Source of the DNA: an uncultured Desulfobacteraceae bacterium
GTDB taxonomy: Bacteria; Desulfobacterota; Desulfobacteria; Desulfobacterales; UBA5852
DNA length: 64,000 nucleotides
Direction: 5' to 3'
Assembly: GCA_913060875.1 (NCBI GenBank)
Contig: CAJXSL010000003.1
Coordinates: 149,045 to 213,044, forward strand
How positions within the stretch are numbered: the first letter of the stretch is position 1; the number at the start of each line of letters is the position of its first letter. Position numbers and translations under genes: made by a program. This document shows positions 1 to 64,000 of the stretch, in pieces. The notes beneath the pieces are model-generated. The model was not told the origin of the DNA and searched no databases. It was given only the letters and a program-made list of their open reading frames with translations.

Positions 1-1
1 T

Positions 2-931
2 TCGGACCCCGCCGACGAGTACGATGAGACCCTGCACAAGGGCCGCACCCTGGTCAGTATCTGCCGGGAATGCCCGCCCCTGGCCACCGCACCGGAAACC
101 GTCTGGCTGGACGGCCGCATCTGCCCCGCCACCGACGCTTGTCTTTCCGTTGCCGACGAGGGCATCCGGTACGGGTACGGATTTTTTGAAACCATCCGTG
201 CCCAAGACGGCAAGAGCCCCCTCCTGGACCGCCACCAGGCACGCTGGGAGAAAACCTGGCGGACCCTGTGGAAAAAAGAACCGCCGGACATCACCTGGGC
301 AACGGTCATCCGGCAGGTGCTGGCGGCCAATCAGTTGGCCGACACCACCGCCGCCGTTCGCCTGACCGCCACCAAAAGCCGGGCAGGGGCGCTGCCGGAC
401 TACCACCTGTTCGTGACGGCCCACCCCTATCGCCACCGTTTGGACGTCCTGGACGCTGCAGGCCTGAGGCTTTACGCCTATCCCGAACCGCGCCAGACAC
501 CCCTCGCCGATCATAAAACACTGAATTATCTGTTTTATCGACAGGCCGGCCTGTGGGCCCGGGCCAGGGACGCCGACGAGGCGATCATCGTCAACCCCGA
601 CGGCACGATTTCCGAAACCAATACCGCCAACCTTTTGGTAGTCCGCGGTGGAACCGTGCTGCGCCCGCGCTCCGCCCATGTTTTACCGGGGGTCATGGAA
701 GCCTGTGTCCTGGAAAAGATGGCGGCCATGGGGTTTCGCCTGCGGCACAGGCCGATTTATCCGGGCGAACTTTATGAGGCCGACCAGGTGCTGCTCACCA
801 ATGCCCTGATGGGCTGCGTCCCGGCCGTCGCTCTGGATGGCCGGACCCTAAACACACCGGACGATCTCGCGCAGAAAATCAACGACCTTGTTTTCGGTAC
901 CATACAGGCGGGAAATTTTGACACCGGTTGA
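2..931 (+). CDS. pabBC: Fused aminodeoxychorismate synthase I / aminodeoxychorismate lyase (PabB-PabC), 3' part
   Basis: The reading frame is open from the left edge, so the gene starts outside the window. The first visible residues (SDPADEYDETLHK) match the extreme C-terminus of the chorismate-binding PabB domain. After a short linker the same frame continues into a class IV PLP aminotransferase-fold domain (VWLDGRICPA, the ADHKTLNYL segment with the likely PLP lysine, ETNTANLLV, and LPGVMEACVLE). There is no stop between the two parts, so this is a bifunctional protein. By family, PabB makes 4-amino-4-deoxychorismate and PabC releases pyruvate to give p-aminobenzoate for folate. It converges with moaB, 2 bp away. 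Most of the PabB domain cannot be seen. Confidence 0.85.
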   Translation, partial: SDPADEYDETLHKGRTLVSICRECPPLATAPETVWLDGRICPATDACLSVADEGIRYGYGFFETIRAQDGKSPLLDRHQARWEKTWRTLWKKEPPDITWATVIRQVLAANQLADTTAAVRLTATKSRAGALPDYHLFVTAHPYRHRLDVLDAAGLRLYAYPEPRQTPLADHKTLNYLFYRQAGLWARARDADEAIIVNPDGTISETNTANLLVVRGGTVLRPRSAHVLPGVMEACVLEKMAAMGFRLRHRPIYPGELYEADQVLLTNALMGCVPAVALDGRTLNTPDDLAQKINDLVFGTIQAGNFDTG

Positions 932-933
932 CG

Positions 934-1440
934 TCAACCGGTAAGGGCATGTTTGACGAGATGGCCCAGTTCCGGAAAAATCAGGGCCTTGCAGGCCAGT
1001 TTACAGGCATTGAGGCTCCCGGGCATGCAGAACACCAGGGTTTGGTCCACCAAACCGGCCGTGGCTCTGGAAAGCAGGGCGGCGGAATCGATTTCTTCAT
1101 AGCTCAATTGGGCAAACAGCGGGCCGAAAGCGGTCAGTTCTTTGTGCAGCAGAGGGCGCACCGCCTCAATGGTGACATCGGCCGGACCGATACCGGTGCC
1201 GCCGGTGATCAGGAGGGCATGGGGCCGGAAGGCCTGCACAACCTCTTGAAGCTGGGCCACGATGGCCACGGCATCATCCGTCACCACGCGGTGATCCACC
1301 AGTTCATGACCCTCCCGTTTGGTTTGCCGGGCCATCCACTGCCCGCTTTTATCTTCCTTGAGGCTCCGGCTGGTGGAAACCGTCAGAATGGCCACTCTCA
1401 CATGCCGCGGCGCTGACTTTTTATGGTCGTGAGTCCCCAT
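934..1440 (-). CDS. moaB: Molybdenum cofactor biosynthesis protein MoaB/MogA family
   Basis: A 168-residue protein of the MoaB/MogA family, which adenylylates molybdopterin before molybdate insertion. The LLITGGTGIGPADVT segment is the family's molybdopterin-binding signature, and FCMPGSLNA near the C-terminus is the second conserved loop. The length is typical. The ATG is preceded by GGAG at normal spacing. It lies 2 bp downstream of pyrR on the same strand, so the two are probably co-transcribed. The mobA-moaE-moaC run on the other strand supports a role in molybdenum or tungsten cofactor synthesis. Confidence 0.92.
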   Translation of the reverse strand: MGTHDHKKSAPRHVRVAILTVSTSRSLKEDKSGQWMARQTKREGHELVDHRVVTDDAVAIVAQLQEVVQAFRPHALLITGGTGIGPADVTIEAVRPLLHKELTAFGPLFAQLSYEEIDSAALLSRATAGLVDQTLVFCMPGSLNACKLACKALIFPELGHLVKHALTG

Positions 1441-1442
1441 CG

Positions 1443-1982
1443 CTAGCTCCGTTCTTCCAACAGGACCTTGTCTTCACCGTCGTTTTCACGCAAGCAGACA
1501 TTGATCATCTCGGACCGGCGGGTTTCGATAAACCGTCCCACATAGTCGGCTTGGATGGGCAGTTCGCGATGCCCCCGGTCCACCAGGACCGCCAGCTCGA
1601 TGCGGTCGGGGCGACCGAAATCCATGATGGCGTCCATGGCGGCCCGGGTCGTGCGGCCTGTAAACAGCACATCGTCCACCAGAAGGATCTGCTTGCCGTC
1701 CACGGAAAAAAGAATGTCCGTGGCCTGGACCACCGGATGATGGCTGATGCGGGTCCAGTCGTCCCGATAAAGGGTGATGTCCATATCACCGGTGGCTACG
1801 GTGGTGCCCTCGATACTGCGGATATTGTCCTGAATACGCTTGGCCAGGTAAACCCCCCGGGTCTGGATGCCGATCAGGGTAAGATCGGCCGCCCCTTTGT
1901 GGACCTCCAGAATACGGTGCGTCATGCGCGTGATCGTCCGGTCGATATCCTTGGCATCCATCACCATTTCACTTTTTGTCAT
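1443..1982 (-). CDS. pyrR: Bifunctional pyr operon regulator / uracil phosphoribosyltransferase PyrR
   Basis: A 179-residue type I phosphoribosyltransferase. The PRPP loop reads ILLVDDVLFTGRTTRAAMD, and LVDRGHRELPIQADYVG is the PyrR-specific segment after it. In Gram-positive bacteria PyrR binds pyr mRNA and has uracil phosphoribosyltransferase activity; in Desulfobacterota the regulatory role is unproven. I chose the first ATG because GGGAG lies 6-8 bp before it; in-frame ATGs a few codons later are possible. moaB follows 2 bp downstream. No pyrimidine genes are in the window. Confidence 0.93.
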   Translation of the reverse strand: MTKSEMVMDAKDIDRTITRMTHRILEVHKGAADLTLIGIQTRGVYLAKRIQDNIRSIEGTTVATGDMDITLYRDDWTRISHHPVVQATDILFSVDGKQILLVDDVLFTGRTTRAAMDAIMDFGRPDRIELAVLVDRGHRELPIQADYVGRFIETRRSEMINVCLRENDGEDKVLLEERS

Positions 1983-2073
1983 GAAGGTCTCCCGTGGGGC
2001 TGTGAGATGCGTTGCGGCCAGGACCCTCAGCCGTTGCGATCGCCTCGATGCAGGCGCTCCATTATCCTATCTC

Positions 2074-2215
2074 GTGTCCGTCCATAAATGGTAGATTTTG
2101 GTTCCTGGCAAGGCCCGAGCGCGTTTTCAACCGGAGGAATAGCGCGCTATTTCGAGGATTGAAAACACGCGAGAACGCCGCCAGGGGCCGAAAGATGCCG
2201 TTTATGGATGGGCAC
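2074..2215. repeat. Long palindromic intergenic repeat, copy 1
   Basis: A 142-bp element in the 406-bp gap between divergent pyrR and mobA. The outer arms are inverted: GTGTCCGTCCATAAA at 2074 pairs with TTTATGGATGGGCAC at 2201. Imperfect pairing continues inward through GGTTCCTGG and CCAGGGGCC, then GCGTTTTCAA and TTGAAAACACGC, to a perfect 14-bp central palindrome AATAGCGCGCTATT. The whole unit could fold into one long hairpin. It shares sequence and architecture with the element at 19101-19274. TATCTC occurs immediately outside both ends (2068-2073 and 2216-2221), as a target-site duplication would. The open frames across it are poor and overlap it by chance. The remaining flanks (1983-2067 and 2222-2388) hold nothing I recognise. 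Confidence 0.75.
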
Positions 2216-2388
2216 TATCTCGCTTATACCATCCATCAAAGGGAGATCAAGCCCCTTGTCACGCCTCCGGGGCCCGAATCGCCTTGCCATGCCACCCCGT
2301 TTCCTCTATGATGGCGCCTTCCGAATCATTGATAACGCTATAATAATACGATCTTATCGCGGGGAGAATCCCCGGCTCGAGGAACTGC

Positions 2389-3413
<1,025 letters not shown>

Positions 3414-3430
3414 AGAAGGAGGATCACATC

Positions 3431-3925
3431 GTGGGCTCATTCACCCATCTCGATGAGGAGGGGCGGGTGCGTATGGTGGATGTCGGTCATAAACCACCCA
3501 CCGATCGCCGGGCCGTGGCCCAAGCCGTCGTTGTCATGCAGCCGGAAACCTTCACGCGCATTACCGACCAGCGCATCAAGAAAGGCAATGTGCTCGAAAC
3601 GGCCCGCATTGCCGGCGTGATGGCGGCCAAGAAAACGGCCGACCTGATCCCCATGTGCCATCCGCTTAACCTGCGACATGTGGCCGTGGACTTCTTCCCG
3701 GAACCCGATACCCACCGGATTCGGATCGAAGCCGCCGTGCGCGTCATCGATCAGACCGGTGTGGAAATGGAAGCGTTGACGGCGGCTTCGGTGGCAGCGC
3801 TGACCATCTACGACATGTGCAAATCCTATGACCGGGGCATGGCCATCGTCGACACCTGGCTGCTTTCCAAATCCGGCGGGAAAAGCGGTGATTTTAGCCG
3901 CGGAAACCCGGAAGGAGAGGGATGA
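3431..3925 (+). CDS. moaC: Cyclic pyranopterin monophosphate synthase MoaC
   Basis: A 164-residue MoaC, which makes cyclic pyranopterin monophosphate from the MoaA product. Diagnostic segments are FTHLDEEGRVRMVDV at the N-terminus, KKGNVLETARIAGVMAAKKT, LIPMCHPLNL (active-site region), GVEMEALTAASVAALTIYDM and the C-terminal LLSKSGGKSGDF. The start is GTG, supported by AGAAGGAGG 7 bp upstream. Third gene of the mobA-moaE-moaC run, 17 bp after moaE. moaA is not in the window. Confidence 0.96.
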   Translation: MGSFTHLDEEGRVRMVDVGHKPPTDRRAVAQAVVVMQPETFTRITDQRIKKGNVLETARIAGVMAAKKTADLIPMCHPLNLRHVAVDFFPEPDTHRIRIEAAVRVIDQTGVEMEALTAASVAALTIYDMCKSYDRGMAIVDTWLLSKSGGKSGDFSRGNPEGEG

Positions 3926-3956
3926 CCGTCCTTCCCGAGCATACCGGACCGCCATC

Positions 3957-5405
3957 ATGACCATCGACAGCCATGTTCTTCAGCTGGCGGCAGCCTTCGC
4001 AGCGGGGCTGGTGCTGGCCTGGGGCGCCACCCGCTGGCGCCAGGCCCGCCGGCTGGCCCACGCCCGGGAAAGCGCCCGCGATCAGCTGGAAAAATGCCGG
4101 CAGGAAATCGTTGGCCTGACCGCGGAAAGTGCCTCGGCCCGCACCCGCTCCGAACAGGTGCCGGCATTCGAAGCCCTTCTCCAGGAGCGCGACGGCCAGC
4201 TTCGGGATCTGCAGGGGCAGCTTGCCGAAGCATCCCAGCGCGGGGCACGCCTGGAAACCATCATCCGCCGGGATCGCCAGGCCATGCGGGAACAACGCGC
4301 TTTCATGGAGGACTGGCAGGCCCGCATGGCCGATGCCTATAAAGCGTTGTCCGCCACGGCCTTGAAAGAAAACAATCAGATTTTTCTCGACCTGGCCCAG
4401 TCGACCCTGGCCCGCCAGGTGGATGCCGCCCGCAATGATCTGGGCCAACGTTCCAAAGCTGTGGAAACCATGCTGCACCCCCTCCGGGAGGCCCTGGACC
4501 GCTATGATCGGCACACCCTCTCCCTGGAGCGGGCCCGGGAAAAGGCCTATGGCGAACTGAGCCAGCAGCTACAGGCGCTGGCCGAAACCCAAAACCTGTT
4601 TCACAAAGAAACCGGTCGCCTGGTCAAAGCCCTGCGCGTTCCCCATGTCCGGGGCCGCTGGGGAGAGATCACCCTCCGGCGGGTGGCCGAAATCGCCGGT
4701 ATGCAAGCCTACTGTGATTTCTACGAGCAACCCTCGGCATCCCATGACCAGCACCGCCTGCGGCCGGATATGCTGGTGCGTCTGCCCGGGGGGCGCCTTC
4801 TCCTGGTGGATGCCAAAGTCCCCTTGTCCGCCTACCTGGATGCTCTGGAGGCGCCTTCGGATGAGGAGCGGGACACCCATCTGGACCGCCACGCCCGTCA
4901 GGTCGCCAATCATATCCAGCAGTTGTCGGCCAAGTCCTATTGGGCTCACTTCGAGCCTACGCCGGACTTTGTGGTCTTATTCATCCCGGGAGAAAATTTT
5001 TTCTCGGCCGCTCTGTCCCAAAACCCGAACCTTATCGAAACCGGCATCCGGAAAAATGTCATCCTGGCCACACCCACCACCCTGATCGCGCTTCTGAAGG
5101 CCGTTTCCTACGGCTGGCGGCAGGAACAGGCCGCCGCCAATGCCGCAACCGTCACCAGTCTGGGCAAGGACCTTTACGAGCGCCTGCAGGTCATGGCCCG
5201 CCATGTGGACCAGATGGGCAAATCCCTGGAAGGATGCGTTCAGCATTACAACCGGATGTCCGGATCCCTGGAACGACGGGTGCTGACTGCGGCCCGACGG
5301 TTTGAAGAATTAGGGGTGGTGGCGGGTGAAACGCAAACCCTGGAAGCACCGCGGTCGATCGCCCAAACCCCGCGCCGCAGCAATATGAAGGAACCCCAAG
5401 AATGA
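3957..5405 (+). CDS. rmuC: RmuC-family DNA recombination protein
   Basis: A 482-residue RmuC homologue. One N-terminal membrane helix (LQLAAAFAAGLVLAWG) is followed by a long coiled coil rich in Arg, Glu and Gln (roughly residues 30-200). The conserved RmuC core then begins (VRGRWGEITLRRVAEIAGM, LLLVDAKVPLSAYLDALE, DFVVLFIPGENFFSAAL, NVILATPTTLIALLKAV). The family limits rearrangements at inverted repeats in E. coli; the core is nuclease-like by fold. I chose the ATG at 3957 because it begins directly before the membrane segment. It overlaps mltA by ATGA. Confidence 0.88.
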   Translation: MTIDSHVLQLAAAFAAGLVLAWGATRWRQARRLAHARESARDQLEKCRQEIVGLTAESASARTRSEQVPAFEALLQERDGQLRDLQGQLAEASQRGARLETIIRRDRQAMREQRAFMEDWQARMADAYKALSATALKENNQIFLDLAQSTLARQVDAARNDLGQRSKAVETMLHPLREALDRYDRHTLSLERAREKAYGELSQQLQALAETQNLFHKETGRLVKALRVPHVRGRWGEITLRRVAEIAGMQAYCDFYEQPSASHDQHRLRPDMLVRLPGGRLLLVDAKVPLSAYLDALEAPSDEERDTHLDRHARQVANHIQQLSAKSYWAHFEPTPDFVVLFIPGENFFSAALSQNPNLIETGIRKNVILATPTTLIALLKAVSYGWRQEQAAANAATVTSLGKDLYERLQVMARHVDQMGKSLEGCVQHYNRMSGSLERRVLTAARRFEELGVVAGETQTLEAPRSIAQTPRRSNMKEPQE

Positions 5406-6640
5406 TAGCGACCATAGTGTCCCGCCCGGCCACACGGGCAGCCCTTGTGATCGGCACCCTTTTCTTCTTGTCCGGCTGCGTGCCTACGGTCCCTGAAAAA
5501 CCACCGGTTGCGCCTGGTGTTCTAACACGCATCAGAGCCGAAGAATTCCCTTTTTTTGCCGATGATATGGACTACGACGGCCTGGCCACGGCCATCCAGC
5601 AAAGCCTCACCTACTACAGCCGTGTGCCGGATGACCGTCGTTTTGGATTCGGGCCCTTAGAGGTCGAAAAATCCCGCATGGTCCGTTCCCTGGAGTTGTT
5701 TCAGAATTTCATTGCCGAACGGCCCGACCGCGATCAGCTCAACCGATTTGTTCGCGAGCACTATCACGTCTACCGTTCCATCGGCCGCCCGCCGGACCAC
5801 GACGTCCTGTTTACCGGCTACTTCGAACCCCTCTATGCCGGTAGCCTGACCCCCTCGCCGGATTACCCGGTACCCGTCTATGGACGGCCGAAAGACCTGG
5901 TCACCGTCAACCTGGGGGATTTTTCCCCGGACTGGGCCGGCAAACGCCTCGTGGGGCGCCTCGCGGAACGCCGACTGGTCCCCTATTTCACCCGCAAGGA
6001 AATCCTGAGTGGCGGCGCCCTCCGGAATACCGCACCGATCATTGCCTGGATGCGGGACCCGGTGGACCTCTATTTCATTCAGGTACAGGGCTCCGGGCGC
6101 ATCCAGACCCCCGACGGACGGAAAGTGAGCATCCTCTATGCGGCCCAGAACGGCCACACGGCCGACCTGGTGGGGCGGCATTTAATCCGGGAAGGCAAGG
6201 TGCCCCTGGCGGAAATGTCCATGCAGCGCATCCGCCGCTATTTCCGCGAGCATCCCGAAGACATCGAGCCCATGCTGCACCAGGATCCCAGCTACGTCTT
6301 TTTTCGCATCGGCACCACCGGCCCCCTGGGCAACCTGGGCGTCGAGGTCACCCCCGGCCGCAGCATCGCCACCGACCGCCGCATATTTCCACCCGGAGCC
6401 CTGGCCTATGTGGACACGCGCAAACCCCTGGTGTCCGGGCAGCGGAAAATCGGCCAGTGGGCCCCTCTGAAACGGTTCGTTCTTAACCAGGATACAGGGG
6501 GCGCCATCAAGGGGCCGGGCCGGGCCGACCTGTTCTGGGGCAGCGGGGAATATGCGGAAACCGCCGCCGGTCATCTGAAACATCCGGGCGAGCTGTTTTT
6601 TCTGGTGTTGAAACCCGACACAGCGCCAACCTCACCTTGA
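5402..6640 (+). CDS. mltA: Membrane-bound lytic murein transglycosylase A (lipoprotein)
   Basis: A 412-residue MltA homologue that cleaves peptidoglycan to 1,6-anhydro muropeptides. The signal peptide ends in a lipobox (FLSGC, lipidated Cys26), so it should be anchored to a membrane in the periplasm. The MltA domain shows LFTGYFEPLYAGS, IIAWMRDPVDLYFIQVQGSG and YAAQNGH; the C-terminal 3D domain shows FVLNQDTGGAIKGPGRADLFWGSG, with the catalytic-type aspartates. Its start overlaps the rmuC stop, so the two are co-transcribed. Confidence 0.93.
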   Translation: MIATIVSRPATRAALVIGTLFFLSGCVPTVPEKPPVAPGVLTRIRAEEFPFFADDMDYDGLATAIQQSLTYYSRVPDDRRFGFGPLEVEKSRMVRSLELFQNFIAERPDRDQLNRFVREHYHVYRSIGRPPDHDVLFTGYFEPLYAGSLTPSPDYPVPVYGRPKDLVTVNLGDFSPDWAGKRLVGRLAERRLVPYFTRKEILSGGALRNTAPIIAWMRDPVDLYFIQVQGSGRIQTPDGRKVSILYAAQNGHTADLVGRHLIREGKVPLAEMSMQRIRRYFREHPEDIEPMLHQDPSYVFFRIGTTGPLGNLGVEVTPGRSIATDRRIFPPGALAYVDTRKPLVSGQRKIGQWAPLKRFVLNQDTGGAIKGPGRADLFWGSGEYAETAAGHLKHPGELFFLVLKPDTAPTSP

Positions 6641-6754
6641 CGGACGCAGCGAAACGAAGTAAAGATGCAAGTTTGACGCGTCCTCGAGGAGGATGCGGGA
6701 CCATAATCACAGGACCGTCGGGGTTTACGACGATCCTGACCGAGGAGATCCTTC

Positions 6755-7111
6755 ATGTTCGGTATCGGCATGCCGGAAATGATACTGCTTCTGGCCATCG
6801 CGCTGATCGTGATCGGCCCCAAAAAGCTGCCCGATCTGGCCAAATCGCTGGGGCGCGCCATGAACGAATTCAAAAAGGCCACCCGCGAAATCAAGGAATC
6901 CATGGATATCGAAGGGGACCTGAAAGAGGTCAAACAATCCTTCGATGATCTCAATAAGGATGTCAAAGACGCGGTGGACAACAACCCCCTGAAATCCGCC
7001 CCGGCGGATGCCTCGCCCCCCCAGGACACCCCGGCCGAAACACCACCGGATGCGCCTTCGGCTGATTCACCGACCGCAAAAACCGCCGAGGATCCCCCGC
7101 GCCATGACTGA
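6755..7111 (+). CDS. tatA: Twin-arginine translocase subunit TatA/TatB
   Basis: A 118-residue protein with the TatA/B plan: one N-terminal membrane helix (MILLLAIALIVI), the hinge GPKKLPDLAKSLG, an amphipathic helix (RAMNEFKKATREIKESM) and a charged, then Pro/Ala-rich tail. The family forms the pore or receptor part of the Tat system that exports folded, often cofactor-loaded proteins. GAGGAG lies 8 bp before the ATG. It overlaps tatC by 8 bp. The sequence does not separate TatA from TatB with certainty. Confidence 0.9.
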   Translation: MFGIGMPEMILLLAIALIVIGPKKLPDLAKSLGRAMNEFKKATREIKESMDIEGDLKEVKQSFDDLNKDVKDAVDNNPLKSAPADASPPQDTPAETPPDAPSADSPTAKTAEDPPRHD

Positions 7112-7880
7112 AGACGATAAAATACCCTTTACTTCCCACTTGGAGGAGCTGCGCCGCCGCCTCGTCATCGCTTTTATCGCCATCGCCATTGGATTCGTGG
7201 CCTCCTACGGGTTCAAGGAATACCTGTTCGAAATCCTGGTCCGCCCCCTGAAACTTGTCATGGCGGAGGGGGATACCCTTATTTTCACCAACCTGCCGGA
7301 AGCCTTCTTTACCTACCTGAAAGTCGCATTTTTGACCGGCATCGGTTTGGCCTCACCAGTGATTCTCTATCAATTCTGGATGTTTGTGGCCCCTGGTCTC
7401 TACGACAAAGAAAAACGCCTCCTGTTGCCGATCGTGTTTCTCTCAACGCTCTTTTTTGTCGGGGGCGCCCTGTTCGGCTACTTCATCGTCTTTCCCTACG
7501 GATTCGAATTCTTCCTGGGCTTTGCCACCGAAACCATCCGCCCCATGCCGTCCATGAAGGAATACCTGGCCTTTGCGGCCAAACTTCTCCTCGCTTTCGG
7601 TATTGTCTTTGAACTTCCCCTGGTCATCACCTTTATGGCCAAGCTGGGGCTTGTGACGGTCCCGTTTCTCAAACGAAACCGCAAATATGCGATTCTTCTG
7701 TTTTTCGCCGGATCCGCCATTCTGACCCCCCCCGACGTGGTCACCCAAGTGATGATGGCGCTGCCTCTCATGCTGCTCTACGAAATCAGTATTTTCGGGG
7801 CCCGGATATTCGGCCGCAAACCGCTTGAAACCGGAGACGCCGACGACCCGGAAGCCGGTGAAAGCGCCCAGGCCGAATAA
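7104..7880 (+). CDS. tatC: Sec-independent protein translocase TatC
   Basis: A 258-residue polytopic membrane protein. The cytosolic N-terminal motif TSHLEELRRRL, the FxxL-type PLKLVMAEGDTLIFTNLPEAFFTYLKV loop and about six hydrophobic segments are standard for TatC, the twin-arginine signal receptor. I chose the ATG overlapping the tatA stop because the conserved N-terminus begins there. The C-terminus ends in an acidic tail. Co-transcribed with tatA. Confidence 0.96.
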   Translation: MTEDDKIPFTSHLEELRRRLVIAFIAIAIGFVASYGFKEYLFEILVRPLKLVMAEGDTLIFTNLPEAFFTYLKVAFLTGIGLASPVILYQFWMFVAPGLYDKEKRLLLPIVFLSTLFFVGGALFGYFIVFPYGFEFFLGFATETIRPMPSMKEYLAFAAKLLLAFGIVFELPLVITFMAKLGLVTVPFLKRNRKYAILLFFAGSAILTPPDVVTQVMMALPLMLLYEISIFGARIFGRKPLETGDADDPEAGESAQAE

Positions 7881-7909
7881 ACAGCCGCGCGGCACAGGAA
7901 CACTCGCCC

Positions 7910-9643
7910 ATGACATGCCCAGACGCACCCGACCCTGCGGAGAAATCCTGTTCGGTGACCTATACCCTGCGTCTGGTGGAAACCCAGGCGGCCACAGGCT
8001 TTTTCATGCCGGTTCCCGATGACGAGCCGGATTTCACAGCCGTGCGAACCTACCTGCGGGATCACCCCTACGATGAATTCATGCACCGTTATGCCCTGGA
8101 GCTATTGGGGCGCATACCCCTGGACGACGTTCGCCGGTTGCTGATCTCCGAGGACCAGGAGCCTTGGCTGACGGCCCTGCTGCTGGAAGCGATCCTCACC
8201 CACGCATCTCTGGCGGCCCTGCGGAATCAGCTTGGCCCACAGAAAATTGCCACATACCGGAACGATTCCCCGTTACTCGTCTTGCGCTCTGAAAGTCTGC
8301 CCGACCAGGCCCGTCACCGGCAGTGGGCGGCACACCTCAAAAAAAACCTGCTGCAGCACCAGCCCCTGGCGCAGCTGGCCGGAACCAAACCGCCCCCTCT
8401 GGATGTGAATCCCGCGTCCCAGTTTCGTATTCCCCTAGACAAGGTGCCCACCCCTGCTGGCGACAGCGGCCTGCCAGCTCCGTCTCGGTCCTTCGAGGCG
8501 GTTGTCGCTACCGCCCTGGAAAGGCTGGAGCGCCACGGCATCCTGGCGGAACAGGAGATGCGCCATGAAAGCTCCCTCAGCCCTATTGCCCTCTTGCGCC
8601 GCTGGCACATGCAGATCCATGTCCAGCAGGATCGCCACCAGTACCACTTCCAAGGATTGCAGACCGCCTATGGCAAGGGATTGAGCCTGGAACGCGCCCG
8701 GGCATCCTGCCTGATGGAAATCGTTGAGCGCTGCTCCGCCTTCGCCCGGGTTGAGGACGGTCGGTTGCCGGACACGGCCCGGGAACTGACCCTCCGACGC
8801 GGACGTCTGTCCGAATTGCAACAGAAGGATTGTGCCGTCCTGGATCCCGCGACCCTCGGGCTGGAAGCCCCTTATGAGGACCAGTCGCTGTACTGGGTTA
8901 CAGGCACTCAAGCTGGCGGGCAGGAAATATGGGTTCCTTTTCAGGCCGTCTATCTGTTCGCCAACCTGGATGAAATCTGCCTCTTCAGCGGCCTAGGCTC
9001 CACCGGATTGGCCGCCGGGGGCAGTCTGGATCAGGCCAAATTCCACGCTCTTCTGGAATGCGCCGAGCGGGATGCCGAAGCGGTTCAGCCCTTTGACGCA
9101 AGACGCTGTTTTCGCCTGGCCACGCGGGATACAGCCGTGGATGGCCTGCTGGCCGACTACCGCCGGCGGGGCATCGACGTCGTCTTCCAGGACTGCACAG
9201 GCGGCTTGGGCATCCCCTGTTACAAATGCTTTGTCTACGGTCCCGGACCCGACGAACTTGCCAAGGGCACCAGCGCTCATTTTGCCGGCTGGCAAGCCGC
9301 ACTGGCCGCCCTGACCGAAACGCCCTATCCTTATCCCAACGGTCCGGCCTCGCGTTCCGGCCCCCCGGAGCTGCCCATGCGCTTTCTGGAAGAGCTGCCC
9401 GATTACACTTCCGGCAACCCGACGAGCGATTTGCACCGGCTTGAATCCCTTCTGGCGGCCAATCATATCCAGCCCGTCTACGTGGAATTGACCCGCCGGG
9501 ACCTTGATATTCCCGTGGTGCGGGCATTGATTCCCGGGTTTGAGCTGATGGCCGATTTCGACCGCTTCACCCGAATCAGCCCAAGGCTTTACAGGAATTA
9601 TCGACAACAAAGCGGTGCTCTTACCCCGGACGCGAACGGTTAG
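7910..9643 (+). CDS. YcaO-domain protein with an extra N-terminal region
   Basis: A 577-residue protein. Residues 1-170 form a region I do not recognise, rich in short helices. From about residue 190 it is a YcaO domain: the first ATP/Mg motif SCLMEIVERCSAF (S266, E270, E273, R274), GLGSTGLAAGG, and the second acidic motif FHALLECAERDAEA. YcaO proteins use ATP to activate peptide backbones (azoline formation, thioamidation) or assist RimO-linked methylthiolation. No TfuA partner, precursor peptide or RiPP dehydrogenase is visible. It follows tatC by 29 bp on the same strand. The substrate is unknown. Confidence 0.85.
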   Translation: MTCPDAPDPAEKSCSVTYTLRLVETQAATGFFMPVPDDEPDFTAVRTYLRDHPYDEFMHRYALELLGRIPLDDVRRLLISEDQEPWLTALLLEAILTHASLAALRNQLGPQKIATYRNDSPLLVLRSESLPDQARHRQWAAHLKKNLLQHQPLAQLAGTKPPPLDVNPASQFRIPLDKVPTPAGDSGLPAPSRSFEAVVATALERLERHGILAEQEMRHESSLSPIALLRRWHMQIHVQQDRHQYHFQGLQTAYGKGLSLERARASCLMEIVERCSAFARVEDGRLPDTARELTLRRGRLSELQQKDCAVLDPATLGLEAPYEDQSLYWVTGTQAGGQEIWVPFQAVYLFANLDEICLFSGLGSTGLAAGGSLDQAKFHALLECAERDAEAVQPFDARRCFRLATRDTAVDGLLADYRRRGIDVVFQDCTGGLGIPCYKCFVYGPGPDELAKGTSAHFAGWQAALAALTETPYPYPNGPASRSGPPELPMRFLEELPDYTSGNPTSDLHRLESLLAANHIQPVYVELTRRDLDIPVVRALIPGFELMADFDRFTRISPRLYRNYRQQSGALTPDANG

Positions 9644-9782
9644 CCGCTTTCCTGCCCGTGGCCTACGCCATGTCCTGCGATCCGCCCGGCAGCCTTGCCA
9701 AAAAAATTTGCTTTGCCTTTTTGGACCCTGTGTCATAGCCTGACAAGTCGATCATCCGATCCACTAGGGGAGCGCCCTCTTC

Positions 9783-11510
9783 ATGAAACACCCGATTATC
9801 GATGACCGTTTTATCATCCTCAAGGACCATCTGGAACGGTTTCTCAAGGATCTGCATGCCTATACCCACGATCTGGGCAGCCCGAACCTGCCGTCCATCG
9901 TCAGTGAGCTTCGCTCCGGGCTGAACGAACCCTTTCTTTTTGTGGTGGTAGGAGAGGTCAAATCCGGGAAAAGCAGTTTTATCAACGCGCTTCTCGGGGA
10001 AAATATCTGCCCGGTGGACGCGGCTCCCTGTACGGATGTCATCCAGGAGATCGTCCATTCGGAAACCCCTTACGAGGATGCGATACGGCCATTTCTGAAA
10101 AAGGTTGGACGACCTTTGGAGATCCTCAAAACCATTGCCATTGTCGACACCCCCGGCACCAACACGGTCATTGAAAACCATCAGGAGATCACCCGCAACT
10201 TTATCCCCAATAGCGATCTCGTCTTGATGGTCTTCCAGGCAAAAAACCCCTATACCCAGTCCGCCTGGGATTTGCTGGACTACATCCGGGAAGACTGGCG
10301 CAAACGCACCGTCTTCATCCTTCAGCAGGCGGACCTGGCCCGTCCCGATGAAATCGAAACCAACATGACCCGGGTCCGGGAGCTGGCCATCCAAAAAGGC
10401 ATCGAACAGCCCCGCATTTTTGCCACCTCCGCGGAACGCGAGCTTCAGCAACAACCCGACAGCGGCTTTGACCAGGTGCGCCGCTTCATCCGGCAGACAG
10501 TCACCGGAGGGCGCCACTACCACCTCAAGCTGTCCTCCATTCTCGAAAGCGCCTCCCAGGTACTGGAACAGGTGGATCTGGCTTTGGCCCAGCGCCGGGA
10601 GCAATTCCAGTCCGACGAGGCCGTTGTGGCCACTATTCGCACGCGCCTGGAGAGCGGTCATCAGCAATCAGCTTATGAACTGCGCACCCTGATTCAGCGC
10701 CTGACGGAAGCCTACGATGCCGCTGCCCACCAGGCCACCGACCGGTTCAGCCAGGGACTGGCCATCGGCAAGTTGTTTGGAAAATCCATCCGCTCCACGC
10801 TGGGACGCAAAACATCGATCAAAAACTGGCTGACAGGTATCCAAAACGACTTCGAAAAGGCGCTCCAAGCCAAAATCGACGCACTGGCCGAAGAGGGGGC
10901 CGACCATTTTCTCGAGGGATTGCATCAACTCCTTAGGTATCTGCTGGATGAACTGGATGAGGTAGAAGGGCATCGGCTGAAGGGTGACGACCTGCTCCTC
11001 AGGATCGACCGACGGCGTATGGACGTCATTGCCACGGTACGGGCCAAAATGGCCGAATCCGTCATGGAAGAGCACTTTGCCACCGATGTGGTCAAAGATT
11101 CGGACAACATGGCCCCGTCCCTGGTAGGGGGCAGTGCCCTGACCGCCCTGGGCGCCTTTCTGCTGACCGTCACCCACGGACTATTTTTTGACATCACCGG
11201 GGGGCTCTTAACCGGTGTCGGTCTCTTTTTGGCCGGCGGGGTGCTGTTTGTCCGCAAGGGCCGTTTGATCCAGCAGTTCCAGGAAAGCCTGGCCGAAGGG
11301 AAAGCCCGATTCGAAGCCGAACTGACTGACCGCCTGTCCCAGCGGTTGAGTCTGATCTATGACGACATTGACCGCAATTTTTTGCCGCTCTACGAATATG
11401 TGGACCAGGAAAAAAATCGTATTGCGCCGTTGTTGGCACAGCTGGACGACTTCCGCGCCCAGCATCAAACCATCGCCACCAAGGTCGGCACGGAACTCAA
11501 AATCAACTGA
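9783..11510 (+). CDS. Dynamin-family GTPase with a membrane hairpin
   Basis: A 575-residue large GTPase. G1 is GEVKSGKSS (residues 57-65), the G2 threonine is in APCTDVIQEI, G3 is DTPG (122-125), and the G4 position reads ILQQADL rather than the usual T/NKxD. A long helical middle region follows, then two adjacent hydrophobic segments (GSALTALGAFLLTVTHGLFF and GLLTGVGLFLAGGVLFV) and a coiled-coil tail. This layout is typical of bacterial dynamin-like proteins that bind or remodel membranes. It stands alone, 139 bp after the YcaO gene. The physiological role is unknown. Confidence 0.86.
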   Translation: MKHPIIDDRFIILKDHLERFLKDLHAYTHDLGSPNLPSIVSELRSGLNEPFLFVVVGEVKSGKSSFINALLGENICPVDAAPCTDVIQEIVHSETPYEDAIRPFLKKVGRPLEILKTIAIVDTPGTNTVIENHQEITRNFIPNSDLVLMVFQAKNPYTQSAWDLLDYIREDWRKRTVFILQQADLARPDEIETNMTRVRELAIQKGIEQPRIFATSAERELQQQPDSGFDQVRRFIRQTVTGGRHYHLKLSSILESASQVLEQVDLALAQRREQFQSDEAVVATIRTRLESGHQQSAYELRTLIQRLTEAYDAAAHQATDRFSQGLAIGKLFGKSIRSTLGRKTSIKNWLTGIQNDFEKALQAKIDALAEEGADHFLEGLHQLLRYLLDELDEVEGHRLKGDDLLLRIDRRRMDVIATVRAKMAESVMEEHFATDVVKDSDNMAPSLVGGSALTALGAFLLTVTHGLFFDITGGLLTGVGLFLAGGVLFVRKGRLIQQFQESLAEGKARFEAELTDRLSQRLSLIYDDIDRNFLPLYEYVDQEKNRIAPLLAQLDDFRAQHQTIATKVGTELKIN

Positions 11511-11724
11511 CCCGTCAATCGGCCACTTTTTTAGATTCCTGCGTCGACAAAACCGGTGGGGCATTCGTCCTTATGCTGTAAAAGGACTATTGGGAAGAGA
11601 CGAATACGCTTCAAATCCCCGCCCCGTATGGCTTGCAACATTGACAGCCATACCCGAATCTGATAGGGGAGACAGCTTGGGGAAGAAGGAAAATTAACCT
11701 TTTGCAAGGAGGTATCAGGGTCCT

Positions 11725-12210
11725 ATGAAGCTCAAAAAGCTGTTGTTCACACTCACACTAGTCGGTATTGCCTGTGTCTTCATGGCAGGGGGACTGCAGG
11801 CCGCCACCGAAGTGGCCGACGTCATTACGATGCAAAACCCGGCCTATGAAAAACACACCAAGGGTATCGTCGAATTTACCCACAAAAAACACGCAACCGA
11901 TTACGGTGCCGCCTGCGGCGACTGCCACCACGACGACAAGGGTCAGCCGCTCACCTCGCTCAAAGAAGGTGACGACGTCAAAGCTTGCATCGAGTGCCAC
12001 AGCAAACCCGGCCAGGTGCCCAAAGAACTGAAAAAGGAATGGCGGGCCAAAAAACTCAAAAAGACCGAAACCGATAAGCTGGCGCGGGAATACCATGCCG
12101 AGGCTGTCCATGACAACTGCATCGGCTGCCACAAGAAATGGAACAAGGAAAACAAGTCCAAGGCAGCACCCGCATCCTGCTCCAAGTGCCATCCCAAGAC
12201 CAAAAAGTAA
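11725..12210 (+). CDS. Tetrahaem cytochrome c3 (class III), periplasmic
   Basis: A 161-residue precursor with a signal peptide (to about residue 26, ending GLQA). Four haem attachment motifs are present (CGDCH, CIECH, CIGCH, CSKCH), plus extra histidines in VEFTHKKHA and the lysine-rich surface typical of cytochrome c3. The family shuttles electrons between periplasmic hydrogenases or formate dehydrogenases and membrane complexes in sulfate reducers. An AAGGAGG lies 12 bp upstream of the ATG, slightly long. In the leader, a 7-bp inverted repeat (GTATGGC at 11626, GCCATAC at 11647) overlaps a TTGACA at 11641. A terminator follows. Confidence 0.93.
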   Translation: MKLKKLLFTLTLVGIACVFMAGGLQAATEVADVITMQNPAYEKHTKGIVEFTHKKHATDYGAACGDCHHDDKGQPLTSLKEGDDVKACIECHSKPGQVPKELKKEWRAKKLKKTETDKLAREYHAEAVHDNCIGCHKKWNKENKSKAAPASCSKCHPKTKK

Positions 12211-12234
12211 GTCCGTCTTAGCTGTTTAAATTTC

Positions 12235-12265
12235 AAGGCGGGGAAACGTTTCCCCGCCTTTTTCT
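12235..12265 (+). terminator. Rho-independent terminator after cytochrome c3
   Basis: A perfect 12-bp stem (AAGGCGGGGAAA with TTTCCCCGCCTT) around a CG turn, followed by TTTTCTATTT. It lies 25 bp after the cytochrome c3 stop and also sits between two convergent genes. Confidence 0.9.
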
Positions 12266-12307
12266 ATTTGCAGAAATCAAATAAAGAAACGGCAGGGCGC
12301 GACATCT

Positions 12308-13723
12308 CTATTTTCCGGATTGGTATTCCCGGGCTTTGGCCACCAGGGCAGGGGCCCATTCCGGAGTACCGGAAGCGTGCAGATGGGTGTAGGTGGCGAG
12401 GACGTTTTTGTAGCACAGGCCGTCCTTGCCGTTGACCAGGCCGGCCCCGCGGGTCATGGTGTAGGCCAGGTCGTCTGCAGATCCTCTCCATTCCAATGCA
12501 CTGGAATAATGGAACTCGTGTCCCTTCAGGGTGATGCCCCGGGGGAAATAGGGGTTTTTGCCGGTCACCTCCAAAACGGTATAGCCGTGACCCTGGGGGC
12601 GCTTGGAAAACCCGAAGGTTACCGGCAGAATACCGGTCATGGTATAGGTCCTGTCCTCGAGCGTCAGACTTTCCCCCAAAAACATCAAACCGCCGCACTC
12701 CGCATAAATCGGCAGGCCGTCATCCGCCAGGTCCTTAAGACGATCGCGAAACCTCTGATTGCCCGCTAATTCGACCGCATGGGTTTCGGGAAATCCGCCC
12801 CCGATATACATGGCATCGATATCCGGGATAGCGTCGTTTCCCAGAGGGCTGAGATATACCAGCCGGGCCCCGGCGGCTTCCAACGCCTCCAGGTTCTCCG
12901 GATAATAGAATTGAAACGCACTATCCCGCAATACCGCGATGGTGGGTGCCTTGGCGTTGGAAGCCACAACCTGCTTTTCCGGTGCGGCGCCAGATTCCGG
13001 CGCTGTCTCCAAAGGCGTCGCGTCTTGCGCCATGCGGATCACCGCTTCGAGATCGATGTGGTTGCGGGCCACTTCCGCCGCCGCCGCAATGGCGGGTAAG
13101 GCCCATTCATGCTCCGGCGTGGGGACCAGCCCCATATGGCGTTCGGGAAAGCGTTGCTGGCGCAACTTGGGGATGGCGCCCAGAACCGGTATACCGCAAT
13201 GTTCTTCGATGCTGCGCCGCAGGATCCCTTCGTGGCGTGCTCCGGCAATGCGGTTGAGGATGACCCCGCCGATGTGCACGGAGGGGTCGAATTGGCTGCA
13301 CCCGGCCACCACGGCCGCCATGGTGCGAGTGGTTTTGGTACCATCGATAATCAGCAGGATGGGCAGCCCCAACAGCTTGGACAATTCCGCCGTGCTGGTT
13401 CCGCCACTTGTGTTGATGCAGTCGTAAATGCCGCGATTGCCCTCGATAACGGCCATGTCGCAGTTGCGGCTGTGCTGGGTGTAGGTCTGCAGGATGCGGC
13501 GTTCGTCAATCAGATAGGTATCCAGATTGTAGCAGGGGCGTGCCTGTGCTGCCATGGACAGCCAGCCGGCATCGATATAATCCGGCCCTTTTTTGAAGGG
13601 GGCCACACGGTGTCCCGAGGATGAAAGGGCCGCAATCAGACCGATGGACACGATGGTTTTGCCGGAGCCGCCCCGCAGGGCACCGACCACGACACCCGGG
13701 GTGTTGTTGTGAGGGTCAGCCAT
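12308..13723 (-). CDS. dsrN: Cobyrinate a,c-diamide synthase homologue (DsrN/CbiA)
   Basis: A 471-residue CbiA/CobB-type amidotransferase. The N-terminal ATP-binding domain starts GVVVGALRGGSGKTIVS, followed by PFKKGPDYID and VIEGNRGIYD. The C-terminal class I glutaminase-like domain has the nucleophile cysteine in IYAECGGLMFLGE and the GHEFHYS histidine region. The CobB/CbiA family amidates cobyrinic acid side chains. The homologue beside dsrABD (DsrN) is proposed to amidate sirohaem for sulfite reductase. It lies downstream of dsrD on the same strand, after 190 bp containing a hairpin, so it may be read through from the dsr promoter. Cobalamin synthesis is the alternative role. Confidence 0.9.
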   Translation of the reverse strand: MADPHNNTPGVVVGALRGGSGKTIVSIGLIAALSSSGHRVAPFKKGPDYIDAGWLSMAAQARPCYNLDTYLIDERRILQTYTQHSRNCDMAVIEGNRGIYDCINTSGGTSTAELSKLLGLPILLIIDGTKTTRTMAAVVAGCSQFDPSVHIGGVILNRIAGARHEGILRRSIEEHCGIPVLGAIPKLRQQRFPERHMGLVPTPEHEWALPAIAAAAEVARNHIDLEAVIRMAQDATPLETAPESGAAPEKQVVASNAKAPTIAVLRDSAFQFYYPENLEALEAAGARLVYLSPLGNDAIPDIDAMYIGGGFPETHAVELAGNQRFRDRLKDLADDGLPIYAECGGLMFLGESLTLEDRTYTMTGILPVTFGFSKRPQGHGYTVLEVTGKNPYFPRGITLKGHEFHYSSALEWRGSADDLAYTMTRGAGLVNGKDGLCYKNVLATYTHLHASGTPEWAPALVAKAREYQSGK

Positions 13724-13850
13724 AGGTTAACCTTACGACCTCGCAATGAAGGCCTATCGTTATGCCGCTTTAGCAAGCACAAAGGCGAAAAGCAGGAGCC
13801 GTTTTATGGAACGCCCCACCTTTCGCCCTGAGTGTATAAATCATCGCATT

Positions 13851-13876
13851 CCGTTACCCCGGTGATAGCGTAACGG
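13851..13876 (-). other. Hairpin between dsrD and dsrN
   Basis: A perfect 7-bp inverted repeat (CCGTTAC, GTAACGG) with a 12-nt loop, in the 190-bp gap after dsrD. There is no T-run on the dsr strand, so it is not a clear terminator. It could be an attenuator or processing site that lowers dsrN relative to dsrABD. Confidence 0.4.
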
Positions 13877-13913
13877 TTTATCAAATCAATGCTATAAATC
13901 GACCGGCGATGGC

Positions 13914-14159
13914 TTAGTCTTCGTGTTCGGCACCGGCCTGCTTGCCGGTACCCGGCAAACCGTACATGGAGGTGCTGCCGCTGGACCAGTATTCCAGGAC
14001 GCCGTCCGTAACGAGCTTGTTGACGATCTTTTTGGCCTCACGGGGCTTCATTTCGAGAATTTTGGATATATCGTTGAAGTAGAACTTGCTTTTGGATTTG
14101 AGCTTCTTGGTCAGACCTTCGACTACTTTGGTTTTCGCCTCTTCATAGTCCATAGCCAT
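13914..14159 (-). CDS. dsrD: DsrD, small activator of dissimilatory sulfite reductase
   Basis: An 81-residue winged-helix protein found only with DsrAB of reductive-type sulfate reducers. The fold is carried by FYFNDISKILEMKPREAKKI and VNKLVTDGVLEYWSSGSTSMYGLP. Published biochemistry shows that DsrD binds DsrAB and stimulates sulfite reduction. It follows dsrB by 80 bp. Its presence indicates sulfate or sulfite reduction rather than sulfur oxidation. Confidence 0.96.
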   Translation of the reverse strand: MAMDYEEAKTKVVEGLTKKLKSKSKFYFNDISKILEMKPREAKKIVNKLVTDGVLEYWSSGSTSMYGLPGTGKQAGAEHED

Positions 14160-14239
14160 GAGGTACCTTCTTTCCTAAGTTGCCGGGGCATGCAATTGAA
14201 ACCATGCCCCGGCCATTAGTATGCATCCCTGAAGCCGGT

Positions 14240-15385
14240 CTAGAACTTGAACTGGCTCGTCTGACGCCAGGTGTAGTACGCCGGATCACGGAAGTCGTCG
14301 ATCAGGTGGTGGGTAAAGGGCAGGTCACATTTCTCGAAGAAACGCTCCCAGCCAATCCGTTCAGCCCACTCGCCCAGACGTTCGTACTTGTTGGCGTCGG
14401 CCGCATAGACCTCGATGATGTGCTTGATGGTTTCGGTCATTTCCGGCCAGCGCGGGGTGTTGTTGGGCTGGAAGGCCACAACGACCTTGGAGAACTTCGG
14501 CGCGCTGATGCGGTTGGAGACCTTGCCACCCACCATCAGGACGATGCCGTCACCTTCCTTGTCGGAAAGCGGCATGGAGGGGCACATGGTGTAGCAGTTG
14601 CCGCAGAACATGCAGCGTTCTTCTTTCACGGCCACACTGTTGACCTTTTCGCCATTGATTTCCACCTTGGCCGGTTTGATGGCGGCGGTGGGGCAGGCGG
14701 CGATGGCCAGCGGAATTTCACACATCTTGTCCAGATATTCATGATCCAGCATGGGCGGTTTGCGGTGGTAGCCCAGGATGGCGATATCCGAGCAGTGCAC
14801 GGCGCCGCACATGTTCAGGCAGCAGGCCATGGAGATGCGCAGGTGGGCCGGCATGCGGTGGTTCTGGAAGTCGGCAAAGACCTCGTCCATGGTCGCCTTG
14901 ACCGTACCGGAAGCGTCCGTGGCCGGGGTGTGGCAATGGATCCAGCCTTGGGTGTGGATGATGTTGGTGATACCGGAACCGGTGCCGCCCACCGGGAACT
15001 TGAAGCTGCCGCCGTCAAACTTGCGGCTTTCCAGATCCTGGAGCAGTGGCTCGACTTTGTCCTTGCTGTCCACCATGAACTCGATGTTGTTGCGCGTGGT
15101 GAAGCGCAGGTGGCCGTCGCAGTGCTTTTCGGCGATCTCGCAGATTTCACGGATGTGGGTGGTGCTCATGAGGCGGGCCCCGCCGCAGCGGACCGTGTAG
15201 ACCTCGTCCCCGGATTCGGCCACGTGGACCAGGACACCCGGTTTCAGGTATTCATGATACAGCCATTTGCCTTTGTTCTTGGCGACGACGGCCGGATAGA
15301 ACTGATCGTATTTTTTCGGACCAATATCGGTGATCCGGTTTTCCATCGGTTTGTCAGGATTGTAACCTGAAGAAACAAATGCCAT
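14240..15385 (-). CDS. dsrB: Dissimilatory sulfite reductase beta subunit
   Basis: A 381-residue DsrB. It starts [20 protein letters not shown] and contains the substrate and sirohaem segments of the family ([27 protein letters not shown]), the cysteine cluster [16 protein letters not shown], and a ferredoxin domain ([13 protein letters not shown]). It forms the alpha2-beta2 core with DsrA and carries the catalytically active sirohaem-[4Fe-4S]. GGGGGA precedes the ATG. It begins 12 bp after dsrA. Confidence 0.98.
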
Positions 15386-15397
15386 GGTGCGTCCCCC

Positions 15398-16711
15398 TTA
15401 TCTCTGATGGTGTTTACGGTACTCGTTGATGTCACGGTCCCAGCCGCCTTCCACCTCGTCTTCTTTCCAGAAGATGTAGGGGTTGGTGCGCGGTTCTTTA
15501 ACATGCTGCGGCACCGGGTCGATTCCGGTGGCTTCGAGCAGTTTCTGGAAGCCCTGACGTTTCATGAGCTCACCGAGACGTTCGCGGTTCTTGCCTTCTT
15601 CCATCCACCAGTCCCAGATGTTTTCGATAACTTCCTTGATGTCGTCATAGGGATCTTCCACCTTGACGAAAGGCACCAGCAGGGAACCCATTTGGGCGCC
15701 ATCGAGGATGGGGGCCTTGGCACCCGCCAGGATGGACACGCCGCGGTCGTCGCCGATCCGCAGGGCGCGCGGCATGACGTTGATGCAGTGCATGCAGCGG
15801 GTACATTCTTTGTTGTCGATCTTCAGTTTGCCGTCTTCCATCCACATGCAGTCAGTGGGGCACAGGTCGATGACCTCTTTCTGGATGTCGAAGGGGCCCC
15901 AATCACGGCCGGAATGCGCCCCGGCGTTGGGTGGGAACTCGCCGCCGATGTAAGCCTGAACCGCTTCCTGGTCGATTTTGATGTCGTCTTTCCAGGTACC
16001 GATAAAGGACAGGTCGGCCCGGGCGATAGAGGCCACGCAGCAGTTGGGGCAACCGTCAAACTTGAATTTGAACTTGTAGGGGAAGGCCGGACGATGGAGT
16101 TCGTCCTGGTATTCCTGGGTCAGGGTGTAGCACAGCGCCTGGGTGTCGTAGCAGGCATATTCACAGCGGGCCTGGCCCACACAGTCAGCCGGGGTCCGCA
16201 GGTTGGAGCCGGAGCCGCCCAGGTCCTGGTTAAAATTGTGGGTCAGTTCATAAAACACTTCTTCCAGCTGCGGGGTGGTGGTCCCCAGGAAGATGATGTC
16301 GCCGGTGGAGCCGTGCATGTTGGTGATCCCGCTGCCACGGAAATCCCAAAGGTCACAGAGCTGGCGCAGATACTCGGTGGTGTAGAATTTGCCGCCGGGT
16401 TGGTTCACGCGCATGGTGTGAAAATGGGCCACACCGGGGAAATTGTCCGGCTGGTCACAGTACCGGCCGATGACGCCGCCGCCGTAACCGAAAACGCCCA
16501 CGATGCCGCCATGCTTCCAGTGGGTGGTGCCGTCTGCATAAGAGAGTTCCAGAATACCCAGCAGGTCTTCCACCACGTCCTGGGGAATCTGAAATTCAAT
16601 GTTCTCCGCGTTTTTGGCGCGAACTTCGGCCTGCTGCTTCAAGTCGGACACGAAGCTGGGCCACGGCCCAGTTTCCAGCTGGTCCAACAAAGGCGTTGCG
16701 TGTTTTGCCAT
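15398..16711 (-). CDS. dsrA: Dissimilatory sulfite reductase alpha subunit
   Basis: DsrA, 437 residues from the start chosen here. It opens MAKHATPLLDQLETGPWPSF and has the sirohaem/[4Fe-4S] cysteine motifs CVGQARCEYAC and GCPNCC, plus a ferredoxin domain (LCPTDC, CTRCMHC). With DsrB it reduces sulfite in the cytoplasm and loads DsrC. An ATG two codons upstream (16715-16717) sits only 1 bp after GGAGG; the ATG used here is 7 bp from it and fits better. A long leader and a strong promoter-like pair lie upstream. Confidence 0.98.
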   Translation of the reverse strand: MAKHATPLLDQLETGPWPSFVSDLKQQAEVRAKNAENIEFQIPQDVVEDLLGILELSYADGTTHWKHGGIVGVFGYGGGVIGRYCDQPDNFPGVAHFHTMRVNQPGGKFYTTEYLRQLCDLWDFRGSGITNMHGSTGDIIFLGTTTPQLEEVFYELTHNFNQDLGGSGSNLRTPADCVGQARCEYACYDTQALCYTLTQEYQDELHRPAFPYKFKFKFDGCPNCCVASIARADLSFIGTWKDDIKIDQEAVQAYIGGEFPPNAGAHSGRDWGPFDIQKEVIDLCPTDCMWMEDGKLKIDNKECTRCMHCINVMPRALRIGDDRGVSILAGAKAPILDGAQMGSLLVPFVKVEDPYDDIKEVIENIWDWWMEEGKNRERLGELMKRQGFQKLLEATGIDPVPQHVKEPRTNPYIFWKEDEVEGGWDRDINEYRKHHQR

Positions 16712-17063
16712 CGTCATACCTCCAGTTATGAAATTATTTAACTACCTGGACTTCATTGAAATCGATTTCCATTCATCCAAAATTCGGTTTACTTCACCTC
16801 CTCTCAATATCGATTTATCGTATATGGCAATGCGTTTCTAGGGCATATTCGGGCAAACCATTAAGTCGTTTGATATAGAATTAAACGGTATTCTTGTCAA
16901 TAAAAAAGCATGGTTTCACGGGGTTAAGGGCGCTATCCCACCAGAATCCATTTATCTTGTGAATCCTATCCACTCAACCCCCCTATCTTGTGGTTTTTCG
17001 ACGAACCAACCCGACTCGCCACCGTTCCAGAAAAGGCCTCTGAAATCGGGGCTCACAATCACC
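16712..17063 (-). other. dsr upstream region and long 5' leader
   Basis: This 352-bp stretch carries the dsr promoter candidate (16872-16900) and a predicted leader of roughly 150 nt. The leader contains an isolated strong Shine-Dalgarno-like run, GAGAGGAGGTG, at about 16795-16805 that is not followed by a plausible gene. The part beyond 16900 has no gene that I recognise. Confidence 0.5.
16872..16900 (-). promoter_or_regulatory. Sigma-70-type promoter for dsrABD
   Basis: Read on the dsr strand: TTGACA (16895-16900), a 17-bp spacer, then TATATC (16872-16877). It is a near-consensus housekeeping promoter about 160 bp before the dsrA start, fitting high, constitutive expression. Confidence 0.7.
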
Positions 17064-18224
17064 TTAGAGCCACTCCTGAAGCACTTCGTGCAGCCGGTTA
17101 CCATGGGCTTCCAGGTGGGCTTCGAGCAAATCACTTTCCATCGGCATAAGGCGATAACGCTCCGCCACATGTGCAAGGACCGCCACCAGTTCCCCGGCAC
17201 GATGCGCTCCCATAAGGGCCTTGATTTCAGTTGCCAGCCCCCCGTCCAAGGCGTCAAAGAAACCACGCACCGTTGCCGGCAGGGCCCTTTCCCCGGCCCA
17301 GGCCGGCTGGCCGGTGCCGTCCAAACGGTCGATCCGGTTGCGCAGGGTCAGATTCAGAAAGAAGACGAACAGCGCCATCAGCCGCGTTTCCTGATCCGGG
17401 TCACCGTCAGGCCCTTCCAGGGTCGGGGCATACTGGCGGGTGGTAATAAGCCGTACCTCGGGGTCCGCCCCCTGGATCCGGGCCACAAAATCGCCCGCCG
17501 CGTGGTGCCAGGGATAAATCTGCTCGGTTGTCGCGGGATCAAACGCACGGGTCAACAAATAGGCCGTCTGCCGATGGATTTCGTCCTCTTGCCCCGGGGA
17601 GAGGAAATAGGGCGCGGCCGTCGTATCCCAGACCACCATTCCTTGACGCCCATCCCGGGGATCGATGGACAGGTGGAATTCATGAAAATCGTCAAACCAG
17701 TCCGCCATAAACATCTCGATGGACAGGCCGCCGGGCCCCGGAACCGCGGCGTGACCGTAGACCGTGGGCAGGCGGCCCGGAGGGAGTCGGGGAGACACCC
17801 GCCGGAGAGCGTCCCGTTCACTGGTCATACAAACACCACCGATCGGGGTCACGGCAACATTCAACACCAGCGAAATGGCGTTCCCGCCGACCGGGATGGT
17901 GATGCGCGCCGGATGATAGAACTCACCATGCTTCTCGAGCGTGACCGTCACGGCGCTGGGGGCAGATGCGGTATCCGGGGTGACGTGCGCGGCGAGGGCC
18001 TGGTGGAGGTGGGCACGGCCGGTACCATCAAGATAGGCGTGCACCGCCTGAAAATAGTCGGCGTGGGTGACGATGGGCGGTTCCGCCCCGGGGGCGGAAC
18101 CGTCTCCAGAAACTGTTTTGCGAATAGCCGGCAGCGGACTGGGCCACAAGGCGTGGTCCGGGTCGATGAACCCTGCATAGCCGGTAATGCGATAACGGAT
18201 CTCGATGGCATTTCCCCTGGTCAT
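17064..18224 (-). CDS. Conserved protein of unknown function upstream of dsrAB
   Basis: A 386-residue protein that I do not recognise. It has no signal peptide or membrane segment. Recognisable stretches are DPDHALWPSPLP near the N-terminus, SIEMFMADWFDDFHEFHLSIDPRDG in the middle, and YPWHHAAGDFVAR, which faintly resembles a phosphotransferase loop. The C-terminal 100 residues are helical. The start is uncertain: an ATG at 18224 is used, but a TTG at 18254 overlapping the TPR gene stop is possible. It is transcribed with the TPR gene and points towards dsrA, 352 bp away, so it may be a dsr-linked accessory. Confidence 0.7.
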   Translation of the reverse strand: MTRGNAIEIRYRITGYAGFIDPDHALWPSPLPAIRKTVSGDGSAPGAEPPIVTHADYFQAVHAYLDGTGRAHLHQALAAHVTPDTASAPSAVTVTLEKHGEFYHPARITIPVGGNAISLVLNVAVTPIGGVCMTSERDALRRVSPRLPPGRLPTVYGHAAVPGPGGLSIEMFMADWFDDFHEFHLSIDPRDGRQGMVVWDTTAAPYFLSPGQEDEIHRQTAYLLTRAFDPATTEQIYPWHHAAGDFVARIQGADPEVRLITTRQYAPTLEGPDGDPDQETRLMALFVFFLNLTLRNRIDRLDGTGQPAWAGERALPATVRGFFDALDGGLATEIKALMGAHRAGELVAVLAHVAERYRLMPMESDLLEAHLEAHGNRLHEVLQEWL

Positions 18225-18250
18225 GCCGGGTCCGTTCCGGCCCCGGCCTA

Positions 18251-18877
18251 TCAAGATTGGCGATAAGGTTTCAATTCGTCCAGAATTTGCGGGGCAACCT
18301 CATACCCAAGGGCCGCCGCCCGATCGATATGCTCGATGGCCTTGTCAAAATCCCCTTTTTCCATATAAGCAATGCCCAGATTGTTGTGCGCGATGGGAAA
18401 ATCCGGCTCGATCTTCAGGGCCTGCTGATTGGCCTCGATGCTTTCTTCCACCTCGCCCTTCATCAGGTGGGCCGTGGCCAGGGAAGCGAAGGCCTGGACG
18501 TAGCGGAAATTGAAATGCGTGGCGCGTTTCAGGGAGACAATGGCGTCATCGACATTCCCCATCTGCAAATGCACGAAGCCGATGTTGCCGTGCCCTTCGG
18601 AAAATCCCGGTCTCATTTTGACCGCCTGCTGGTTCCATTTCAGGCAGCCCTCCATGTCGCCCCGACGCAGGCACAGCGCCCCCAACTGGACATAGCCTTC
18701 GGCCAGGCTGGGGCTGCAATCGATCGCCGCCAGCAGTTCCGTTTCCGCTTCCTTAAATTCCTCTATGCCCATGAGGGCCACGGCCAAATTGTAGTGGGAG
18801 GTTCCACAATCCGGGTTCGCGGCAATGGCCTGACGCTGTTGGGCAATATATTCTTGTGCATTCCGAGCTTTATCCAT
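18251..18877 (-). CDS. Tetratricopeptide repeat protein
   Basis: A 208-residue soluble protein made of about five TPR units (for example HYNLAVALMGIEEFKEAETE, AHNNLGIAYMEKGDFDKAIE). TPR arrays bind other proteins. No signal peptide is present. The ATG at 18877 is preceded by GATGAGG at good spacing; the frame is open further upstream but without such a site. It directly precedes, and at most slightly overlaps, the unknown gene that leads to dsrAB. Confidence 0.85.
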   Translation of the reverse strand: MDKARNAQEYIAQQRQAIAANPDCGTSHYNLAVALMGIEEFKEAETELLAAIDCSPSLAEGYVQLGALCLRRGDMEGCLKWNQQAVKMRPGFSEGHGNIGFVHLQMGNVDDAIVSLKRATHFNFRYVQAFASLATAHLMKGEVEESIEANQQALKIEPDFPIAHNNLGIAYMEKGDFDKAIEHIDRAAALGYEVAPQILDELKPYRQS

Positions 18878-19100
18878 TTTGGCAACCTCATCATGATCGA
18901 ATCGCCGAATCGAGCGCTTCGTGAAAACCGCGTCCATTCGAGTAAAAATGGCACCGGTAATACGCCATACCCTTTCCTGTCAAGCAAAAAGGCCGAATTC
19001 TACCATCAAAACAAAGCCTTCACCGCGCTTTTTGCTTGACACGACCTCTACATTTCTTTACCTCTCGGGGACTTGGACCTTTTCAGGCAATCGACTCTAT

Positions 19101-19274
19101 CGTATCCACCCACCAACGGTAGGTTTTGGTTTCGAGCAAGGCCTGAGCGATTTGTCCCGTCTGATCTATTCCTTGCGGTGGGTGGAAACCGCAGGAATAG
19201 TGGACTATTGCGAGGATTTCAAAAGAGTGAAAACCCCGCTCGGGGCCCAAAGATGCCGATTATGGATGGATACG
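19101..19274. repeat. Long palindromic intergenic repeat, copy 2
   Basis: A 174-bp element in the 427-bp gap between the divergent TPR gene and the dapA-like gene. The ends are inverted: CGTATCCACCCACCAACGG (19101) against the complement of CCGATTATGGATGGATACG (19256-19274). An inner hairpin pairs CTATTCCTTGCGGT with ACCGCAGGAATAG. It shares GGTAGGTTTTGGTT, AGCAAGGCCTGAGCG, GGAATAGTG, CTATTGCGAGGAT and CCCAAAGATGCCG with the copy at 2074-2215. No target-site duplication is evident. The remaining flanks (18878-19100 and 19275-19304) hold only the dapA ribosome-binding site. Confidence 0.72.
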
Positions 19275-19304
19275 CTTAAACCTCATTGAATCAAGGAGGC
19301 TATC

Positions 19305-20339
19305 ATGCAATCAGGTTGTTATACCGCCATTATCACCCCCTTCAGCGGCGATGGGGTGGACTATGACGGGCTGGAAAGGCTGGTCGATTTCCAGATCACC
19401 AGCGGCATCACGGGGGTTCTGGCCGTCGGAACCACCGGGGAAAGCCCGGCCTTGTCATGGAATGAACACAACCAGATTGTCGAACGCATCGCCAAGCAGA
19501 CCAAAGGCAAGAGCCTCTGTATCGCCGGCACCGGCAGCAACAATACCCGGGAAGCACTGGAAGCCACGCGGCACGCGGCCGATGCCGGTGTCGATGCCGT
19601 CCTCTTGGTGGATCCTTATTATAATGGACCCAGTTCCATGGAAATCCGTCGGGAATACGTGGCACCCATTGCAGCCGCCTATCCGGACCTGCAGGTGATC
19701 CCCTACGTGATCCCGGGCCGCACCGGAACCCAATTGCTCCCCGAAGACCTGGGGCTCCTGAGCCAGCAATACCAGAACGTTTGCTGCGTCAAGGAAGCCA
19801 CCGGCAACCTTGCCAATATGAAACGCACCCGTACCTGCTGCGGACCGGATTTCACCATTTTATCCGGTGACGACGGCATGACGTTCGACATGATGACAGA
19901 TCCCGACATCCATGCCGCCGGGGTGATCTCCGTCATCTCCAATGTGGCCCCCGCCGCAGTCACCCAGCTCGTGCAGCTGCTGGCGTCGCAAAAAAAGGAT
20001 CAGGCCGAAGCGCTTTGTCATGACCTCATGCCGCTTTTCGGTCTGGTTACGGTATCGACCACCGAAAAAACACCCTTTGGCACGGTGACCGCCCGTTTCC
20101 GCAACCCCAGTGCCATCAAGGCCCTGATGGCCATTCTGGGCATGCCCTGCGGCGGCTGCCGGCAGCCTCTGGGCCGGTTGACCCCCAATGCCGTGGCCAT
20201 TGTCCTTGACGCCGCCCGCAAGGTGCAGGCCGTCAATGCGGATATTTTCAAGCCTTGTGCCGATTTTTTCAATGTGGATATCGAAGCCCGCCTGAACGAT
20301 CCCCAAAACTGGCAGGATCTGGTCTATTCGGAATACTGA
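19305..20339 (+). CDS. dapA: DapA-family 4-hydroxy-tetrahydrodipicolinate synthase
   Basis: A 344-residue class I aldolase-type enzyme of the DapA/NAL family. GTTGES (residues 42-47), Tyr134 in IPYVIPGRTG and the Schiff-base Lys163 in CCVKEATGN match catalytic positions of dihydrodipicolinate synthase (pyruvate plus aspartate semialdehyde, lysine pathway). It is about 50 residues longer than typical DapA (~290), mostly at the C-terminus. AAGGAGG precedes the ATG. It is a single-gene unit closed by a terminator, so another DapA-family activity cannot be excluded. Confidence 0.85.
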   Translation: MQSGCYTAIITPFSGDGVDYDGLERLVDFQITSGITGVLAVGTTGESPALSWNEHNQIVERIAKQTKGKSLCIAGTGSNNTREALEATRHAADAGVDAVLLVDPYYNGPSSMEIRREYVAPIAAAYPDLQVIPYVIPGRTGTQLLPEDLGLLSQQYQNVCCVKEATGNLANMKRTRTCCGPDFTILSGDDGMTFDMMTDPDIHAAGVISVISNVAPAAVTQLVQLLASQKKDQAEALCHDLMPLFGLVTVSTTEKTPFGTVTARFRNPSAIKALMAILGMPCGGCRQPLGRLTPNAVAIVLDAARKVQAVNADIFKPCADFFNVDIEARLNDPQNWQDLVYSEY

Positions 20340-20360
20340 AAACCTTCTATCAGGGATACA

Positions 20361-20398
20361 AAAGCGGGCTACAGCATGATCTGTAGCCCGCTTTTTTT
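20361..20398 (+). terminator. Rho-independent terminator after dapA
   Basis: A 13-bp stem (AAGCGGGCTACAG with CTGTAGCCCGCTT) around CATGAT, followed by a T-run. It lies about 20 bp after the dapA stop. Confidence 0.92.
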
Positions 20399-20454
20399 GA
20401 TGATAAGGCTCTACAACGGCAGCCGAAATCAACCTGCGGTGCCGTGCATCCTTA

Positions 20455-22188
20455 CTATTTGACCCGTCCCGCCCGCCAGGCTTCGATCAGCTTGTCGTAA
20501 TCGACGGTTTCGCCCTGGGGTTTTTCATTGGCCAGTTTGGCCTTGGGCGATCCGGGCTTGTTCAACCAATAAGATTCATCCTTTTGGGGATTCAGCTTGG
20601 GGCCGCACTCGCCCTGGGTTTTGGAACGGGCAATGCGCTGCAGCACCCTGTCCATCTCTTTGGCCAGATTGTCCATGGCGGTATCCACGGTAACCTCGCC
20701 GGAGACGGCCTCGCCGATATTCTGCCACCACAGCTGAGCCAGCTTGGGATAGTCGGGCACATTGACGCCGGTGGGGGTCCAGGCCACCCGGGCCGGGCTG
20801 CGGTAGAATTCCACCAGGCCGCCCAGTTTGGGGGCCCGCTCGGTGAAGGATTCATGACGGATATCGCTGTCCCGGATGGGCGTCAGCCCGACATGGGCCT
20901 TTTTGAGGGAGGTGGTCTTGGCCACGCAGAACTGGGCAAAAAGCCAAGCCGCCTTGCGGCGTTCCAGAGGCGTGCTCTTCATGAACGTCCATGAACCGCA
21001 ATCCTGGTAGCCCAGCTTCATGCCCTCTTCCCAATACGGGCCATGGGGAGAAGGCGCCATGCGCCATTTAGGCGTTCCGTCTTCATTGACCGTTGGGCCG
21101 GGTTCGACCATGCTGGGCAGAAAAGCCGTGTACCAGAAGATCTGCTGGGCCACACTGCCGTTGGCCAGGAAGGGCAGGTAAGTGTAGAAATCCATGCCAA
21201 GACTGCCCGGAGGGGCATATTTTCTCAGCCATTCCATGTATTTACGCAGAGCATATTTTGCTGCCGGGCCGTTGGCGGCACCCCCGCGCGCCACAGTGGC
21301 GCCCACGGGCACGCATCCTTCCATCCGGATACCCCATTCATCGACGGGCTTGCCATTGGGAATCCCTTTGTCACCGGCCCCGGCCATGGACAGCCAGGCA
21401 TCCGTAAAACGCCAGCCCAGATCCGGTGCTTTTTTGCCGTAGTCGTTGTGACCGAAGACCGCCTTGCCGTCGATTTCACGAACATGTTCGGTGAAAAACT
21501 CGGCAATGTCTTCATAGGCCGACCAGTTCACCGGGACGCCCAGGTCATACCCATAGATCTTCTTGAACTCTTTGCGAAAATCTTCGCGTTTGAACCAGTC
21601 ATAACGGAACCAGTAGAGGTTGGCAAACTGTTGGTCCGGCAACTGGTAAAGCTTGCCATCCGGCCCGGTGGTGAACGACTTGCCCATGAAATCATCCACA
21701 TCCAGGGTCGGCAGGGTCACATCTTTGCCCTCGTCGGCCATAAAATCGCTCAGGGGCACCACATAACCGTAGCGGGCGTGGGTACCGATGAGGTCCGAAT
21801 CGTTGATCCAGGCATCGTAGATATTCTGGCCCGAAGCCCACTGGGTCTGTAACTTTTCAATGACGTCGCCTTCCTGGATCAAGTCGAAGGAGACGCGGAT
21901 GCCCGTAATCTCTTCAAAGGCCTTGGCCAACACCTTGGCCTCGTATTCATGGGTCGGAATGGTCTCGGAAACGACCTTGATGTTCATGCCTTTAAACGGC
22001 GTGGCCGCCTTCATGAACCACTCCATCTCCTTCATCTGTTCCGCTTTGGATAGGGTCGATGGCTGAAATTCCTCGTCCACCCACTTCTTGGCGGCATCCA
22101 TGCTCGCCATGGCCGGACCCGCTGCCACAGCGAACACCAGTGCCAATGCCATTGCCAGCAGCATTGTCTTTTGCAGTTGCACTTTCAT
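20455..22188 (-). CDS. glpV: Glycerol ABC transporter, periplasmic binding protein (GlpV-like)
   Basis: A 577-residue extracellular solute-binding protein with a classical signal peptide ending AAGPAMA. The binding-protein core includes the family-1-like IPTHEYEAKVLAKAFEEITGI and DAWINDSDLIGTHARYG. Its large size and position as last gene of the glpS-T-P-Q-U-V order match the glycerol-binding GlpV of the Rhizobium leguminosarum glycerol importer. It should capture glycerol in the periplasm for GlpP/GlpQ. The gap of 175 bp from glpU holds no gene. Confidence 0.85.
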   Translation of the reverse strand: MKVQLQKTMLLAMALALVFAVAAGPAMASMDAAKKWVDEEFQPSTLSKAEQMKEMEWFMKAATPFKGMNIKVVSETIPTHEYEAKVLAKAFEEITGIRVSFDLIQEGDVIEKLQTQWASGQNIYDAWINDSDLIGTHARYGYVVPLSDFMADEGKDVTLPTLDVDDFMGKSFTTGPDGKLYQLPDQQFANLYWFRYDWFKREDFRKEFKKIYGYDLGVPVNWSAYEDIAEFFTEHVREIDGKAVFGHNDYGKKAPDLGWRFTDAWLSMAGAGDKGIPNGKPVDEWGIRMEGCVPVGATVARGGAANGPAAKYALRKYMEWLRKYAPPGSLGMDFYTYLPFLANGSVAQQIFWYTAFLPSMVEPGPTVNEDGTPKWRMAPSPHGPYWEEGMKLGYQDCGSWTFMKSTPLERRKAAWLFAQFCVAKTTSLKKAHVGLTPIRDSDIRHESFTERAPKLGGLVEFYRSPARVAWTPTGVNVPDYPKLAQLWWQNIGEAVSGEVTVDTAMDNLAKEMDRVLQRIARSKTQGECGPKLNPQKDESYWLNKPGSPKAKLANEKPQGETVDYDKLIEAWRAGRVK

Positions 22189-22363
22189 GGGGTTCCTCCT
22201 TTATGCCTTCAAGCGGTAGGAATGTGACTTTCGGGACGGTATCGCCAGCGCGAAGGCTCTAGTCGCCGGACGATAGAAATTCGTCCTCAAGGCTGAAACC
22301 GGTTGAAACAACAATGGATCACTGGGGAATCATCCGGACCGGTAGCAGGGCCGGCGCGGTGGG

Positions 22364-22642
22364 TTAGCCCCAGCGCATCACAACAAACATCCAAACAGCA
22401 GAGATGGGAAGCGCAACCCAAAGGCTCGCATCCGTCAGGCCGAGCCAGGCCAGATGAATGTAGGCGGCGCCCAACAGTCCGATAAAGAAACGCGTGCCCC
22501 GGGTGATCGGAACTCTCAGGAAACCACGACGCTCGACGGTGGGTGATACCAGTTCCCAGATGAACATGCCGGTGATCATCAAAAAAATGGTGATAAAAAA
22601 GATCGCCGTCGGGACCGTCCAGTACATCCATTCGAAACGCAT
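22364..22642 (-). CDS. glpU: Small integral membrane protein, DUF2160/GlpU-like
   Basis: A 92-residue protein with about three hydrophobic segments (TVPTAIFFITIFLMITGMFI, FFIGLLGAAYIHLAWLGL, VALPISAVWMFVVM). The motif MYWTVPTAIFFI and the ETGITHR-like region before the second helix are typical of DUF2160, found as GlpU between permease and binding-protein genes of glycerol ABC transporters. Its mechanistic role is unknown. AGGAAA precedes the ATG, 12 bp after glpQ. Confidence 0.82.
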   Translation of the reverse strand: MRFEWMYWTVPTAIFFITIFLMITGMFIWELVSPTVERRGFLRVPITRGTRFFIGLLGAAYIHLAWLGLTDASLWVALPISAVWMFVVMRWG

Positions 22643-22654
22643 GGTGATTTCCTT

Positions 22655-23458
22655 TTAGACACGACCGAGCGCAAAACCCTTGGCCAGATGATTGCGCACG
22701 AACCAAATGACCAGGGCACCCGGAACAATGGTAAGGATGCCGTTGGCGGCCAGCAGTCCCCAGTCCAGACCGGTGGCACTGATGGTGCGGGTCATGGTGG
22801 CGACAATCGGCTTGGCCTCGGTGACCGTAAGGGTCCGGGCAAACAGCAGCTCGACCCAGCTGAACATGAAACAGAAAAAGGCGGTGACACCAACGCCCGC
22901 CCTAATCAACGGTATAAACAGGGTGAAGAAAAACCGCGGAAAAGAATAGCCGTCAATGAAGGCGGTTTCATCGATCTCCTTGGGGATGCCGGACATGAAT
23001 CCCTCCAGAATCCACACCGCCAGGGGCACGTTGAAAAGGCAATGGGCCAGCGCCACCGCGATATGGGTATCGATCAGGTTCACCGTGGAGTAGAGCTGAA
23101 AATAGGGCAGCAGAAAAACCGCCGGCGGCGCCATGCGATTGGTCAGCAGCCAGAAAAACATCTGCCCGTCACCAAGAAATTTATAGCGCGAAAAAGCATA
23201 GGCGGCCGGCAGCGCAAAGGCCAGGGACATGAGGGTATTCAGGGTGACATAGATAATGGCGTTGATATACCCCGAGTACCAGGTGGGATCGGTAAACACC
23301 TTGATGTAGTTTTTAAAGGTCAGGTGGGAAGGGTAGAGGGAGAAGGTGCCCAGGATATCGGCATTGCTGCGCAGGGACATGTTGAGCATCCAGTAAATCG
23401 GCACGACGAGCACCAGAAAATAGAAAAATAGGGCGATATAGCGTTTGCGCACTCTCAT
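22655..23458 (-). CDS. glpQ: Glycerol ABC transporter permease GlpQ-like
   Basis: A 267-residue MalG-type permease with about six membrane helices. The ATPase-contact EAA loop is MSGIPKEIDETAFIDGYSFPRFFFTLFIPLIRAG. It pairs with the MalF-type permease encoded immediately upstream (overlapping ATGA). By synteny it is the second permease of a glycerol importer. Confidence 0.88.
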   Translation of the reverse strand: MRVRKRYIALFFYFLVLVVPIYWMLNMSLRSNADILGTFSLYPSHLTFKNYIKVFTDPTWYSGYINAIIYVTLNTLMSLAFALPAAYAFSRYKFLGDGQMFFWLLTNRMAPPAVFLLPYFQLYSTVNLIDTHIAVALAHCLFNVPLAVWILEGFMSGIPKEIDETAFIDGYSFPRFFFTLFIPLIRAGVGVTAFFCFMFSWVELLFARTLTVTEAKPIVATMTRTISATGLDWGLLAANGILTIVPGALVIWFVRNHLAKGFALGRV

Positions 23459-24339
23459 GAGGCTTTTTCTCCTTTGCCAACGTTCAGCAGGGCCTGGTAA
23501 AAAATGAAACTGAACAGGAGAACGATCAGAAAATAGATTAGGGAAAAGGCGGCGGCCGGCCCCAGATCGAATTGGCCGGTCGCCAGTTTGACCAGATAGA
23601 TGGACAGAAAGGTGGTCGAGTTGCCGGGACCGCCACCGGTCAGGGCGAAAGGCTCCGCGTAGATAAGAAAGCTGTCCATCCAGCGGAGGAGCACCGCAAT
23701 GGTGAGCACCCCCCTCATCTTGGGCAGTTGGATGTAGCGGAAGACCGCCCAGGCCGAAGCCCCGTCAATTTTGGCCGCCTGATAATACGCCTCCGGAATG
23801 GCGCGCAACCCGGCATAGCAAAGCAGCGCCACCAAAGGTGTCCAGTGCCACACCTCCATGGCCATCAGGGTGACCCAAGCGTAAGATGGACGGGCGGTAT
23901 GGTCAAAGGGCACCTCCAGGAGATCCAAACTGTTGATCCCCACCCCAAACAACCCGATGTCCGGCCGGGTAAAAATGATCCAGATGGTGCCGATCACGTT
24001 CCAGGGGATGAGCAGGGGGATGGCCAGGGTGACCAGACTGGCGGAAACCCCCCAGCCCTTTTTGGGCATGGCCAGGGCAATGAGGATACCAAGGGGGATT
24101 TCAATCAGAAGAACCAAGCCGGAAAATAAAAACTGGCGCCACAGGGCATCGTGCAGGCGATGATCCGTCAGCATCTGCTCGAACCATTCCGTCCCCACGA
24201 AGACGGCATTGCCCGGGCCGAAAATGTCCTGGACGGAATAGTTGACGACGGTCATCAAGGGTATGATGGCACTGAAGGCCACGACCACAAACACCGGCAG
24301 AACCAGGAACCATGCCTTGTTATCGGCCCATTTTTCCAT
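23455..24339 (-). CDS. glpP: Glycerol ABC transporter permease GlpP-like
   Basis: A 294-residue MalF-type permease with six membrane helices. The EAA loop reads LRAIPEAYYQAAKIDGASAWAVFRYIQLPKM. It overlaps glpQ by 4 bp and follows glpT by 12 bp, so the four genes form one transcript. Specificity for glycerol is inferred from the locus, not the sequence itself. Confidence 0.88.
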   Translation of the reverse strand: MEKWADNKAWFLVLPVFVVVAFSAIIPLMTVVNYSVQDIFGPGNAVFVGTEWFEQMLTDHRLHDALWRQFLFSGLVLLIEIPLGILIALAMPKKGWGVSASLVTLAIPLLIPWNVIGTIWIIFTRPDIGLFGVGINSLDLLEVPFDHTARPSYAWVTLMAMEVWHWTPLVALLCYAGLRAIPEAYYQAAKIDGASAWAVFRYIQLPKMRGVLTIAVLLRWMDSFLIYAEPFALTGGGPGNSTTFLSIYLVKLATGQFDLGPAAAFSLIYFLIVLLFSFIFYQALLNVGKGEKAS

Positions 24340-24351
24340 GGCGTAATCTCC

Positions 24352-25437
24352 CTATACCACCAGCCGTTCTTCCGCAAAAAGTTTGGTCCGTTCAGGCGGA
24401 AACCTCAGCCAGGCCTGAGTTTCCGGCACCGGACGGCCTTCCGGCAAACGCGCCCGCACCGTGTGGCCATTGAGCATGGCCGTCAGAATCCTGAAGCTGC
24501 CCTGATCCTCCACGGATTTCACTGTGACCGGTACCCCGCCGTCCACGGCCGCCCCATGGACCTCCAGGTGCATGGGGCGGATACCCACCTCCAACTCGCC
24601 CTCGGCCTTGGCCCCCAGGGCCGCCGTTTCCGGGGACAAAGCGATGGTCACCCCGCCGACCCTGGCCTGCCGGCCTTCAAGGGAACACGGCAGGAAATTC
24701 ATGCCGGGACTTCCAATGAAATAGCCCACGAATTTGTGCCGAGGGTTTTCAAAAAGCTCCTCCGGCGTACCGATCTGCACGATTTCCCCCTCATACATCA
24801 CAATAACCTGGTCGGCGAAGGTGAGGGCTTCCACCTGGTCGTGGGTGACATACACCAGGGTCAGCTTGAGCTGTTCATGAATTTCTTTGAGTTTGCAGCG
24901 CAGCTGCCATTTCAACTGGGGATCGATGACCGTCAGGGGCTCGTCGAACAGGATGGCCGCCACGTCGCTGCGCACCAGCCCCCGCCCCAGGGAAATTTTC
25001 TGCTTGGCATCGGCCGTCAGGCCGGCGGCCCGCTTATCAAGAAAGGGCGTCAAGTCCAGGATATCGGCGATCTCCCGCACCCGCGGGGTAATCTCGGCCA
25101 TCTTGAAGCCTCTGTTTTTCAGCGGAAAGGCCAGGTTGTCGAACACCGTCATGGTGTCGTAGAGCACCGGAAACTGAAAGACCTGGGCAATGTTGCGCTT
25201 TTCCGGGGGCAGATCGGTCACGTCGCGACCATCGTAAAGCACCCGCCCTTCGCTGGGGGTCAGCAGCCCGGAGATAATATTGAGCAGCGTGGTTTTGCCG
25301 CAGCCGGAAGGTCCCAGCAGCGCATAGGCGCCCCCCTCCTCCCAGGTGGAGTGAATATGTTTGAGGGCATAGTCCCCGGGCTCTTTGGGTTTGGCATGAT
25401 AACTGTGAGCGATGTTCTTGAGATCGATGCGCGCCAT
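24352..25437 (-). CDS. glpT: Glycerol ABC transporter ATPase GlpT-like
   Basis: A 361-residue CUT1-type ATPase with C-terminal TOBE/MOP region. Walker A is GPSGCGKTT, Walker B is ILFDEPLT, and the H-loop is VYVTHDQ. The ABC signature, normally LSGGQ, reads LTADAKQKISLGRG, so it is degenerate. Its partner glpS keeps a normal signature. A heterodimeric ATPase with one degenerate site is the likely form, as in the rhizobial system. Confidence 0.88.
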   Translation of the reverse strand: MARIDLKNIAHSYHAKPKEPGDYALKHIHSTWEEGGAYALLGPSGCGKTTLLNIISGLLTPSEGRVLYDGRDVTDLPPEKRNIAQVFQFPVLYDTMTVFDNLAFPLKNRGFKMAEITPRVREIADILDLTPFLDKRAAGLTADAKQKISLGRGLVRSDVAAILFDEPLTVIDPQLKWQLRCKLKEIHEQLKLTLVYVTHDQVEALTFADQVIVMYEGEIVQIGTPEELFENPRHKFVGYFIGSPGMNFLPCSLEGRQARVGGVTIALSPETAALGAKAEGELEVGIRPMHLEVHGAAVDGGVPVTVKSVEDQGSFRILTAMLNGHTVRARLPEGRPVPETQAWLRFPPERTKLFAEERLVV

Positions 25438-25472
25438 TTATGCGTCTCCAAGTTGGAACATGACAACGGGCG

Positions 25473-26549
25473 TCAGCGATCGGGCGAGTCCACCAGCATG
25501 CCCGCTTCGTCGTAAACAAAAAACCGGTCCGGGTTCACATAAATCTTGATAGCGCTTCCGATTTTAAATTTATGGACCCCGTTTTCCTGGACCACGAGCG
25601 GTGCGTCGTCGTAGGTCACATGTAGAAACGTCTCAGAGCCGTTGATTTCAGATAGGGTTACCTTCGCCTGGATTTCAATGTCACGCTCGCCGGTCGGCCT
25701 GAGAAAGAGATGGTGGGAGCGAACGCCAAAACGATATGGACCATCCGGAAGAGACCTGGTAATACCTTGGACGGGTTCATCGGAACCGGACCCCAGATAA
25801 ACAGCATTGTCATGGATCCGCCCGCTCAGATAATTGATCGGCGGGTCGCTGAACACTTCCGCCACGCGCAGGGTGGCCGGATGACGATAGACCTCGGGGG
25901 TGGGACCCGCCTGCAGGACGCAGCCCTCGTCCAGGACGACGATGTCGCCGCCCAGCATCAGGGCTTCCGCCGGCTCGGTGGTGGTATAGACCACGATGGC
26001 CTCGCGCTGCCTGAAAATATCCTGCAATTCTTCCCGCAGCTCTTCCCGCAGCTTATAATCCAGATTGACCAGGGGTTCGTCCAGGAGGAGCAGTTTGGCA
26101 TCTTTGACCAACGCCCGGGCGATGGCCGTGCGCTGCTGCTGACCGCCGGACAGCTCGGCCGGCAACCGCTCCAGAAGATCTTCAAGATGAAGAATTTCGG
26201 CGGTTTCGCGCACGCGCCGATCGATGTCCGCTTTCTTCATGCCGCTGCGCAACAGCGGCGAAGCGATGTTCTTGTAAACGGTGAGGGAAGGGTAGTTGAT
26301 AAACTGCTGGTAGACCATGGCTACGCCGCGCTTGCGCACCGAAACACCGGTAACATCCACATCGTCCACCAGGATTTGGCCCCGGGTGGGACGGTCCAGC
26401 CCGGCAAGGATGCGCAGCAGAGACGTCTTGCCGGCCAGGGTACGGCCCAGAAAAACGTTGCGGGATCCGGTTTCGAAGGCGAGGTTGATTCCCTTGAGAT
26501 GGGTTTCGCCGTCGACGACTTTATCGACGTTTCGAAGCACCAAGCCCAT
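25473..26549 (-). CDS. glpS: Glycerol ABC transporter ATPase GlpS-like
   Basis: A 358-residue ABC ATPase. Walker A is atypical in the middle (GRTLAGKTS) but keeps the GKT/S core; the signature LSGGQQQRTAIARAL and Walker B LLLLDEPLVNLD are intact. In the last part of the ATPase, the H-loop histidine seems replaced (VVYTTTEPAEAL in place of VTHD), which is a known trait of some CUT1-like partners. First gene of the importer operon, with a GlpR-type operator upstream. Confidence 0.86.
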   Translation of the reverse strand: MGLVLRNVDKVVDGETHLKGINLAFETGSRNVFLGRTLAGKTSLLRILAGLDRPTRGQILVDDVDVTGVSVRKRGVAMVYQQFINYPSLTVYKNIASPLLRSGMKKADIDRRVRETAEILHLEDLLERLPAELSGGQQQRTAIARALVKDAKLLLLDEPLVNLDYKLREELREELQDIFRQREAIVVYTTTEPAEALMLGGDIVVLDEGCVLQAGPTPEVYRHPATLRVAEVFSDPPINYLSGRIHDNAVYLGSGSDEPVQGITRSLPDGPYRFGVRSHHLFLRPTGERDIEIQAKVTLSEINGSETFLHVTYDDAPLVVQENGVHKFKIGSAIKIYVNPDRFFVYDEAGMLVDSPDR

Positions 26550-26667
26550 AAACGCTCCCTTTGCTGGCGGTTGTCTGTTTCAGCCCTGCCGGGCACAAAC
26601 GCGGTGCACAGGATGCCCAATCTGCAACGACATTAAGCGCTTATGCTCATTTAGCACAGGCGATATG

Positions 26668-26694
26668 TTTTCGCAAGTGAAAATACATTTTCAC
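26668..26694. promoter_or_regulatory. Candidate GlpR operator upstream of glpS
   Basis: TTTTCGCAAGTGAAAA at 26668-26683, followed by an overlapping palindrome GTGAAAAT-AC-ATTTTCAC (26677-26694). It sits 119 bp upstream of the glpS start. The TTTTC-N6-GAAAA pattern recurs at 27592 and 27738, in front of glpR and glpA. Confidence 0.72.
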
Positions 26695-26701
26695 TTTTTC
26701 C

Positions 26702-27553
26702 CTATCCAAACGAATTATTCCCATTCTCCAAGGGGGTGCTCGGGCCGGCCACATGCAGTTCCACTGCCCCGGCATTCAAAACCTCCACCAGCGATTCCGT
26801 CGGCTGACGATCGGTAAATAGGGCATCGATCTCGCTGATGCTGCCCAAACGCACCATGGCATTGCGACCGAACTTGGTGTGATCGGCCGCCAGGAAAACT
26901 TTGCGGGAATTGTCGATGATGGCCCGGGCGGCCCGGACTTCACGATAGTCGAAATCCAGCAGGGTTCCGTCCAGGTCGACGCCACTGATACCGATGATGC
27001 CGAAATCCACCCGGAACTGCTGGATGAAATCAATGGTCAGGGGCCCCACGATACCACCGTCCCGGGGGCGCACCAGTCCGCCGGCCACGATAATCTCGAA
27101 GTTTTCGTTGCCGGCCAGAATCGATGCGACGTTCAAGCTGTTGGTAATGACCCGCAGCCGTTCGTGGCCGCAGAGGAGTTTGGCGATTTCTTCGGTGGTG
27201 GTGCCGATATTGATGAACAAAGAAGCGTGATCCGGTATATGGGCCGCCACCATGCGGGCAATCTGCTCTTTCTCCTTGAGACAGAGCACTTTGCGCTGGG
27301 TATAGGCCACATTCTCGGTGCTGGGAGGCAGGCCTGCGCCGCCATGATAGCGGTGAATGGCACCCTCACGGCTCAGAAGATTGATATCCCGGCGAATGGT
27401 CTGGGGGGTGACCTCGAAGTGGGCGGCCAGCTGTTCAATGCTGACAAACCCCTTGGCTCTCACCAACTGCTGGATTTTATTGTGTCTTTCACGTACCGGA
27501 GCGGTTGTGCCGTTGCGGGTGGCTTGATCCTGGTCAGGGTGGGTTGGGGGCAT
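26702..27553 (-). CDS. glpR: DeoR-family regulator of glycerol utilisation (GlpR)
   Basis: A 283-residue DeoR-type repressor. The N-terminal helix-turn-helix reads VSIEQLAAHFEVTPQTIRRDINLLS, followed by the DeoR sugar-phosphate sensor domain (LFINIGTTTEEIAKLL, VITNSLNVA, DFGIIGISGVD, DHTKFGRNAMVRLG). The expected effector is glycerol-3-phosphate. It lies between the importer operon and divergent glpA. ATG at 27553 is preferred over a TTG seven codons upstream. A matching operator lies directly upstream, suggesting autorepression. Confidence 0.9.
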   Translation of the reverse strand: MPPTHPDQDQATRNGTTAPVRERHNKIQQLVRAKGFVSIEQLAAHFEVTPQTIRRDINLLSREGAIHRYHGGAGLPPSTENVAYTQRKVLCLKEKEQIARMVAAHIPDHASLFINIGTTTEEIAKLLCGHERLRVITNSLNVASILAGNENFEIIVAGGLVRPRDGGIVGPLTIDFIQQFRVDFGIIGISGVDLDGTLLDFDYREVRAARAIIDNSRKVFLAADHTKFGRNAMVRLGSISEIDALFTDRQPTESLVEVLNAGAVELHVAGPSTPLENGNNSFG

Positions 27554-27591
27554 AACGTCAACACTCTCCAGCAAATCGAAACAGTTGGCTA

Positions 27592-27607
27592 TTTTCGCTT
27601 TAGAAAA
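27592..27607. promoter_or_regulatory. Candidate GlpR operator upstream of glpR
   Basis: TTTTCGCTTTAGAAAA, matching TTTTC-N6-GAAAA with the same CGC as the other two sites. It lies 39 bp upstream of the glpR ATG. Confidence 0.6.
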
Positions 27608-27737
27608 AAACGAGCCCTAATTGTCGTTTTATGAAAAATTACGTGACAAATCTAGGTGTCTTTGTTACCATCGACGCCATCTTAATGAGACAGGTTGCAT
27701 TATAGCCGATATTAAACGCCGTAACACGACCGATTTT

Positions 27738-27753
27738 TTTTCGCAAGAGAAAA
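27738..27753. promoter_or_regulatory. Candidate GlpR operator upstream of glpA
   Basis: TTTTCGCAAGAGAAAA, 15 of 16 bases identical to the site upstream of glpS. It ends 13 bp before the first possible glpA start. Confidence 0.7.
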
Positions 27754-27766
27754 CACCCTAACGATA

Positions 27767-29389
27767 TTGTCGCTATTTGAAAAAAACGATTCAGAAACCT
27801 TTGACTCGAGGCCCGTATTGGAAACCCAAGTGCTCATTATCGGCGGCGGTGTTACCGGGACTGGTCTGGCCCGCGATTTGGCCCTTAGGGGCATCGAATG
27901 TATCCTGGTGGAAAAACAGGACATCAACGCCGGCGCTTCGGGGGCCAATCACGGCCTGCTGCACAGCGGTGCCCGCTATATTGCCTCCGACCCGGCGGCG
28001 GCCGCCGAATGCCACCGGGAAAACCGCCTGCTGAAACAGCTGGCCCCCCACTGTATCGAAGACACCGGCGGCCTTTTTGCCGCCGTGGCCGGCGACGACG
28101 AAACCTACATCGCCGATTTTCCTGCGCTGTGCCAGGCCAGCGGCATACCCTGCAAAGCGTTGACGCCTGCCGAGGCCCGGGAGATGGAGCCGTGCCTTTC
28201 CGATCGCCTGATCGCCGCCTATGCCGTGGACGACGCGGCCATCGATCCCTTCAAACTGTCGCTGGACCATATGGCCCAGGCATTAAGGCACGGCGGCCGG
28301 CTGATACGGTTTTCCCAGGTGGTCGACTTCCGGATCAAGGCCGGGCGCATCGTTGCGGTGATGCTGCGCAACAACCTGACCGGCCGGATATCAGAGGTGC
28401 ATGCCGATGTGGTGGTCAACGCCGCCGGCGCCTGGGCCGGCCAGGTGGCGGACCTGGCCGGGATCCCCATCAGGATGCGCTATTCCAAGGGCAGTCTGCT
28501 CGTCACCCATCATCGTATGGGGCGCCGGGTCATCAACCGCCTGCGCAAGGCCTCGAACGGCGACATCCTGGTGCCCGGCGGAACCGTCTCCATTTTGGGA
28601 ACCACATCGGAGCGCTGCGAATCCCCGGATATCATTTATCCGGAAATCCAAGAGGTGGACCACATTATCGATGAGGGGGCCGCCATGATTCCGGACCTGG
28701 CAACCACGCGCTATATCCGTGCCTACTGCGGCGTACGCCCCCTGGTCAGCTCCGGGGAGGACGGCGACGATCGCAGTGTCAGCCGCGGTTTTTCCCTGAT
28801 CGATCATGCCGACCAGGATCCCGGACTGGAGAATTTCATTACCATTACCGGGGGCAAGCTCACCACCTTCCGCCTGATGGCCGAAAAAACGGCCGACCGG
28901 GTGTGTCGGCGGCTCGGAATTTGTCGCCCCTGCCGTACCCACAGCGATCCCCTGCCACAGACGATGGACGCTCGCTGGACCGAACCGGGATTGACCCCCA
29001 GCCTTTGGGTTCGAAAAAACGACCCCGATGATATGCTGGTGTGTGAATGCGAAATGGTCTCCCAGAGCATTGTCGATCAGATCGTGGAATCGATCCGCCA
29101 CCAGAACGGCGAACCCAGCCTCAACGCCATCGGCCTGCGCAGCCGGATCGGCAAAGGCCCCTGCCAGGGCACGTTTTGCAGTCAGCGACTGGCGGCCTAT
29201 TTATATGACCGGGGCGAACTAACGGGTGATGCGGGGTTGCGGGATCTGCGCACCTTTCTGGAAAAACGCTGGCGAGGCCAACAGCCCCTGCTGTGGGACA
29301 TCTCCCTGGCCCAGGCCGAACTTCTGGAAGCCATGCACAGCGGCCTTTTCGGGCTGGAAACTGTCGATGCGACCCCACAGGAACCCTAA
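27767..29389 (+). CDS. glpA: Anaerobic glycerol-3-phosphate dehydrogenase subunit A
   Basis: A 540-residue FAD enzyme that oxidises glycerol-3-phosphate to dihydroxyacetone phosphate. It has the FAD-binding GGGVTGTGLARDLALRG, GASGANHGLLHSGARY, and ITGGKLTTFRLMAEKT. The C-terminal BFD-type [2Fe-2S] region (LVCECEMVSQ and GKGPCQGTFC) distinguishes anaerobic GlpA from aerobic GlpD. The start is uncertain: TTG at 27767 without a clear ribosome site, or TTG at 27818 with CGAGG 6 bp upstream, which begins just before the FAD motif. glpB and glpK follow. Confidence 0.92.
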   Translation: MSLFEKNDSETFDSRPVLETQVLIIGGGVTGTGLARDLALRGIECILVEKQDINAGASGANHGLLHSGARYIASDPAAAAECHRENRLLKQLAPHCIEDTGGLFAAVAGDDETYIADFPALCQASGIPCKALTPAEAREMEPCLSDRLIAAYAVDDAAIDPFKLSLDHMAQALRHGGRLIRFSQVVDFRIKAGRIVAVMLRNNLTGRISEVHADVVVNAAGAWAGQVADLAGIPIRMRYSKGSLLVTHHRMGRRVINRLRKASNGDILVPGGTVSILGTTSERCESPDIIYPEIQEVDHIIDEGAAMIPDLATTRYIRAYCGVRPLVSSGEDGDDRSVSRGFSLIDHADQDPGLENFITITGGKLTTFRLMAEKTADRVCRRLGICRPCRTHSDPLPQTMDARWTEPGLTPSLWVRKNDPDDMLVCECEMVSQSIVDQIVESIRHQNGEPSLNAIGLRSRIGKGPCQGTFCSQRLAAYLYDRGELTGDAGLRDLRTFLEKRWRGQQPLLWDISLAQAELLEAMHSGLFGLETVDATPQEP

Positions 29390-29417
29390 CCCCAATAACC
29401 CTGCCCCGTGAGAGCTT

Positions 29418-30722
29418 ATGAGCACCACCCGACCGGAAATACATTGTGAATTGCTGGTGATCGGCACAGGCATGGCCGGCATGGCCGCCACGCTTTTTGC
29501 CGCCCGACGCGGGATCGATACGGTGCAGGTGGGCATGACCGGTGAAATCAACTTTGCCAGCGGACTGTTGGATCTTCTCGGTGTCCACCCGGTGGCGGCG
29601 GGTCAGACCTGGACCAACCCATGGGAAGGCATTCGCCAGCTCATCGCCGACCAACCCCTGCACCCCTACGCGCGCATCGGCATCGACGCCATCCAGGCCG
29701 CCATGGCGGAATTCATCGATTTCCTGAACGATGCCGGCTTGCCGTATCGTTATGAACCCCGAAAAAATGCCCGGGTCATTACCCCCGTAGGCACCCTGAA
29801 AACCACTTATGCCCGCCCCGCTACCATGGCCGCGGTGGACCGGGCCCTGGCCGAAAACCCACCGGGTCTGCTGGTGGATTTCCCCGGACTCAAAGGGTTC
29901 AGCGCCCGCCAGATCCGTGCCGCCCTGGAGGCGCAATGGCCCGGGCTGCGGGTGGTGCGTCTGCCCTTTCCAGGCCTTGAGGGCGAATTGCAGCCCGAAC
30001 GCATGGGCCGACGACTCGAAGTGCCCGCCGCCCGGCAGCAGCTGGCCGATACCATCCGCGCCCATCTGGGGGATGCCCGCATCGTAGGGCTTCCGGCTGT
30101 TTTGGGAATCGCCCGCACCCCCCAGGTGTGGGCCGACATCCAGAAAGCCGTTGGCGTACCCGTGTTCGAAATCCCCACCATGCTGCCATCCATCACGGGA
30201 TTGCGTCTGCGGGAGTGTTTCGAACAACATTTTCCGCAAATGGGTGTCAAATCCCACTATCAAAAAAAAATTCTTGCCATGCCCCGGCGCCTCGACCAGT
30301 CTTTTATCGCCTCGGTGGGCGGAAAATCCCACGAGTTGAGTGTACGGGCCAAGGCGGTCGTTCTGGCCAGCGGCCGTTTTTTCGGCCAGGGGCTGCATGC
30401 CGACCGCCACGCCATTCGGGAAACCATTTTCAATCTGCCTGTCTACCAGCCGGCCGATCGCTCCCGTTGGCATCGCAAGGCGTTGTTTCACAAGGACGGG
30501 CATCCCATCCATCACGCCGGGTTGGCCGTCGACAACCGGATGCGCCCCGCCGATACGACGGGCCGGTTCGTTTACCCCAACCTGTTTGCCGCCGGCTCCA
30601 TTCTGGCCCATCAGGACTGGATTCGCCAGAAATGCGGCTGCGGGCTCGCGATCGCCAGTGCCTATGCGGCCGTGCGAGCTGGCCGGGATTGGTTGCGGTC
30701 AGGCCGGTCAACACAACCATGA
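29418..30722 (+). CDS. glpB: Anaerobic glycerol-3-phosphate dehydrogenase subunit B
   Basis: A 434-residue FMN/FAD-type subunit. The N-terminus carries a dinucleotide-binding loop (LLVIGTGMAGMAATLFAARRG), and VVLASGRFFGQGL and NLFAAGSILAHQDWI are typical of GlpB. It works with GlpA and normally with the iron-sulfur membrane subunit GlpC. No glpC lies between glpB and glpK or anywhere else in the window. It starts 28 bp after glpA. Confidence 0.92.
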   Translation: MSTTRPEIHCELLVIGTGMAGMAATLFAARRGIDTVQVGMTGEINFASGLLDLLGVHPVAAGQTWTNPWEGIRQLIADQPLHPYARIGIDAIQAAMAEFIDFLNDAGLPYRYEPRKNARVITPVGTLKTTYARPATMAAVDRALAENPPGLLVDFPGLKGFSARQIRAALEAQWPGLRVVRLPFPGLEGELQPERMGRRLEVPAARQQLADTIRAHLGDARIVGLPAVLGIARTPQVWADIQKAVGVPVFEIPTMLPSITGLRLRECFEQHFPQMGVKSHYQKKILAMPRRLDQSFIASVGGKSHELSVRAKAVVLASGRFFGQGLHADRHAIRETIFNLPVYQPADRSRWHRKALFHKDGHPIHHAGLAVDNRMRPADTTGRFVYPNLFAAGSILAHQDWIRQKCGCGLAIASAYAAVRAGRDWLRSGRSTQP

Positions 30723-30824
30723 TAACGAATCCATGCCAATAACGGCCATCCTGATGGTCTGTATATGCTATAATGCTTGCGCATCGATGCATTTTCTTTA
30801 ACGTCGGAAGAAAGGAGTGCCGCC

Positions 30825-32333
30825 ATGGGCAGCTATATCGGCGCGGTTGACCTGGGAACCACCAGCAACCGGTTCATCATCTTCGATCGACAGGGGCGCA
30901 TTGTCGGCCTGGACCAGAAAGAGCACGAGCAGATTTTTCCCCAACCGGGCTGGGTGGAGCATGATCCCATGGAAATCTGGCAGAACACCCAGGCGGTCAT
31001 CCGGGGAGCCCTTGGCAAAAGCGGTATCAAAGGCAGTGAACTGGCCGGTATCGGCATCACCAATCAGCGCGAAACCACGGTGGTCTGGGACCGAAACACC
31101 GGAAAGCCCCTTTATAACGCCATCGTCTGGCAGTGCACGCGCACCGACGGCATCTGCAACACACTCATGGCTGACGGGGGGCAGGATCGGTTCCGGGCGC
31201 AGACCGGGCTTCCCATTGCGACCTATTTTTCCGGGCCGAAAATCAAATGGATCCTGAACAACGTCCCCGACGCCCGTGCGGCGGCCGACAAGGGCGATGC
31301 CCTCTTCGGCACCATTGAAACCTGGATGATCTGGTGGCTGACCGGGGGGCCCAAGGGCGGCGCCCATGTCACGGACGTGACCAACGCCAGCCGCACGCTG
31401 ATGATGGATCTGCAGACCCTGTCATGGGATGACGAAATCCTGAAGATCCTGGAGATTCCAAGCCAGATGCTGCCCCGTATCGTTCCGTCGATCGACCACG
31501 ACACTTGGGGGCATACCCTTTTGGATGGGCCCTTCAAAGCCACGGTGCCGGTTTGCGGCGCCCTGGGGGATCAGCAGGCCGCCCTGGTGGGTCAAACCTG
31601 TTTTGATGTGGGTGAAGCCAAAAACACCTATGGAACGGGTTGCTTCCTGCTGCTGAACACCGGCCACGTGCCGGTGGCCTCCCGGCACGGACTGCTGACC
31701 ACCCTGGGCTACCAGGTAAGCGGCGAGAAACCCGTCTACTGCCTGGAAGGATCCATCGCCATTGCCGGGGCGCTGGTCCAGTGGTTCCGCGACAATTTGG
31801 ACCTCATCGACCAGGCGCCGGAGATCGAACAGCTGGCCCTCTCGGTGGACGACAACGGCGGCGCCTATATCGTACCCGCCTTCTCGGGACTTTTCGCCCC
31901 GTATTGGCGTTCGGATGCCCGCGGGGCCATCGTGGGTCTGACCCGTTTCGTCAATAAGGGCCACCTGGCCCGGGCGGTATTGGAAGCCAACGCCTTCCAG
32001 ACCCGTGACATCGTGGAGGCCATGAACAAGGATTCCGGCGTGGACCTCACCAGCCTCAAGGTGGACGGCGGCATGGTGGGCAACAACCTGCTCATGCAGT
32101 TCCAGTCCGACATTCTCAATGTCCCGGTCATCCGACCGACCGTCACGGAGACCACCGCCCTGGGCGCGGCCTATGCCGCGGGTCTGGCCGTGGGATACTG
32201 GTCCGGTCAGGATGAACTGCGGAAAAACTGGTCCGTGGACAAGACATGGGAGCCCGACATGGCGTCAAGCGCGCGGGAGAAGGCGTACCGGAACTGGCAG
32301 AAAGCCGTCGAGCGAACCTTCGATTGGGTGTGA
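30825..32333 (+). CDS. glpK: Glycerol kinase
   Basis: A 502-residue FGGY-family kinase that phosphorylates glycerol. [17 protein letters not shown] is the N-terminal phosphate loop; [26 protein letters not shown] and the C-terminal [21 protein letters not shown] are classical glycerol-kinase signatures. The start was set at the ATG after AAAGGAG. Last gene of glpA-glpB-glpK. A 10-bp hairpin follows. Confidence 0.97.
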
Positions 32334-32351
32334 CCGGGGCGGTCAACAACG

Positions 32352-32380
32352 GCGCCGCAGCGGTTGGAAGGCTGCGGCGC
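32352..32380. terminator. Hairpin between glpK and the YkgJ-type gene
   Basis: A perfect 10-bp stem GCGCCGCAGC / GCTGCGGCGC with a 9-nt loop, between convergent genes. No T-run follows on either side, so it is terminator-like only. Confidence 0.5.
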
Positions 32381-32412
32381 AATGGACGACCCGATGGGAA
32401 CGCGTATTACCG

Positions 32413-33198
32413 TCAGGCGTTCGTCTGCGGTGATTTCACTTTGAAATCGCCGATCTTATAAAGGATGAACTTCAGCCAGCGCATACCGAAATTCAACAGC
32501 TCCACCTCATCGTTCTTGATTTTGGCCTGGGTGGCCGCATCGATATCGTAGCGGTCCAAAAAGGTGCTGCTGAAAACGAACTCCCGAAACTTGTCGATAT
32601 TGTAGCTGGCCAGAAAGAACATCTGCTTGCTCTGTTCGGTCAGTTTGATGTTCTGGGGAAAAGAGCGCTTGCGCACCACCAGATCGGTCCACTCCGCGTT
32701 GATCTCGTCATGGCGGTCCACGCCCTGGTCTTTGCGCCACTCCGCCACCGTCTGGGTCTTGTCTTCCTCAAATCCCCGGCAGTGGGCCTCGTCAACGAAA
32801 AAATAAAACCCATCGTCGTCCGCCCCTTCCTTGTGGGTCAGGGACGCTACACCCAGCGGGTAATAGCGGCAGGTCGTGGGACGGTCCTCATAAACGATGC
32901 AGCCGTCATCCCGGACGAACGGGCAGGACTTCTGTTCGTCTTCCAGCAGCTTCAGGGTGACCACCGGCAGATCCGTCTTTTCCATGATATGGGGTTCCGT
33001 ATAAATGGCCAGAAACTCCTCCGAGGTCAAACCCAAGCGGTTCTTCAACCGGATAATGTCATAAGGTGTCAGAATAATATTGATCCCCCGGCAGCACTTC
33101 GTAAAACAAGATACACCGGGATGGCATTTGAATTTAAAGCGGTTTTTAAGACCCACCTGCTCCGGGGTAATTTGGGCCATATTCTCGTTATCTGTCAT
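32413..33198 (-). CDS. YkgJ-family cysteine-cluster protein
   Basis: A 261-residue protein with the CxxxCC-type cluster of the YkgJ/UPF0153 family: CHPGVSCFTKCCRG near the N-terminus, then CPFVRDDGCIVYEDRPTTCRYYP. Members are thought to bind iron-sulfur or zinc, but their function is not settled. The C-terminal half (residues 130-261) is helical and beyond the core domain. It stands alone, convergent with glpK. Confidence 0.8.
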   Translation of the reverse strand: MTDNENMAQITPEQVGLKNRFKFKCHPGVSCFTKCCRGINIILTPYDIIRLKNRLGLTSEEFLAIYTEPHIMEKTDLPVVTLKLLEDEQKSCPFVRDDGCIVYEDRPTTCRYYPLGVASLTHKEGADDDGFYFFVDEAHCRGFEEDKTQTVAEWRKDQGVDRHDEINAEWTDLVVRKRSFPQNIKLTEQSKQMFFLASYNIDKFREFVFSSTFLDRYDIDAATQAKIKNDEVELLNFGMRWLKFILYKIGDFKVKSPQTNA

Positions 33199-33375
33199 CG
33201 TGGTTGCTCGACCTCCACCGCATCGCGGTTCTCACTGCATTGATTAACAATATCCATTCTCATTAGCCGCCAAAACATCCCCTCCATAGCGGAGTTGCCG
33301 GGGGAAGTCAAACCGGCGACCCGGGCACCGACGCGTCGAAAATGGCCGGAATGCACCGGCCGGACAACTTAAAGC

Positions 33376-33403
33376 TTGATTTAAGATGACAACATGCTAT
33401 GAA
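33376..33403 (+). promoter_or_regulatory. Promoter-like pair before the PPC-domain gene
   Basis: TTGATT, 16-bp spacer, TATGAA, 47 bp before the ATG at 33451. The surrounding bases are A+T-rich compared with the neighbouring genes. Confidence 0.4.
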
Positions 33404-33450
33404 TTTTTGGTAATTAATTAAACGGTTAGTATTCTTTGGAATTCGGGATA

Positions 33451-33909
33451 ATGGGGGCATGGCGGCATTACCGGCCGGGAAGACGCTTTCTGGGGCGTCT
33501 GAACGGTGATGAAGACCTCATCCAGGCGGTAACCGCTGTAGGCATCAGGGAACAAATCCTAACGGCCACCGTGACCGTGACCGGTCGCATCTCACGCCTG
33601 ACGGTCGGCACTTTCGATCCCCGCCAGCAGGTTTACGTCACCCGCACGGAAAAACGCCCCATGGAGATCGTTGCCTGTCATGGGGTGCTGACGACCGGGG
33701 GGGCTGGACCCTTTTTGCATGCCCACATCATGCTGGCGGACGAGGAAACCATCATCGGGGGCCGGCTGTTTGCACCAACCCTTGTTGCTGAAGCCGAATG
33801 CGTAGTCGCGGAGCTTACCGGCCCGCCGGCGTATCGCAGCTACGACACCCGTACCGGTCAGCTTGCCCTGGCCTTTCACCCAACCGCACCGGATGACAGC
33901 GGCCTGTAA
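33451..33909 (+). CDS. PPC (DUF296)-domain protein
   Basis: A 152-residue protein of the PPC/PCC fold. RLNGDEDLIQAVTAVG, TATVTVTGRISRLTVGTFD, and the histidine loop GPFLHAHIMLADEETIIGGRLF are the usual marks. Plant homologues contact DNA; bacterial ones are mostly uncharacterised and trimeric. ATG at 33451 is chosen because the domain begins there; a TTG at 33436 is possible. It lies 37 bp upstream of ilvE and may be co-transcribed. Confidence 0.82.
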   Translation: MGAWRHYRPGRRFLGRLNGDEDLIQAVTAVGIREQILTATVTVTGRISRLTVGTFDPRQQVYVTRTEKRPMEIVACHGVLTTGGAGPFLHAHIMLADEETIIGGRLFAPTLVAEAECVVAELTGPPAYRSYDTRTGQLALAFHPTAPDDSGL

Positions 33910-33946
33910 CCCGGTCGTCGATGCAAGATCTTAGAAGGAGAACGTT

Positions 33947-35008
33947 ATGGAAATCGCCATCACCAAAGCCGCTTCGTTAAAATCTAAACCTGAAGCCGAC
34001 CGGCTGGGATTCGGTACGCTTTTTACAGATCATATGTTCAATATGGACTACGACCCTGAAAATGGATGGCATCATCCCCGTATCGAACCCTACGATGCGA
34101 TACCGATGGATCCGTCCACCATGGTCCTCCATTACGGCCAGGGCGTGTTTGAGGGCCTGAAAGCCTACCGTACAGCGGAGGGCAACATCCAACTGTTTCG
34201 GCCCCAGGAAAATTTCAAGCGTCTGAACAACTCCTGCCGATTGCTGTGCATCCCTGAATTCGATGAGACCTTCATGCTGGCCGCGCTGAAACGTCTGCTG
34301 GAGATCGAAAAAGACTGGGTCCCCAACGCGCCGGAAACCTCGCTTTATATCCGGCCCACCATTATTGCCATGGACCCCTTTCTGGGGGTGCGCGCCTCGC
34401 ACACCTACCGCTATTTTATTATTCTATCGCCCGTGGGGGCCTATTATCCGGAGGGGTTCAACCCCATAAAAATCCTGGTCACCCGGGAACACGTCCGGGC
34501 GGTGCGGGGGGGCGTTGGCGAAGCCAAAACCCTGGGCAACTACGCGGCCAGCCTGCTGGCCGGCGACAAGGCCCACCAGGCCGGTTATACCCAGGTACTT
34601 TGGCTGGACGGCGTGGAGCTGAAATATGTGGAAGAGGTGGGCTCCATGAACATCTTCTTCGTCATCGGTGACGAATTGATCACCCCGGCCCTGAACGGCA
34701 GCATTTTGCCCGGCATCACCCGGGATTCGGTGCTGGATCTGGGCCGCAAGTGGGGCCTCAAGGTTTCCGAACGCCTGATCAGCATCGACGAAGTGGTCAA
34801 CGCCCACGAGGCCGGCCAGCTCAAGGAAATCTTCGGTTCGGGGACCGCCGCCGTCATCTCGCCCGTGGGCGAGCTGAACTATGACGGCCGCATCCTTAGC
34901 GTGGGCGACGGAAACGTCGGCCCCCTGTCGCAAAAACTCTACAAGGCGATTACGGAAATCCAGTACGGCACCGCCGAAGACGCCATGGGGTGGGTCGAGC
35001 ACATTTAA
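33947..35008 (+). CDS. ilvE: Branched-chain amino acid aminotransferase
   Basis: A 353-residue class IV aminotransferase of the long (type II) form. YGQGVFEGLKAYR and SLYIRPTIIAMDPFLGVR occur near the N-terminus; the PLP lysine is in GEAKTLGNYAASL; VEEVGSMNIFFV and GSILPGITRDSVLDLG follow. It interconverts Leu, Ile and Val with their keto acids. AGAAGGAG precedes the ATG. A small hairpin (GGTTGC/GCAACC at 35014-35033) separates it from the next gene. Confidence 0.95.
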   Translation: MEIAITKAASLKSKPEADRLGFGTLFTDHMFNMDYDPENGWHHPRIEPYDAIPMDPSTMVLHYGQGVFEGLKAYRTAEGNIQLFRPQENFKRLNNSCRLLCIPEFDETFMLAALKRLLEIEKDWVPNAPETSLYIRPTIIAMDPFLGVRASHTYRYFIILSPVGAYYPEGFNPIKILVTREHVRAVRGGVGEAKTLGNYAASLLAGDKAHQAGYTQVLWLDGVELKYVEEVGSMNIFFVIGDELITPALNGSILPGITRDSVLDLGRKWGLKVSERLISIDEVVNAHEAGQLKEIFGSGTAAVISPVGELNYDGRILSVGDGNVGPLSQKLYKAITEIQYGTAEDAMGWVEHI

Positions 35009-35061
35009 CCCCAGGTTGCTTTTATCGGCAACCGCAAAAACTGTTCCGTGGGGAAAAAAGG

Positions 35062-36453
35062 ATGACAACAATGGACCTGCAACGGAACGACCATTTCGAC
35101 CAATTCGAAGCAAAAATGTCCGCCGCCGGGCTCGATGCCATGGTGATCGACACTTTCGGCGCCTATTACCGCCAGGTAATGACCGGCCAGAAAGGGATCA
35201 TCCCGGATGACACCATTCGCCCCCCCCGGGAAGACGAGGTCATCCCGGCGGCGTCCCTCGAAGCCTATGCCGAGGCTGGGCATATCGCCCTCGGGCAGGC
35301 GGTCCGGATTACCCTGAACGGCGGCCTGGGCACCAGCATGGGGCTGACCGGCCCCAAATCCCTGCTCACCGTAAAAGACCAGAATACGTTTCTGGACATC
35401 ATTGTGGCACAGTCGGCGCGGCTGAACATCAAGCAGGTCTTCATGAACAGCTTCAGCACCCAGGAGGCCACCGAAGCCGCCCTCCACCGTATGGCACCCG
35501 CCACGCCGCCGATGATGTTCATGCAGAACCGGTTTCCGAAGATCCTGCAGGCAAATCTGGCGCCGGCAACATGGCCGGCCAATCCCGCTCTGGAATGGAA
35601 CCCGCCGGGCCATGGGGACATTTACACTGCCATGGCCACTTCCGGCATCCTGGATCGACTGCTGGACCAGGGAATCCAGTACGCGCTGATCTGCAATTCC
35701 GACAATCTCGGCGCCACCATGGACGAATGGATTCTGGGCTATTTTGCCCGCCATAACCTCCCGTTTCTCATGGAGGTCGCCCGCCGCACGGCTGCCGACG
35801 CCAAGGGCGGTCACTTGGCCGTCAATCCCGCCGGAGGGCTACTCCTGCGGGAATCGGCCCAATTCCCCCCCCAAAGCCAGGGGCGGGAAATCGGCATCTA
35901 TTCCTATTTCAACACCAACAACCTGTGGGTCAATCTGGCCGCCCTGAAAGCACTGGTCGTCCAAGACACGACCCTGCCACTGCCGCTGATTCTGAATTCC
36001 AAAACCCTCGACCCCCGGGATGCCCGCAGTCCGGCCGTCTACCAGGTGGAAACGGCCATGGGGGCGGCCATCGCCCTTTTCGAGGACGCCCGCGCGATTC
36101 AGGTCCCCCGGACCCGGTTCTTTCCGGTCAAAACCTGCAACGACCTGCTGGCGGTCCGCTCGGATGCTTTCCGATTGAATGCCCAAATGGTGTTGGAGCC
36201 TGACCCGGCCTTGACGCCCCCCGGCCCACAAATTGATCTGGATCCACGCTTTTATCGTAAAATCGACATGTTCGACGACCGCTTTCCCAGCGGTGCACCG
36301 TCGCTTCTCCGTTGCAGGCTTCTTCGGGTTGTGGGCGATGTACGTTTTGAAGGTAACGTGACCATTACCGGCAATGTCACCATCACCAACACCCGAAATC
36401 GTCAGGTGACCATTAAGGCCGGCACCAGCATCGACCAGGACTTGCAACTTTAA
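35062..36453 (+). CDS. UTP-glucose-1-phosphate uridylyltransferase (UDPGP type)
   Basis: A 463-residue pyrophosphorylase of the eukaryote-like UDPGP family, not the short bacterial GalU. The uridine-binding loop is LNGGLGTSMGLTGPKSLL; MFMQNRFPKIL, NSDNLGATMDEWILGYF and FFPVKTCNDLLAVRSDAF are conserved UGPase blocks. The C-terminal GNVTITGNVTITNT forms the usual beta-helix. It makes UDP-glucose and heads the alpha-glucan gene block. Either of two ATGs (35062, 35071) could start it. Confidence 0.92.
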   Translation: MTTMDLQRNDHFDQFEAKMSAAGLDAMVIDTFGAYYRQVMTGQKGIIPDDTIRPPREDEVIPAASLEAYAEAGHIALGQAVRITLNGGLGTSMGLTGPKSLLTVKDQNTFLDIIVAQSARLNIKQVFMNSFSTQEATEAALHRMAPATPPMMFMQNRFPKILQANLAPATWPANPALEWNPPGHGDIYTAMATSGILDRLLDQGIQYALICNSDNLGATMDEWILGYFARHNLPFLMEVARRTAADAKGGHLAVNPAGGLLLRESAQFPPQSQGREIGIYSYFNTNNLWVNLAALKALVVQDTTLPLPLILNSKTLDPRDARSPAVYQVETAMGAAIALFEDARAIQVPRTRFFPVKTCNDLLAVRSDAFRLNAQMVLEPDPALTPPGPQIDLDPRFYRKIDMFDDRFPSGAPSLLRCRLLRVVGDVRFEGNVTITGNVTITNTRNRQVTIKAGTSIDQDLQL

Positions 36454-36619
36454 TTCCCGGACCTACTATTCACTGGATTGAAAGAGACCATAGATGCGGT
36501 CAATGCGCAGCGTCGGCCCGGGACACACCCACCCGATCCGCTGAGCAGGTGCCGCCGACCAGTCCGGGCCCGCCCTTTTGAAGGGGGAAAACCACCGTCT
36601 GCCCGACGGAAAAAGGATC

Positions 36620-37903
36620 ATGTCACCCATCAGTCAAACAACATCGAAAAACATCGGATTCGTGGCCACACGCTTCGCCGGTACGGACGGCGTGTCCCTG
36701 GAAGCGGCCAAATGGGCGGAAGTATTGAGCGAGGGCGGCCACCGCTGCTTCTGGTTGGCCGGCGAGCTGGACAAGCCACCGGAAATCAGCGAACTGGTGC
36801 CTGAAGCCCATTTCCAGACCACCCGTAACCAGGACATCTCACGGGCGGTGTTTGGTCACAAGGCCCGCCCGCCCGCCGTGACCGACGCGATCCATGACCT
36901 GCGCCATGTTCTGAGAAAACGCCTGCACAATTTTATCCGACGTTTCGATCTGGACATGCTTATCGTTCAAAATGCTCTTACCATTCCCATGCAGATTCCG
37001 CTGGGCCTGGCCCTGTCCGAGGTGATCGCGGAAACCATGATTCCCACCATCGCCCACCACCACGATTTTTACTGGGAACGGGTGCGTTTCTCGCTCAATG
37101 CCGTGGGGGACTACCTGCGCATGGCCTTCCCCCCCCGCCTGAACAATGTCGAGCATGTCGTCATCAACTCCACCGCCCAGGAGGATCTGGCCCATCGCAA
37201 GGGCTTGTCCTCGGTCATCATCCCCAATGTTCTCGATTTCGCCCACCCGCCGAATTCGCATGTGTCGTGCAGCAGCACCCTGCGTGAAAGCATCGGTTTG
37301 GGTTGCGACGACATCATGATTCTGCAACCGACCCGGGTGGTGCAGCGCAAGGGCATCGAACATGCCATTGAACTGGTCAAAGAACTCAAAGATCCGCGCT
37401 GCAAACTGGTCATATCCCATGCTGCCGGCGACGAGGGCTACGATTACGCGGAATGGCTCCAGGAAGACGCCCGCAAAAGGGGCGTCGACCTGCGATTTCT
37501 GGAAGCCCCGACGACCCAGGCGAGCCCGCCGGCCCATGAGGTGTTCCGGCACCTTTCCCTCTGGGATATCTACCCCCACTCCGATTTCATTACCTATCCC
37601 AGCCTGTATGAAGGCTTCGGCAACGCCTTCCTGGAGGCGGTCTATTTCAAAAAACCGCTGTTGATCAACCGCTATGCCACCTTTGTCAAAGACATCGAAC
37701 CCCAGGGGTTCGACCTGGTTGTCATGGACGGGTATCTCACCGGCCAAAACGTGCGCGCCGTTCGGGCCATTCTGGATTCACCGGAAAGACGCGATGCAAT
37801 GGTGAACCATAACTATCACGTGGCAATGCGGCATTACTCTTATGGTATTCTGCGCGAACGCCTGGGCAGCCTGATGCTGAATTTTTTCGGGATAGGCAAC
37901 TGA
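36620..37903 (+). CDS. Glycosyltransferase family 4 protein
   Basis: A 427-residue GT-B enzyme. The acceptor domain begins IGFVATRFAGTDGVSLEA; IAHHHDFYWERVRF sits near the cleft; the donor domain has ILQPTRVVQRKGIEHAIELV and the E-x7-E motif in SLYEGFGNAFLEAVYFKKPLL. The sugar donor and acceptor cannot be read from the sequence. Between the UDP-glucose pyrophosphorylase and a debranching enzyme, it could build a glucan primer or a glucosyl solute. AAGGA precedes the chosen ATG. Confidence 0.85.
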   Translation: MSPISQTTSKNIGFVATRFAGTDGVSLEAAKWAEVLSEGGHRCFWLAGELDKPPEISELVPEAHFQTTRNQDISRAVFGHKARPPAVTDAIHDLRHVLRKRLHNFIRRFDLDMLIVQNALTIPMQIPLGLALSEVIAETMIPTIAHHHDFYWERVRFSLNAVGDYLRMAFPPRLNNVEHVVINSTAQEDLAHRKGLSSVIIPNVLDFAHPPNSHVSCSSTLRESIGLGCDDIMILQPTRVVQRKGIEHAIELVKELKDPRCKLVISHAAGDEGYDYAEWLQEDARKRGVDLRFLEAPTTQASPPAHEVFRHLSLWDIYPHSDFITYPSLYEGFGNAFLEAVYFKKPLLINRYATFVKDIEPQGFDLVVMDGYLTGQNVRAVRAILDSPERRDAMVNHNYHVAMRHYSYGILRERLGSLMLNFFGIGN

Positions 37904-37951
37904 TATGCCTGACACCCGCTACAACCGGCATCGATCGACCTGCAACCCTGA

Positions 37952-40900
37952 ATGGAAACCATGAGCATAACACTGCAACAGGAGCCGGTCCCCGACCAGC
38001 GGCTGCTGATGAGCCGGGGCGATACCGTGGTCTTTACACTGACGCTTTCCCTGCCGCTGCAAGGGAAAGCCTGGCTGCGGTCCAATCTTGGCCATGCTGA
38101 AACCATGCGGGAAGAATTGGTTCGCCAGGCAGAACACGACGAAACCCCGCTGGGCCGGGACTGGTATGACCGGCCCATGACAGCCGTGGACGATACCTGT
38201 TTCCGCATCGCGGTGCCCCTGCAACAGGTCGGGCATTTCGAAGCCAAATGTTATTTTCTGGAGACGGGCAGCCAAACACCGCTTTGGCCGGCCGGTAAAA
38301 ATACCGTTATCAATGTCGAACCGGCCTGGAGTTGCGCCGCCAATATCATCTACAACGCCTTTGTGCGCCAGTTCGGTCCCAACAAGGAGGGCCGCGTCGG
38401 CCCCCAGTGGCACAATGAAACCATTGACGCTTTGGATCGCCAACAGTTTACGGTCATTCCGCCGTCCGGCACCTTTCGGGATTTGATCGACCACCTGGAT
38501 TTCATCATCGGCGATCTCGGTTGCACCATTATCCAACTGCTGCCCATCCATCCGACCCCCACCACCTACGCCCGCATGGGTCGTTTCGGCAGCCCTTACG
38601 CGGCCCTGAGTTTTTTGGATGTGGATCCAGCCCTGGCCCGTTTCGATCCCGCCGCCACCCCCTTGGAGCAATTCGGCGAACTGGTGGATGCCATCCACGC
38701 CCGGGGAGCCCGGATTTTTCTGGACATTGCCATAAACCACACCGGTTGGGCGGCACGCATGCACGCCATGCACCCGGAATGGCTGGCCCGGGATGACGGC
38801 GGTCGTATCGAGGTGCCCGGTGCCTGGGGGGTCCAATGGGAAGACCTGACCCGCCTCGATTATACCAACCGCGGCCTTTGGCATTTCATGGCGGACACGT
38901 TTCTTACCTGGTGCCGGCGCGGCGTGGACGGCTTTCGCTGTGATGCCGGCTACATGATTCCCCTGCCGGCCTGGCGCTATATGGTAGCCAAAGTCCGGCA
39001 GCAGTTTCCGGACACCATCTTTTTCCTGGAAGGCCTGGGGGGAAAGATTGCGGTAACCCGCGACCTTCTGAATCGGGCCAATTTCAACTGGGCCTACTCC
39101 GAGCTGTTTCAAAATTACGATCGCGGTCAGATCGAATCTTATCTCCCGGAGGCCATTGACATCGCCCACACCGACGGTCTCACGGTCAACTATGCTGAAA
39201 CCCACGACAATCTCCGACTGGCCGCTCGTTCCCGGCGCTGGGCGGCCATGCGCACCGCACTCTGCGCCCTTTTCGCCCCCCAGGGGGCGTTTGGCTTTGC
39301 CAACGGGGTCGAGTGGTTCGCCACGGAAAAAATCAATGTGCACGAATCCCCCTCATTGAACTGGGGTGCCGAACCCAACCAGGTGGCGGCCATTCGACGG
39401 ATTACCGATCTGCTCAAACACCATCCCTGCTTTCATGACCGGGCCCGTCTGCAACTGATTCAGGCCGACGGCGGCAATGTGGCCGTGATGCTGCGCCACC
39501 ACGAACCAACCGACCAACGCGTGGCGGTAGTGGCCAACCTGGACGATGCAAACCGGGACACAGCCAGTTGGCCCTCGGCCGCGATGTCCCCGTTGCCGGT
39601 GGAATACAAAGACCTTCTGACCGACCGGATATTGGAACTTGCCGAAGAAGGAGGCGTTATCCGCTGTCCACTGGATCCCGGCGAGGTGCTCTGCCTGGCG
39701 CCGGCGGATCGGCCGTTTGCTATGCCGGCGGCGGACGACAATTCCCAGGCCGCTCGCGTACCCCGGGTCGAACACCAGCGGCGGCGGGCCAAAGTGCTGG
39801 ATCTGGTGGCCCACTGGAACGGCGAACAGTGCGATCATCTGGATATCGATGCCCTGGCGGAGCTCCTGGCCAGGGATCCCATGGCCCTCTGCCGCCGCCT
39901 GAAACCATCCGGGGGAGAACCTGGCGTCACCCCGTTTCATTGGCCCCATGACAGCCGACGCCAGGTGATGATCCCGCCCGGGCACCTGCTTCTGGTGACA
40001 GCCCCCCACCCCTTTCACGCCCGTGTGACGCGAAAGCAAAACGTGGTCGGCGCGGAACAGTCTCTGGCCACCCGGGACGGCCGCCATGTGGCCCTTTTCA
40101 CCCTGGCTGAAAACCATACGGCAACGGTGCCGCTGTGCTTGGACCTTTTTTTATATAGCCCCGGGGCAACAGAGCGCGCCCGTGCGGACCTGTTGCTCCT
40201 CGGACCACCGGAGGCGCTTCGGGTGCGGCCCCTTTGGCGGCGAACCGAAATGCCGGATGACCGTCTCATTTGGCTGGGCACCAATGGCTGTGGGGCCATG
40301 GTGCACACGCCGATTCAGTGGGGGGATCTGTACAGCCGCTATGACGCCCTGCTGGCCGCCAACCTGGACCCGGAGGTGCCGGAAGACCGCTGGATCATGC
40401 TGACAAGGCTGCGGGCCTGGGTGGTATTCCAGGGCTACTCCCAGGAAATTCGCAACGATTGCCTGACCGCTTTTCATTACGACCGCCAGGGCCAGGCTGG
40501 CTGGCATTTTCGGATGCCCACCGGCCAGGGTCAATCCATACGGCTGAGCGTTTCCATGCAGATGCCGGCAGGCGAAAATACGCTGCGCGTCACGTTCCGC
40601 CGGTCGCCGGCCGGCCACGTTCCCGACAGCCTGCCGGATGACCAGCCCATCCGCCTGATTGTACGCCCGGACATCGAAGACCGCAATTTTCACACGACGA
40701 CCAAGGCTTATCTGGGCCCCGAAGAACACTTCCCCCGCGCCGTGACGCCCATGGAAGACGGCTTCGCTTTCCAGCCGGACCCCCGGCGTCAACTGCGCCT
40801 GACGGCTTCCCGGGGCGAATACGTTCACGAGCCGGAGTGGACTTACATGGTCCACCGCGAACTGGAAGGGGAAAGGGGACTGGAGGCGGATTCGGATCTG

Positions 40901-42244
40901 TTCAGCCCGGGCTATATCGCCGCGGAGATCACCGGGAGTGCGGCGCTGATGCTAACCGCCAGGGTCATTACGGACGCGGACCATCGGAACCAGGAGGCCG
41001 AAGGGTCCTCCGGGGCGAAAGGAGAACCCGCGGACAAGCCGGAAAACCACTTGGCACCCGAAATCGCCCTCCGTCGGGCCATGGACCAGTTCATTGTCAA
41101 ACGGGGGGCGTTTGCCACCGTCATCGCCGGCTATCCCTGGTTTCTGGACTGGGGGCGGGATACGCTGATTTTCTGCCGGGGCATGATCGCCGCCGGCATG
41201 ACGGACACGGCGGTGGACATTCTGCGCCAATTTGCCACCTTTGAACACGCAGGCACACTGCCCAACATGATCCGGGGCAACGATGCCACCAACCGCAATA
41301 CGTCCGATGCGCCCCTGTGGCTGTTTTTGGCCTGCCGGGACCTGCTCCGCGCGGGACACAGAGACTTTCTGGACATGCCCTGCGGGCGACGGCGCCTGCA
41401 AGATGTCCTCATCGATCTCGGGGACGCCCTGTGCCGCGGGGCGTCCAACGGCATTTACCTGGATGCGGCATCCGGCCTGCTCTACAGCCCGTCCCACTTC
41501 ACCTGGATGGATACCAACCACCCGGCCGGAAGCCCGCGGGAAGGCTATCCCATCGAAATCCAGGCCCTGTGGTTTGCCGCCCTGGATTTACTGGCGGAAA
41601 TTGAAACGCCGGAGAAAAGCCCCCGCTGGCGCGCTTTGGCAGCAAAGGTTGAAGGGTCGATTCATGACCTGTATTTTCAGGAGCACCTGGGCTATTGCGC
41701 CGACTGTTTGCATGGGCCGCCCGGTCGACCGGCCCGGGCGTGCCGGCCCGATGACGCCCTGCGCCCCAATCAATTGTTTGCCATCACCATGGGGGCCATA
41801 ACCGACCCGAAGCGCTCGCAGCAGATCCTCCAGGCCTGTGAGAAGTTGATTGTGCCGGGAGCGATTCGCAGCCTGGCCGATCAGCCGGTCGAGGCCCCCC
41901 TGGCCGTCTATCACCAGGAACGCCTGCTGAACGATCCCCATAACCCCTACCAGGGACGTTACCAGGGTGACGAGGACACTTGCCGCAAACCCGCCTATCA
42001 TAACGGTACGGCCTGGACATGGGTGTTTCCATCGTTTTGCGAAGCCCGGGCCATGGTGTACGGCGAAAGCAGCCGGTCCGCCGCCCACGCCCTCTTGGCA
42101 ACGGCCCTGGACCACCTGAATACCGGCTGCCTGGGGCATATTCCGGAAATCCTGGATGGCGACGCCCCGCACCGGCCGCGGGGCTGCGACGCTCAGGCCT
42201 GGTCGGTGAGTGAAGTCTATCGGGTCTGGCAAATACTTTCGTAA
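37952..42244 (+). CDS. GH13-GH133 fusion, glycogen debranching enzyme
   Basis: A 1,430-residue protein. Residues ~1-125 are a beta-rich N-terminal part. A GH13 barrel follows to about residue 570, with nucleophile D331 (GFRCDAG), acid/base E360 (FFLEGLGG) and D419 (YAETHDN), all present. The middle is beta-rich. The C-terminal ~390 residues are amylo-alpha-1,6-glucosidase type (GH133; YPWFLDWGRDTLIF, MIRGNDATNRNTSDAPLWLF, NGTAWTWVFPSF). The two active sites resemble the bifunctional eukaryotic debranching enzyme: transfer of maltooligosyl units, then hydrolysis of the 1,6-linked glucose. The start is 37952 or 37961; neither has a strong ribosome site. Confidence 0.88.
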   Translation: METMSITLQQEPVPDQRLLMSRGDTVVFTLTLSLPLQGKAWLRSNLGHAETMREELVRQAEHDETPLGRDWYDRPMTAVDDTCFRIAVPLQQVGHFEAKCYFLETGSQTPLWPAGKNTVINVEPAWSCAANIIYNAFVRQFGPNKEGRVGPQWHNETIDALDRQQFTVIPPSGTFRDLIDHLDFIIGDLGCTIIQLLPIHPTPTTYARMGRFGSPYAALSFLDVDPALARFDPAATPLEQFGELVDAIHARGARIFLDIAINHTGWAARMHAMHPEWLARDDGGRIEVPGAWGVQWEDLTRLDYTNRGLWHFMADTFLTWCRRGVDGFRCDAGYMIPLPAWRYMVAKVRQQFPDTIFFLEGLGGKIAVTRDLLNRANFNWAYSELFQNYDRGQIESYLPEAIDIAHTDGLTVNYAETHDNLRLAARSRRWAAMRTALCALFAPQGAFGFANGVEWFATEKINVHESPSLNWGAEPNQVAAIRRITDLLKHHPCFHDRARLQLIQADGGNVAVMLRHHEPTDQRVAVVANLDDANRDTASWPSAAMSPLPVEYKDLLTDRILELAEEGGVIRCPLDPGEVLCLAPADRPFAMPAADDNSQAARVPRVEHQRRRAKVLDLVAHWNGEQCDHLDIDALAELLARDPMALCRRLKPSGGEPGVTPFHWPHDSRRQVMIPPGHLLLVTAPHPFHARVTRKQNVVGAEQSLATRDGRHVALFTLAENHTATVPLCLDLFLYSPGATERARADLLLLGPPEALRVRPLWRRTEMPDDRLIWLGTNGCGAMVHTPIQWGDLYSRYDALLAANLDPEVPEDRWIMLTRLRAWVVFQGYSQEIRNDCLTAFHYDRQGQAGWHFRMPTGQGQSIRLSVSMQMPAGENTLRVTFRRSPAGHVPDSLPDDQPIRLIVRPDIEDRNFHTTTKAYLGPEEHFPRAVTPMEDGFAFQPDPRRQLRLTASRGEYVHEPEWTYMVHRELEGERGLEADSDLFSPGYIAAEITGSAALMLTARVITDADHRNQEAEGSSGAKGEPADKPENHLAPEIALRRAMDQFIVKRGAFATVIAGYPWFLDWGRDTLIFCRGMIAAGMTDTAVDILRQFATFEHAGTLPNMIRGNDATNRNTSDAPLWLFLACRDLLRAGHRDFLDMPCGRRRLQDVLIDLGDALCRGASNGIYLDAASGLLYSPSHFTWMDTNHPAGSPREGYPIEIQALWFAALDLLAEIETPEKSPRWRALAAKVEGSIHDLYFQEHLGYCADCLHGPPGRPARACRPDDALRPNQLFAITMGAITDPKRSQQILQACEKLIVPGAIRSLADQPVEAPLAVYHQERLLNDPHNPYQGRYQGDEDTCRKPAYHNGTAWTWVFPSFCEARAMVYGESSRSAAHALLATALDHLNTGCLGHIPEILDGDAPHRPRGCDAQAWSVSEVYRVWQILS

Positions 42245-42341
42245 CCTGTGCACTTTAAAAAGCCTTATGGTAAGATCAGCAGCCAAACCAACCCAAACCA
42301 GGTGACCCCTTGGCAACCTGTGAACATAACGGAGGCAGTTC

Positions 42342-44888
42342 ATGCGCAATATTCAAACATTTCAGGTTTTCCCATTTATTCCGGAGTCCCTGTCGTTTCT
42401 GGAGACATTGACCCGCAATCTGTGGTGGTGCTGGCAGCGGGACGCCTTTGAGCTGTTTCGCCGCATCCACCCGGGTCTATGGCATGACTGCCAGGGGAAC
42501 CCGATCCTCTTTTTCACCCGTATCCCTCAGGAGCGTCTGGAAGAATTGACCCGGGATAAAGGGTTTCTCGCCCACATGGCCAGGGTGCGCGACCTGTTCG
42601 AATCCCAGGTCAAAAGTCCGCTGCCCCCCAACGCCCCCTATGCCTCCGATACGACGATTGCCTATTTTTCCATGGAATTCGGCATGCATGAGAGTGTGCC
42701 GCTCTACTCCGGGGGGTTGGGCATCCTGGCCGGGGACCATCTCAAGGCCGCCTCGGATCTCAAACTGCCCCTGGTGGGCATCGGCCTTTTTTACCGGCAG
42801 GGTTACTTCCGGCAATTTCTGAATGATGACGGCTGGCAGCAGGAAGCCTACCCCGAAACCGATATCTACATGCTGCCCATTGAAAGGGCCCATACCCCCG
42901 ACGGCCAGGAGGTGCTGGTGACCGTGGACGGTCCCGACGGCCCGATCCACGCCATGGTCTGGGAAATTCGCGTGGGCCGCGTTCCCCTTTACCTTCTGGA
43001 TACCAATGTGCGCGAAAACCCACCGGCCCTGCGGGATATTACCGCCCGGCTATACTCCGGCGGCAGCCGGCGGCGCCTGGCCCAGGAACTTGTTCTGGGG
43101 ATTGGCGGCATGCGTGCCCTGGCGGCACTCGGCCGCTCCCCCCAGGTTGTCCATATGAATGAGGGGCATTCCGCCTTTGCCAGCCTGGAGCGCCTGGCCC
43201 AGCTTGTCCATTCCAGGGGGCTCGCCCTGAAAACCGCCCTGCAAGTCTTGCCGCGCAGCACGGTCTTCACCACCCACACACCCGTGGCCGCCGGCCATGA
43301 CGATTTCCCGGTGGATATGGTGGCTCCCTGCCTGGAGCCGTTTGCGGAAAAGCTCGGCACCAGCACCAAAGCCATTATCCGCTGGGGCCAACCCCAGGAC
43401 AGTGCGCCGGAAACGCCGCTTTCCATGTTCATTCTCGGCAAGCGCATGTCGGCCCACTGCAACGGTGTCAGCGAACTCCACGGCGCGGTGGCCCGTCGCA
43501 TGTGGCAGCATCTCTGGCCCGGCATTCCCGAGGACGAGGTGCCCATCACCCACGTGACCAACGGCGTCCATATTCCCAGTTGGACATCTTCGGAAACCAG
43601 CCTCTTGTTCGAACGCTATATCGGCCCGGATTGGCACACGGCCACCGGCCGGGGGGATAACAGCCACCGTCTGGACGAAATGTATGACGAAGAACTCTGG
43701 CACGCCCACGAAATCAACCGGGCCCGGCTCATCCGTGCCTGCCGCCGGCGCATGACCCATCAATACGGTCGGCGCAACGCCCCGATCACGATCATGAAGG
43801 AAGTGGAATCGGTTCTGGACCAGGATGTGCTGACCATCGCTTTCGCGCGTCGGTTTGCCACCTATAAGCGGGCCAACCTCCTGTTGCAGGACACCGACCG
43901 CCTGGAGGCCCTCATCAATTCAAAAGACCATCCGGTGCAGTTCATTTTTGCCGGCAAAGCCCACCCCCAGGACAACGAGGGCAAAGAACTCATTCGCAAA
44001 CTGGTGGAGTTCGGTCGTCGCCCCAGCGTGCGGCACCGTTTCATCTTCATCGAAGACTACGATATGCAGATCGCAAGGCGTCTCATCCAGGGCGCCGATG
44101 TCTGGCTGAATACCCCCCGCCGGCCGTTCGAGGCCTGCGGAACCTCCGGCATGAAGGCCGCCGTCAATGGGGTCCTCAACGTGAGTGTCCTTGACGGCTG
44201 GTGGTGCGAGGGTTACAGCGAGGAACGCGGCTGGCGCATCGGCAACGGTGAGGAAACGGAAGATGCCGACTATCAGGATCGCATCGAGGGTCAGGCCCTG
44301 TACAACGTTCTCGAGAATGAGGTCATCCCCTGTTACTACGACCGTGAAAGCGGCGGCCTGCCCCTGCGCTGGCTCCGAAAAATGAAAGCCACCATGAAAA
44401 TGGCCATCCATGAATTCAGCGCCCAGCGCATGGTCGGACAATATGGCGAGCGCTTCTACCAGGCGGCCGTGCAGAAACACGAAGATCTCCTGGCGGATCA
44501 GGGCCGCACGGCCGAAGAGATGAGTCATTTCATCGAACGCCTGGGGCACCTTTGGAAAAACGTCGTGATCGACTTTCCGGTGCTGCAAAACGAGGGGCCC
44601 TTGCGGGTTGGCGACCAGATCCAGATCAGCGTGCTGGTCAATCTGGGGGAAATCAGACCCGAGGAGGTCGAGGTGGAGCTCTGTTTCGGTCCACCCAAAA
44701 CCGTGGATCGGCTGGAAGCAACCTACCGTGAAACCATGACGGTTGTGGAAGAGCTCAGCGGCAACCGCTACCTCTATGGGTGCCGGTTACCGTGCGACAC
44801 GGCCGGACGCTACGGCTTTACCGCGCGGGTGACCCCCAAAGGCGATCTCTGGACCCGTTATACACCCGGACTGATCTTATGGGCATGA
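42342..44888 (+). CDS. glgP: Alpha-glucan phosphorylase (GT35)
   Basis: An 848-residue phosphorylase of the bacterial/archaeal subtype with an N-terminal DUF3417 region (residues ~1-110). Diagnostic segments: IAYFSMEFGMHESVPLYSGGLG, VHMNEGHSAF, TTHTPVAAGHD, VTNGVHIPSW, FARRFATYKRANLL, and the PLP lysine in EACGTSGMKAAVNG. It releases glucose-1-phosphate from the glucan. It acts with the debranching fusion upstream. GGAGG precedes the ATG. Confidence 0.95.
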   Translation: MRNIQTFQVFPFIPESLSFLETLTRNLWWCWQRDAFELFRRIHPGLWHDCQGNPILFFTRIPQERLEELTRDKGFLAHMARVRDLFESQVKSPLPPNAPYASDTTIAYFSMEFGMHESVPLYSGGLGILAGDHLKAASDLKLPLVGIGLFYRQGYFRQFLNDDGWQQEAYPETDIYMLPIERAHTPDGQEVLVTVDGPDGPIHAMVWEIRVGRVPLYLLDTNVRENPPALRDITARLYSGGSRRRLAQELVLGIGGMRALAALGRSPQVVHMNEGHSAFASLERLAQLVHSRGLALKTALQVLPRSTVFTTHTPVAAGHDDFPVDMVAPCLEPFAEKLGTSTKAIIRWGQPQDSAPETPLSMFILGKRMSAHCNGVSELHGAVARRMWQHLWPGIPEDEVPITHVTNGVHIPSWTSSETSLLFERYIGPDWHTATGRGDNSHRLDEMYDEELWHAHEINRARLIRACRRRMTHQYGRRNAPITIMKEVESVLDQDVLTIAFARRFATYKRANLLLQDTDRLEALINSKDHPVQFIFAGKAHPQDNEGKELIRKLVEFGRRPSVRHRFIFIEDYDMQIARRLIQGADVWLNTPRRPFEACGTSGMKAAVNGVLNVSVLDGWWCEGYSEERGWRIGNGEETEDADYQDRIEGQALYNVLENEVIPCYYDRESGGLPLRWLRKMKATMKMAIHEFSAQRMVGQYGERFYQAAVQKHEDLLADQGRTAEEMSHFIERLGHLWKNVVIDFPVLQNEGPLRVGDQIQISVLVNLGEIRPEEVEVELCFGPPKTVDRLEATYRETMTVVEELSGNRYLYGCRLPCDTAGRYGFTARVTPKGDLWTRYTPGLILWA

Positions 44889-44983
44889 TGGGACACCCCG
44901 GAATCGACCCGCTTTGACCCCACGGATCCACAGGTCCTGTTCCGCCGGCCGGCATGGCCGGCACAAAATAAAGGGAGACATCC

Positions 44984-46507
44984 ATGCCGACGCCTTTAAG
45001 CAATCCCACCGTGCTGGTGGTGACCCCAGAAGTCACCTATCTTCCCGAGGGCATGGGCAATATGTCCAACCACCTCACCGCCAAGGCGGGGGGGTTGGCC
45101 GATGTTTCCGCCGCGCTGATCAGCGCCCTTTTTGATCAGGGGGCCGATGTCCATGTGGCCCTGCCGGATTATCGCGAAATCTTTGCCGCCCATACGGCCC
45201 CCGTCCTGAAAAGCGAATTCGGGCGCATTCGCGACAAAATGCCGGATGAACGCATCCACCTGGCCGAGGACCGTGCCTTCTTCTACACCACCACCGTCTA
45301 TTCCCATTACGGCTCGGACAATATTAAAATCGCCTTGGCCTTCCAGCGGGAAATCATCAACAACATCATGCCCCGGGTCAAACCCGATCTCATTCACTGC
45401 AATGACTGGATGACCGGCCTGATTCCGGCCGCCGCCCGCCAAATGGGCATTCCCTGCCTGTTCACGATTCACAACATTCATACCGTCAAGGCGCTTCTGG
45501 CCTCCATCGAGGACCGGGGCATCGACGCGGCCTATTTCTGGCACCATCTCTATTATGAAAAGATGGCCGAGGAATACGAGGCAACGCGCGAGAGCAATCC
45601 GGTCGACTTCCTGGTCAGCGGCGTTTTCGCCGCTCATTTTGTCAACACGGTCAGTCCCACCTTTCTGAATGAAATCGTGGCAAGCCGCCATGATTTTGTC
45701 GAGGCGCCCCTCCGTCAGGAGTTGACCAACAAATTCCATGCCGATTGTGCCGCCGGCATTCTGAATGCCCCCGACCCCTCCTACCACCCCGAAACGGACG
45801 AGGCCCTGGTCCAAACCTATTCCGCCGACAATCACACGGAGGGTAAACGGCAGAACAAACACCATCTGCAGCGCAGCTTAGGCCTTTTGCAGGACGACCG
45901 GGCGCCGGTGTTTTTCTGGCCCCACCGCCTGGACCCGGTGCAGAAGGGATGCCAGCTCCTGGCGGAAATCCTCTACCGGGTCGTATCCAAATACTGGGAG
46001 CAGCACCTGCAAATCGTTTTTGTGGCCAACGGTGAATACAAGGACGTTTTCCACAACATCGTGGCCTTCCACCAGATCTACGACCGGGTGGCCGTCTGCG
46101 GCTTCGACGAAGCGCTGGCCCGCGTGGCTTACGGTGGTTCCGATTTCATTCTGATGCCGTCACGCTTCGAACCCTGCGGTCTCCCCCAGATGATCGGGCC
46201 GCTGTACGGATGCCTGCCGGTGGCCCACAATACCGGCGGTATCCACGATACGGTGGTTCATCTCGCGCCCGATAGGGATACGGGCAATGGGTTCCTTTTC
46301 GACATCTACGACAGCACGGGGCTCATGTGGGCCATGGATCAGGCCATGCACTTTCACGGATCGCCCACAGAAAACCGGCAGCGGCAAATCCGGCGCATCA
46401 TGCGGGAGAGTGCGGAGACGTTCAACCATGACGTGACGGCCCGCCACTACATGAACCTCTATGAAAAAATGCTTGAACGTCCCCTGATCGCCGCCTGTCC
46501 CCTATGA
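44984..46507 (+). CDS. glgA: Glycogen synthase (GT5)
   Basis: A 507-residue GT5 synthase. The N-terminal nucleotide-sugar loop is KAGGLADVSAALISAL, IHCNDWMTGLIPAAARQ lies in the acceptor domain, and FILMPSRFEPCGLPQMIGPLYGCLPV is the C-terminal E-x7-E region. It elongates alpha-1,4-glucan. No ADP-glucose pyrophosphorylase is in the block, whereas a UDP-glucose pyrophosphorylase is, so the donor may be UDP-glucose. A GGGAG precedes the ATG. Confidence 0.93.
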   Translation: MPTPLSNPTVLVVTPEVTYLPEGMGNMSNHLTAKAGGLADVSAALISALFDQGADVHVALPDYREIFAAHTAPVLKSEFGRIRDKMPDERIHLAEDRAFFYTTTVYSHYGSDNIKIALAFQREIINNIMPRVKPDLIHCNDWMTGLIPAAARQMGIPCLFTIHNIHTVKALLASIEDRGIDAAYFWHHLYYEKMAEEYEATRESNPVDFLVSGVFAAHFVNTVSPTFLNEIVASRHDFVEAPLRQELTNKFHADCAAGILNAPDPSYHPETDEALVQTYSADNHTEGKRQNKHHLQRSLGLLQDDRAPVFFWPHRLDPVQKGCQLLAEILYRVVSKYWEQHLQIVFVANGEYKDVFHNIVAFHQIYDRVAVCGFDEALARVAYGGSDFILMPSRFEPCGLPQMIGPLYGCLPVAHNTGGIHDTVVHLAPDRDTGNGFLFDIYDSTGLMWAMDQAMHFHGSPTENRQRQIRRIMRESAETFNHDVTARHYMNLYEKMLERPLIAACPL

Positions 46508-46602
46508 GATGACGTTGCTGAACTTGATGACATGGGCCTGTCCGGACGGTGGTGAACGCAAGATGCTTCGGTTGACAGAATAAACCTTTGAGAGATGCGC
46601 CT

Positions 46603-48639
46603 ATGGCCTCCGAGCAACCGACCAAAGCCACCCCGTGGCTTGACAAGCTGCTGGACCTGGACCCCTGGCTGGGGCCCTTCAGGGATGCGCTGCGAAATCG
46701 CCGGCAACGCGTTGACGCCACCCGCCGGCGACTGATCGAAACCGTTGCATCGCTGACCGACGCCGCCGGCAACCATACCGATTTAGGCCTGCACCGGGTT
46801 CCGGACGGGTGGGTTTTCCGGGAATGGGCCCCCAACGCCCGGTCCATCCACCTGGTGGGGACCTTCAATGCCTGGGAAGAAACCCCGCACCATGCCCTGC
46901 AGCCTGTGGCGGGTCGCGACGGGGTATGGGAAATACGCCTGCCCGCAGATCGACTCCGTCACGGTGATCTTTACCGTCTGCGGCTGCATTGGTCGGACGG
47001 CGGCGGCGACCGCCTGCCGGCCTACGCCCGCCGGGTGGTCCAGGACCCCCACACCCAGATCTTCAACGCCCAGGTCTGGGATCCACCGAGTGCGTATCGC
47101 TGGACCCACGCCGCGCCAAGGCCGCCCCATCCGATCCTGATTTATGAAACCCACGTGGGAATGGCCCAGGAAAAAGAAGGTGTCGGCACCTATCGGGAAT
47201 TCGCCGACCAGCTGCTGCCGCGCATTCAGCGTGCCGGTTACAATACCATTCAGCTGATGGCCATCCAGGAGCACCCCTATTACGGATCCTTCGGCTACCA
47301 GGTTTCTAATTTTTTTGCCGCTTCTTCCCGCTTCGGCACGCCTGAGGATCTCAAATATCTGGTGGATACCGCCCACGGCGCCGGCCTGCGGGTGGTCATG
47401 GATCTGGTGCACTCCCATGGCGTCTCCAACGAGGTGGAGGGCCTGAGCCGCTTCGACGGCACGCTCTATCAGTATTTTCACGACGGGCCCCGGGGTACCC
47501 ATCCGGCCTGGGACTCCCGGTGTTTCGATTACGCCAAGACGGAAGTTCTGCGCTTTCTCCTGTCCAACTGCCGCTTCTGGCTGGAAGAATATCACCTTGA
47601 CGGCTTCCGCTTCGACGGCATTACCAGCATGCTCTACCTTGATCACGGCCTGGGCAAGGCCTTTACGTCCTACGAAGATTATTTCGGTGCCAACGTGGAC
47701 GAGGATGCCGTCGCCTATCTGACCCTGGCCAATGAACTGATCCACACCCTCAATCCCCGGGCCGTCACCATCGCCGAAGACATCAGCGGACTACCGGGAC
47801 TGGCCCTGCCCCAGGCGCAGGGCGGTGTCGGCTTCGATTACCGCTTTGCCATGGGGATCCCCGACAACTGGATACGACTGACCAAGGATGTTCCCGATGA
47901 AAACTGGCATGTGGGCGGCCTATGGCACGAACTCACCAACCGTCGCCCCCATGAAAAATCCATCAGCTATGCCGAGTGTCACGACCAGGCCTTGGTGGGG
48001 GATAAAACGATCATCTTCCGGCTGGCCGATGCCGCCATGTATCACCACATGCACCGGGACGATCCGGATATGACCATGGACCGGGCCATGGCCCTGCACA
48101 AGATGATCCGGCTGATCACCCTGGCAACGGCCGGAGACGGGTATTTGACCTTCATGGGAAACGAGTTCGGCCATCCTGAATGGATTGATTTCCCGCGGGA
48201 GGGGAACAACTGGTCCTATCAATACGCCCGTCGCCAGTGGCACCTGGCCGACCACCCGGACTTGAAATATGGCCAATTGGCTGCCTTTGACCGGGCCATG
48301 CTGGCGCTGAGTGAACAGCACGGCATTTTTAAGACGCGTGACGCCCATTGGATCCATGAACACATTGAAGATCAGGTTTTGGTGTTCAAGCGCCGCGACC
48401 TCACCTTGGTATTCGGATTTCACCCGAACCGCTCGCTGCAGGACTATGGCGTCCGGACGGAACCCGGGAAATACCAACTGGTCTTGGACAGTGACGAGAT
48501 CCGGTTCGGCGGACACAACCGTCTGCATCCGCGGCAGATCCATTTTACCGCCCCGGTCGACGACAGCGAGGGAGCAACAGGCCTTTTGCGGTTGTACATC
48601 CCCAGCCGGACGGCCCAGGTGCTGGTCAGGGTGGACTGA
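46603..48639 (+). CDS. glgB: 1,4-alpha-glucan branching enzyme (GH13)
   Basis: A 678-residue branching enzyme with an N-terminal CBM48-like domain (WVFREWAPNARSIHLVGTFNAWEE). The GH13 barrel contains IQLMAIQEHPYYGSFGYQVSNFF, DLVHSHGVSN, GFRFDGITSMLY (nucleophile Asp), TIAEDISG (acid/base Glu) and YAECHDQALVGDKT. The sequence resembles the eukaryotic GH13_8 type. It creates 1,6 branches. ATG at 46603 is chosen; a TTG five codons upstream is possible. Confidence 0.93.
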   Translation: MASEQPTKATPWLDKLLDLDPWLGPFRDALRNRRQRVDATRRRLIETVASLTDAAGNHTDLGLHRVPDGWVFREWAPNARSIHLVGTFNAWEETPHHALQPVAGRDGVWEIRLPADRLRHGDLYRLRLHWSDGGGDRLPAYARRVVQDPHTQIFNAQVWDPPSAYRWTHAAPRPPHPILIYETHVGMAQEKEGVGTYREFADQLLPRIQRAGYNTIQLMAIQEHPYYGSFGYQVSNFFAASSRFGTPEDLKYLVDTAHGAGLRVVMDLVHSHGVSNEVEGLSRFDGTLYQYFHDGPRGTHPAWDSRCFDYAKTEVLRFLLSNCRFWLEEYHLDGFRFDGITSMLYLDHGLGKAFTSYEDYFGANVDEDAVAYLTLANELIHTLNPRAVTIAEDISGLPGLALPQAQGGVGFDYRFAMGIPDNWIRLTKDVPDENWHVGGLWHELTNRRPHEKSISYAECHDQALVGDKTIIFRLADAAMYHHMHRDDPDMTMDRAMALHKMIRLITLATAGDGYLTFMGNEFGHPEWIDFPREGNNWSYQYARRQWHLADHPDLKYGQLAAFDRAMLALSEQHGIFKTRDAHWIHEHIEDQVLVFKRRDLTLVFGFHPNRSLQDYGVRTEPGKYQLVLDSDEIRFGGHNRLHPRQIHFTAPVDDSEGATGLLRLYIPSRTAQVLVRVD

Positions 48640-48693
48640 TAAGAAGGGGGTTTTTAGCGGTACGAACCGTGTGGCTGCAATGGGTGAGAGGAA

Positions 48694-49290
48694 TCAGGCG
48701 CTGTTCTTGTACTGGCGGTAAAAGCGCATCACCTTTTCGACATATCGCTCGGTCTCGGGAATGGGAGGAATGCGCTTATAGCGGTCCACAATGGTGGGGC
48801 CGGCGTTGTAAGCGGAAAGCGACAAAGCCAGTTTGCCATTGTAGCGATCGTAGAGTTTACGGAAATAACGGGTACCGCCCATGATGTTCTGACGCGGATC
48901 AAAGGGATCCTTGATATTCAGAGCGGGATAGTTTTGCGGCATGATCTGCATCAGTCCCCGGGCGCCCTTTTTGGATATAGCGTGGGGGTTGAAGCTCGAC
49001 TCGGCCTGGATGATGGCTTTGAGAAGGTAAAAATCCACACCATGGCGACGGGATGCTTCTTTAATGATGCGATCGTATTTGCGGACATTGGTCGGTTTGG
49101 TAAAGCGGGGTTTGTGGCTGCGGATATAGATGCGATATTCCGGCGACGACGGTGTGTTGGTAAAGTGCATCACGCCATCGGCATCTCGATACATGTAAAT
49201 ATCAGCCAGAACGGGTGGCGCGGCAAGCACCACCAGCAGCAGCCACAGGCATAGCCCTGTCCACAAGTATGTTTCGGTTTCTGCTCTCAT
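48694..49290 (-). CDS. Secreted lytic transglycosylase (DUF4124 plus SLT domain)
   Basis: A 198-residue periplasmic protein. The signal peptide (LCLWLLLVVLAAPPVLA) is followed by a short DUF4124-like segment (DIYMYRDADGVMHFTNTPSS) and an SLT/goose-lysozyme domain with catalytic Glu in IIQAESSFNPHAISKKGARGLMQIMP and NIMGGTRYFRKL, LSAYNAGP. It cuts peptidoglycan. Upstream in-frame starts exist; ATG at 49290 gives the best signal peptide. It is convergent with glgB. Confidence 0.88.
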   Translation of the reverse strand: MRAETETYLWTGLCLWLLLVVLAAPPVLADIYMYRDADGVMHFTNTPSSPEYRIYIRSHKPRFTKPTNVRKYDRIIKEASRRHGVDFYLLKAIIQAESSFNPHAISKKGARGLMQIMPQNYPALNIKDPFDPRQNIMGGTRYFRKLYDRYNGKLALSLSAYNAGPTIVDRYKRIPPIPETERYVEKVMRFYRQYKNSA

Positions 49291-49527
49291 AGCCTCGCGG
49301 TAAATCGCTCCTGACATCCCCAACCGAATCTCAATGGTGGTCTGCTGCGGATTATTATATTTTATTTCTCCCAGAACACAAGTCCCGCCCCCTAACGAGG
49401 GGGGCAGAGGCCGTGCCCACTATCAATATCGCCCCATTCCGCCGTCAACTTGAGCTGTTGAACAGCATTGGGGGCTGTTTCGAACGGGATGCCCGCGGCG
49501 CAAACCCCATCCGCTTGAGACACACTT

Positions 49528-49947
49528 TCAGTCAGGATCTTGCCGGCTGTCTGCCGCAGCCGCCTGCCAGGCCTGCTGTTGCCGGACATCCCGGATTTGT
49601 TTCTGGATAAAGCGGACTGGAAAGGCCGGGGTGGAAAGATAGGGTACGGTATTGCGGATAAACGCATCCTTGAACCGGTTGATAAGATTCTGCTTGTCTT
49701 CATTGGAAACAAAAACACGTTCCATACGGCTTGTATAGGTAACGGTTTCACCCAGGAGGTTTCGAACCGTTTCCAGGGATAGATCGCCCATGAGATCGGC
49801 CGGAAGACAATCGCCCCGGGTCGGTATACGGACACGGGCCTCCAAAACCACGATCCAGCGATCGGCCGCCTGTCGTCGCGAGGCATCGCAAAGCGTAAGG
49901 GTGGCCCCATTTGCAAGGGTCCGGGTTTCAAGAATGGAATCGCTCAT
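49528..49947 (-). CDS. Small conserved protein of unknown function
   Basis: A 139-residue soluble protein that I do not recognise. It has a beta-rich N-terminal half (TLANGATLTLCDASRRQAAD, WIVVLEARVRI) and a helical, basic C-terminal half. AGGAG at good spacing precedes the ATG. It lies between the transglycosylase and a cyclic-nucleotide-binding protein, all on the same strand. The region 49324-49527 holds no gene. Confidence 0.6.
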   Translation of the reverse strand: MSDSILETRTLANGATLTLCDASRRQAADRWIVVLEARVRIPTRGDCLPADLMGDLSLETVRNLLGETVTYTSRMERVFVSNEDKQNLINRFKDAFIRNTVPYLSTPAFPVRFIQKQIRDVRQQQAWQAAAADSRQDPD

Positions 49948-50013
49948 GGCTTGGCTCCTGGAGAGGTCGGTATGGTCACGATGGCGTGGATTTCACGGCA
50001 AGGGCAACACAGA

Positions 50014-50493
50014 TCAACTGATGGGCAGCATGTAGTCCGCCAGACGGCTGGACGTTTTCCGCAGGTTGTTGCTGAGCAGGATGGCAACGCCCTTCAGCAG
50101 CTTGATGCCGATGTTGGCATGGCGTGTCATGATAAGGTCAAAGGCCGCCTGGGAGAGAATGAACAGCTTGGCATTATCGCGGGCCTTGATGGTCGCCGAC
50201 CGCGGCAGGTTTTCAATCACCGACATCTCGCCGATGGATTGCCCCTTGCGCAGGGTGGTAATGACGATTTCCTGGTCGGCGGCGATGGGCTGCTTGATGA
50301 CATCCAGCGTCCCATGGGCAATAAAACACATAAAATTGCCGCGATCGGCTTCCTGGAAAAGAATTTCGCCCTGCTGCAGCTCGATCACATTCATATGTTT
50401 CGCCACCAGCTTGATTTCTTCCGCATTCATGCGACTGAACAGGGGGATGCCCATAAAAAAATCGATGATGGCTTTTGACAGATTGGGATCCAT
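50014..50493 (-). CDS. Cyclic nucleotide-binding domain protein
   Basis: A 159-residue single-domain cNMP-binding protein (CRP/FNR-type beta-roll) without a DNA-binding domain. ELQQGEILFQEADRGNFMCFIAHGTLDVI is the first part of the roll, and GQSIGEMSVIENLPRSATIKA is the phosphate-binding cassette with its arginine. It may act as a regulatory subunit for another protein. The partner is not evident. Confidence 0.88.
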   Translation of the reverse strand: MDPNLSKAIIDFFMGIPLFSRMNAEEIKLVAKHMNVIELQQGEILFQEADRGNFMCFIAHGTLDVIKQPIAADQEIVITTLRKGQSIGEMSVIENLPRSATIKARDNAKLFILSQAAFDLIMTRHANIGIKLLKGVAILLSNNLRKTSSRLADYMLPIS

Positions 50494-50614
50494 GATCTAA
50501 AACGCTCACGTCAGATGGTCGTTTCGTCTGGCACGCACGATTCTTCATTAATATCAAAATTTTAAACGTAAATGAAGTCTTTCTTGCCTGCGAACCCACA
50601 AAAGGAGACCTGCC

Positions 50615-51196
50615 ATGACCAACCCGCTCCCCACGCGCGATGACGCCTGGAACCTGCTGACGACCTACAATCAGAGTGACAGCCTGCGAAAACACGCTTT
50701 GGCGGTCGAGGGTGTCATGCGCTATTTCGCCCGCCAATACGGGGAGGACGAAACGGTCTGGGGCATTATCGGATTGATCCATGACCTGGATTATGAACAG
50801 TTTCCGGATCAGCACTGCGTCAAAACCGAGGAAATTCTGCGGGAAAACGGCTGGCCCGAAGACTATATCCGGGCCGTGATCAGCCACGGGTATGGCATCT
50901 GCACGGATGTGGAACCCCGCTCCACCATGGAAAAGGTCCTTTTTGCCGTGGATGAATTGACCGGCCTGGTGGCCACCACAGCGCTGGTGCGCCCCTCCAA
51001 AAGCGTGATGGATTTGAAGGCCAAATCCGTTAAGAAAAAATGGAAAGACAAGCGTTTTGCCGCCGGGGTGGATCGCGGCATCATTGAGAAGGGGGCCGCC
51101 ATGCTGGGGGTCGAGGTGGGGGAACTGATTACCGGCACGATCACGGGCATGCGCGAGGTTGCCGAAGCCATCGGACTCGGTGAGCAAACCGCCTGA
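50615..51196 (+). CDS. HD-domain hydrolase
   Basis: A 193-residue HD-superfamily phosphohydrolase. The metal-binding residues lie in LRKHALAVEGVM (His), LIHDLDYE (His-Asp) and VISHGYG (His). The middle contains a conserved VDELTGLVATTALVRPSKSV. Family members hydrolyse nucleotides or phosphate esters, but the substrate here is unknown. AAAGGAG precedes the ATG. It is convergent with dnaK across a terminator. Confidence 0.85.
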   Translation: MTNPLPTRDDAWNLLTTYNQSDSLRKHALAVEGVMRYFARQYGEDETVWGIIGLIHDLDYEQFPDQHCVKTEEILRENGWPEDYIRAVISHGYGICTDVEPRSTMEKVLFAVDELTGLVATTALVRPSKSVMDLKAKSVKKKWKDKRFAAGVDRGIIEKGAAMLGVEVGELITGTITGMREVAEAIGLGEQTA

Positions 51197-51228
51197 TCCG
51201 GAAATACATCACCCAGGAATGCGTTTTG

Positions 51229-51258
51229 GCGCCGCCCCCGATTTAACGGGGGCGGCGC
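51229..51258. terminator. Bidirectional terminator between HD gene and dnaK
   Basis: A perfect 12-bp stem GCGCCGCCCCCG / CGGGGGCGGCGC around ATTTAA, midway between the two convergent stops (51196 and 51264). Short T-rich flanks occur on each side. Confidence 0.85.
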
Positions 51259-51263
51259 TTCGT

Positions 51264-53162
51264 TTAGGCCACTTCTTCAAACTCGGCGTCCACCACATCG
51301 TCCTTTGAGGCGCCTCCGGTCGCGCTCTGCCCCGGCGCCGCCGAACCGGCCGGGCCCTGACCCTGGGCGTAGACCGTCGACGCCACCTGCTGGGCCATAC
51401 GCTTGAGATCCTCGCTCAACCGGCGGATTTCGGCCACGTCTTCCCCCTGCATGGCGGTTTTGAGCGCCTCGACGGCGCTGGCGGCCTGGGTCCGGGAGGC
51501 CTCGTCCAGGCCTTCCCCCAAATCCGCCAGGGTTTTTTCGGTGGTATAGACCAGGGCGTCCGCTTCGTTGCGGGCCTCCACCAACCCCTTTTTGCGGCGG
51601 TCGGTATCCGCGTTCATTTCCGCTTCACGAACCAACCGATCGATTTCCGCCTTGTCCAGTCCGCTGGAAGCGGTAATCCGGATGGACTGTTCCTTGCCGG
51701 TGGCCTGGTCCTTGGCCGCAACACTCACGATACCGTTGGCATCGATATCAAAGGTCACCTCGATCTGGGGCAGGCCTCTGGGTGCCGGTGCAATGCCCGT
51801 CAGTTCGAAGCGCCCCAGCGTCTTGTTGTCCGCTGCCATTTCCCGTTCGCCCTGGAGGACATGAACCGTGACAGCCGGTTGATTGTCCTCGGCCGTGGAA
51901 AACACCTGGCTCTGGCGGGCCGGGATGGTGGTGTTGCGTTCGATCAGACGGGTCATCACGCCGCCCAGGGTCTCGATGCCCAGTGACAGCGGCGTCACGT
52001 CCAGCAGCAGCACGTCCTTTATGTCGCCTGTCAGCACCGCACCCTGAATGGCGGCCCCCATGGCAACAACTTCATCCGGATTGACACTTTTACCCGGTTC
52101 CCGGCCGAAAATCGCCTGCACCTTGGCCTGAACCGCCGGCATGCGGGTCATGCCCCCCACCAGCACCACATCACTGATGTCGGCGGGATTCAATCCGGCA
52201 TCCTGCATGGCCTGGCGGCAGGGGCCCTCCAATTTATCCAGCAAGTCTGCCACCAGGGCCTCCAGTTTGGCCCGTGAAACGCTGATGTTCATATGCTTGG
52301 GCCCGCTGCCATCCGCTGTGATAAAGGGCAGGTTGATCTCGGTCGTTGTCGACGTGGACAACTCCATTTTAGCCTTCTCAGCGGCTTCCTTGAGGCGCTG
52401 GAGGGCCATTTTGTCGGTCCGCACATCGATGCCCTGCTCTTTGCGGAAGGTGTCGGCCAGATAGTCGATCAACCGCAGGTCAAAATCTTCACCGCCGAGG
52501 TGCGTGTCGCCGTTGGTGGCTTTGACCTCGAAAACACCGTCGCCGATTTCGAGAATGGAAATATCAAAGGTACCGCCGCCGAGATCGAACACGGCGATTT
52601 TCTGATCTTTTTTACCCTCCAACCCGTAGGCCAGGGATGCGGCCGTGGGTTCGTTGATGATGCGCAATACATTGAGTCCGGCAATTTTGCCCGCATCCTT
52701 GGTGGCCTGACGCTGGCTGTCATCAAAATAAGCCGGCACCGTAATCACGGCATCGGTCACTTTCTCCCCGAGATAATCCTCGGCCGCCTTGCGAATGGCG
52801 CCAAGTATAAAAGAGGATATTTCCGCCGGGCTGTAAGCTTTATTTTTGAGGCGAATGCGGACATCGCCGTTGTCCGCCCCCTCGATTTGGTAAGGCAGCA
52901 CCGGAACGTCCTGCTGGACCTCGGGTGCCGTGAATTTCCGGCCGATCAACCGCTTGACTCCGAATACCGTGTTTTCCGGATTGGTAACAGCCTGCCGTTT
53001 GGCAATCTGGCCCACCAGCCGCTCACCGCCATCGTTGATCGCGACGATGGATGGCGTGGTGCGGCCGCCCTCGGCATTCGTAATCACCTGAACCTCTTTG
53101 TTTTCCATAATGGCCACACATGAATTGGTGGTTCCTAGATCAATACCGATAACTTTTCCCAT
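51264..53162 (-). CDS. dnaK: Chaperone protein DnaK (Hsp70)
   Basis: A 632-residue Hsp70. The ATPase domain begins [20 protein letters not shown] and has [21 protein letters not shown] and [19 protein letters not shown]. The substrate domain has [16 protein letters not shown]. The C-terminal tail ends in DAEFEEVA, the usual DnaJ/regulator-binding end. The start follows AGGAGG at 5 bp. grpE, dnaJ and hrcA are not adjacent, and I see no CIRCE inverted repeat upstream, so regulation is unknown. Confidence 0.97.
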
Positions 53163-53505
53163 GACGACCTCCTGATTATGTATATTAGAATATATTACTA
53201 AATAAAATTTAAGCACAAAGTAATGATATAATGGTTGTCGTCAAGGGGGTTTTTCATCCATTTTCTGGCGTTCCCCAGGTGCGCCGGCCTGATACCGGCC
53301 ACGGGGGCCTCCCCGACCGCCTTGACCCGCGCTGCCCCCACAGGCCTCTGCGATTCACACCGCCACCCACAGATACACTTGGATCGGTTGGACATTTCAA
53401 ACGAATTGGTTTAGATTTTCTCCGGCAATAGCCCATGATCGGCCGAGCATTACCGGCCTTCGTGTCAAAACCTAAACGGCCAAAGCGCAAGACAGGACGC
53501 ATACC

Positions 53506-54336
53506 ATGACAAACAACGCACTACACGGAAAACGCATCGGGTTTATCGGCGCCGGCAATATGGCCGAAGCCATTATTCGGGGCCTTTTGGAAAGCCGAAC
53601 CGTGCCGGCGGAGCACATCACGGCCTCCGACGTGATCCCGGAACGGCTGGCATTCATGCAAACCACCTATGGGATTGAAACCACCGATGACAACGTGGCC
53701 CTGGTGTCGGCTGCGGACGTCCTGGTCCTGGCCGTCAAACCCCAGGTGGTAAATCAGGCACTGGCCCCCATCCACCCTCATACCGATGGCGCCAAGCTGG
53801 TCATATCCATCGTGGCCGGTTTGACGGTAGCTGCCATGGCAAACGCTCTGGGTTCCGGCACCCGCATCATCCGCACGGTTCCCAATACACCGGTTTTTGT
53901 GGGCGAGGGCATGGTGGCACTGGCTTCGGACGGTCCGGCCACAGGGGAAGACTATGCGATTGCCGAGGCCATCTTCGACCCCGTCGCCCGCATCGTCTCG
54001 ATCGAGGAAAAATTCATGGACGCGGCCATCGGCGTTGCCGGATCCGGTCCTGCCTACGGGTTTCTCATAATCGAAGCCCTTGCGGACGGGGGTGTGAAAA
54101 TGGGGCTGCCGCGACCCGTGGCGCTTGAAATGGCCGCCCAGACCCTTCTTGGCGCGGCCAAAATGTGTCTCGAATCCGGTCGTCACACCGGTCAGTTGAA
54201 AGACATGGTAACGTCCCCGGGGGGCACCACCATCGCCGCCTTGCATAAAATGGAGGCCGCCGGCGTGCGGTCCGCTCTGATGGATGCGGTCGAAGCCGCC
54301 ACGCGCCGGTCGGAAGAACTGGGGCGGAAAAACTGA
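53506..54336 (+). CDS. proC: Pyrroline-5-carboxylate reductase
   Basis: A 276-residue NADPH enzyme that makes proline. The Rossmann motif IGFIGAGNMAEAIIRG is at the N-terminus. IIRTVPNTPVFVGEGMVAL, GVAGSGPAYGFLIIEALADGGVKMGLPR and MVTSPGGTTIAALHKMEAAGVR are ProC signatures. AGGA precedes the ATG. The next gene follows after 31 bp on the same strand. Confidence 0.95.
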   Translation: MTNNALHGKRIGFIGAGNMAEAIIRGLLESRTVPAEHITASDVIPERLAFMQTTYGIETTDDNVALVSAADVLVLAVKPQVVNQALAPIHPHTDGAKLVISIVAGLTVAAMANALGSGTRIIRTVPNTPVFVGEGMVALASDGPATGEDYAIAEAIFDPVARIVSIEEKFMDAAIGVAGSGPAYGFLIIEALADGGVKMGLPRPVALEMAAQTLLGAAKMCLESGRHTGQLKDMVTSPGGTTIAALHKMEAAGVRSALMDAVEAATRRSEELGRKN

Positions 54337-54367
54337 TACCGCCCCACCCGCCTGAGGATATAGTACG

Positions 54368-54838
54368 ATGACCAGTGTACCGCTTATCGTGCAGCGGGAA
54401 ATCGAAGCCAACCTGGCGGTGGCCCTGATCCAGCGCTATGCCGATGCTCTGGGGCAAGCGAAAGCCGTTGCCCTGGCCCGCGAATCCATTCAGAGTCTGG
54501 CGCAAAATGCCGGCCGGAAGCTTGCCGACCAACTTGGGAGCAATACTCTGGAGGACTTGGCAGGGGTGGTGCGGGAGGTATGGGCGCGGGAAGACGCCCT
54601 CGGCATCACTTTTCACACGGTCTCCCGGGATCGGCTTGATTTTGACGTTCATCGCTGCCGCTACGCTGAATTGTATGACCGTCTCGGCATCCGGGATATG
54701 GGAGTCCACCTTTCCTGCTGCCGCGACGCCGCTTTCGCCCGGGGGTTCAATGCCGCCATCCGCATGCAGCGCCGTCAGACCATCATGGAGGGGGCACCAT
54801 GTTGCGATTTTCGGTTTACGCTCGCATCACCCCCCTAA
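54368..54838 (+). CDS. L-2-amino-thiazoline-4-carboxylate hydrolase family protein
   Basis: A 156-residue protein with the conserved C-terminal motif of the ATC-hydrolase family (RRQTIMEGAPCCDFRF) and a paired cysteine in VHLSCCRDAAFARGF. The characterised member opens the thiazoline ring toward cysteine, but many homologues have other or unknown roles. GAGGA precedes the ATG. It lies upstream of a small membrane protein and the original copy of the FrnE-like selenoprotein gene. Confidence 0.8.
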   Translation: MTSVPLIVQREIEANLAVALIQRYADALGQAKAVALARESIQSLAQNAGRKLADQLGSNTLEDLAGVVREVWAREDALGITFHTVSRDRLDFDVHRCRYAELYDRLGIRDMGVHLSCCRDAAFARGFNAAIRMQRRQTIMEGAPCCDFRFTLASPP

Positions 54839-54894
54839 TACCGTTCGTGTAGGCCTGTCGGCAAATTTCCAGGATCAACCAAGGGGGTCTTACC

Positions 54895-55092
54895 ATGAAT
54901 CGCTTTTTTAAAATCATTTTGCACTGCATGGTTTTCGCCATTGGCCTGCCGGCCGTTGGATTCAGCCATTTTTGGGATTGGGAGCTTCTGCGGGGAATGA
55001 TCCTGCCGGTGGTGGCCACCGGATTCCTGATCTACCTGGTGTTGTTCATTCTGCTGGGCGGCTACCGGGCCTTCCAATCATCGTCATCTTAA
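54895..55092 (+). CDS. Small two-helix membrane protein
   Basis: A 65-residue protein with two hydrophobic segments (ILHCMVFAIGLPAVGFSHF and MILPVVATGFLIYLVLFILLGG). A GGGGG lies 6-10 bp before the ATG. Function unknown. It sits between the ATC-hydrolase-family gene and the FrnE-like gene start and may be co-transcribed with both. Confidence 0.6.
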   Translation: MNRFFKIILHCMVFAIGLPAVGFSHFWDWELLRGMILPVVATGFLIYLVLFILLGGYRAFQSSSS

Positions 55093-55102
55093 GGTGGACG
55101 CC

Positions 55103-55192
55103 ATGACGGACCGAAATCGTCTGGAAATCTTCTCGGACTACATCTGACCCTGGAGCTATTTCATTACCGGGCGTATTGATGTAGCTTTATAG
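55103..55192 (+). pseudogene. Truncated 5' stub of the FrnE-like selenoprotein gene
   Basis: An ATG after GGTGG starts MTDRNRLEIFSDYI, followed by an in-frame TGA (55145-55147) and PWSYFITGRID, then leaves the homologous frame and stops at TAG 55190-55192. This is the original chromosomal start of the gene whose body continues at 59797. The second active-site residue is Ser (AGC) where the full copy has Cys (TGC). Even with Sec insertion the product would have only 29 residues, so it is broken by the insertion. Confidence 0.8.
55124..55179. repeat. Left 56-bp direct repeat (att-like)
   Basis: It runs from GAAATCTTCTCGG to GGGCGTATTGA and is repeated at 59741-59796 with one mismatch (A at 55154, T at 59771). 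It covers the TGA codon and the active site of the FrnE-like gene. Both copies have the same orientation. Confidence 0.93.
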
Positions 55193-55617
55193 TGAATTAA
55201 TTACATTAGAAGTTTTTACTATTACACACCGATAGGGGCACTAATGGGGAACTATATTGGGGAACTACGAGCCTTCCTTCCCAAATGGATCGAAAGTTAT
55301 TTATCCCTATTCACCTGGAGTCCAATCGACCAAATCTTGCCCCGCATAACGTCTACCAGCAAATCAAATATCCCCTCTAAACCTTTCCTACCATCGGCCG
55401 ATAAGGTACAAGGTAATCACTTGTATTTTTATCCAGTTCCATAGCCACCAACTCAAAAATACCGAGGGCGCTATGACAGCCAAGCCCCAAAATGCCGTTA
55501 CGCCACTAAATGCCAACCACTTCACCATCATTGATAGGTCCACCGACATTCTACTTATCGCCCCCCATGCTTGTATCCGCCACGGTGAGCACAAGAACGA
55601 CGAAAACACCGGCCCTA
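55193..55617. other. Gene-poor A+T-rich DNA inside the insertion
   Basis: About 425 bp with no credible gene. Its minus strand directly follows the ArdC-like fragment; a frame-shifted open stretch there may be further decay of that gene, but I see no motif. Confidence 0.5.
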
Positions 55618-55851
55618 TTACCGAATTGGTGGCAATGTAAATACCATCAGGGCAAGGGCCTGGGCTGAAAGTTCCGCTACGATTTCCTGAAACGGATCTT
55701 GGCAAGATTTGAGATTATCTTTGATAATGTGATGTGCCGAATGGGCTACTTCGTAGAAAAAGACACATTCCTGCTTGGTAGCGATGGCTATTTCTTTACG
55801 ATCCCAGGAATAGTAGCCGTAATTGCTGTAATTACCTAGAACCGCTTTCAC
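55618..55851 (-). pseudogene. Fragment of an ArdC-like zincin/antirestriction protein
   Basis: A 77-residue fragment. GYYSWDRKEIAIATKQ, the helix FFYEVAHSAHH and DPFQEIVAELSAQAL follow the pattern of ArdC-like zincin metallopeptidases carried by plasmids and integrative elements. The usual HExxH reads YEVAH, so the zinc site is damaged, and a stop lies just upstream of the GTG. The N-terminal DNA-binding part and the C-terminal end are missing. The family call is from motif memory only. Confidence 0.5.
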
Positions 55852-56258
55852 AGAAATGCACCTACATCAAGGCATAGGTAGCCACTCTCACACCCGGAGC
55901 AGATCTTGAAAATCGAGGACTACGATGGGATGGTAGGTGATGAAATGAAGGTAGTCAGTTTCACTATGGGTATTTGAATACCCATTATAGGAACAAGGGT
56001 TGTGAAACTGGTTTCATATTTAGTTATACCTAAAACATTTAGTTGCTCTTTATCCATCTGCAAACATATTAAATTCCGATATTCGATAAGGCAATAGAAT
56101 CACGGCGTATTTTTTGCATATAAGATGCTCCTAATCCTTCCTTGAGCTGCAATGGCTCGCTGCCGGCACAAATAATTATCCATAGGTTTTTGATGGATGC
56201 ATGGCATCGGCATTCACATGTTTCAATTCGACCAACTATCCTACCCAAGGGAGGCCCC
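55852..56258. other. Intergenic region upstream of the caspase-like gene
   Basis: About 407 bp, A+T-rich, with no gene that I recognise. It contains the perfect inverted repeat at 55966-55985 and the ribosome-binding site (AAGGGAGG) of the following gene. Confidence 0.5.
55966..55985. repeat. Perfect inverted repeat upstream of the caspase-like gene
   Basis: ATGGGTATT-TG-AATACCCAT, 9-bp arms with a 2-bp centre, about 275 bp before the caspase-like start. The compact symmetrical form suggests a protein-binding operator rather than a terminator. Confidence 0.5.
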
Positions 56259-57776
56259 ATGTCTAAGCGGCTATTCTTATGCGTTTTGATCTTGTTATTT
56301 GGGTTTTTATCGAATTCATATGGAGTGCCACAATACTATACTTTTGAAGGATCCGTTCATTCATTTACTGACGGGAACTTCAATCCCACCGCTATTGACA
56401 GTTCATACTTCAATACGGCTACTGGGTCAGATTTTGAAGTTAATGATTCACTTTCTTTTACTTTTATGCTCGATGCTGACCGCCCTGGGGAATACACAAC
56501 TCACTACAGTGATGGCCAACCACCACAGACATATCAGTATAGTTCTCCCAACATAGGTTATTCTGAATACGTAGGTGGCTCGTTGCAACAAAACATGTCA
56601 AATATTTACCATTCGGGTATTAGTCAGCCTTACACCTATCGAGAGAATAATTATTATTTGGAAGGCAGCCCTTATTCAATATTCGGGGGAACATCATACA
56701 ATTCATTTATATTGCAACCTGAAAACGGAGCTTTAAATTTCCAACTCGGGCAATCATTTTCTGGAAAACAAACTGCCATAGATGAAACAGGCACCTACTT
56801 TCGTCTGGATTTAAACTTTGATGTTACTCTTAACAGCATATCCGACACAAATCCTTTTGATGTTCCCCCCGTCGTGAACGAACCGCGAATGTATGGGCTG
56901 TTTATAGGTGTTTATGATACCGCACTAAACAACACAACAAATGAAGAAGTAGACTTTTTTGGTAATCTTGCTATCCAAAATTTATCAGGAACGTTTTCTT
57001 CATTACCAAATACTGCATTCTATGATGTTTTGGCTGGAAACGCCGCTGTAGATGGGCAAGGGTTAAATTATAGTGACATCGAGGGTAAAATAAATGAAAT
57101 ATACGCTATGATGAATCCCGAAGACACTTTAATGCTATATTTTACGTCTCATGGTGAAACCCTGTCCAATGGAGATGAGTTTTTAGATTTAGGAGATTCA
57201 TATTTTACTGATGATAATTTATTCCAAATATTACGCGACAAGGAAGATATCAATAAATGGGTAATAATGGATGCATGCCACAGTGGTGGTTTTTGGGATA
57301 CAGATTTGCTTGATTTGGGGGAAAATGAAGGAGGGCTGGAAGAACTTTCAAAAATTGGATTTATAGCATCTGCTACGGATAGCTCCGCTTCCTATTTTAA
57401 CGCCGATGGGTATCCATTCTTGTATGCTGCCCTTGAGTGGGCCTTCTGGGAACAAAGTAACGGCTATTTAATGGGAGACATGAATAACGATGGTACTCTT
57501 GAGTTTGAAGAATTAACTGAATTTGTCGCCTATTTTAAGACTTCAATAGCCCCCGATTGGGAGAACCAGATAGTCTATGAAATGGGCTTTGGAGATAGTA
57601 TCATTTATAGTTCAGAAATCTGGGAGCCGTTTTTTGCTCAGACAGATGATTTGGGCGGATATATAGCTTACAACTCAAATTCTGCTGCCCCAGTCCCAGA
57701 GCCATCCACCATTGTGCTTATGAGCTTGGGTCTTGTAGGTCTGGCAGGACTCGGCCGCAAGAAATTTAAAAAATAG
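56259..57776 (+). CDS. Secreted caspase-like (C14) protein with PEP-CTERM anchor
   Basis: A 505-residue exported protein. The signal peptide (LFLCVLILLFGFLSNSYG) is followed by a beta-rich, Tyr/Asn/Ser-rich domain (~25-205). A caspase-type peptidase domain begins RMYGLFIGVYD, with the catalytic His298 in LYFTSHGE and Cys340 in VIMDACHSGGF. An EF-hand/dockerin-like DMNNDGTLEFEE (407-418) lies near its end. The C-terminus is a PEP-CTERM sorting signal (VPEPSTIVLMSLG, then GRKKFKK), processed by exosortase and linked to exopolysaccharide producers. No exosortase is in the window. AAGGGAGG precedes the ATG. It is A+T-rich and within the insertion. Confidence 0.85.
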   Translation: MSKRLFLCVLILLFGFLSNSYGVPQYYTFEGSVHSFTDGNFNPTAIDSSYFNTATGSDFEVNDSLSFTFMLDADRPGEYTTHYSDGQPPQTYQYSSPNIGYSEYVGGSLQQNMSNIYHSGISQPYTYRENNYYLEGSPYSIFGGTSYNSFILQPENGALNFQLGQSFSGKQTAIDETGTYFRLDLNFDVTLNSISDTNPFDVPPVVNEPRMYGLFIGVYDTALNNTTNEEVDFFGNLAIQNLSGTFSSLPNTAFYDVLAGNAAVDGQGLNYSDIEGKINEIYAMMNPEDTLMLYFTSHGETLSNGDEFLDLGDSYFTDDNLFQILRDKEDINKWVIMDACHSGGFWDTDLLDLGENEGGLEELSKIGFIASATDSSASYFNADGYPFLYAALEWAFWEQSNGYLMGDMNNDGTLEFEELTEFVAYFKTSIAPDWENQIVYEMGFGDSIIYSSEIWEPFFAQTDDLGGYIAYNSNSAAPVPEPSTIVLMSLGLVGLAGLGRKKFKK

Positions 57777-57806
57777 TCGCCGGCAAAAACAGGCTTCAGG
57801 AGGAAG

Positions 57807-57846
57807 AACCCCGTTACCATTTGATAATGGGGTTTCTTTTTTCATT
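57807..57846 (+). terminator. Terminator after the caspase-like gene
   Basis: An interrupted stem AACCCC-G-TTA / TAA-T-GGGGTT around CCATTTGA, followed by TCTTTTTTC. It lies about 30 bp after the stop. Confidence 0.82.
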
Positions 57847-57964
57847 TTGCAAAATAGAACAAGATTTCGGAATGGGTAAAGCGGGGAGCCCCTCAGCTCT
57901 GTAGGATATTCAAGTTCGATTATGTGGGCACGTGGCTCAAAAATGAGCGGCCGGGGAGGCATAT

Positions 57965-57997
57965 CAAAAAAGGCAGGGCAAAAAGTGACCCTGCCTA
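57965..57997 (-). terminator. Terminator of the second PEP-CTERM gene
   Basis: On the minus strand: AGGCAGGG, a 10-nt loop, CCCTGCCT, then TTTTTGA. It lies about 30 bp after the stop of the gene on that strand. Confidence 0.9.
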
Positions 57998-58024
57998 AAT
58001 TGATATAGAAAACAACCTGACCTG

Positions 58025-58714
58025 CTATTTTTTAAATCTCTTTCTACCAAAACCAGAAAGACCAGCAAGGCCTAACCCCATGAAAACGATGGTAGAGGGT
58101 TCGGGTACGGGGGCTGTTGGAGTTGTTACCTGTGCCCAAAGGTTGGTTACATTTTGCTGTGTTTCAATGGTACTAAATTGGTCAATAATCTCATTGGGGT
58201 TGTCGCCAAAGCCAATCAGCCTGAGAGTATATGCAACATTATTAATTGAAAAAGTTTCGTTGGCGTATGCTGTGGGGAATCCAACAAAATCGTTATTAGC
58301 TGGATTTGTTTCCGGTGAAGCACTGTTTGTAGTCTCATCAAGAGTAAAAGTGAATCCAAGAGTATCATTTAATCCAGATGGATCGCTAAATGATAGATAA
58401 ACAGATAGATCCGCAGACGCTAATGAAGCTCCAGTTACATATGTAGGAAAATTAAAATGAGTGAACTGTCCTAAGGAAAAAGTTTCGCCTATGTCAAATG
58501 TATTGGGAGCATTACCATCAAACCTAAATCCACTTTGATATTGATATACCGGATCACCCCACCGAACTTCATTTGTTCCTATACCATTTACGTTTGTGCC
58601 GCCGACAACACTGGTCCAGGTACCAGTAACAGCATCAACTGTTAAGGCGTTTCCAGTTCCTACCAATCCAAGAATTAAAAAGCACGCAAATGAAATAACT
58701 GTAACTTTTCTCAC
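58025..58714 (-). CDS. PEP-CTERM protein, choice-of-anchor K-like
   Basis: A 229-residue exported protein. The signal peptide (VISFACFLILGLVGTGNA) is followed by a beta-sandwich with GTWTSVVGGTNVNGIGTNEVRWGDP and FDIGETFSLGQFTHFNFP, the pattern of 'choice-of-anchor K' domains. It ends in a PEP-CTERM signal (VPEPSTIVFMGLG, GRKRFKK) almost identical to that of the caspase-like protein. The start is GTG, preceded by GAGGAGG at 5 bp. It is convergent with the caspase-like gene and A+T-rich. The molecular role is unknown. Confidence 0.82.
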   Translation of the reverse strand: MRKVTVISFACFLILGLVGTGNALTVDAVTGTWTSVVGGTNVNGIGTNEVRWGDPVYQYQSGFRFDGNAPNTFDIGETFSLGQFTHFNFPTYVTGASLASADLSVYLSFSDPSGLNDTLGFTFTLDETTNSASPETNPANNDFVGFPTAYANETFSINNVAYTLRLIGFGDNPNEIIDQFSTIETQQNVTNLWAQVTTPTAPVPEPSTIVFMGLGLAGLSGFGRKRFKK

Positions 58715-59509
58715 CTTAGCCTCCTCAAAGATCAATTAGTAGATTCAAAAAAACATGTTATTCTTTACCGCCTGGCTTAATCACCCCCTTTCTATATTTG
58801 TCTTTGACAAACACTATTTTTGTAAATTCCATTCATCATAAGATCTACTAACAGAAGAAATCATGTGTGTTATGACAAGAGAAGGCATGGAGATTTTTAG
58901 TTGAACCAACAATTTTTTAGGATAACAAGCAAGGTTAGTGCCATCTTGGCATAGAAAGGTTTAGAACGAATTTATGACATATTTACCATGAGATATAGCT
59001 CTATTCTGTTAATCCTATCGTATAATTTATATAGACAATCTGGTTAAAATATTTCCCATTAAGAATCTAATTACATACCATTCGCTCCGTATTAACTACC
59101 ATAGACACCCACTCGATCCCACTCACTCTTTCCGAGCCCCCGTAGTCACCGATCAAATTGACCTTCATCATGGCTTTCTACTCTCTTGTTGCTATTGGTT
59201 TCTAAACGCAAAAAGCCCGACCACTTTTCGATGATTTGGCTTCTATTATTCTTGAATATATCGGGTTTTTCGGTGGGTTTACGGGGTGTTTTTAGAGTAT
59301 CTTGACCGGATCTTTAAACCCAATGGTATTATATTTTACAGTCGAATTTGTTCGTTATATCATTCTGTAATTACTACGGTTTTACTCTTTCCAGCGTTTT
59401 GTGACACTTTATAGGGAACAGTGTAATTACAGTGTCAAGGGTCCGGCTCAGCATGAAGATTATCTGCGTCAGGTAATGATGGAAGAATACGTAAGGGTGA
59501 TGGGTTTAG
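58715..59509. other. Gene-free A+T-rich stretch of the insertion
   Basis: About 800 bp with no credible gene on either strand. A short open stretch at about 59369-59532 on the plus strand (containing YREQCNYSVKGPAQHEDYL) runs into a different frame of the recombinase-like tail and may be part of the same decayed gene. Confidence 0.5.
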
Positions 59510-59695
59510 AGCCCATTGTTGGAAACGCATAACCTTCACGATGTTCAACTTGCCACTGCTCACAAGGACCTGTCATCGGTCAGACACTATGCCAAGATTG
59601 ACCTGTCTGCCCGCAGGAACGCACTTGACAAGAAGTTGAAAGTGGGGAACGAAAAAAAATTTTGGGGTACTATTTTTTTCGGAATTTCAGGATGA
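59510..59695 (+). pseudogene. Tyrosine-recombinase-like C-terminal remnant
   Basis: A 61-residue open stretch without a start. SPLLETHNLHDVQLATAHKD, then LSSVRHYAKI and RRNALDKKL resemble the end of phage-type integrases (LLE-x-VQ-x-LGHKDLSST-x-Y, with the nucleophile Tyr). It is preceded by a stop, so it is a remnant. It ends 46 bp before the right direct repeat, where an integrase gene is commonly found relative to an attachment site. Resemblance is short and needs a profile search. Confidence 0.45.
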
Positions 59696-59710
59696 CTGCG
59701 AAGGCAACAG

Positions 59711-60325
59711 ATGACACAACTTATTGAAAATAATACATTAGAAATCTTCTCGGACTACATCTGACCCTGGTGCTATTTCATTACCGGGCGTATTGAAAGA
59801 CTGCAGCAGGCTTACGACATCCATATCCACTGGACGGCGTTTCCCCTTCATCCCGAAACCCCTGATGAGGGCCGGAGTCTCGAAGAGCTGTTTGCCGGCC
59901 AGTTCGTTGACATTCCGGAGATGCTGGCCCATCTCAGCAAAACGGCCGAACAAATGGGGTTACCCTTTGGCGAGCGCCTCATGACCTTCAACAGCCGAAG
60001 GGCCCAGGAGCTGGGCAAATGGGCCGAAACATGCGGCCGGGGGGAAGTGTTTCACCATGCGGTCTTCCATGCCTATTTTGCCGAAGGGCGCAACATTGCC
60101 CAAATTCCGGTTTTGACCCATATCGCCGACGCTGTCGGCCTGGACCCGGACGAGGCCCGGACCGTTCTCCTGGAGCGCTCCTTTCGGGAACCCGTGGACC
60201 GGGACTGGCAGCGCGCCCGCAACCAGGGCATCACGGCCGTCCCGACATTTGTGACCAACGGCCGGCGCCTGGTAGGCGCCCAAACCTACCAGGATCTGAC
60301 CCGCTTGATTGAAGCGGAGGATTGA
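59711..60325 (+). CDS. FrnE/DsbA-family thiol oxidoreductase, probable selenoprotein (Sec18)
   Basis: A 204-residue DsbA-like protein of the FrnE family if the TGA at 59762-59764 is read as selenocysteine. The N-terminus reads LEIFSDYI-U-PWCYFITGRIERL; the family normally has CPWCY at this place. The frame continues to the end (HIHWTAFPLHPETPDEG, GITAVPTFVTNGRRLVGAQT with the usual cis-Pro loop). AAGG lies 6 bp before the ATG. The first nine codons are A+T-rich and come from the insertion; the rest is G+C-rich and chromosomal. A potential SECIS-like hairpin begins 2 nt after the TGA. Reading from a start after TGA would lose the active site. Confidence 0.85.
59741..59796. repeat. Right 56-bp direct repeat (att-like)
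   Basis: It repeats 55124-55179 with one mismatch. It spans codons 11-29 of the intact selenoprotein gene, including the TGA and the Cys codon TGC. Confidence 0.93.
59766..59788 (+). promoter_or_regulatory. Candidate SECIS-like hairpin
   Basis: CCTGGT (59766-59771) can pair with ACCGGG (59783-59788) through one G-U pair, closing an 11-nt loop just downstream of the TGA, in the zone where bacterial SECIS elements occur. The stub copy has A instead of T at the stem's last base and loses one pair. The stem is short, so this is only a candidate. Confidence 0.35.
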
Positions 60326-60393
60326 TGGCCGTCCATCTACCATCCCCCCTGTTTCCGAACCCATCGAAAACAGGGCGTCTGGTTTCTTCCGCA

Positions 60394-63300
60394 CTAGAAG
60401 AGTTTGAGCTGAACCTGCTGGGATTGGCGTCCTTTGGATAAATGGGGCGTCTGGTGTTTTAACAGCTCGCGCTCGATGTCGCCCACAAAGGGGGAAAGAT
60501 CCCGAACCGTCTGGCGGCCGTAGATGCGGCGTTTGCGCGACCATGTCAGGTAGAGTTGGTCCTGCGCACGGGTCAGGGCCACATAGAACAGGCGGCGCTC
60601 CTCATCCAGATCGGAAGGCTCCCGCCCTTGCCGGCGCAGCGGAATCAACCCATCTTCGCAACCCACCACAAAAACCACCGGAAACTCCAGGCCCTTGGCC
60701 GCATGCATGGTCGAGAGCGTGACTTTTTCGGCCCGCTCTTTGATCATGTCCGCATCGCTCTGAAGGGTCAGGTTGGCTAAAAACAGGCTCAGATTACCCT
60801 GGCACGACCGGGCTTGGGCCACCAGGCGCTCCACGGCGTCCCGGATCTGATCGGCATCCGGGTCGTCCTGTCCATCGGCGGGCCCAATGGAAACCAGTTG
60901 GCGAACACCATCTTCCAGAGACAATGACTTAAATCGGTTGATGTGGTGCTCCAAATCCTGCAATGCCTCTTGCAACCGTCGGCGTCGGGAAGGCGCTAGT
61001 TCCGGGAAGGGGGACAACGTTGCCTGGTCCAGGGCCTGATTCAGGGTCAACCCCCGGGATTCCATACCGTCCAGAAAGGCCAATACCGTTTCTTTGTCCA
61101 GCGCGGGTTCCAGAAACGCGGCAATTTGATTCAAATCATAGGCCCCGCCGGTATGGTCCATGATGCGTAAGAGCGCCAGAAAGGCTTCGACACGGGGGTG
61201 CTCATAATAGGTGCGCCGGCTGGCGGCCTGAAAAGGGATACCCGCTTTCATGAAGACGTCCTCCAGGATATCCGCCTGGGCCGCCGTGCGGTAGAGAACG
61301 GCAAAATCGGCAAAGCTGTAATCATGCACCAATGCGGCATCCACCTTACCGGCATCGATGGCCAAAAACCCGGTGCCGCCCACCGCCTTTTCAATGGTTT
61401 GTCCCACGGCCACGGCCTCGGCCTTTTCCGAGGGCAGTTCCACCACGGCCACCTGGGGCGCGCCCTGCAGATGGGAATAGAGCCGGGAGCCCAGCACACC
61501 GATGCCCGATGCCGTATCGGGCCGTTGCCGAATCACCTGCCAGGAGGCCTCAAGTATTGTTTCGGCCGACCGGTAATTGTGGGTGAGATGGATCACCCGG
61601 GTGCTGGGATAGTCTTCCACAAAACGATTGAAAAAGGCGACATCCGAACCCCTGAAACCGTAGATGGCCTGATCCGGATCCCCGATGACGCATAGATTGC
61701 CCGTGGAAGGTGCCAAATTGCGAATCAGCCGGTACTGCCCGAAATTTAAATCCTGATACTCATCCACAAAGATATGGGCAAAACGATCTTGGCAGGTGTC
61801 GCGATAGGTTGAATCCGAAGCCAGCCGGTCCGCCACACTGAAAATCAAATCTTCGAAATCCAGAAGATGCTGCTCTTCCATGATGGCCTGATAGGCCTTA
61901 TAGGCCCGTGCAAACTGACTGGTGGGGGCATCCGGCGCCACGGACTCGGCATAGGTTTCCGGACCCTGTAATTGCTGTTTGGCCGCGACAATGCGCTCCA
62001 GAATATCTCCCGGGGCGAGGTCGACCGCATGCCCCGCGTTTCCCAGGCGACGCAAAATGCGTTTCAGCAAAAACAGACGCTCGCCATCGTCAACGATACG
62101 AAAGGCAATATCCGGCTGCTCATCCCGGATCAGCATCCAGCATAGGGCATGAAACGTTGCGGTCAGAGGCAGGGGAGCCCCTTTGTCCAGCAGATGGGTC
62201 AGTCGGGTCCGCATTTCATCGGCGGCCTTTTCCGTGAACGTCACGGCCAGGATGTTATCCGCCGACTCGCCGCGCTCCTGAATCAAATGGGCGATGCGGT
62301 GGGTCAGGGTGCGGGTTTTGCCGGTTCCCGGTCCGGCCACGATCAACAGGGGACCCTGTTCATGATCGATGGCCGCCTGCTGTTCGGGATTCGACCGGTT
62401 CACATGGTCGGAGGAAGACCGTACCGGAACCGGCATCTTCTCGATGGGGTTTTTAACGCCAGGATCAAGCTCCGGATCCGTGCTGGTTCCGTTCCGCGGG
62501 GTTTTCGGGGATTGTTGCGGAGGACTTGCCATACCCGGGAAAAGACGCCGCTGACCCAACAGGCGGCGCTTTTCACCATCGCTGAAAATGCGAATCCGCC
62601 CATACTCGCCGTCATACCCCGCCTGGATATCCACCTGTCCCGATCGCATGCGGCGAATCGCTTCACCCAGGAGGGGAATACCCGTGGCATCGATTTGCTC
62701 CGGCAAGGCCTCCCGCAAGATATGCAGTTCGTTTCCGATGGATGACAAAACCAGGGCATAGGCCCGCCCCACCGTCTTGGTGGCCGGTCCCACCTGCAAC
62801 ACCTCGGCCAGCATTTCCGGCAGGGGAATCAGGCTCTCAAAGGGCTTCTGCCCTTCGGGGATATCTTCGGGGTTGCGGTCGGCCAGAACATGAATCCGGT
62901 TGGACACCCCGACCGTCAACGGACGTCCACATACCGGACACTTTCCATCCAGAGCCTGGGTTTCTTCAGGGGTCAGTCGGACGCCGCATTTGCGGTGTCC
63001 ATCCAGATGATATTTGCCCTCTTCCGGATAAAATTCAATCGTCCCGCCGAACCCTTCGGAAGCAGGTTCTTCCAGGGCCGACCGTATGGCATCGTAGCCG
63101 GGCTGGCCGTTGAAAATATTGGCCTCGCGGGCCAGTTTGGAAGGCGAGTGGGCATCGGAATTGGAAACCAGGGTCAGCCGATCCAGACCGGATACAAGCC
63201 GGTTCATGGCCGGATCGGAAGACAGACCTGTCTCAGCAGCGAAAATATGCCCGGAAAGGTCGTCAAAACATTCTTCCAGGCTGTCAAACCCCGATTTGGA

Positions 63301-63822
63301 TCCCAACATGGAAAACCAGGGTGTCCAGATATGGGCCGGTATCAGAAAAGCACGCGCATCAGTTTCCAGCAGGATCTCGAGTAAATCACGGGCATCGAGG
63401 CCGAGGATAGGGCGCCCGTCCGATCGAATATTGCCGATGTCGTCCAGACGCCGGTTGAAACGTTCGGCGGCTTCCAGGGTTGGCAGAAAAACCAGATTGT
63501 GGTTTTTGCGGGTTTTGCCATTTTTTTTGTAGATATTACTGATTTCCGACACCAGCATGAAATGCACCGGCCCGTGGCATTGGGTCGGCACCTCCTGCCG
63601 GCAGGCGGCCGCCAGGTCGTCATTCAACCGCAACAAACCGTTTTCCGTCGGCACCAGCTTCGATTTAATTTCTGCAAACCAGCCGGGGTGGGTGGCATCC
63701 CCGGTACCGACGACCGTAATCCCTTTCATCTGAGCGGCGATATAGAGATGCTCCAAATCAAGCTTTTTCGATGTCGCCCGTGAAAAGCGTGAATGCACAT
63801 GCAAATCGGCTAAGAAGGTCAT
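60394..63822 (-). CDS. EndoQ-like PHP nuclease fused to UvrD/Rep helicase
   Basis: A 1,142-residue protein. Residues 1-310 resemble endonuclease Q: a PHP domain (LHVHSRFSR, GTGDATHPGW, IPAHIWTPWFS, VSNSDAHSPSKL) and a zinc site (KCGVRLTPEE with C279, KCPVCGRPL with C295 and C298). EndoQ nicks 5' of uracil, hypoxanthine and other damaged bases. After a linker, residues 480-1142 form a superfamily 1A helicase (Walker A GPGTGKT at 497-503, FVDEYQDLN, GDPDQAIYGFRG, HAAKGLEFPVVFVVG, VALTRAQDQLYL). The fusion suggests nicking at a damaged base followed by strand unwinding. It is convergent with the selenoprotein gene. The last 178 bp of the window hold no gene. Confidence 0.88.
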   Translation of the reverse strand: MTFLADLHVHSRFSRATSKKLDLEHLYIAAQMKGITVVGTGDATHPGWFAEIKSKLVPTENGLLRLNDDLAAACRQEVPTQCHGPVHFMLVSEISNIYKKNGKTRKNHNLVFLPTLEAAERFNRRLDDIGNIRSDGRPILGLDARDLLEILLETDARAFLIPAHIWTPWFSMLGSKSGFDSLEECFDDLSGHIFAAETGLSSDPAMNRLVSGLDRLTLVSNSDAHSPSKLAREANIFNGQPGYDAIRSALEEPASEGFGGTIEFYPEEGKYHLDGHRKCGVRLTPEETQALDGKCPVCGRPLTVGVSNRIHVLADRNPEDIPEGQKPFESLIPLPEMLAEVLQVGPATKTVGRAYALVLSSIGNELHILREALPEQIDATGIPLLGEAIRRMRSGQVDIQAGYDGEYGRIRIFSDGEKRRLLGQRRLFPGMASPPQQSPKTPRNGTSTDPELDPGVKNPIEKMPVPVRSSSDHVNRSNPEQQAAIDHEQGPLLIVAGPGTGKTRTLTHRIAHLIQERGESADNILAVTFTEKAADEMRTRLTHLLDKGAPLPLTATFHALCWMLIRDEQPDIAFRIVDDGERLFLLKRILRRLGNAGHAVDLAPGDILERIVAAKQQLQGPETYAESVAPDAPTSQFARAYKAYQAIMEEQHLLDFEDLIFSVADRLASDSTYRDTCQDRFAHIFVDEYQDLNFGQYRLIRNLAPSTGNLCVIGDPDQAIYGFRGSDVAFFNRFVEDYPSTRVIHLTHNYRSAETILEASWQVIRQRPDTASGIGVLGSRLYSHLQGAPQVAVVELPSEKAEAVAVGQTIEKAVGGTGFLAIDAGKVDAALVHDYSFADFAVLYRTAAQADILEDVFMKAGIPFQAASRRTYYEHPRVEAFLALLRIMDHTGGAYDLNQIAAFLEPALDKETVLAFLDGMESRGLTLNQALDQATLSPFPELAPSRRRRLQEALQDLEHHINRFKSLSLEDGVRQLVSIGPADGQDDPDADQIRDAVERLVAQARSCQGNLSLFLANLTLQSDADMIKERAEKVTLSTMHAAKGLEFPVVFVVGCEDGLIPLRRQGREPSDLDEERRLFYVALTRAQDQLYLTWSRKRRIYGRQTVRDLSPFVGDIERELLKHQTPHLSKGRQSQQVQLKLF

Positions 63823-64000
63823 AATAGTGAGGTCCCGATCATTCGTAAACCACCTGCAGCTCCTGTATTAGCGTATGAAAATGGCTGTGGTGGCAAACAA
63901 CCACCAAATCCCTTAAAAACCTTGTATTTTTTAGGCAATCAGGCTATATATTTCTACTTTTTTGGAATGGCTACACTATATATTGTATTTTAGCCTTAAA

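Follow-up and report, generated by a model that had tools for sequence, protein, structure and literature searches.

A probable decayed integrative element at the selenocysteine codon of a DsbA/FrnE-like gene, and related integrases at the same site

The window analysed here (64,000 nucleotides of contig CAJXSL010000003.1, assembly GCA_913060875.1, from an uncultured Desulfobacteraceae bacterium) raises the question of how the native start of a DsbA/FrnE-like selenoprotein gene (frnE) came to be separated from the body of that gene by about 4.6 kb of unlike DNA. A sequence-only reading had proposed a 4.6-kb site-specific element inserted at the selenocysteine (Sec) codon, with 56-bp terminal repeats identical at 55 positions and a gene rebuilt on its right side. 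The repeat was confirmed at 55124-55179 and 59741-59796 (55/56 identical, 98%; 4617 bp from start to start in the window sequence), and the next longest direct-repeat family between 53000 and 62000 is 27 nt at 74%. At up to three mismatches TTCATTACCGGGCGTATTGA was found in only two places in the window, the two repeat copies, and 100 shuffles gave none. Genome-wide, a 93-nt right-hand stretch has a single full match and one further match to its first 56 nt, and the two lie at the frnE locus. G+C content drops from about 0.62 outside to 0.36-0.47 inside the 4.6-kb insert. Table 1 lists the features.

Table 1. Features of the frnE locus and its insert (positions in the window)
Feature	Position	Strand	Basis
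Small membrane-protein gene, left chromosomal neighbour	54895..55092	+	homologue directly 5' of uninterrupted frnE in G003, G002, G001
Selenoprotein stub: native ATG 55103, TGA 55145-55147, stop 55190-55192	55103..55192	+	sequence, frame
attL, left 56-bp core	55124..55179	+	repeat search
SECIS hairpin DNA, left core	55160..55179	+	its last base closes the shared block
Element left end, homologous to G324 element left end	55180..55289	+	alignment
Two TGGGGAACTA repeats, candidate integrase arm sites	55245..55267	+	motif search
Possible remnant of the G324 element's large left-end gene (weak)	55350..55640	+	28 aa, 50%, E 0.002 to L112
Presumed ArdC-like gene remnant	55618..55866	-	72 aa, 65% identical to L112:9156-9371, E 1e-28
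Cargo: caspase-like protein, PEP-CTERM sorting signal	56259..57776	+	Pfam Peptidase_C14 E 7.5e-8, PEP-CTERM E 2.7e-6
Cargo: THxN-family PEP-CTERM protein, choice-of-anchor K domain	58025..58735	-	ORF; NF038125 E 1e-33, NF038131 E 4e-36
Remnant of the frame preceding the G255 integrase	59441..59516	+	72% over 76 nt to L126:299-374
Tyrosine integrase relic: last 41 codons, stop codon lost	59531..59653	+	comparison with G324, G255
Two degenerate TGGGGAACTA repeats (TGGGGAACGA, TGGGGTACTA), candidate right arm sites	59643..59672	+	motif search
Restored DsbA/FrnE-like selenoprotein gene (UPWC), stop 60323-60325	59711..60325	+	Pfam DSBA E 2.5e-34; relatives' TGA at same codon
Element-borne start codon ATG and first codons of restored gene	59711..59740	+	unlike congeners' 5' ends
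attR, right 56-bp core; TGA 59762-59764; SECIS hairpin 59777-59796	59741..59796	+	sequence, repeat search
PHP/UvrD-like gene (named by eye), right chromosomal neighbour	60394..63822	-	same place in G003, G002, G001

The original start was said to remain in the left stub and a new, A+T-rich foreign start to restore the frame on the right, and the two frames bear this out. The stub of 29 residues keeps the native start, resembles the 5' end of frnE in the congener G003, and runs on into the element; the restored frame opens within DNA of the insert's low G+C, and 59699-59733 is 97% identical to the right end of a related element in genome G255. The sole mismatch between the repeats affects the codon for the second active-site Cys, which is TGC (Cys) in the right copy and AGC (Ser) in the stub. 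An in-frame active-site TGA is present at all 26 frnE loci scored from a protein search (a set from which L027 and L029, lacking the TGA, and the broken L028 were excluded), and the host genome encodes both tRNA-Sec (75.6 bits) and SelB (355.6 bits). These 26 sequences were also used for SECIS conservation, in place of a set of 112 that was mostly gathered by motif and so biased; across them the major codon has a share of 0.85 at the 7 conserved SECIS positions and of 0.53 at 56 other positions. In a mostly motif-chosen set of 100 distinct sequences, six consensus pairs persist in 99 or more and two show compensatory changes. Support for the hairpin from RNAalifold is weak (-2.8 kcal/mol), the right copy folded singly takes another hairpin as its minimum-energy structure, and Rfam over 55000-60400 gave four sub-threshold matches, none of them a SECIS. 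At the right end one promoter-like site was found versus 0.8 expected by chance, and no terminator; the rebuilt frnE is presumably expressed.

Three of four congeners (G003, G002 and G001) have, as predicted, an uninterrupted frnE between the same neighbours and no insert, in the order CTE54368-tm54895-frnE-PHP/UvrD, preceded by the whole or a part of proC. G004, the fourth congener (81% complete), yielded only a 35% homologue without those neighbours. Neither of the patterns named beforehand as speaking against an insertion was seen: there was no stub beside a full gene without an insert in the loci examined, and no syntenic interior in the genomes examined.

A search for other elements with the same ends, which the sequence-only reading had recommended, recovered one whole element and the right end of another. 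In G324, a genome of the same order and a different family from the window host, a second element occupies the same codons with its cores 9.5 kb apart, and again there are a frnE stub, a rebuilt frnE and TGGGGAACTA repeats at both element ends. Its shared block begins 12 nt before the TGA and stops at the same base as the window block. At no more than one mismatch, the 19.5-kb G324 stretch holds six TGGGGAACTA matches, three by each core and all on one strand, whereas 20 shuffles averaged 1.45. The G324 integrase is complete (375 aa), ends about 110 bp before the right core and matches Pfam PF00589 (E 9.5e-11) and a PHROG integrase family (E 7e-35). Its box I R, its K and its later H and Y are present, and its box II reads K-H, as in many integrases of the wider clade; box II of tyrosine recombinases is usually R-H. 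G273 provides an empty site: before the core it agrees with the left flank of G324, and past the core with the right flank, at almost every base. In G255 an integrase of 89% identity lies directly 5' of frnE, which is rebuilt there from the same foreign start; this element is known in part, by its right end with the left end absent, and that of G324 is the single one known end to end with an integrase. The clade (89-100% identity) was found in 2 of 389 genomes of the order, G324 and G255, which are two species of one genus, and in both it sits at frnE. The window host belongs to another family and retains a relic; its element ends are homologous to those of both. In Desulfosarcina cetonica a 44-bp relic of the integrase 3' end (91%) adjoins a frnE with an element-like 5' end, in a Cys version without Sec, which looks like a fossil element right end.

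Among 331 genomes further left ends were limited to the window and G324, and no attP was seen in those genomes or in viral contigs, nor any circle or empty site of the same strain; no relatives of the element or its integrase were found in phage or plasmid collections or viral contigs at the sensitivities used, and a class-wide integrase search added zero genomes to the order-wide set. Judged by context, the 16-nt junction matches in nine viral contigs are due to chance, as are five of seven junction-like matches in the 331 genomes. G008, G030, G162 and G359 each have two SECIS copies on separate contigs; these represent paralogues or broken copies, and none is a stub accompanied by an element. 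The broken frnE frames of L121, L191 and L119 lack the element signature. No relaxase or conjugation genes were recognised when ten G324 proteins were scanned with Pfam and a set of ten, overlapping the first in nine, with PHROGs and PADLOC; PHROG matches of ten G324 proteins were to an integrase, weakly to anti-restriction and metalloprotease families, and to unknown families.

Set against the G324 element, the window copy is much eroded. Its left end with the core (55124-55289) is 80% identical over 167 nt. The L112 homologue of the remnant that we take to be ArdC-like has no Pfam match and a weak anti-restriction PHROG match (E 5e-4), and the NF038125 and NF038131 matches of the second cargo gene cover 58025-58714. 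The integrase relic is identical to the G324 and G255 proteins at 41 of 41 residues, and to G324 DNA at 113 of 123 nt with all differences synonymous. Because these last 41 codons and the same terminal repeats remain, the window element is, on comparison, a decayed and integrase-deleted copy of a G324-type element, which by its gene content no longer has an integrase of its own to mobilise it.

Comparison across genomes thus shows an insertion, its absence from relatives, and two further elements at the same site, one whole and one partial, whose integrases are related and whose ends and terminal repeats match; in the window most of the integrase is lost. We are confident that the best explanation of the insert is a decayed member of a family of integrative elements in which a tyrosine integrase would recombine the element's attachment site with the Sec codon and SECIS DNA of the DsbA/FrnE-like gene. 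Integration would sever the native start, leaving the left stub, and the element would bring a start, first codons, TGA and the 5' part of the SECIS, giving a full selenoprotein frame at its right end, downstream of where the integrase gene would lie. The integrase itself probably performs the joining. As to the exact site, the repeats do span the TGA, as claimed, but the window block extends 32 nt beyond the TGA, to the final base of the SECIS hairpin, and the crossover is therefore likely to lie within the hairpin and not at the Sec codon itself. The hairpin DNA is an inverted repeat that resembles a recombinase core; strand exchange may fall within the 7-bp loop segment CCGGGCG, between the arms TTCATTA and TATTGAA, with the TGGGGAACTA repeats as candidate arm-binding sites for the integrase. 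In each genome both core copies bear variants of the host's own lineage. A single crossover would account for this only where donor and host were closely related, or where the two copies became alike afterwards.

A further reading, which would add to this one, is that the wider integrase family exploits the Sec machinery itself, beyond conserved hairpin DNA. Distant homologues (~27-38% identity) sit upstream of the 3' end of selC (tRNA-Sec) in this order: 11 of the 20 loci of more distant integrases are no more than 1.5 kb from it, with the tRNA end downstream of the integrase stop in all 11 assigned selC loci. Against this, the selC 3' end resembles the frnE core no more than shuffles do (p 0.92 and 0.74 for the two strands), one sister integrase is located at tRNA-Pro, and selC is a common tRNA target generally; we regard the reading as unlikely. 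In the integrase tree (midpoint-rooted; the short L137, L140 and L141 and the fragment L145 excluded) selC labels cluster no more strongly than in shuffles, 386 of 500 of which were as low, and given this and the rooting selC as the ancestral target is put no higher than plausible. A tentative idea, of rather low probability, is that one integrase lineage of the order specialised on Sec-decoding hairpin DNA, many members using the T-arm end of tRNA-Sec and a derived clade the SECIS.

Homologous recombination, in which foreign circular or linear DNA bearing a piece of frnE crossed over within short homology without any site-specific recombinase, would suit a window copy that has no intact integrase and core copies that resemble the host's lineage in each genome. 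It is nevertheless very improbable: two further elements, related in their ends, each have an integrase at this site, while the window and G324 have terminal repeats and left-end sequence in common and their shared blocks end on one and the same base. Tandem duplication with later divergence, or an assembly artefact, could yield two copies of the gene start on the same strand, but is hardly credible for an interior that differs from its flanks and is absent here in three congeners, with 56 bp alone shared and the G324 case lying in a genome of one 7.3-Mb contig.

Rebuilding of a target's 5' end by an integrative element is already known. SXT/R391 ICEs do likewise at prfC; they differ in being conjugative, of ~100 kb, and in targeting a release-factor gene, not a recoding signal. 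In an experimental report on dusA islands (IMEVchUSA3; PMC8409611) the target's 5' end is disrupted and rebuilt with an altered N terminus and a new promoter, much as the window element disrupts and then rebuilds frnE; those islands target a tRNA-dihydrouridine synthase gene and are mobilised by IncC plasmids, whereas no transfer genes were recognised here in the scanned G324 proteins. Elements at selC would rebuild a tRNA 3' end, in contrast to the frnE clade, which rebuilds the 5' end of a protein gene at the SECIS. The attB of ICEBs1 at tRNA-Leu is given in PMC3715440 as a 7-bp spacer flanked by a 5-bp inverted repeat; the SECIS DNA is comparable, with 7-bp imperfect arms around 7 bp (probable limits of arm and spacer), while host, element and integrase differ. 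No SECIS used as an attachment site was found in the literature searched, which agrees with the earlier impression that use of the Sec/active-site coding region as an attachment site is undescribed.

In summary, a translational recoding signal would join the list of attachment sites. A simple reason suggests itself: because the RNA hairpin is under selection, SECIS DNA is near-fixed across genera, as in tRNA genes, and is an inverted repeat of recombinase-core size. Such loci are easily misread, since a gene finder that stops at TGA gets both the stub and the restored gene wrong. The selC link makes a switch of target inside one integrase family directly testable. If the lineage did specialise on Sec-decoding hairpin DNA, its elements would be confined to Sec-decoding hosts, and the derived clade would put a host selenoprotein under the element's start and possibly on the integrase transcript.

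The 56-bp direct repeat over the selenocysteine TGA, the stub to its left and the rebuilt gene to its right, all proposed in a sequence-only reading of the locus, were each confirmed in the window. The left copy starts 21 bp inside the native gene, and the right copy begins 30 bp inside a gene having a different, A+T-rich start. The product of the rebuilt gene is a DsbA-domain protein (PF01323, E 2.5e-34) with UPWC at the active site, for which "FrnE-like" is the label chosen in this analysis; DsbA-like selenoproteins, one form having UxxC, are a listed kind in passages of PMC13188914 and PMC1794560. Both tRNA-Sec and SelB are present in the window host genome. Homologues of the frnE product were found by protein search in 27 of 58 genomes, the window's own counted. 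The prediction that relatives would carry one uninterrupted gene was borne out in three congeners (G001, G002 and G003), each with a single unbroken frnE between the same neighbours as in the window, a small membrane gene to the left and a PHP/UvrD gene to the right. In G004, the remaining congener, whose genome is 81% complete, the search gave a 35% homologue only, and it lacks those neighbours. Since the 5' ends of the congeners' genes resemble the stub and not the right copy, most clearly in G003, the left start is the native one and the right start was brought by the insert.

Features of the window insert and of the related element in G324
Location	Feature	Coordinates or size	Remark
Window	stub	55103-55192	native gene start
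Window	left core copy	55124-55179	
Window	PEP-CTERM genes, two	56259-57776, 58025-58735	middle of element; one with caspase-like domain
Window	rebuilt frnE	59711-60325	
Window	right core copy	59741-59796	
G324	tyrosine integrase, complete	375 aa	reads toward right copy
G324	winged-helix-like protein		weak
G324	HIRAN protein		
G324	Mrr_N protein		

Other elements with the same core at their ends had also been suggested as worth seeking, and when 389 order genomes were scanned with the SECIS/core motif, 115 gave matches. In G324, from another family, two same-strand copies lie 9.5 kb apart, the first as a stub and the second as a rebuilt gene; between them, besides the genes tabulated, are one for a protein that we take to be ArdC-like and further genes, and no transfer genes were recognised among the element proteins scanned. 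G273, a member of the same genus, matches G324 almost exactly on the left as far as the core and again on the right beyond it, differs at one place within the core, and evidently represents the empty site of this element, the one for which both ends and an integrase are known. Stubs backed by element sequence number 2 of 122 distinct motif sites (the window and G324), the sites being mostly motif-gathered. The Mrr_N and 225-aa genes of the G324 element resemble, by eye, a pair in congener G003 (L122 7341-8624, contig C42), and window 59084-59256 matches DNA adjoining that pair at 76%.

Comparison of the two insertions marks the window insert as a derivative of a G324-type element. At its left, 166 bp including the core share 80% identity with the corresponding end of G324; at its right, 59531-59796 shares 79-80% with the ends of G324 and of G255, a genome with a third right end. 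The last 41 integrase residues persist in the window, identical to those of G324 and G255 (the 123 nt differ from those of G324 at 10 positions, all silent), with the stop codon and the remainder of the gene lost; an ArdC-like fragment remains in opposite orientation. The two PEP-CTERM genes may be later cargo, because PEP-CTERM genes resembling them, with similar upstream DNA, are also present on contig C25 of the window host genome (L123). In G255, whose contig stops inside the element, the integrase shares 89% identity with its G324 counterpart and lies directly 5' of a rebuilt frnE with first codons matching the window's. In Desulfosarcina cetonica JCM 12296 (L035), a 44-bp piece of the integrase 3' end (91% identity) lies immediately upstream of a frnE that begins MTQHVEKNTL, similar to the element's MTQLIENNTL, and in which Cys replaces Sec and the best SECIS-motif match has 7 mismatches. 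The locus can be read as a fossil insertion in which the element has gone and the gene start that it brought has remained; its 20.6 kb showed no element left end. In this region (L035, approximately 5617-10642), about 4.4 kb with long frames that look RecQ-like and DprA-like by eye separates frnE and the relic from a frame that, also by eye, is mgsA-like. Separately, frnE is broken or frameshifted in L121, L191 and L119 (G018, G166 and G359).

The element ends share further structure. A search of the 19.5-kb G324 stretch for TGGGGAACTA, with one mismatch allowed, gave six matches on a single strand, three beside each core on its inner side (mean 1.45 in 20 shuffles). In the 64-kb window there are two at each element end and another two elsewhere, and in G255 the right end carries two. 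These repeats resemble arm-type integrase sites, as candidates and not as proof. In the window and G324 elements alike, the block common to the two core copies stops at the same base, the last of the conserved hairpin TTCATTA-CCGGGCG-TATTGA. On its 5' side the block starts 12 nt (G324) or 21 nt (window) ahead of the TGA, thus extending at least 27 nt 5' of the hairpin in both. Crossover within the SECIS hairpin would account for this asymmetry, because the element would then have to carry all coding sequence 5' of the hairpin for rebuilding and, 3' of the crossover, the second arm only. Both cores in each genome carry host-lineage variants, as would be expected if the donor was closely related or the copies were later converted. 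The hairpin itself appears to be kept by selection, since, across 26 homologues obtained by protein search (a set from which L027, L028 and L029 were excluded), the share of a single codon is 0.85 at conserved residues over the SECIS and 0.53 at another 56 conserved positions. Among 100 distinct sequences, mostly chosen by motif, the six consensus pairs are preserved in no fewer than 99, and two of the pairs show compensatory changes. However, folding of the consensus gives a weak energy, and the single right copy adopts another fold when folded by itself.

Searches with the G324-type integrase gave 19 genomes among 389 of the order (E up to 1e-20) and two more among 395 phylum-wide (E up to 1e-40); 20 loci and one fragment outside the frnE clade were examined. 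The tRNA-Sec 3' end, scored as 26 nt with up to 2 mismatches, follows the integrase stop by no more than 150 bp in eight of these 20 loci and by no more than 1.5 kb in 11 (L134 and L140 being near copies from one genus). Other loci totalling 1.57 Mb lack these 26 nt; L135 holds the entire tRNA-Sec gene. Of the 20 loci, 11 are assigned to selC in this way, one lies next to tRNA-Pro, and eight are unassigned, some because too little sequence was available. At L231 (G596) an integrase homologue adjoins tRNA-Pro(cgg), and L228 (G170) has two tandem integrase copies, one short, and two decayed selC-like 3' ends (4 and 6 mismatches). In the midpoint-rooted tree the frnE clade (support 100/100) is a long branch in a group of 15 rows, nine of them selC. 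The selC 3' end and the frnE core have no sequence similarity; both sites can be read as hairpins whose loop segment has 7 nt (T-loop and SECIS loop). Both are also tied to selenocysteine, perhaps by coincidence.

A proposed reason why tRNA genes are favoured as targets is that they are conserved and contain inverted repeats (PMC3715440). Rebuilding of a target's 5' end, as in the frnE elements, is known for SXT at prfC and for islands at dusA, in these cases with a new promoter (PMC8409611). Among titles and abstract openings, none described an attachment site in a SECIS or a selenoprotein gene. Within the literature searched, 5'-end rebuilding is therefore known and this kind of attachment site apparently new, so that the frnE elements would be a new case of a known strategy.
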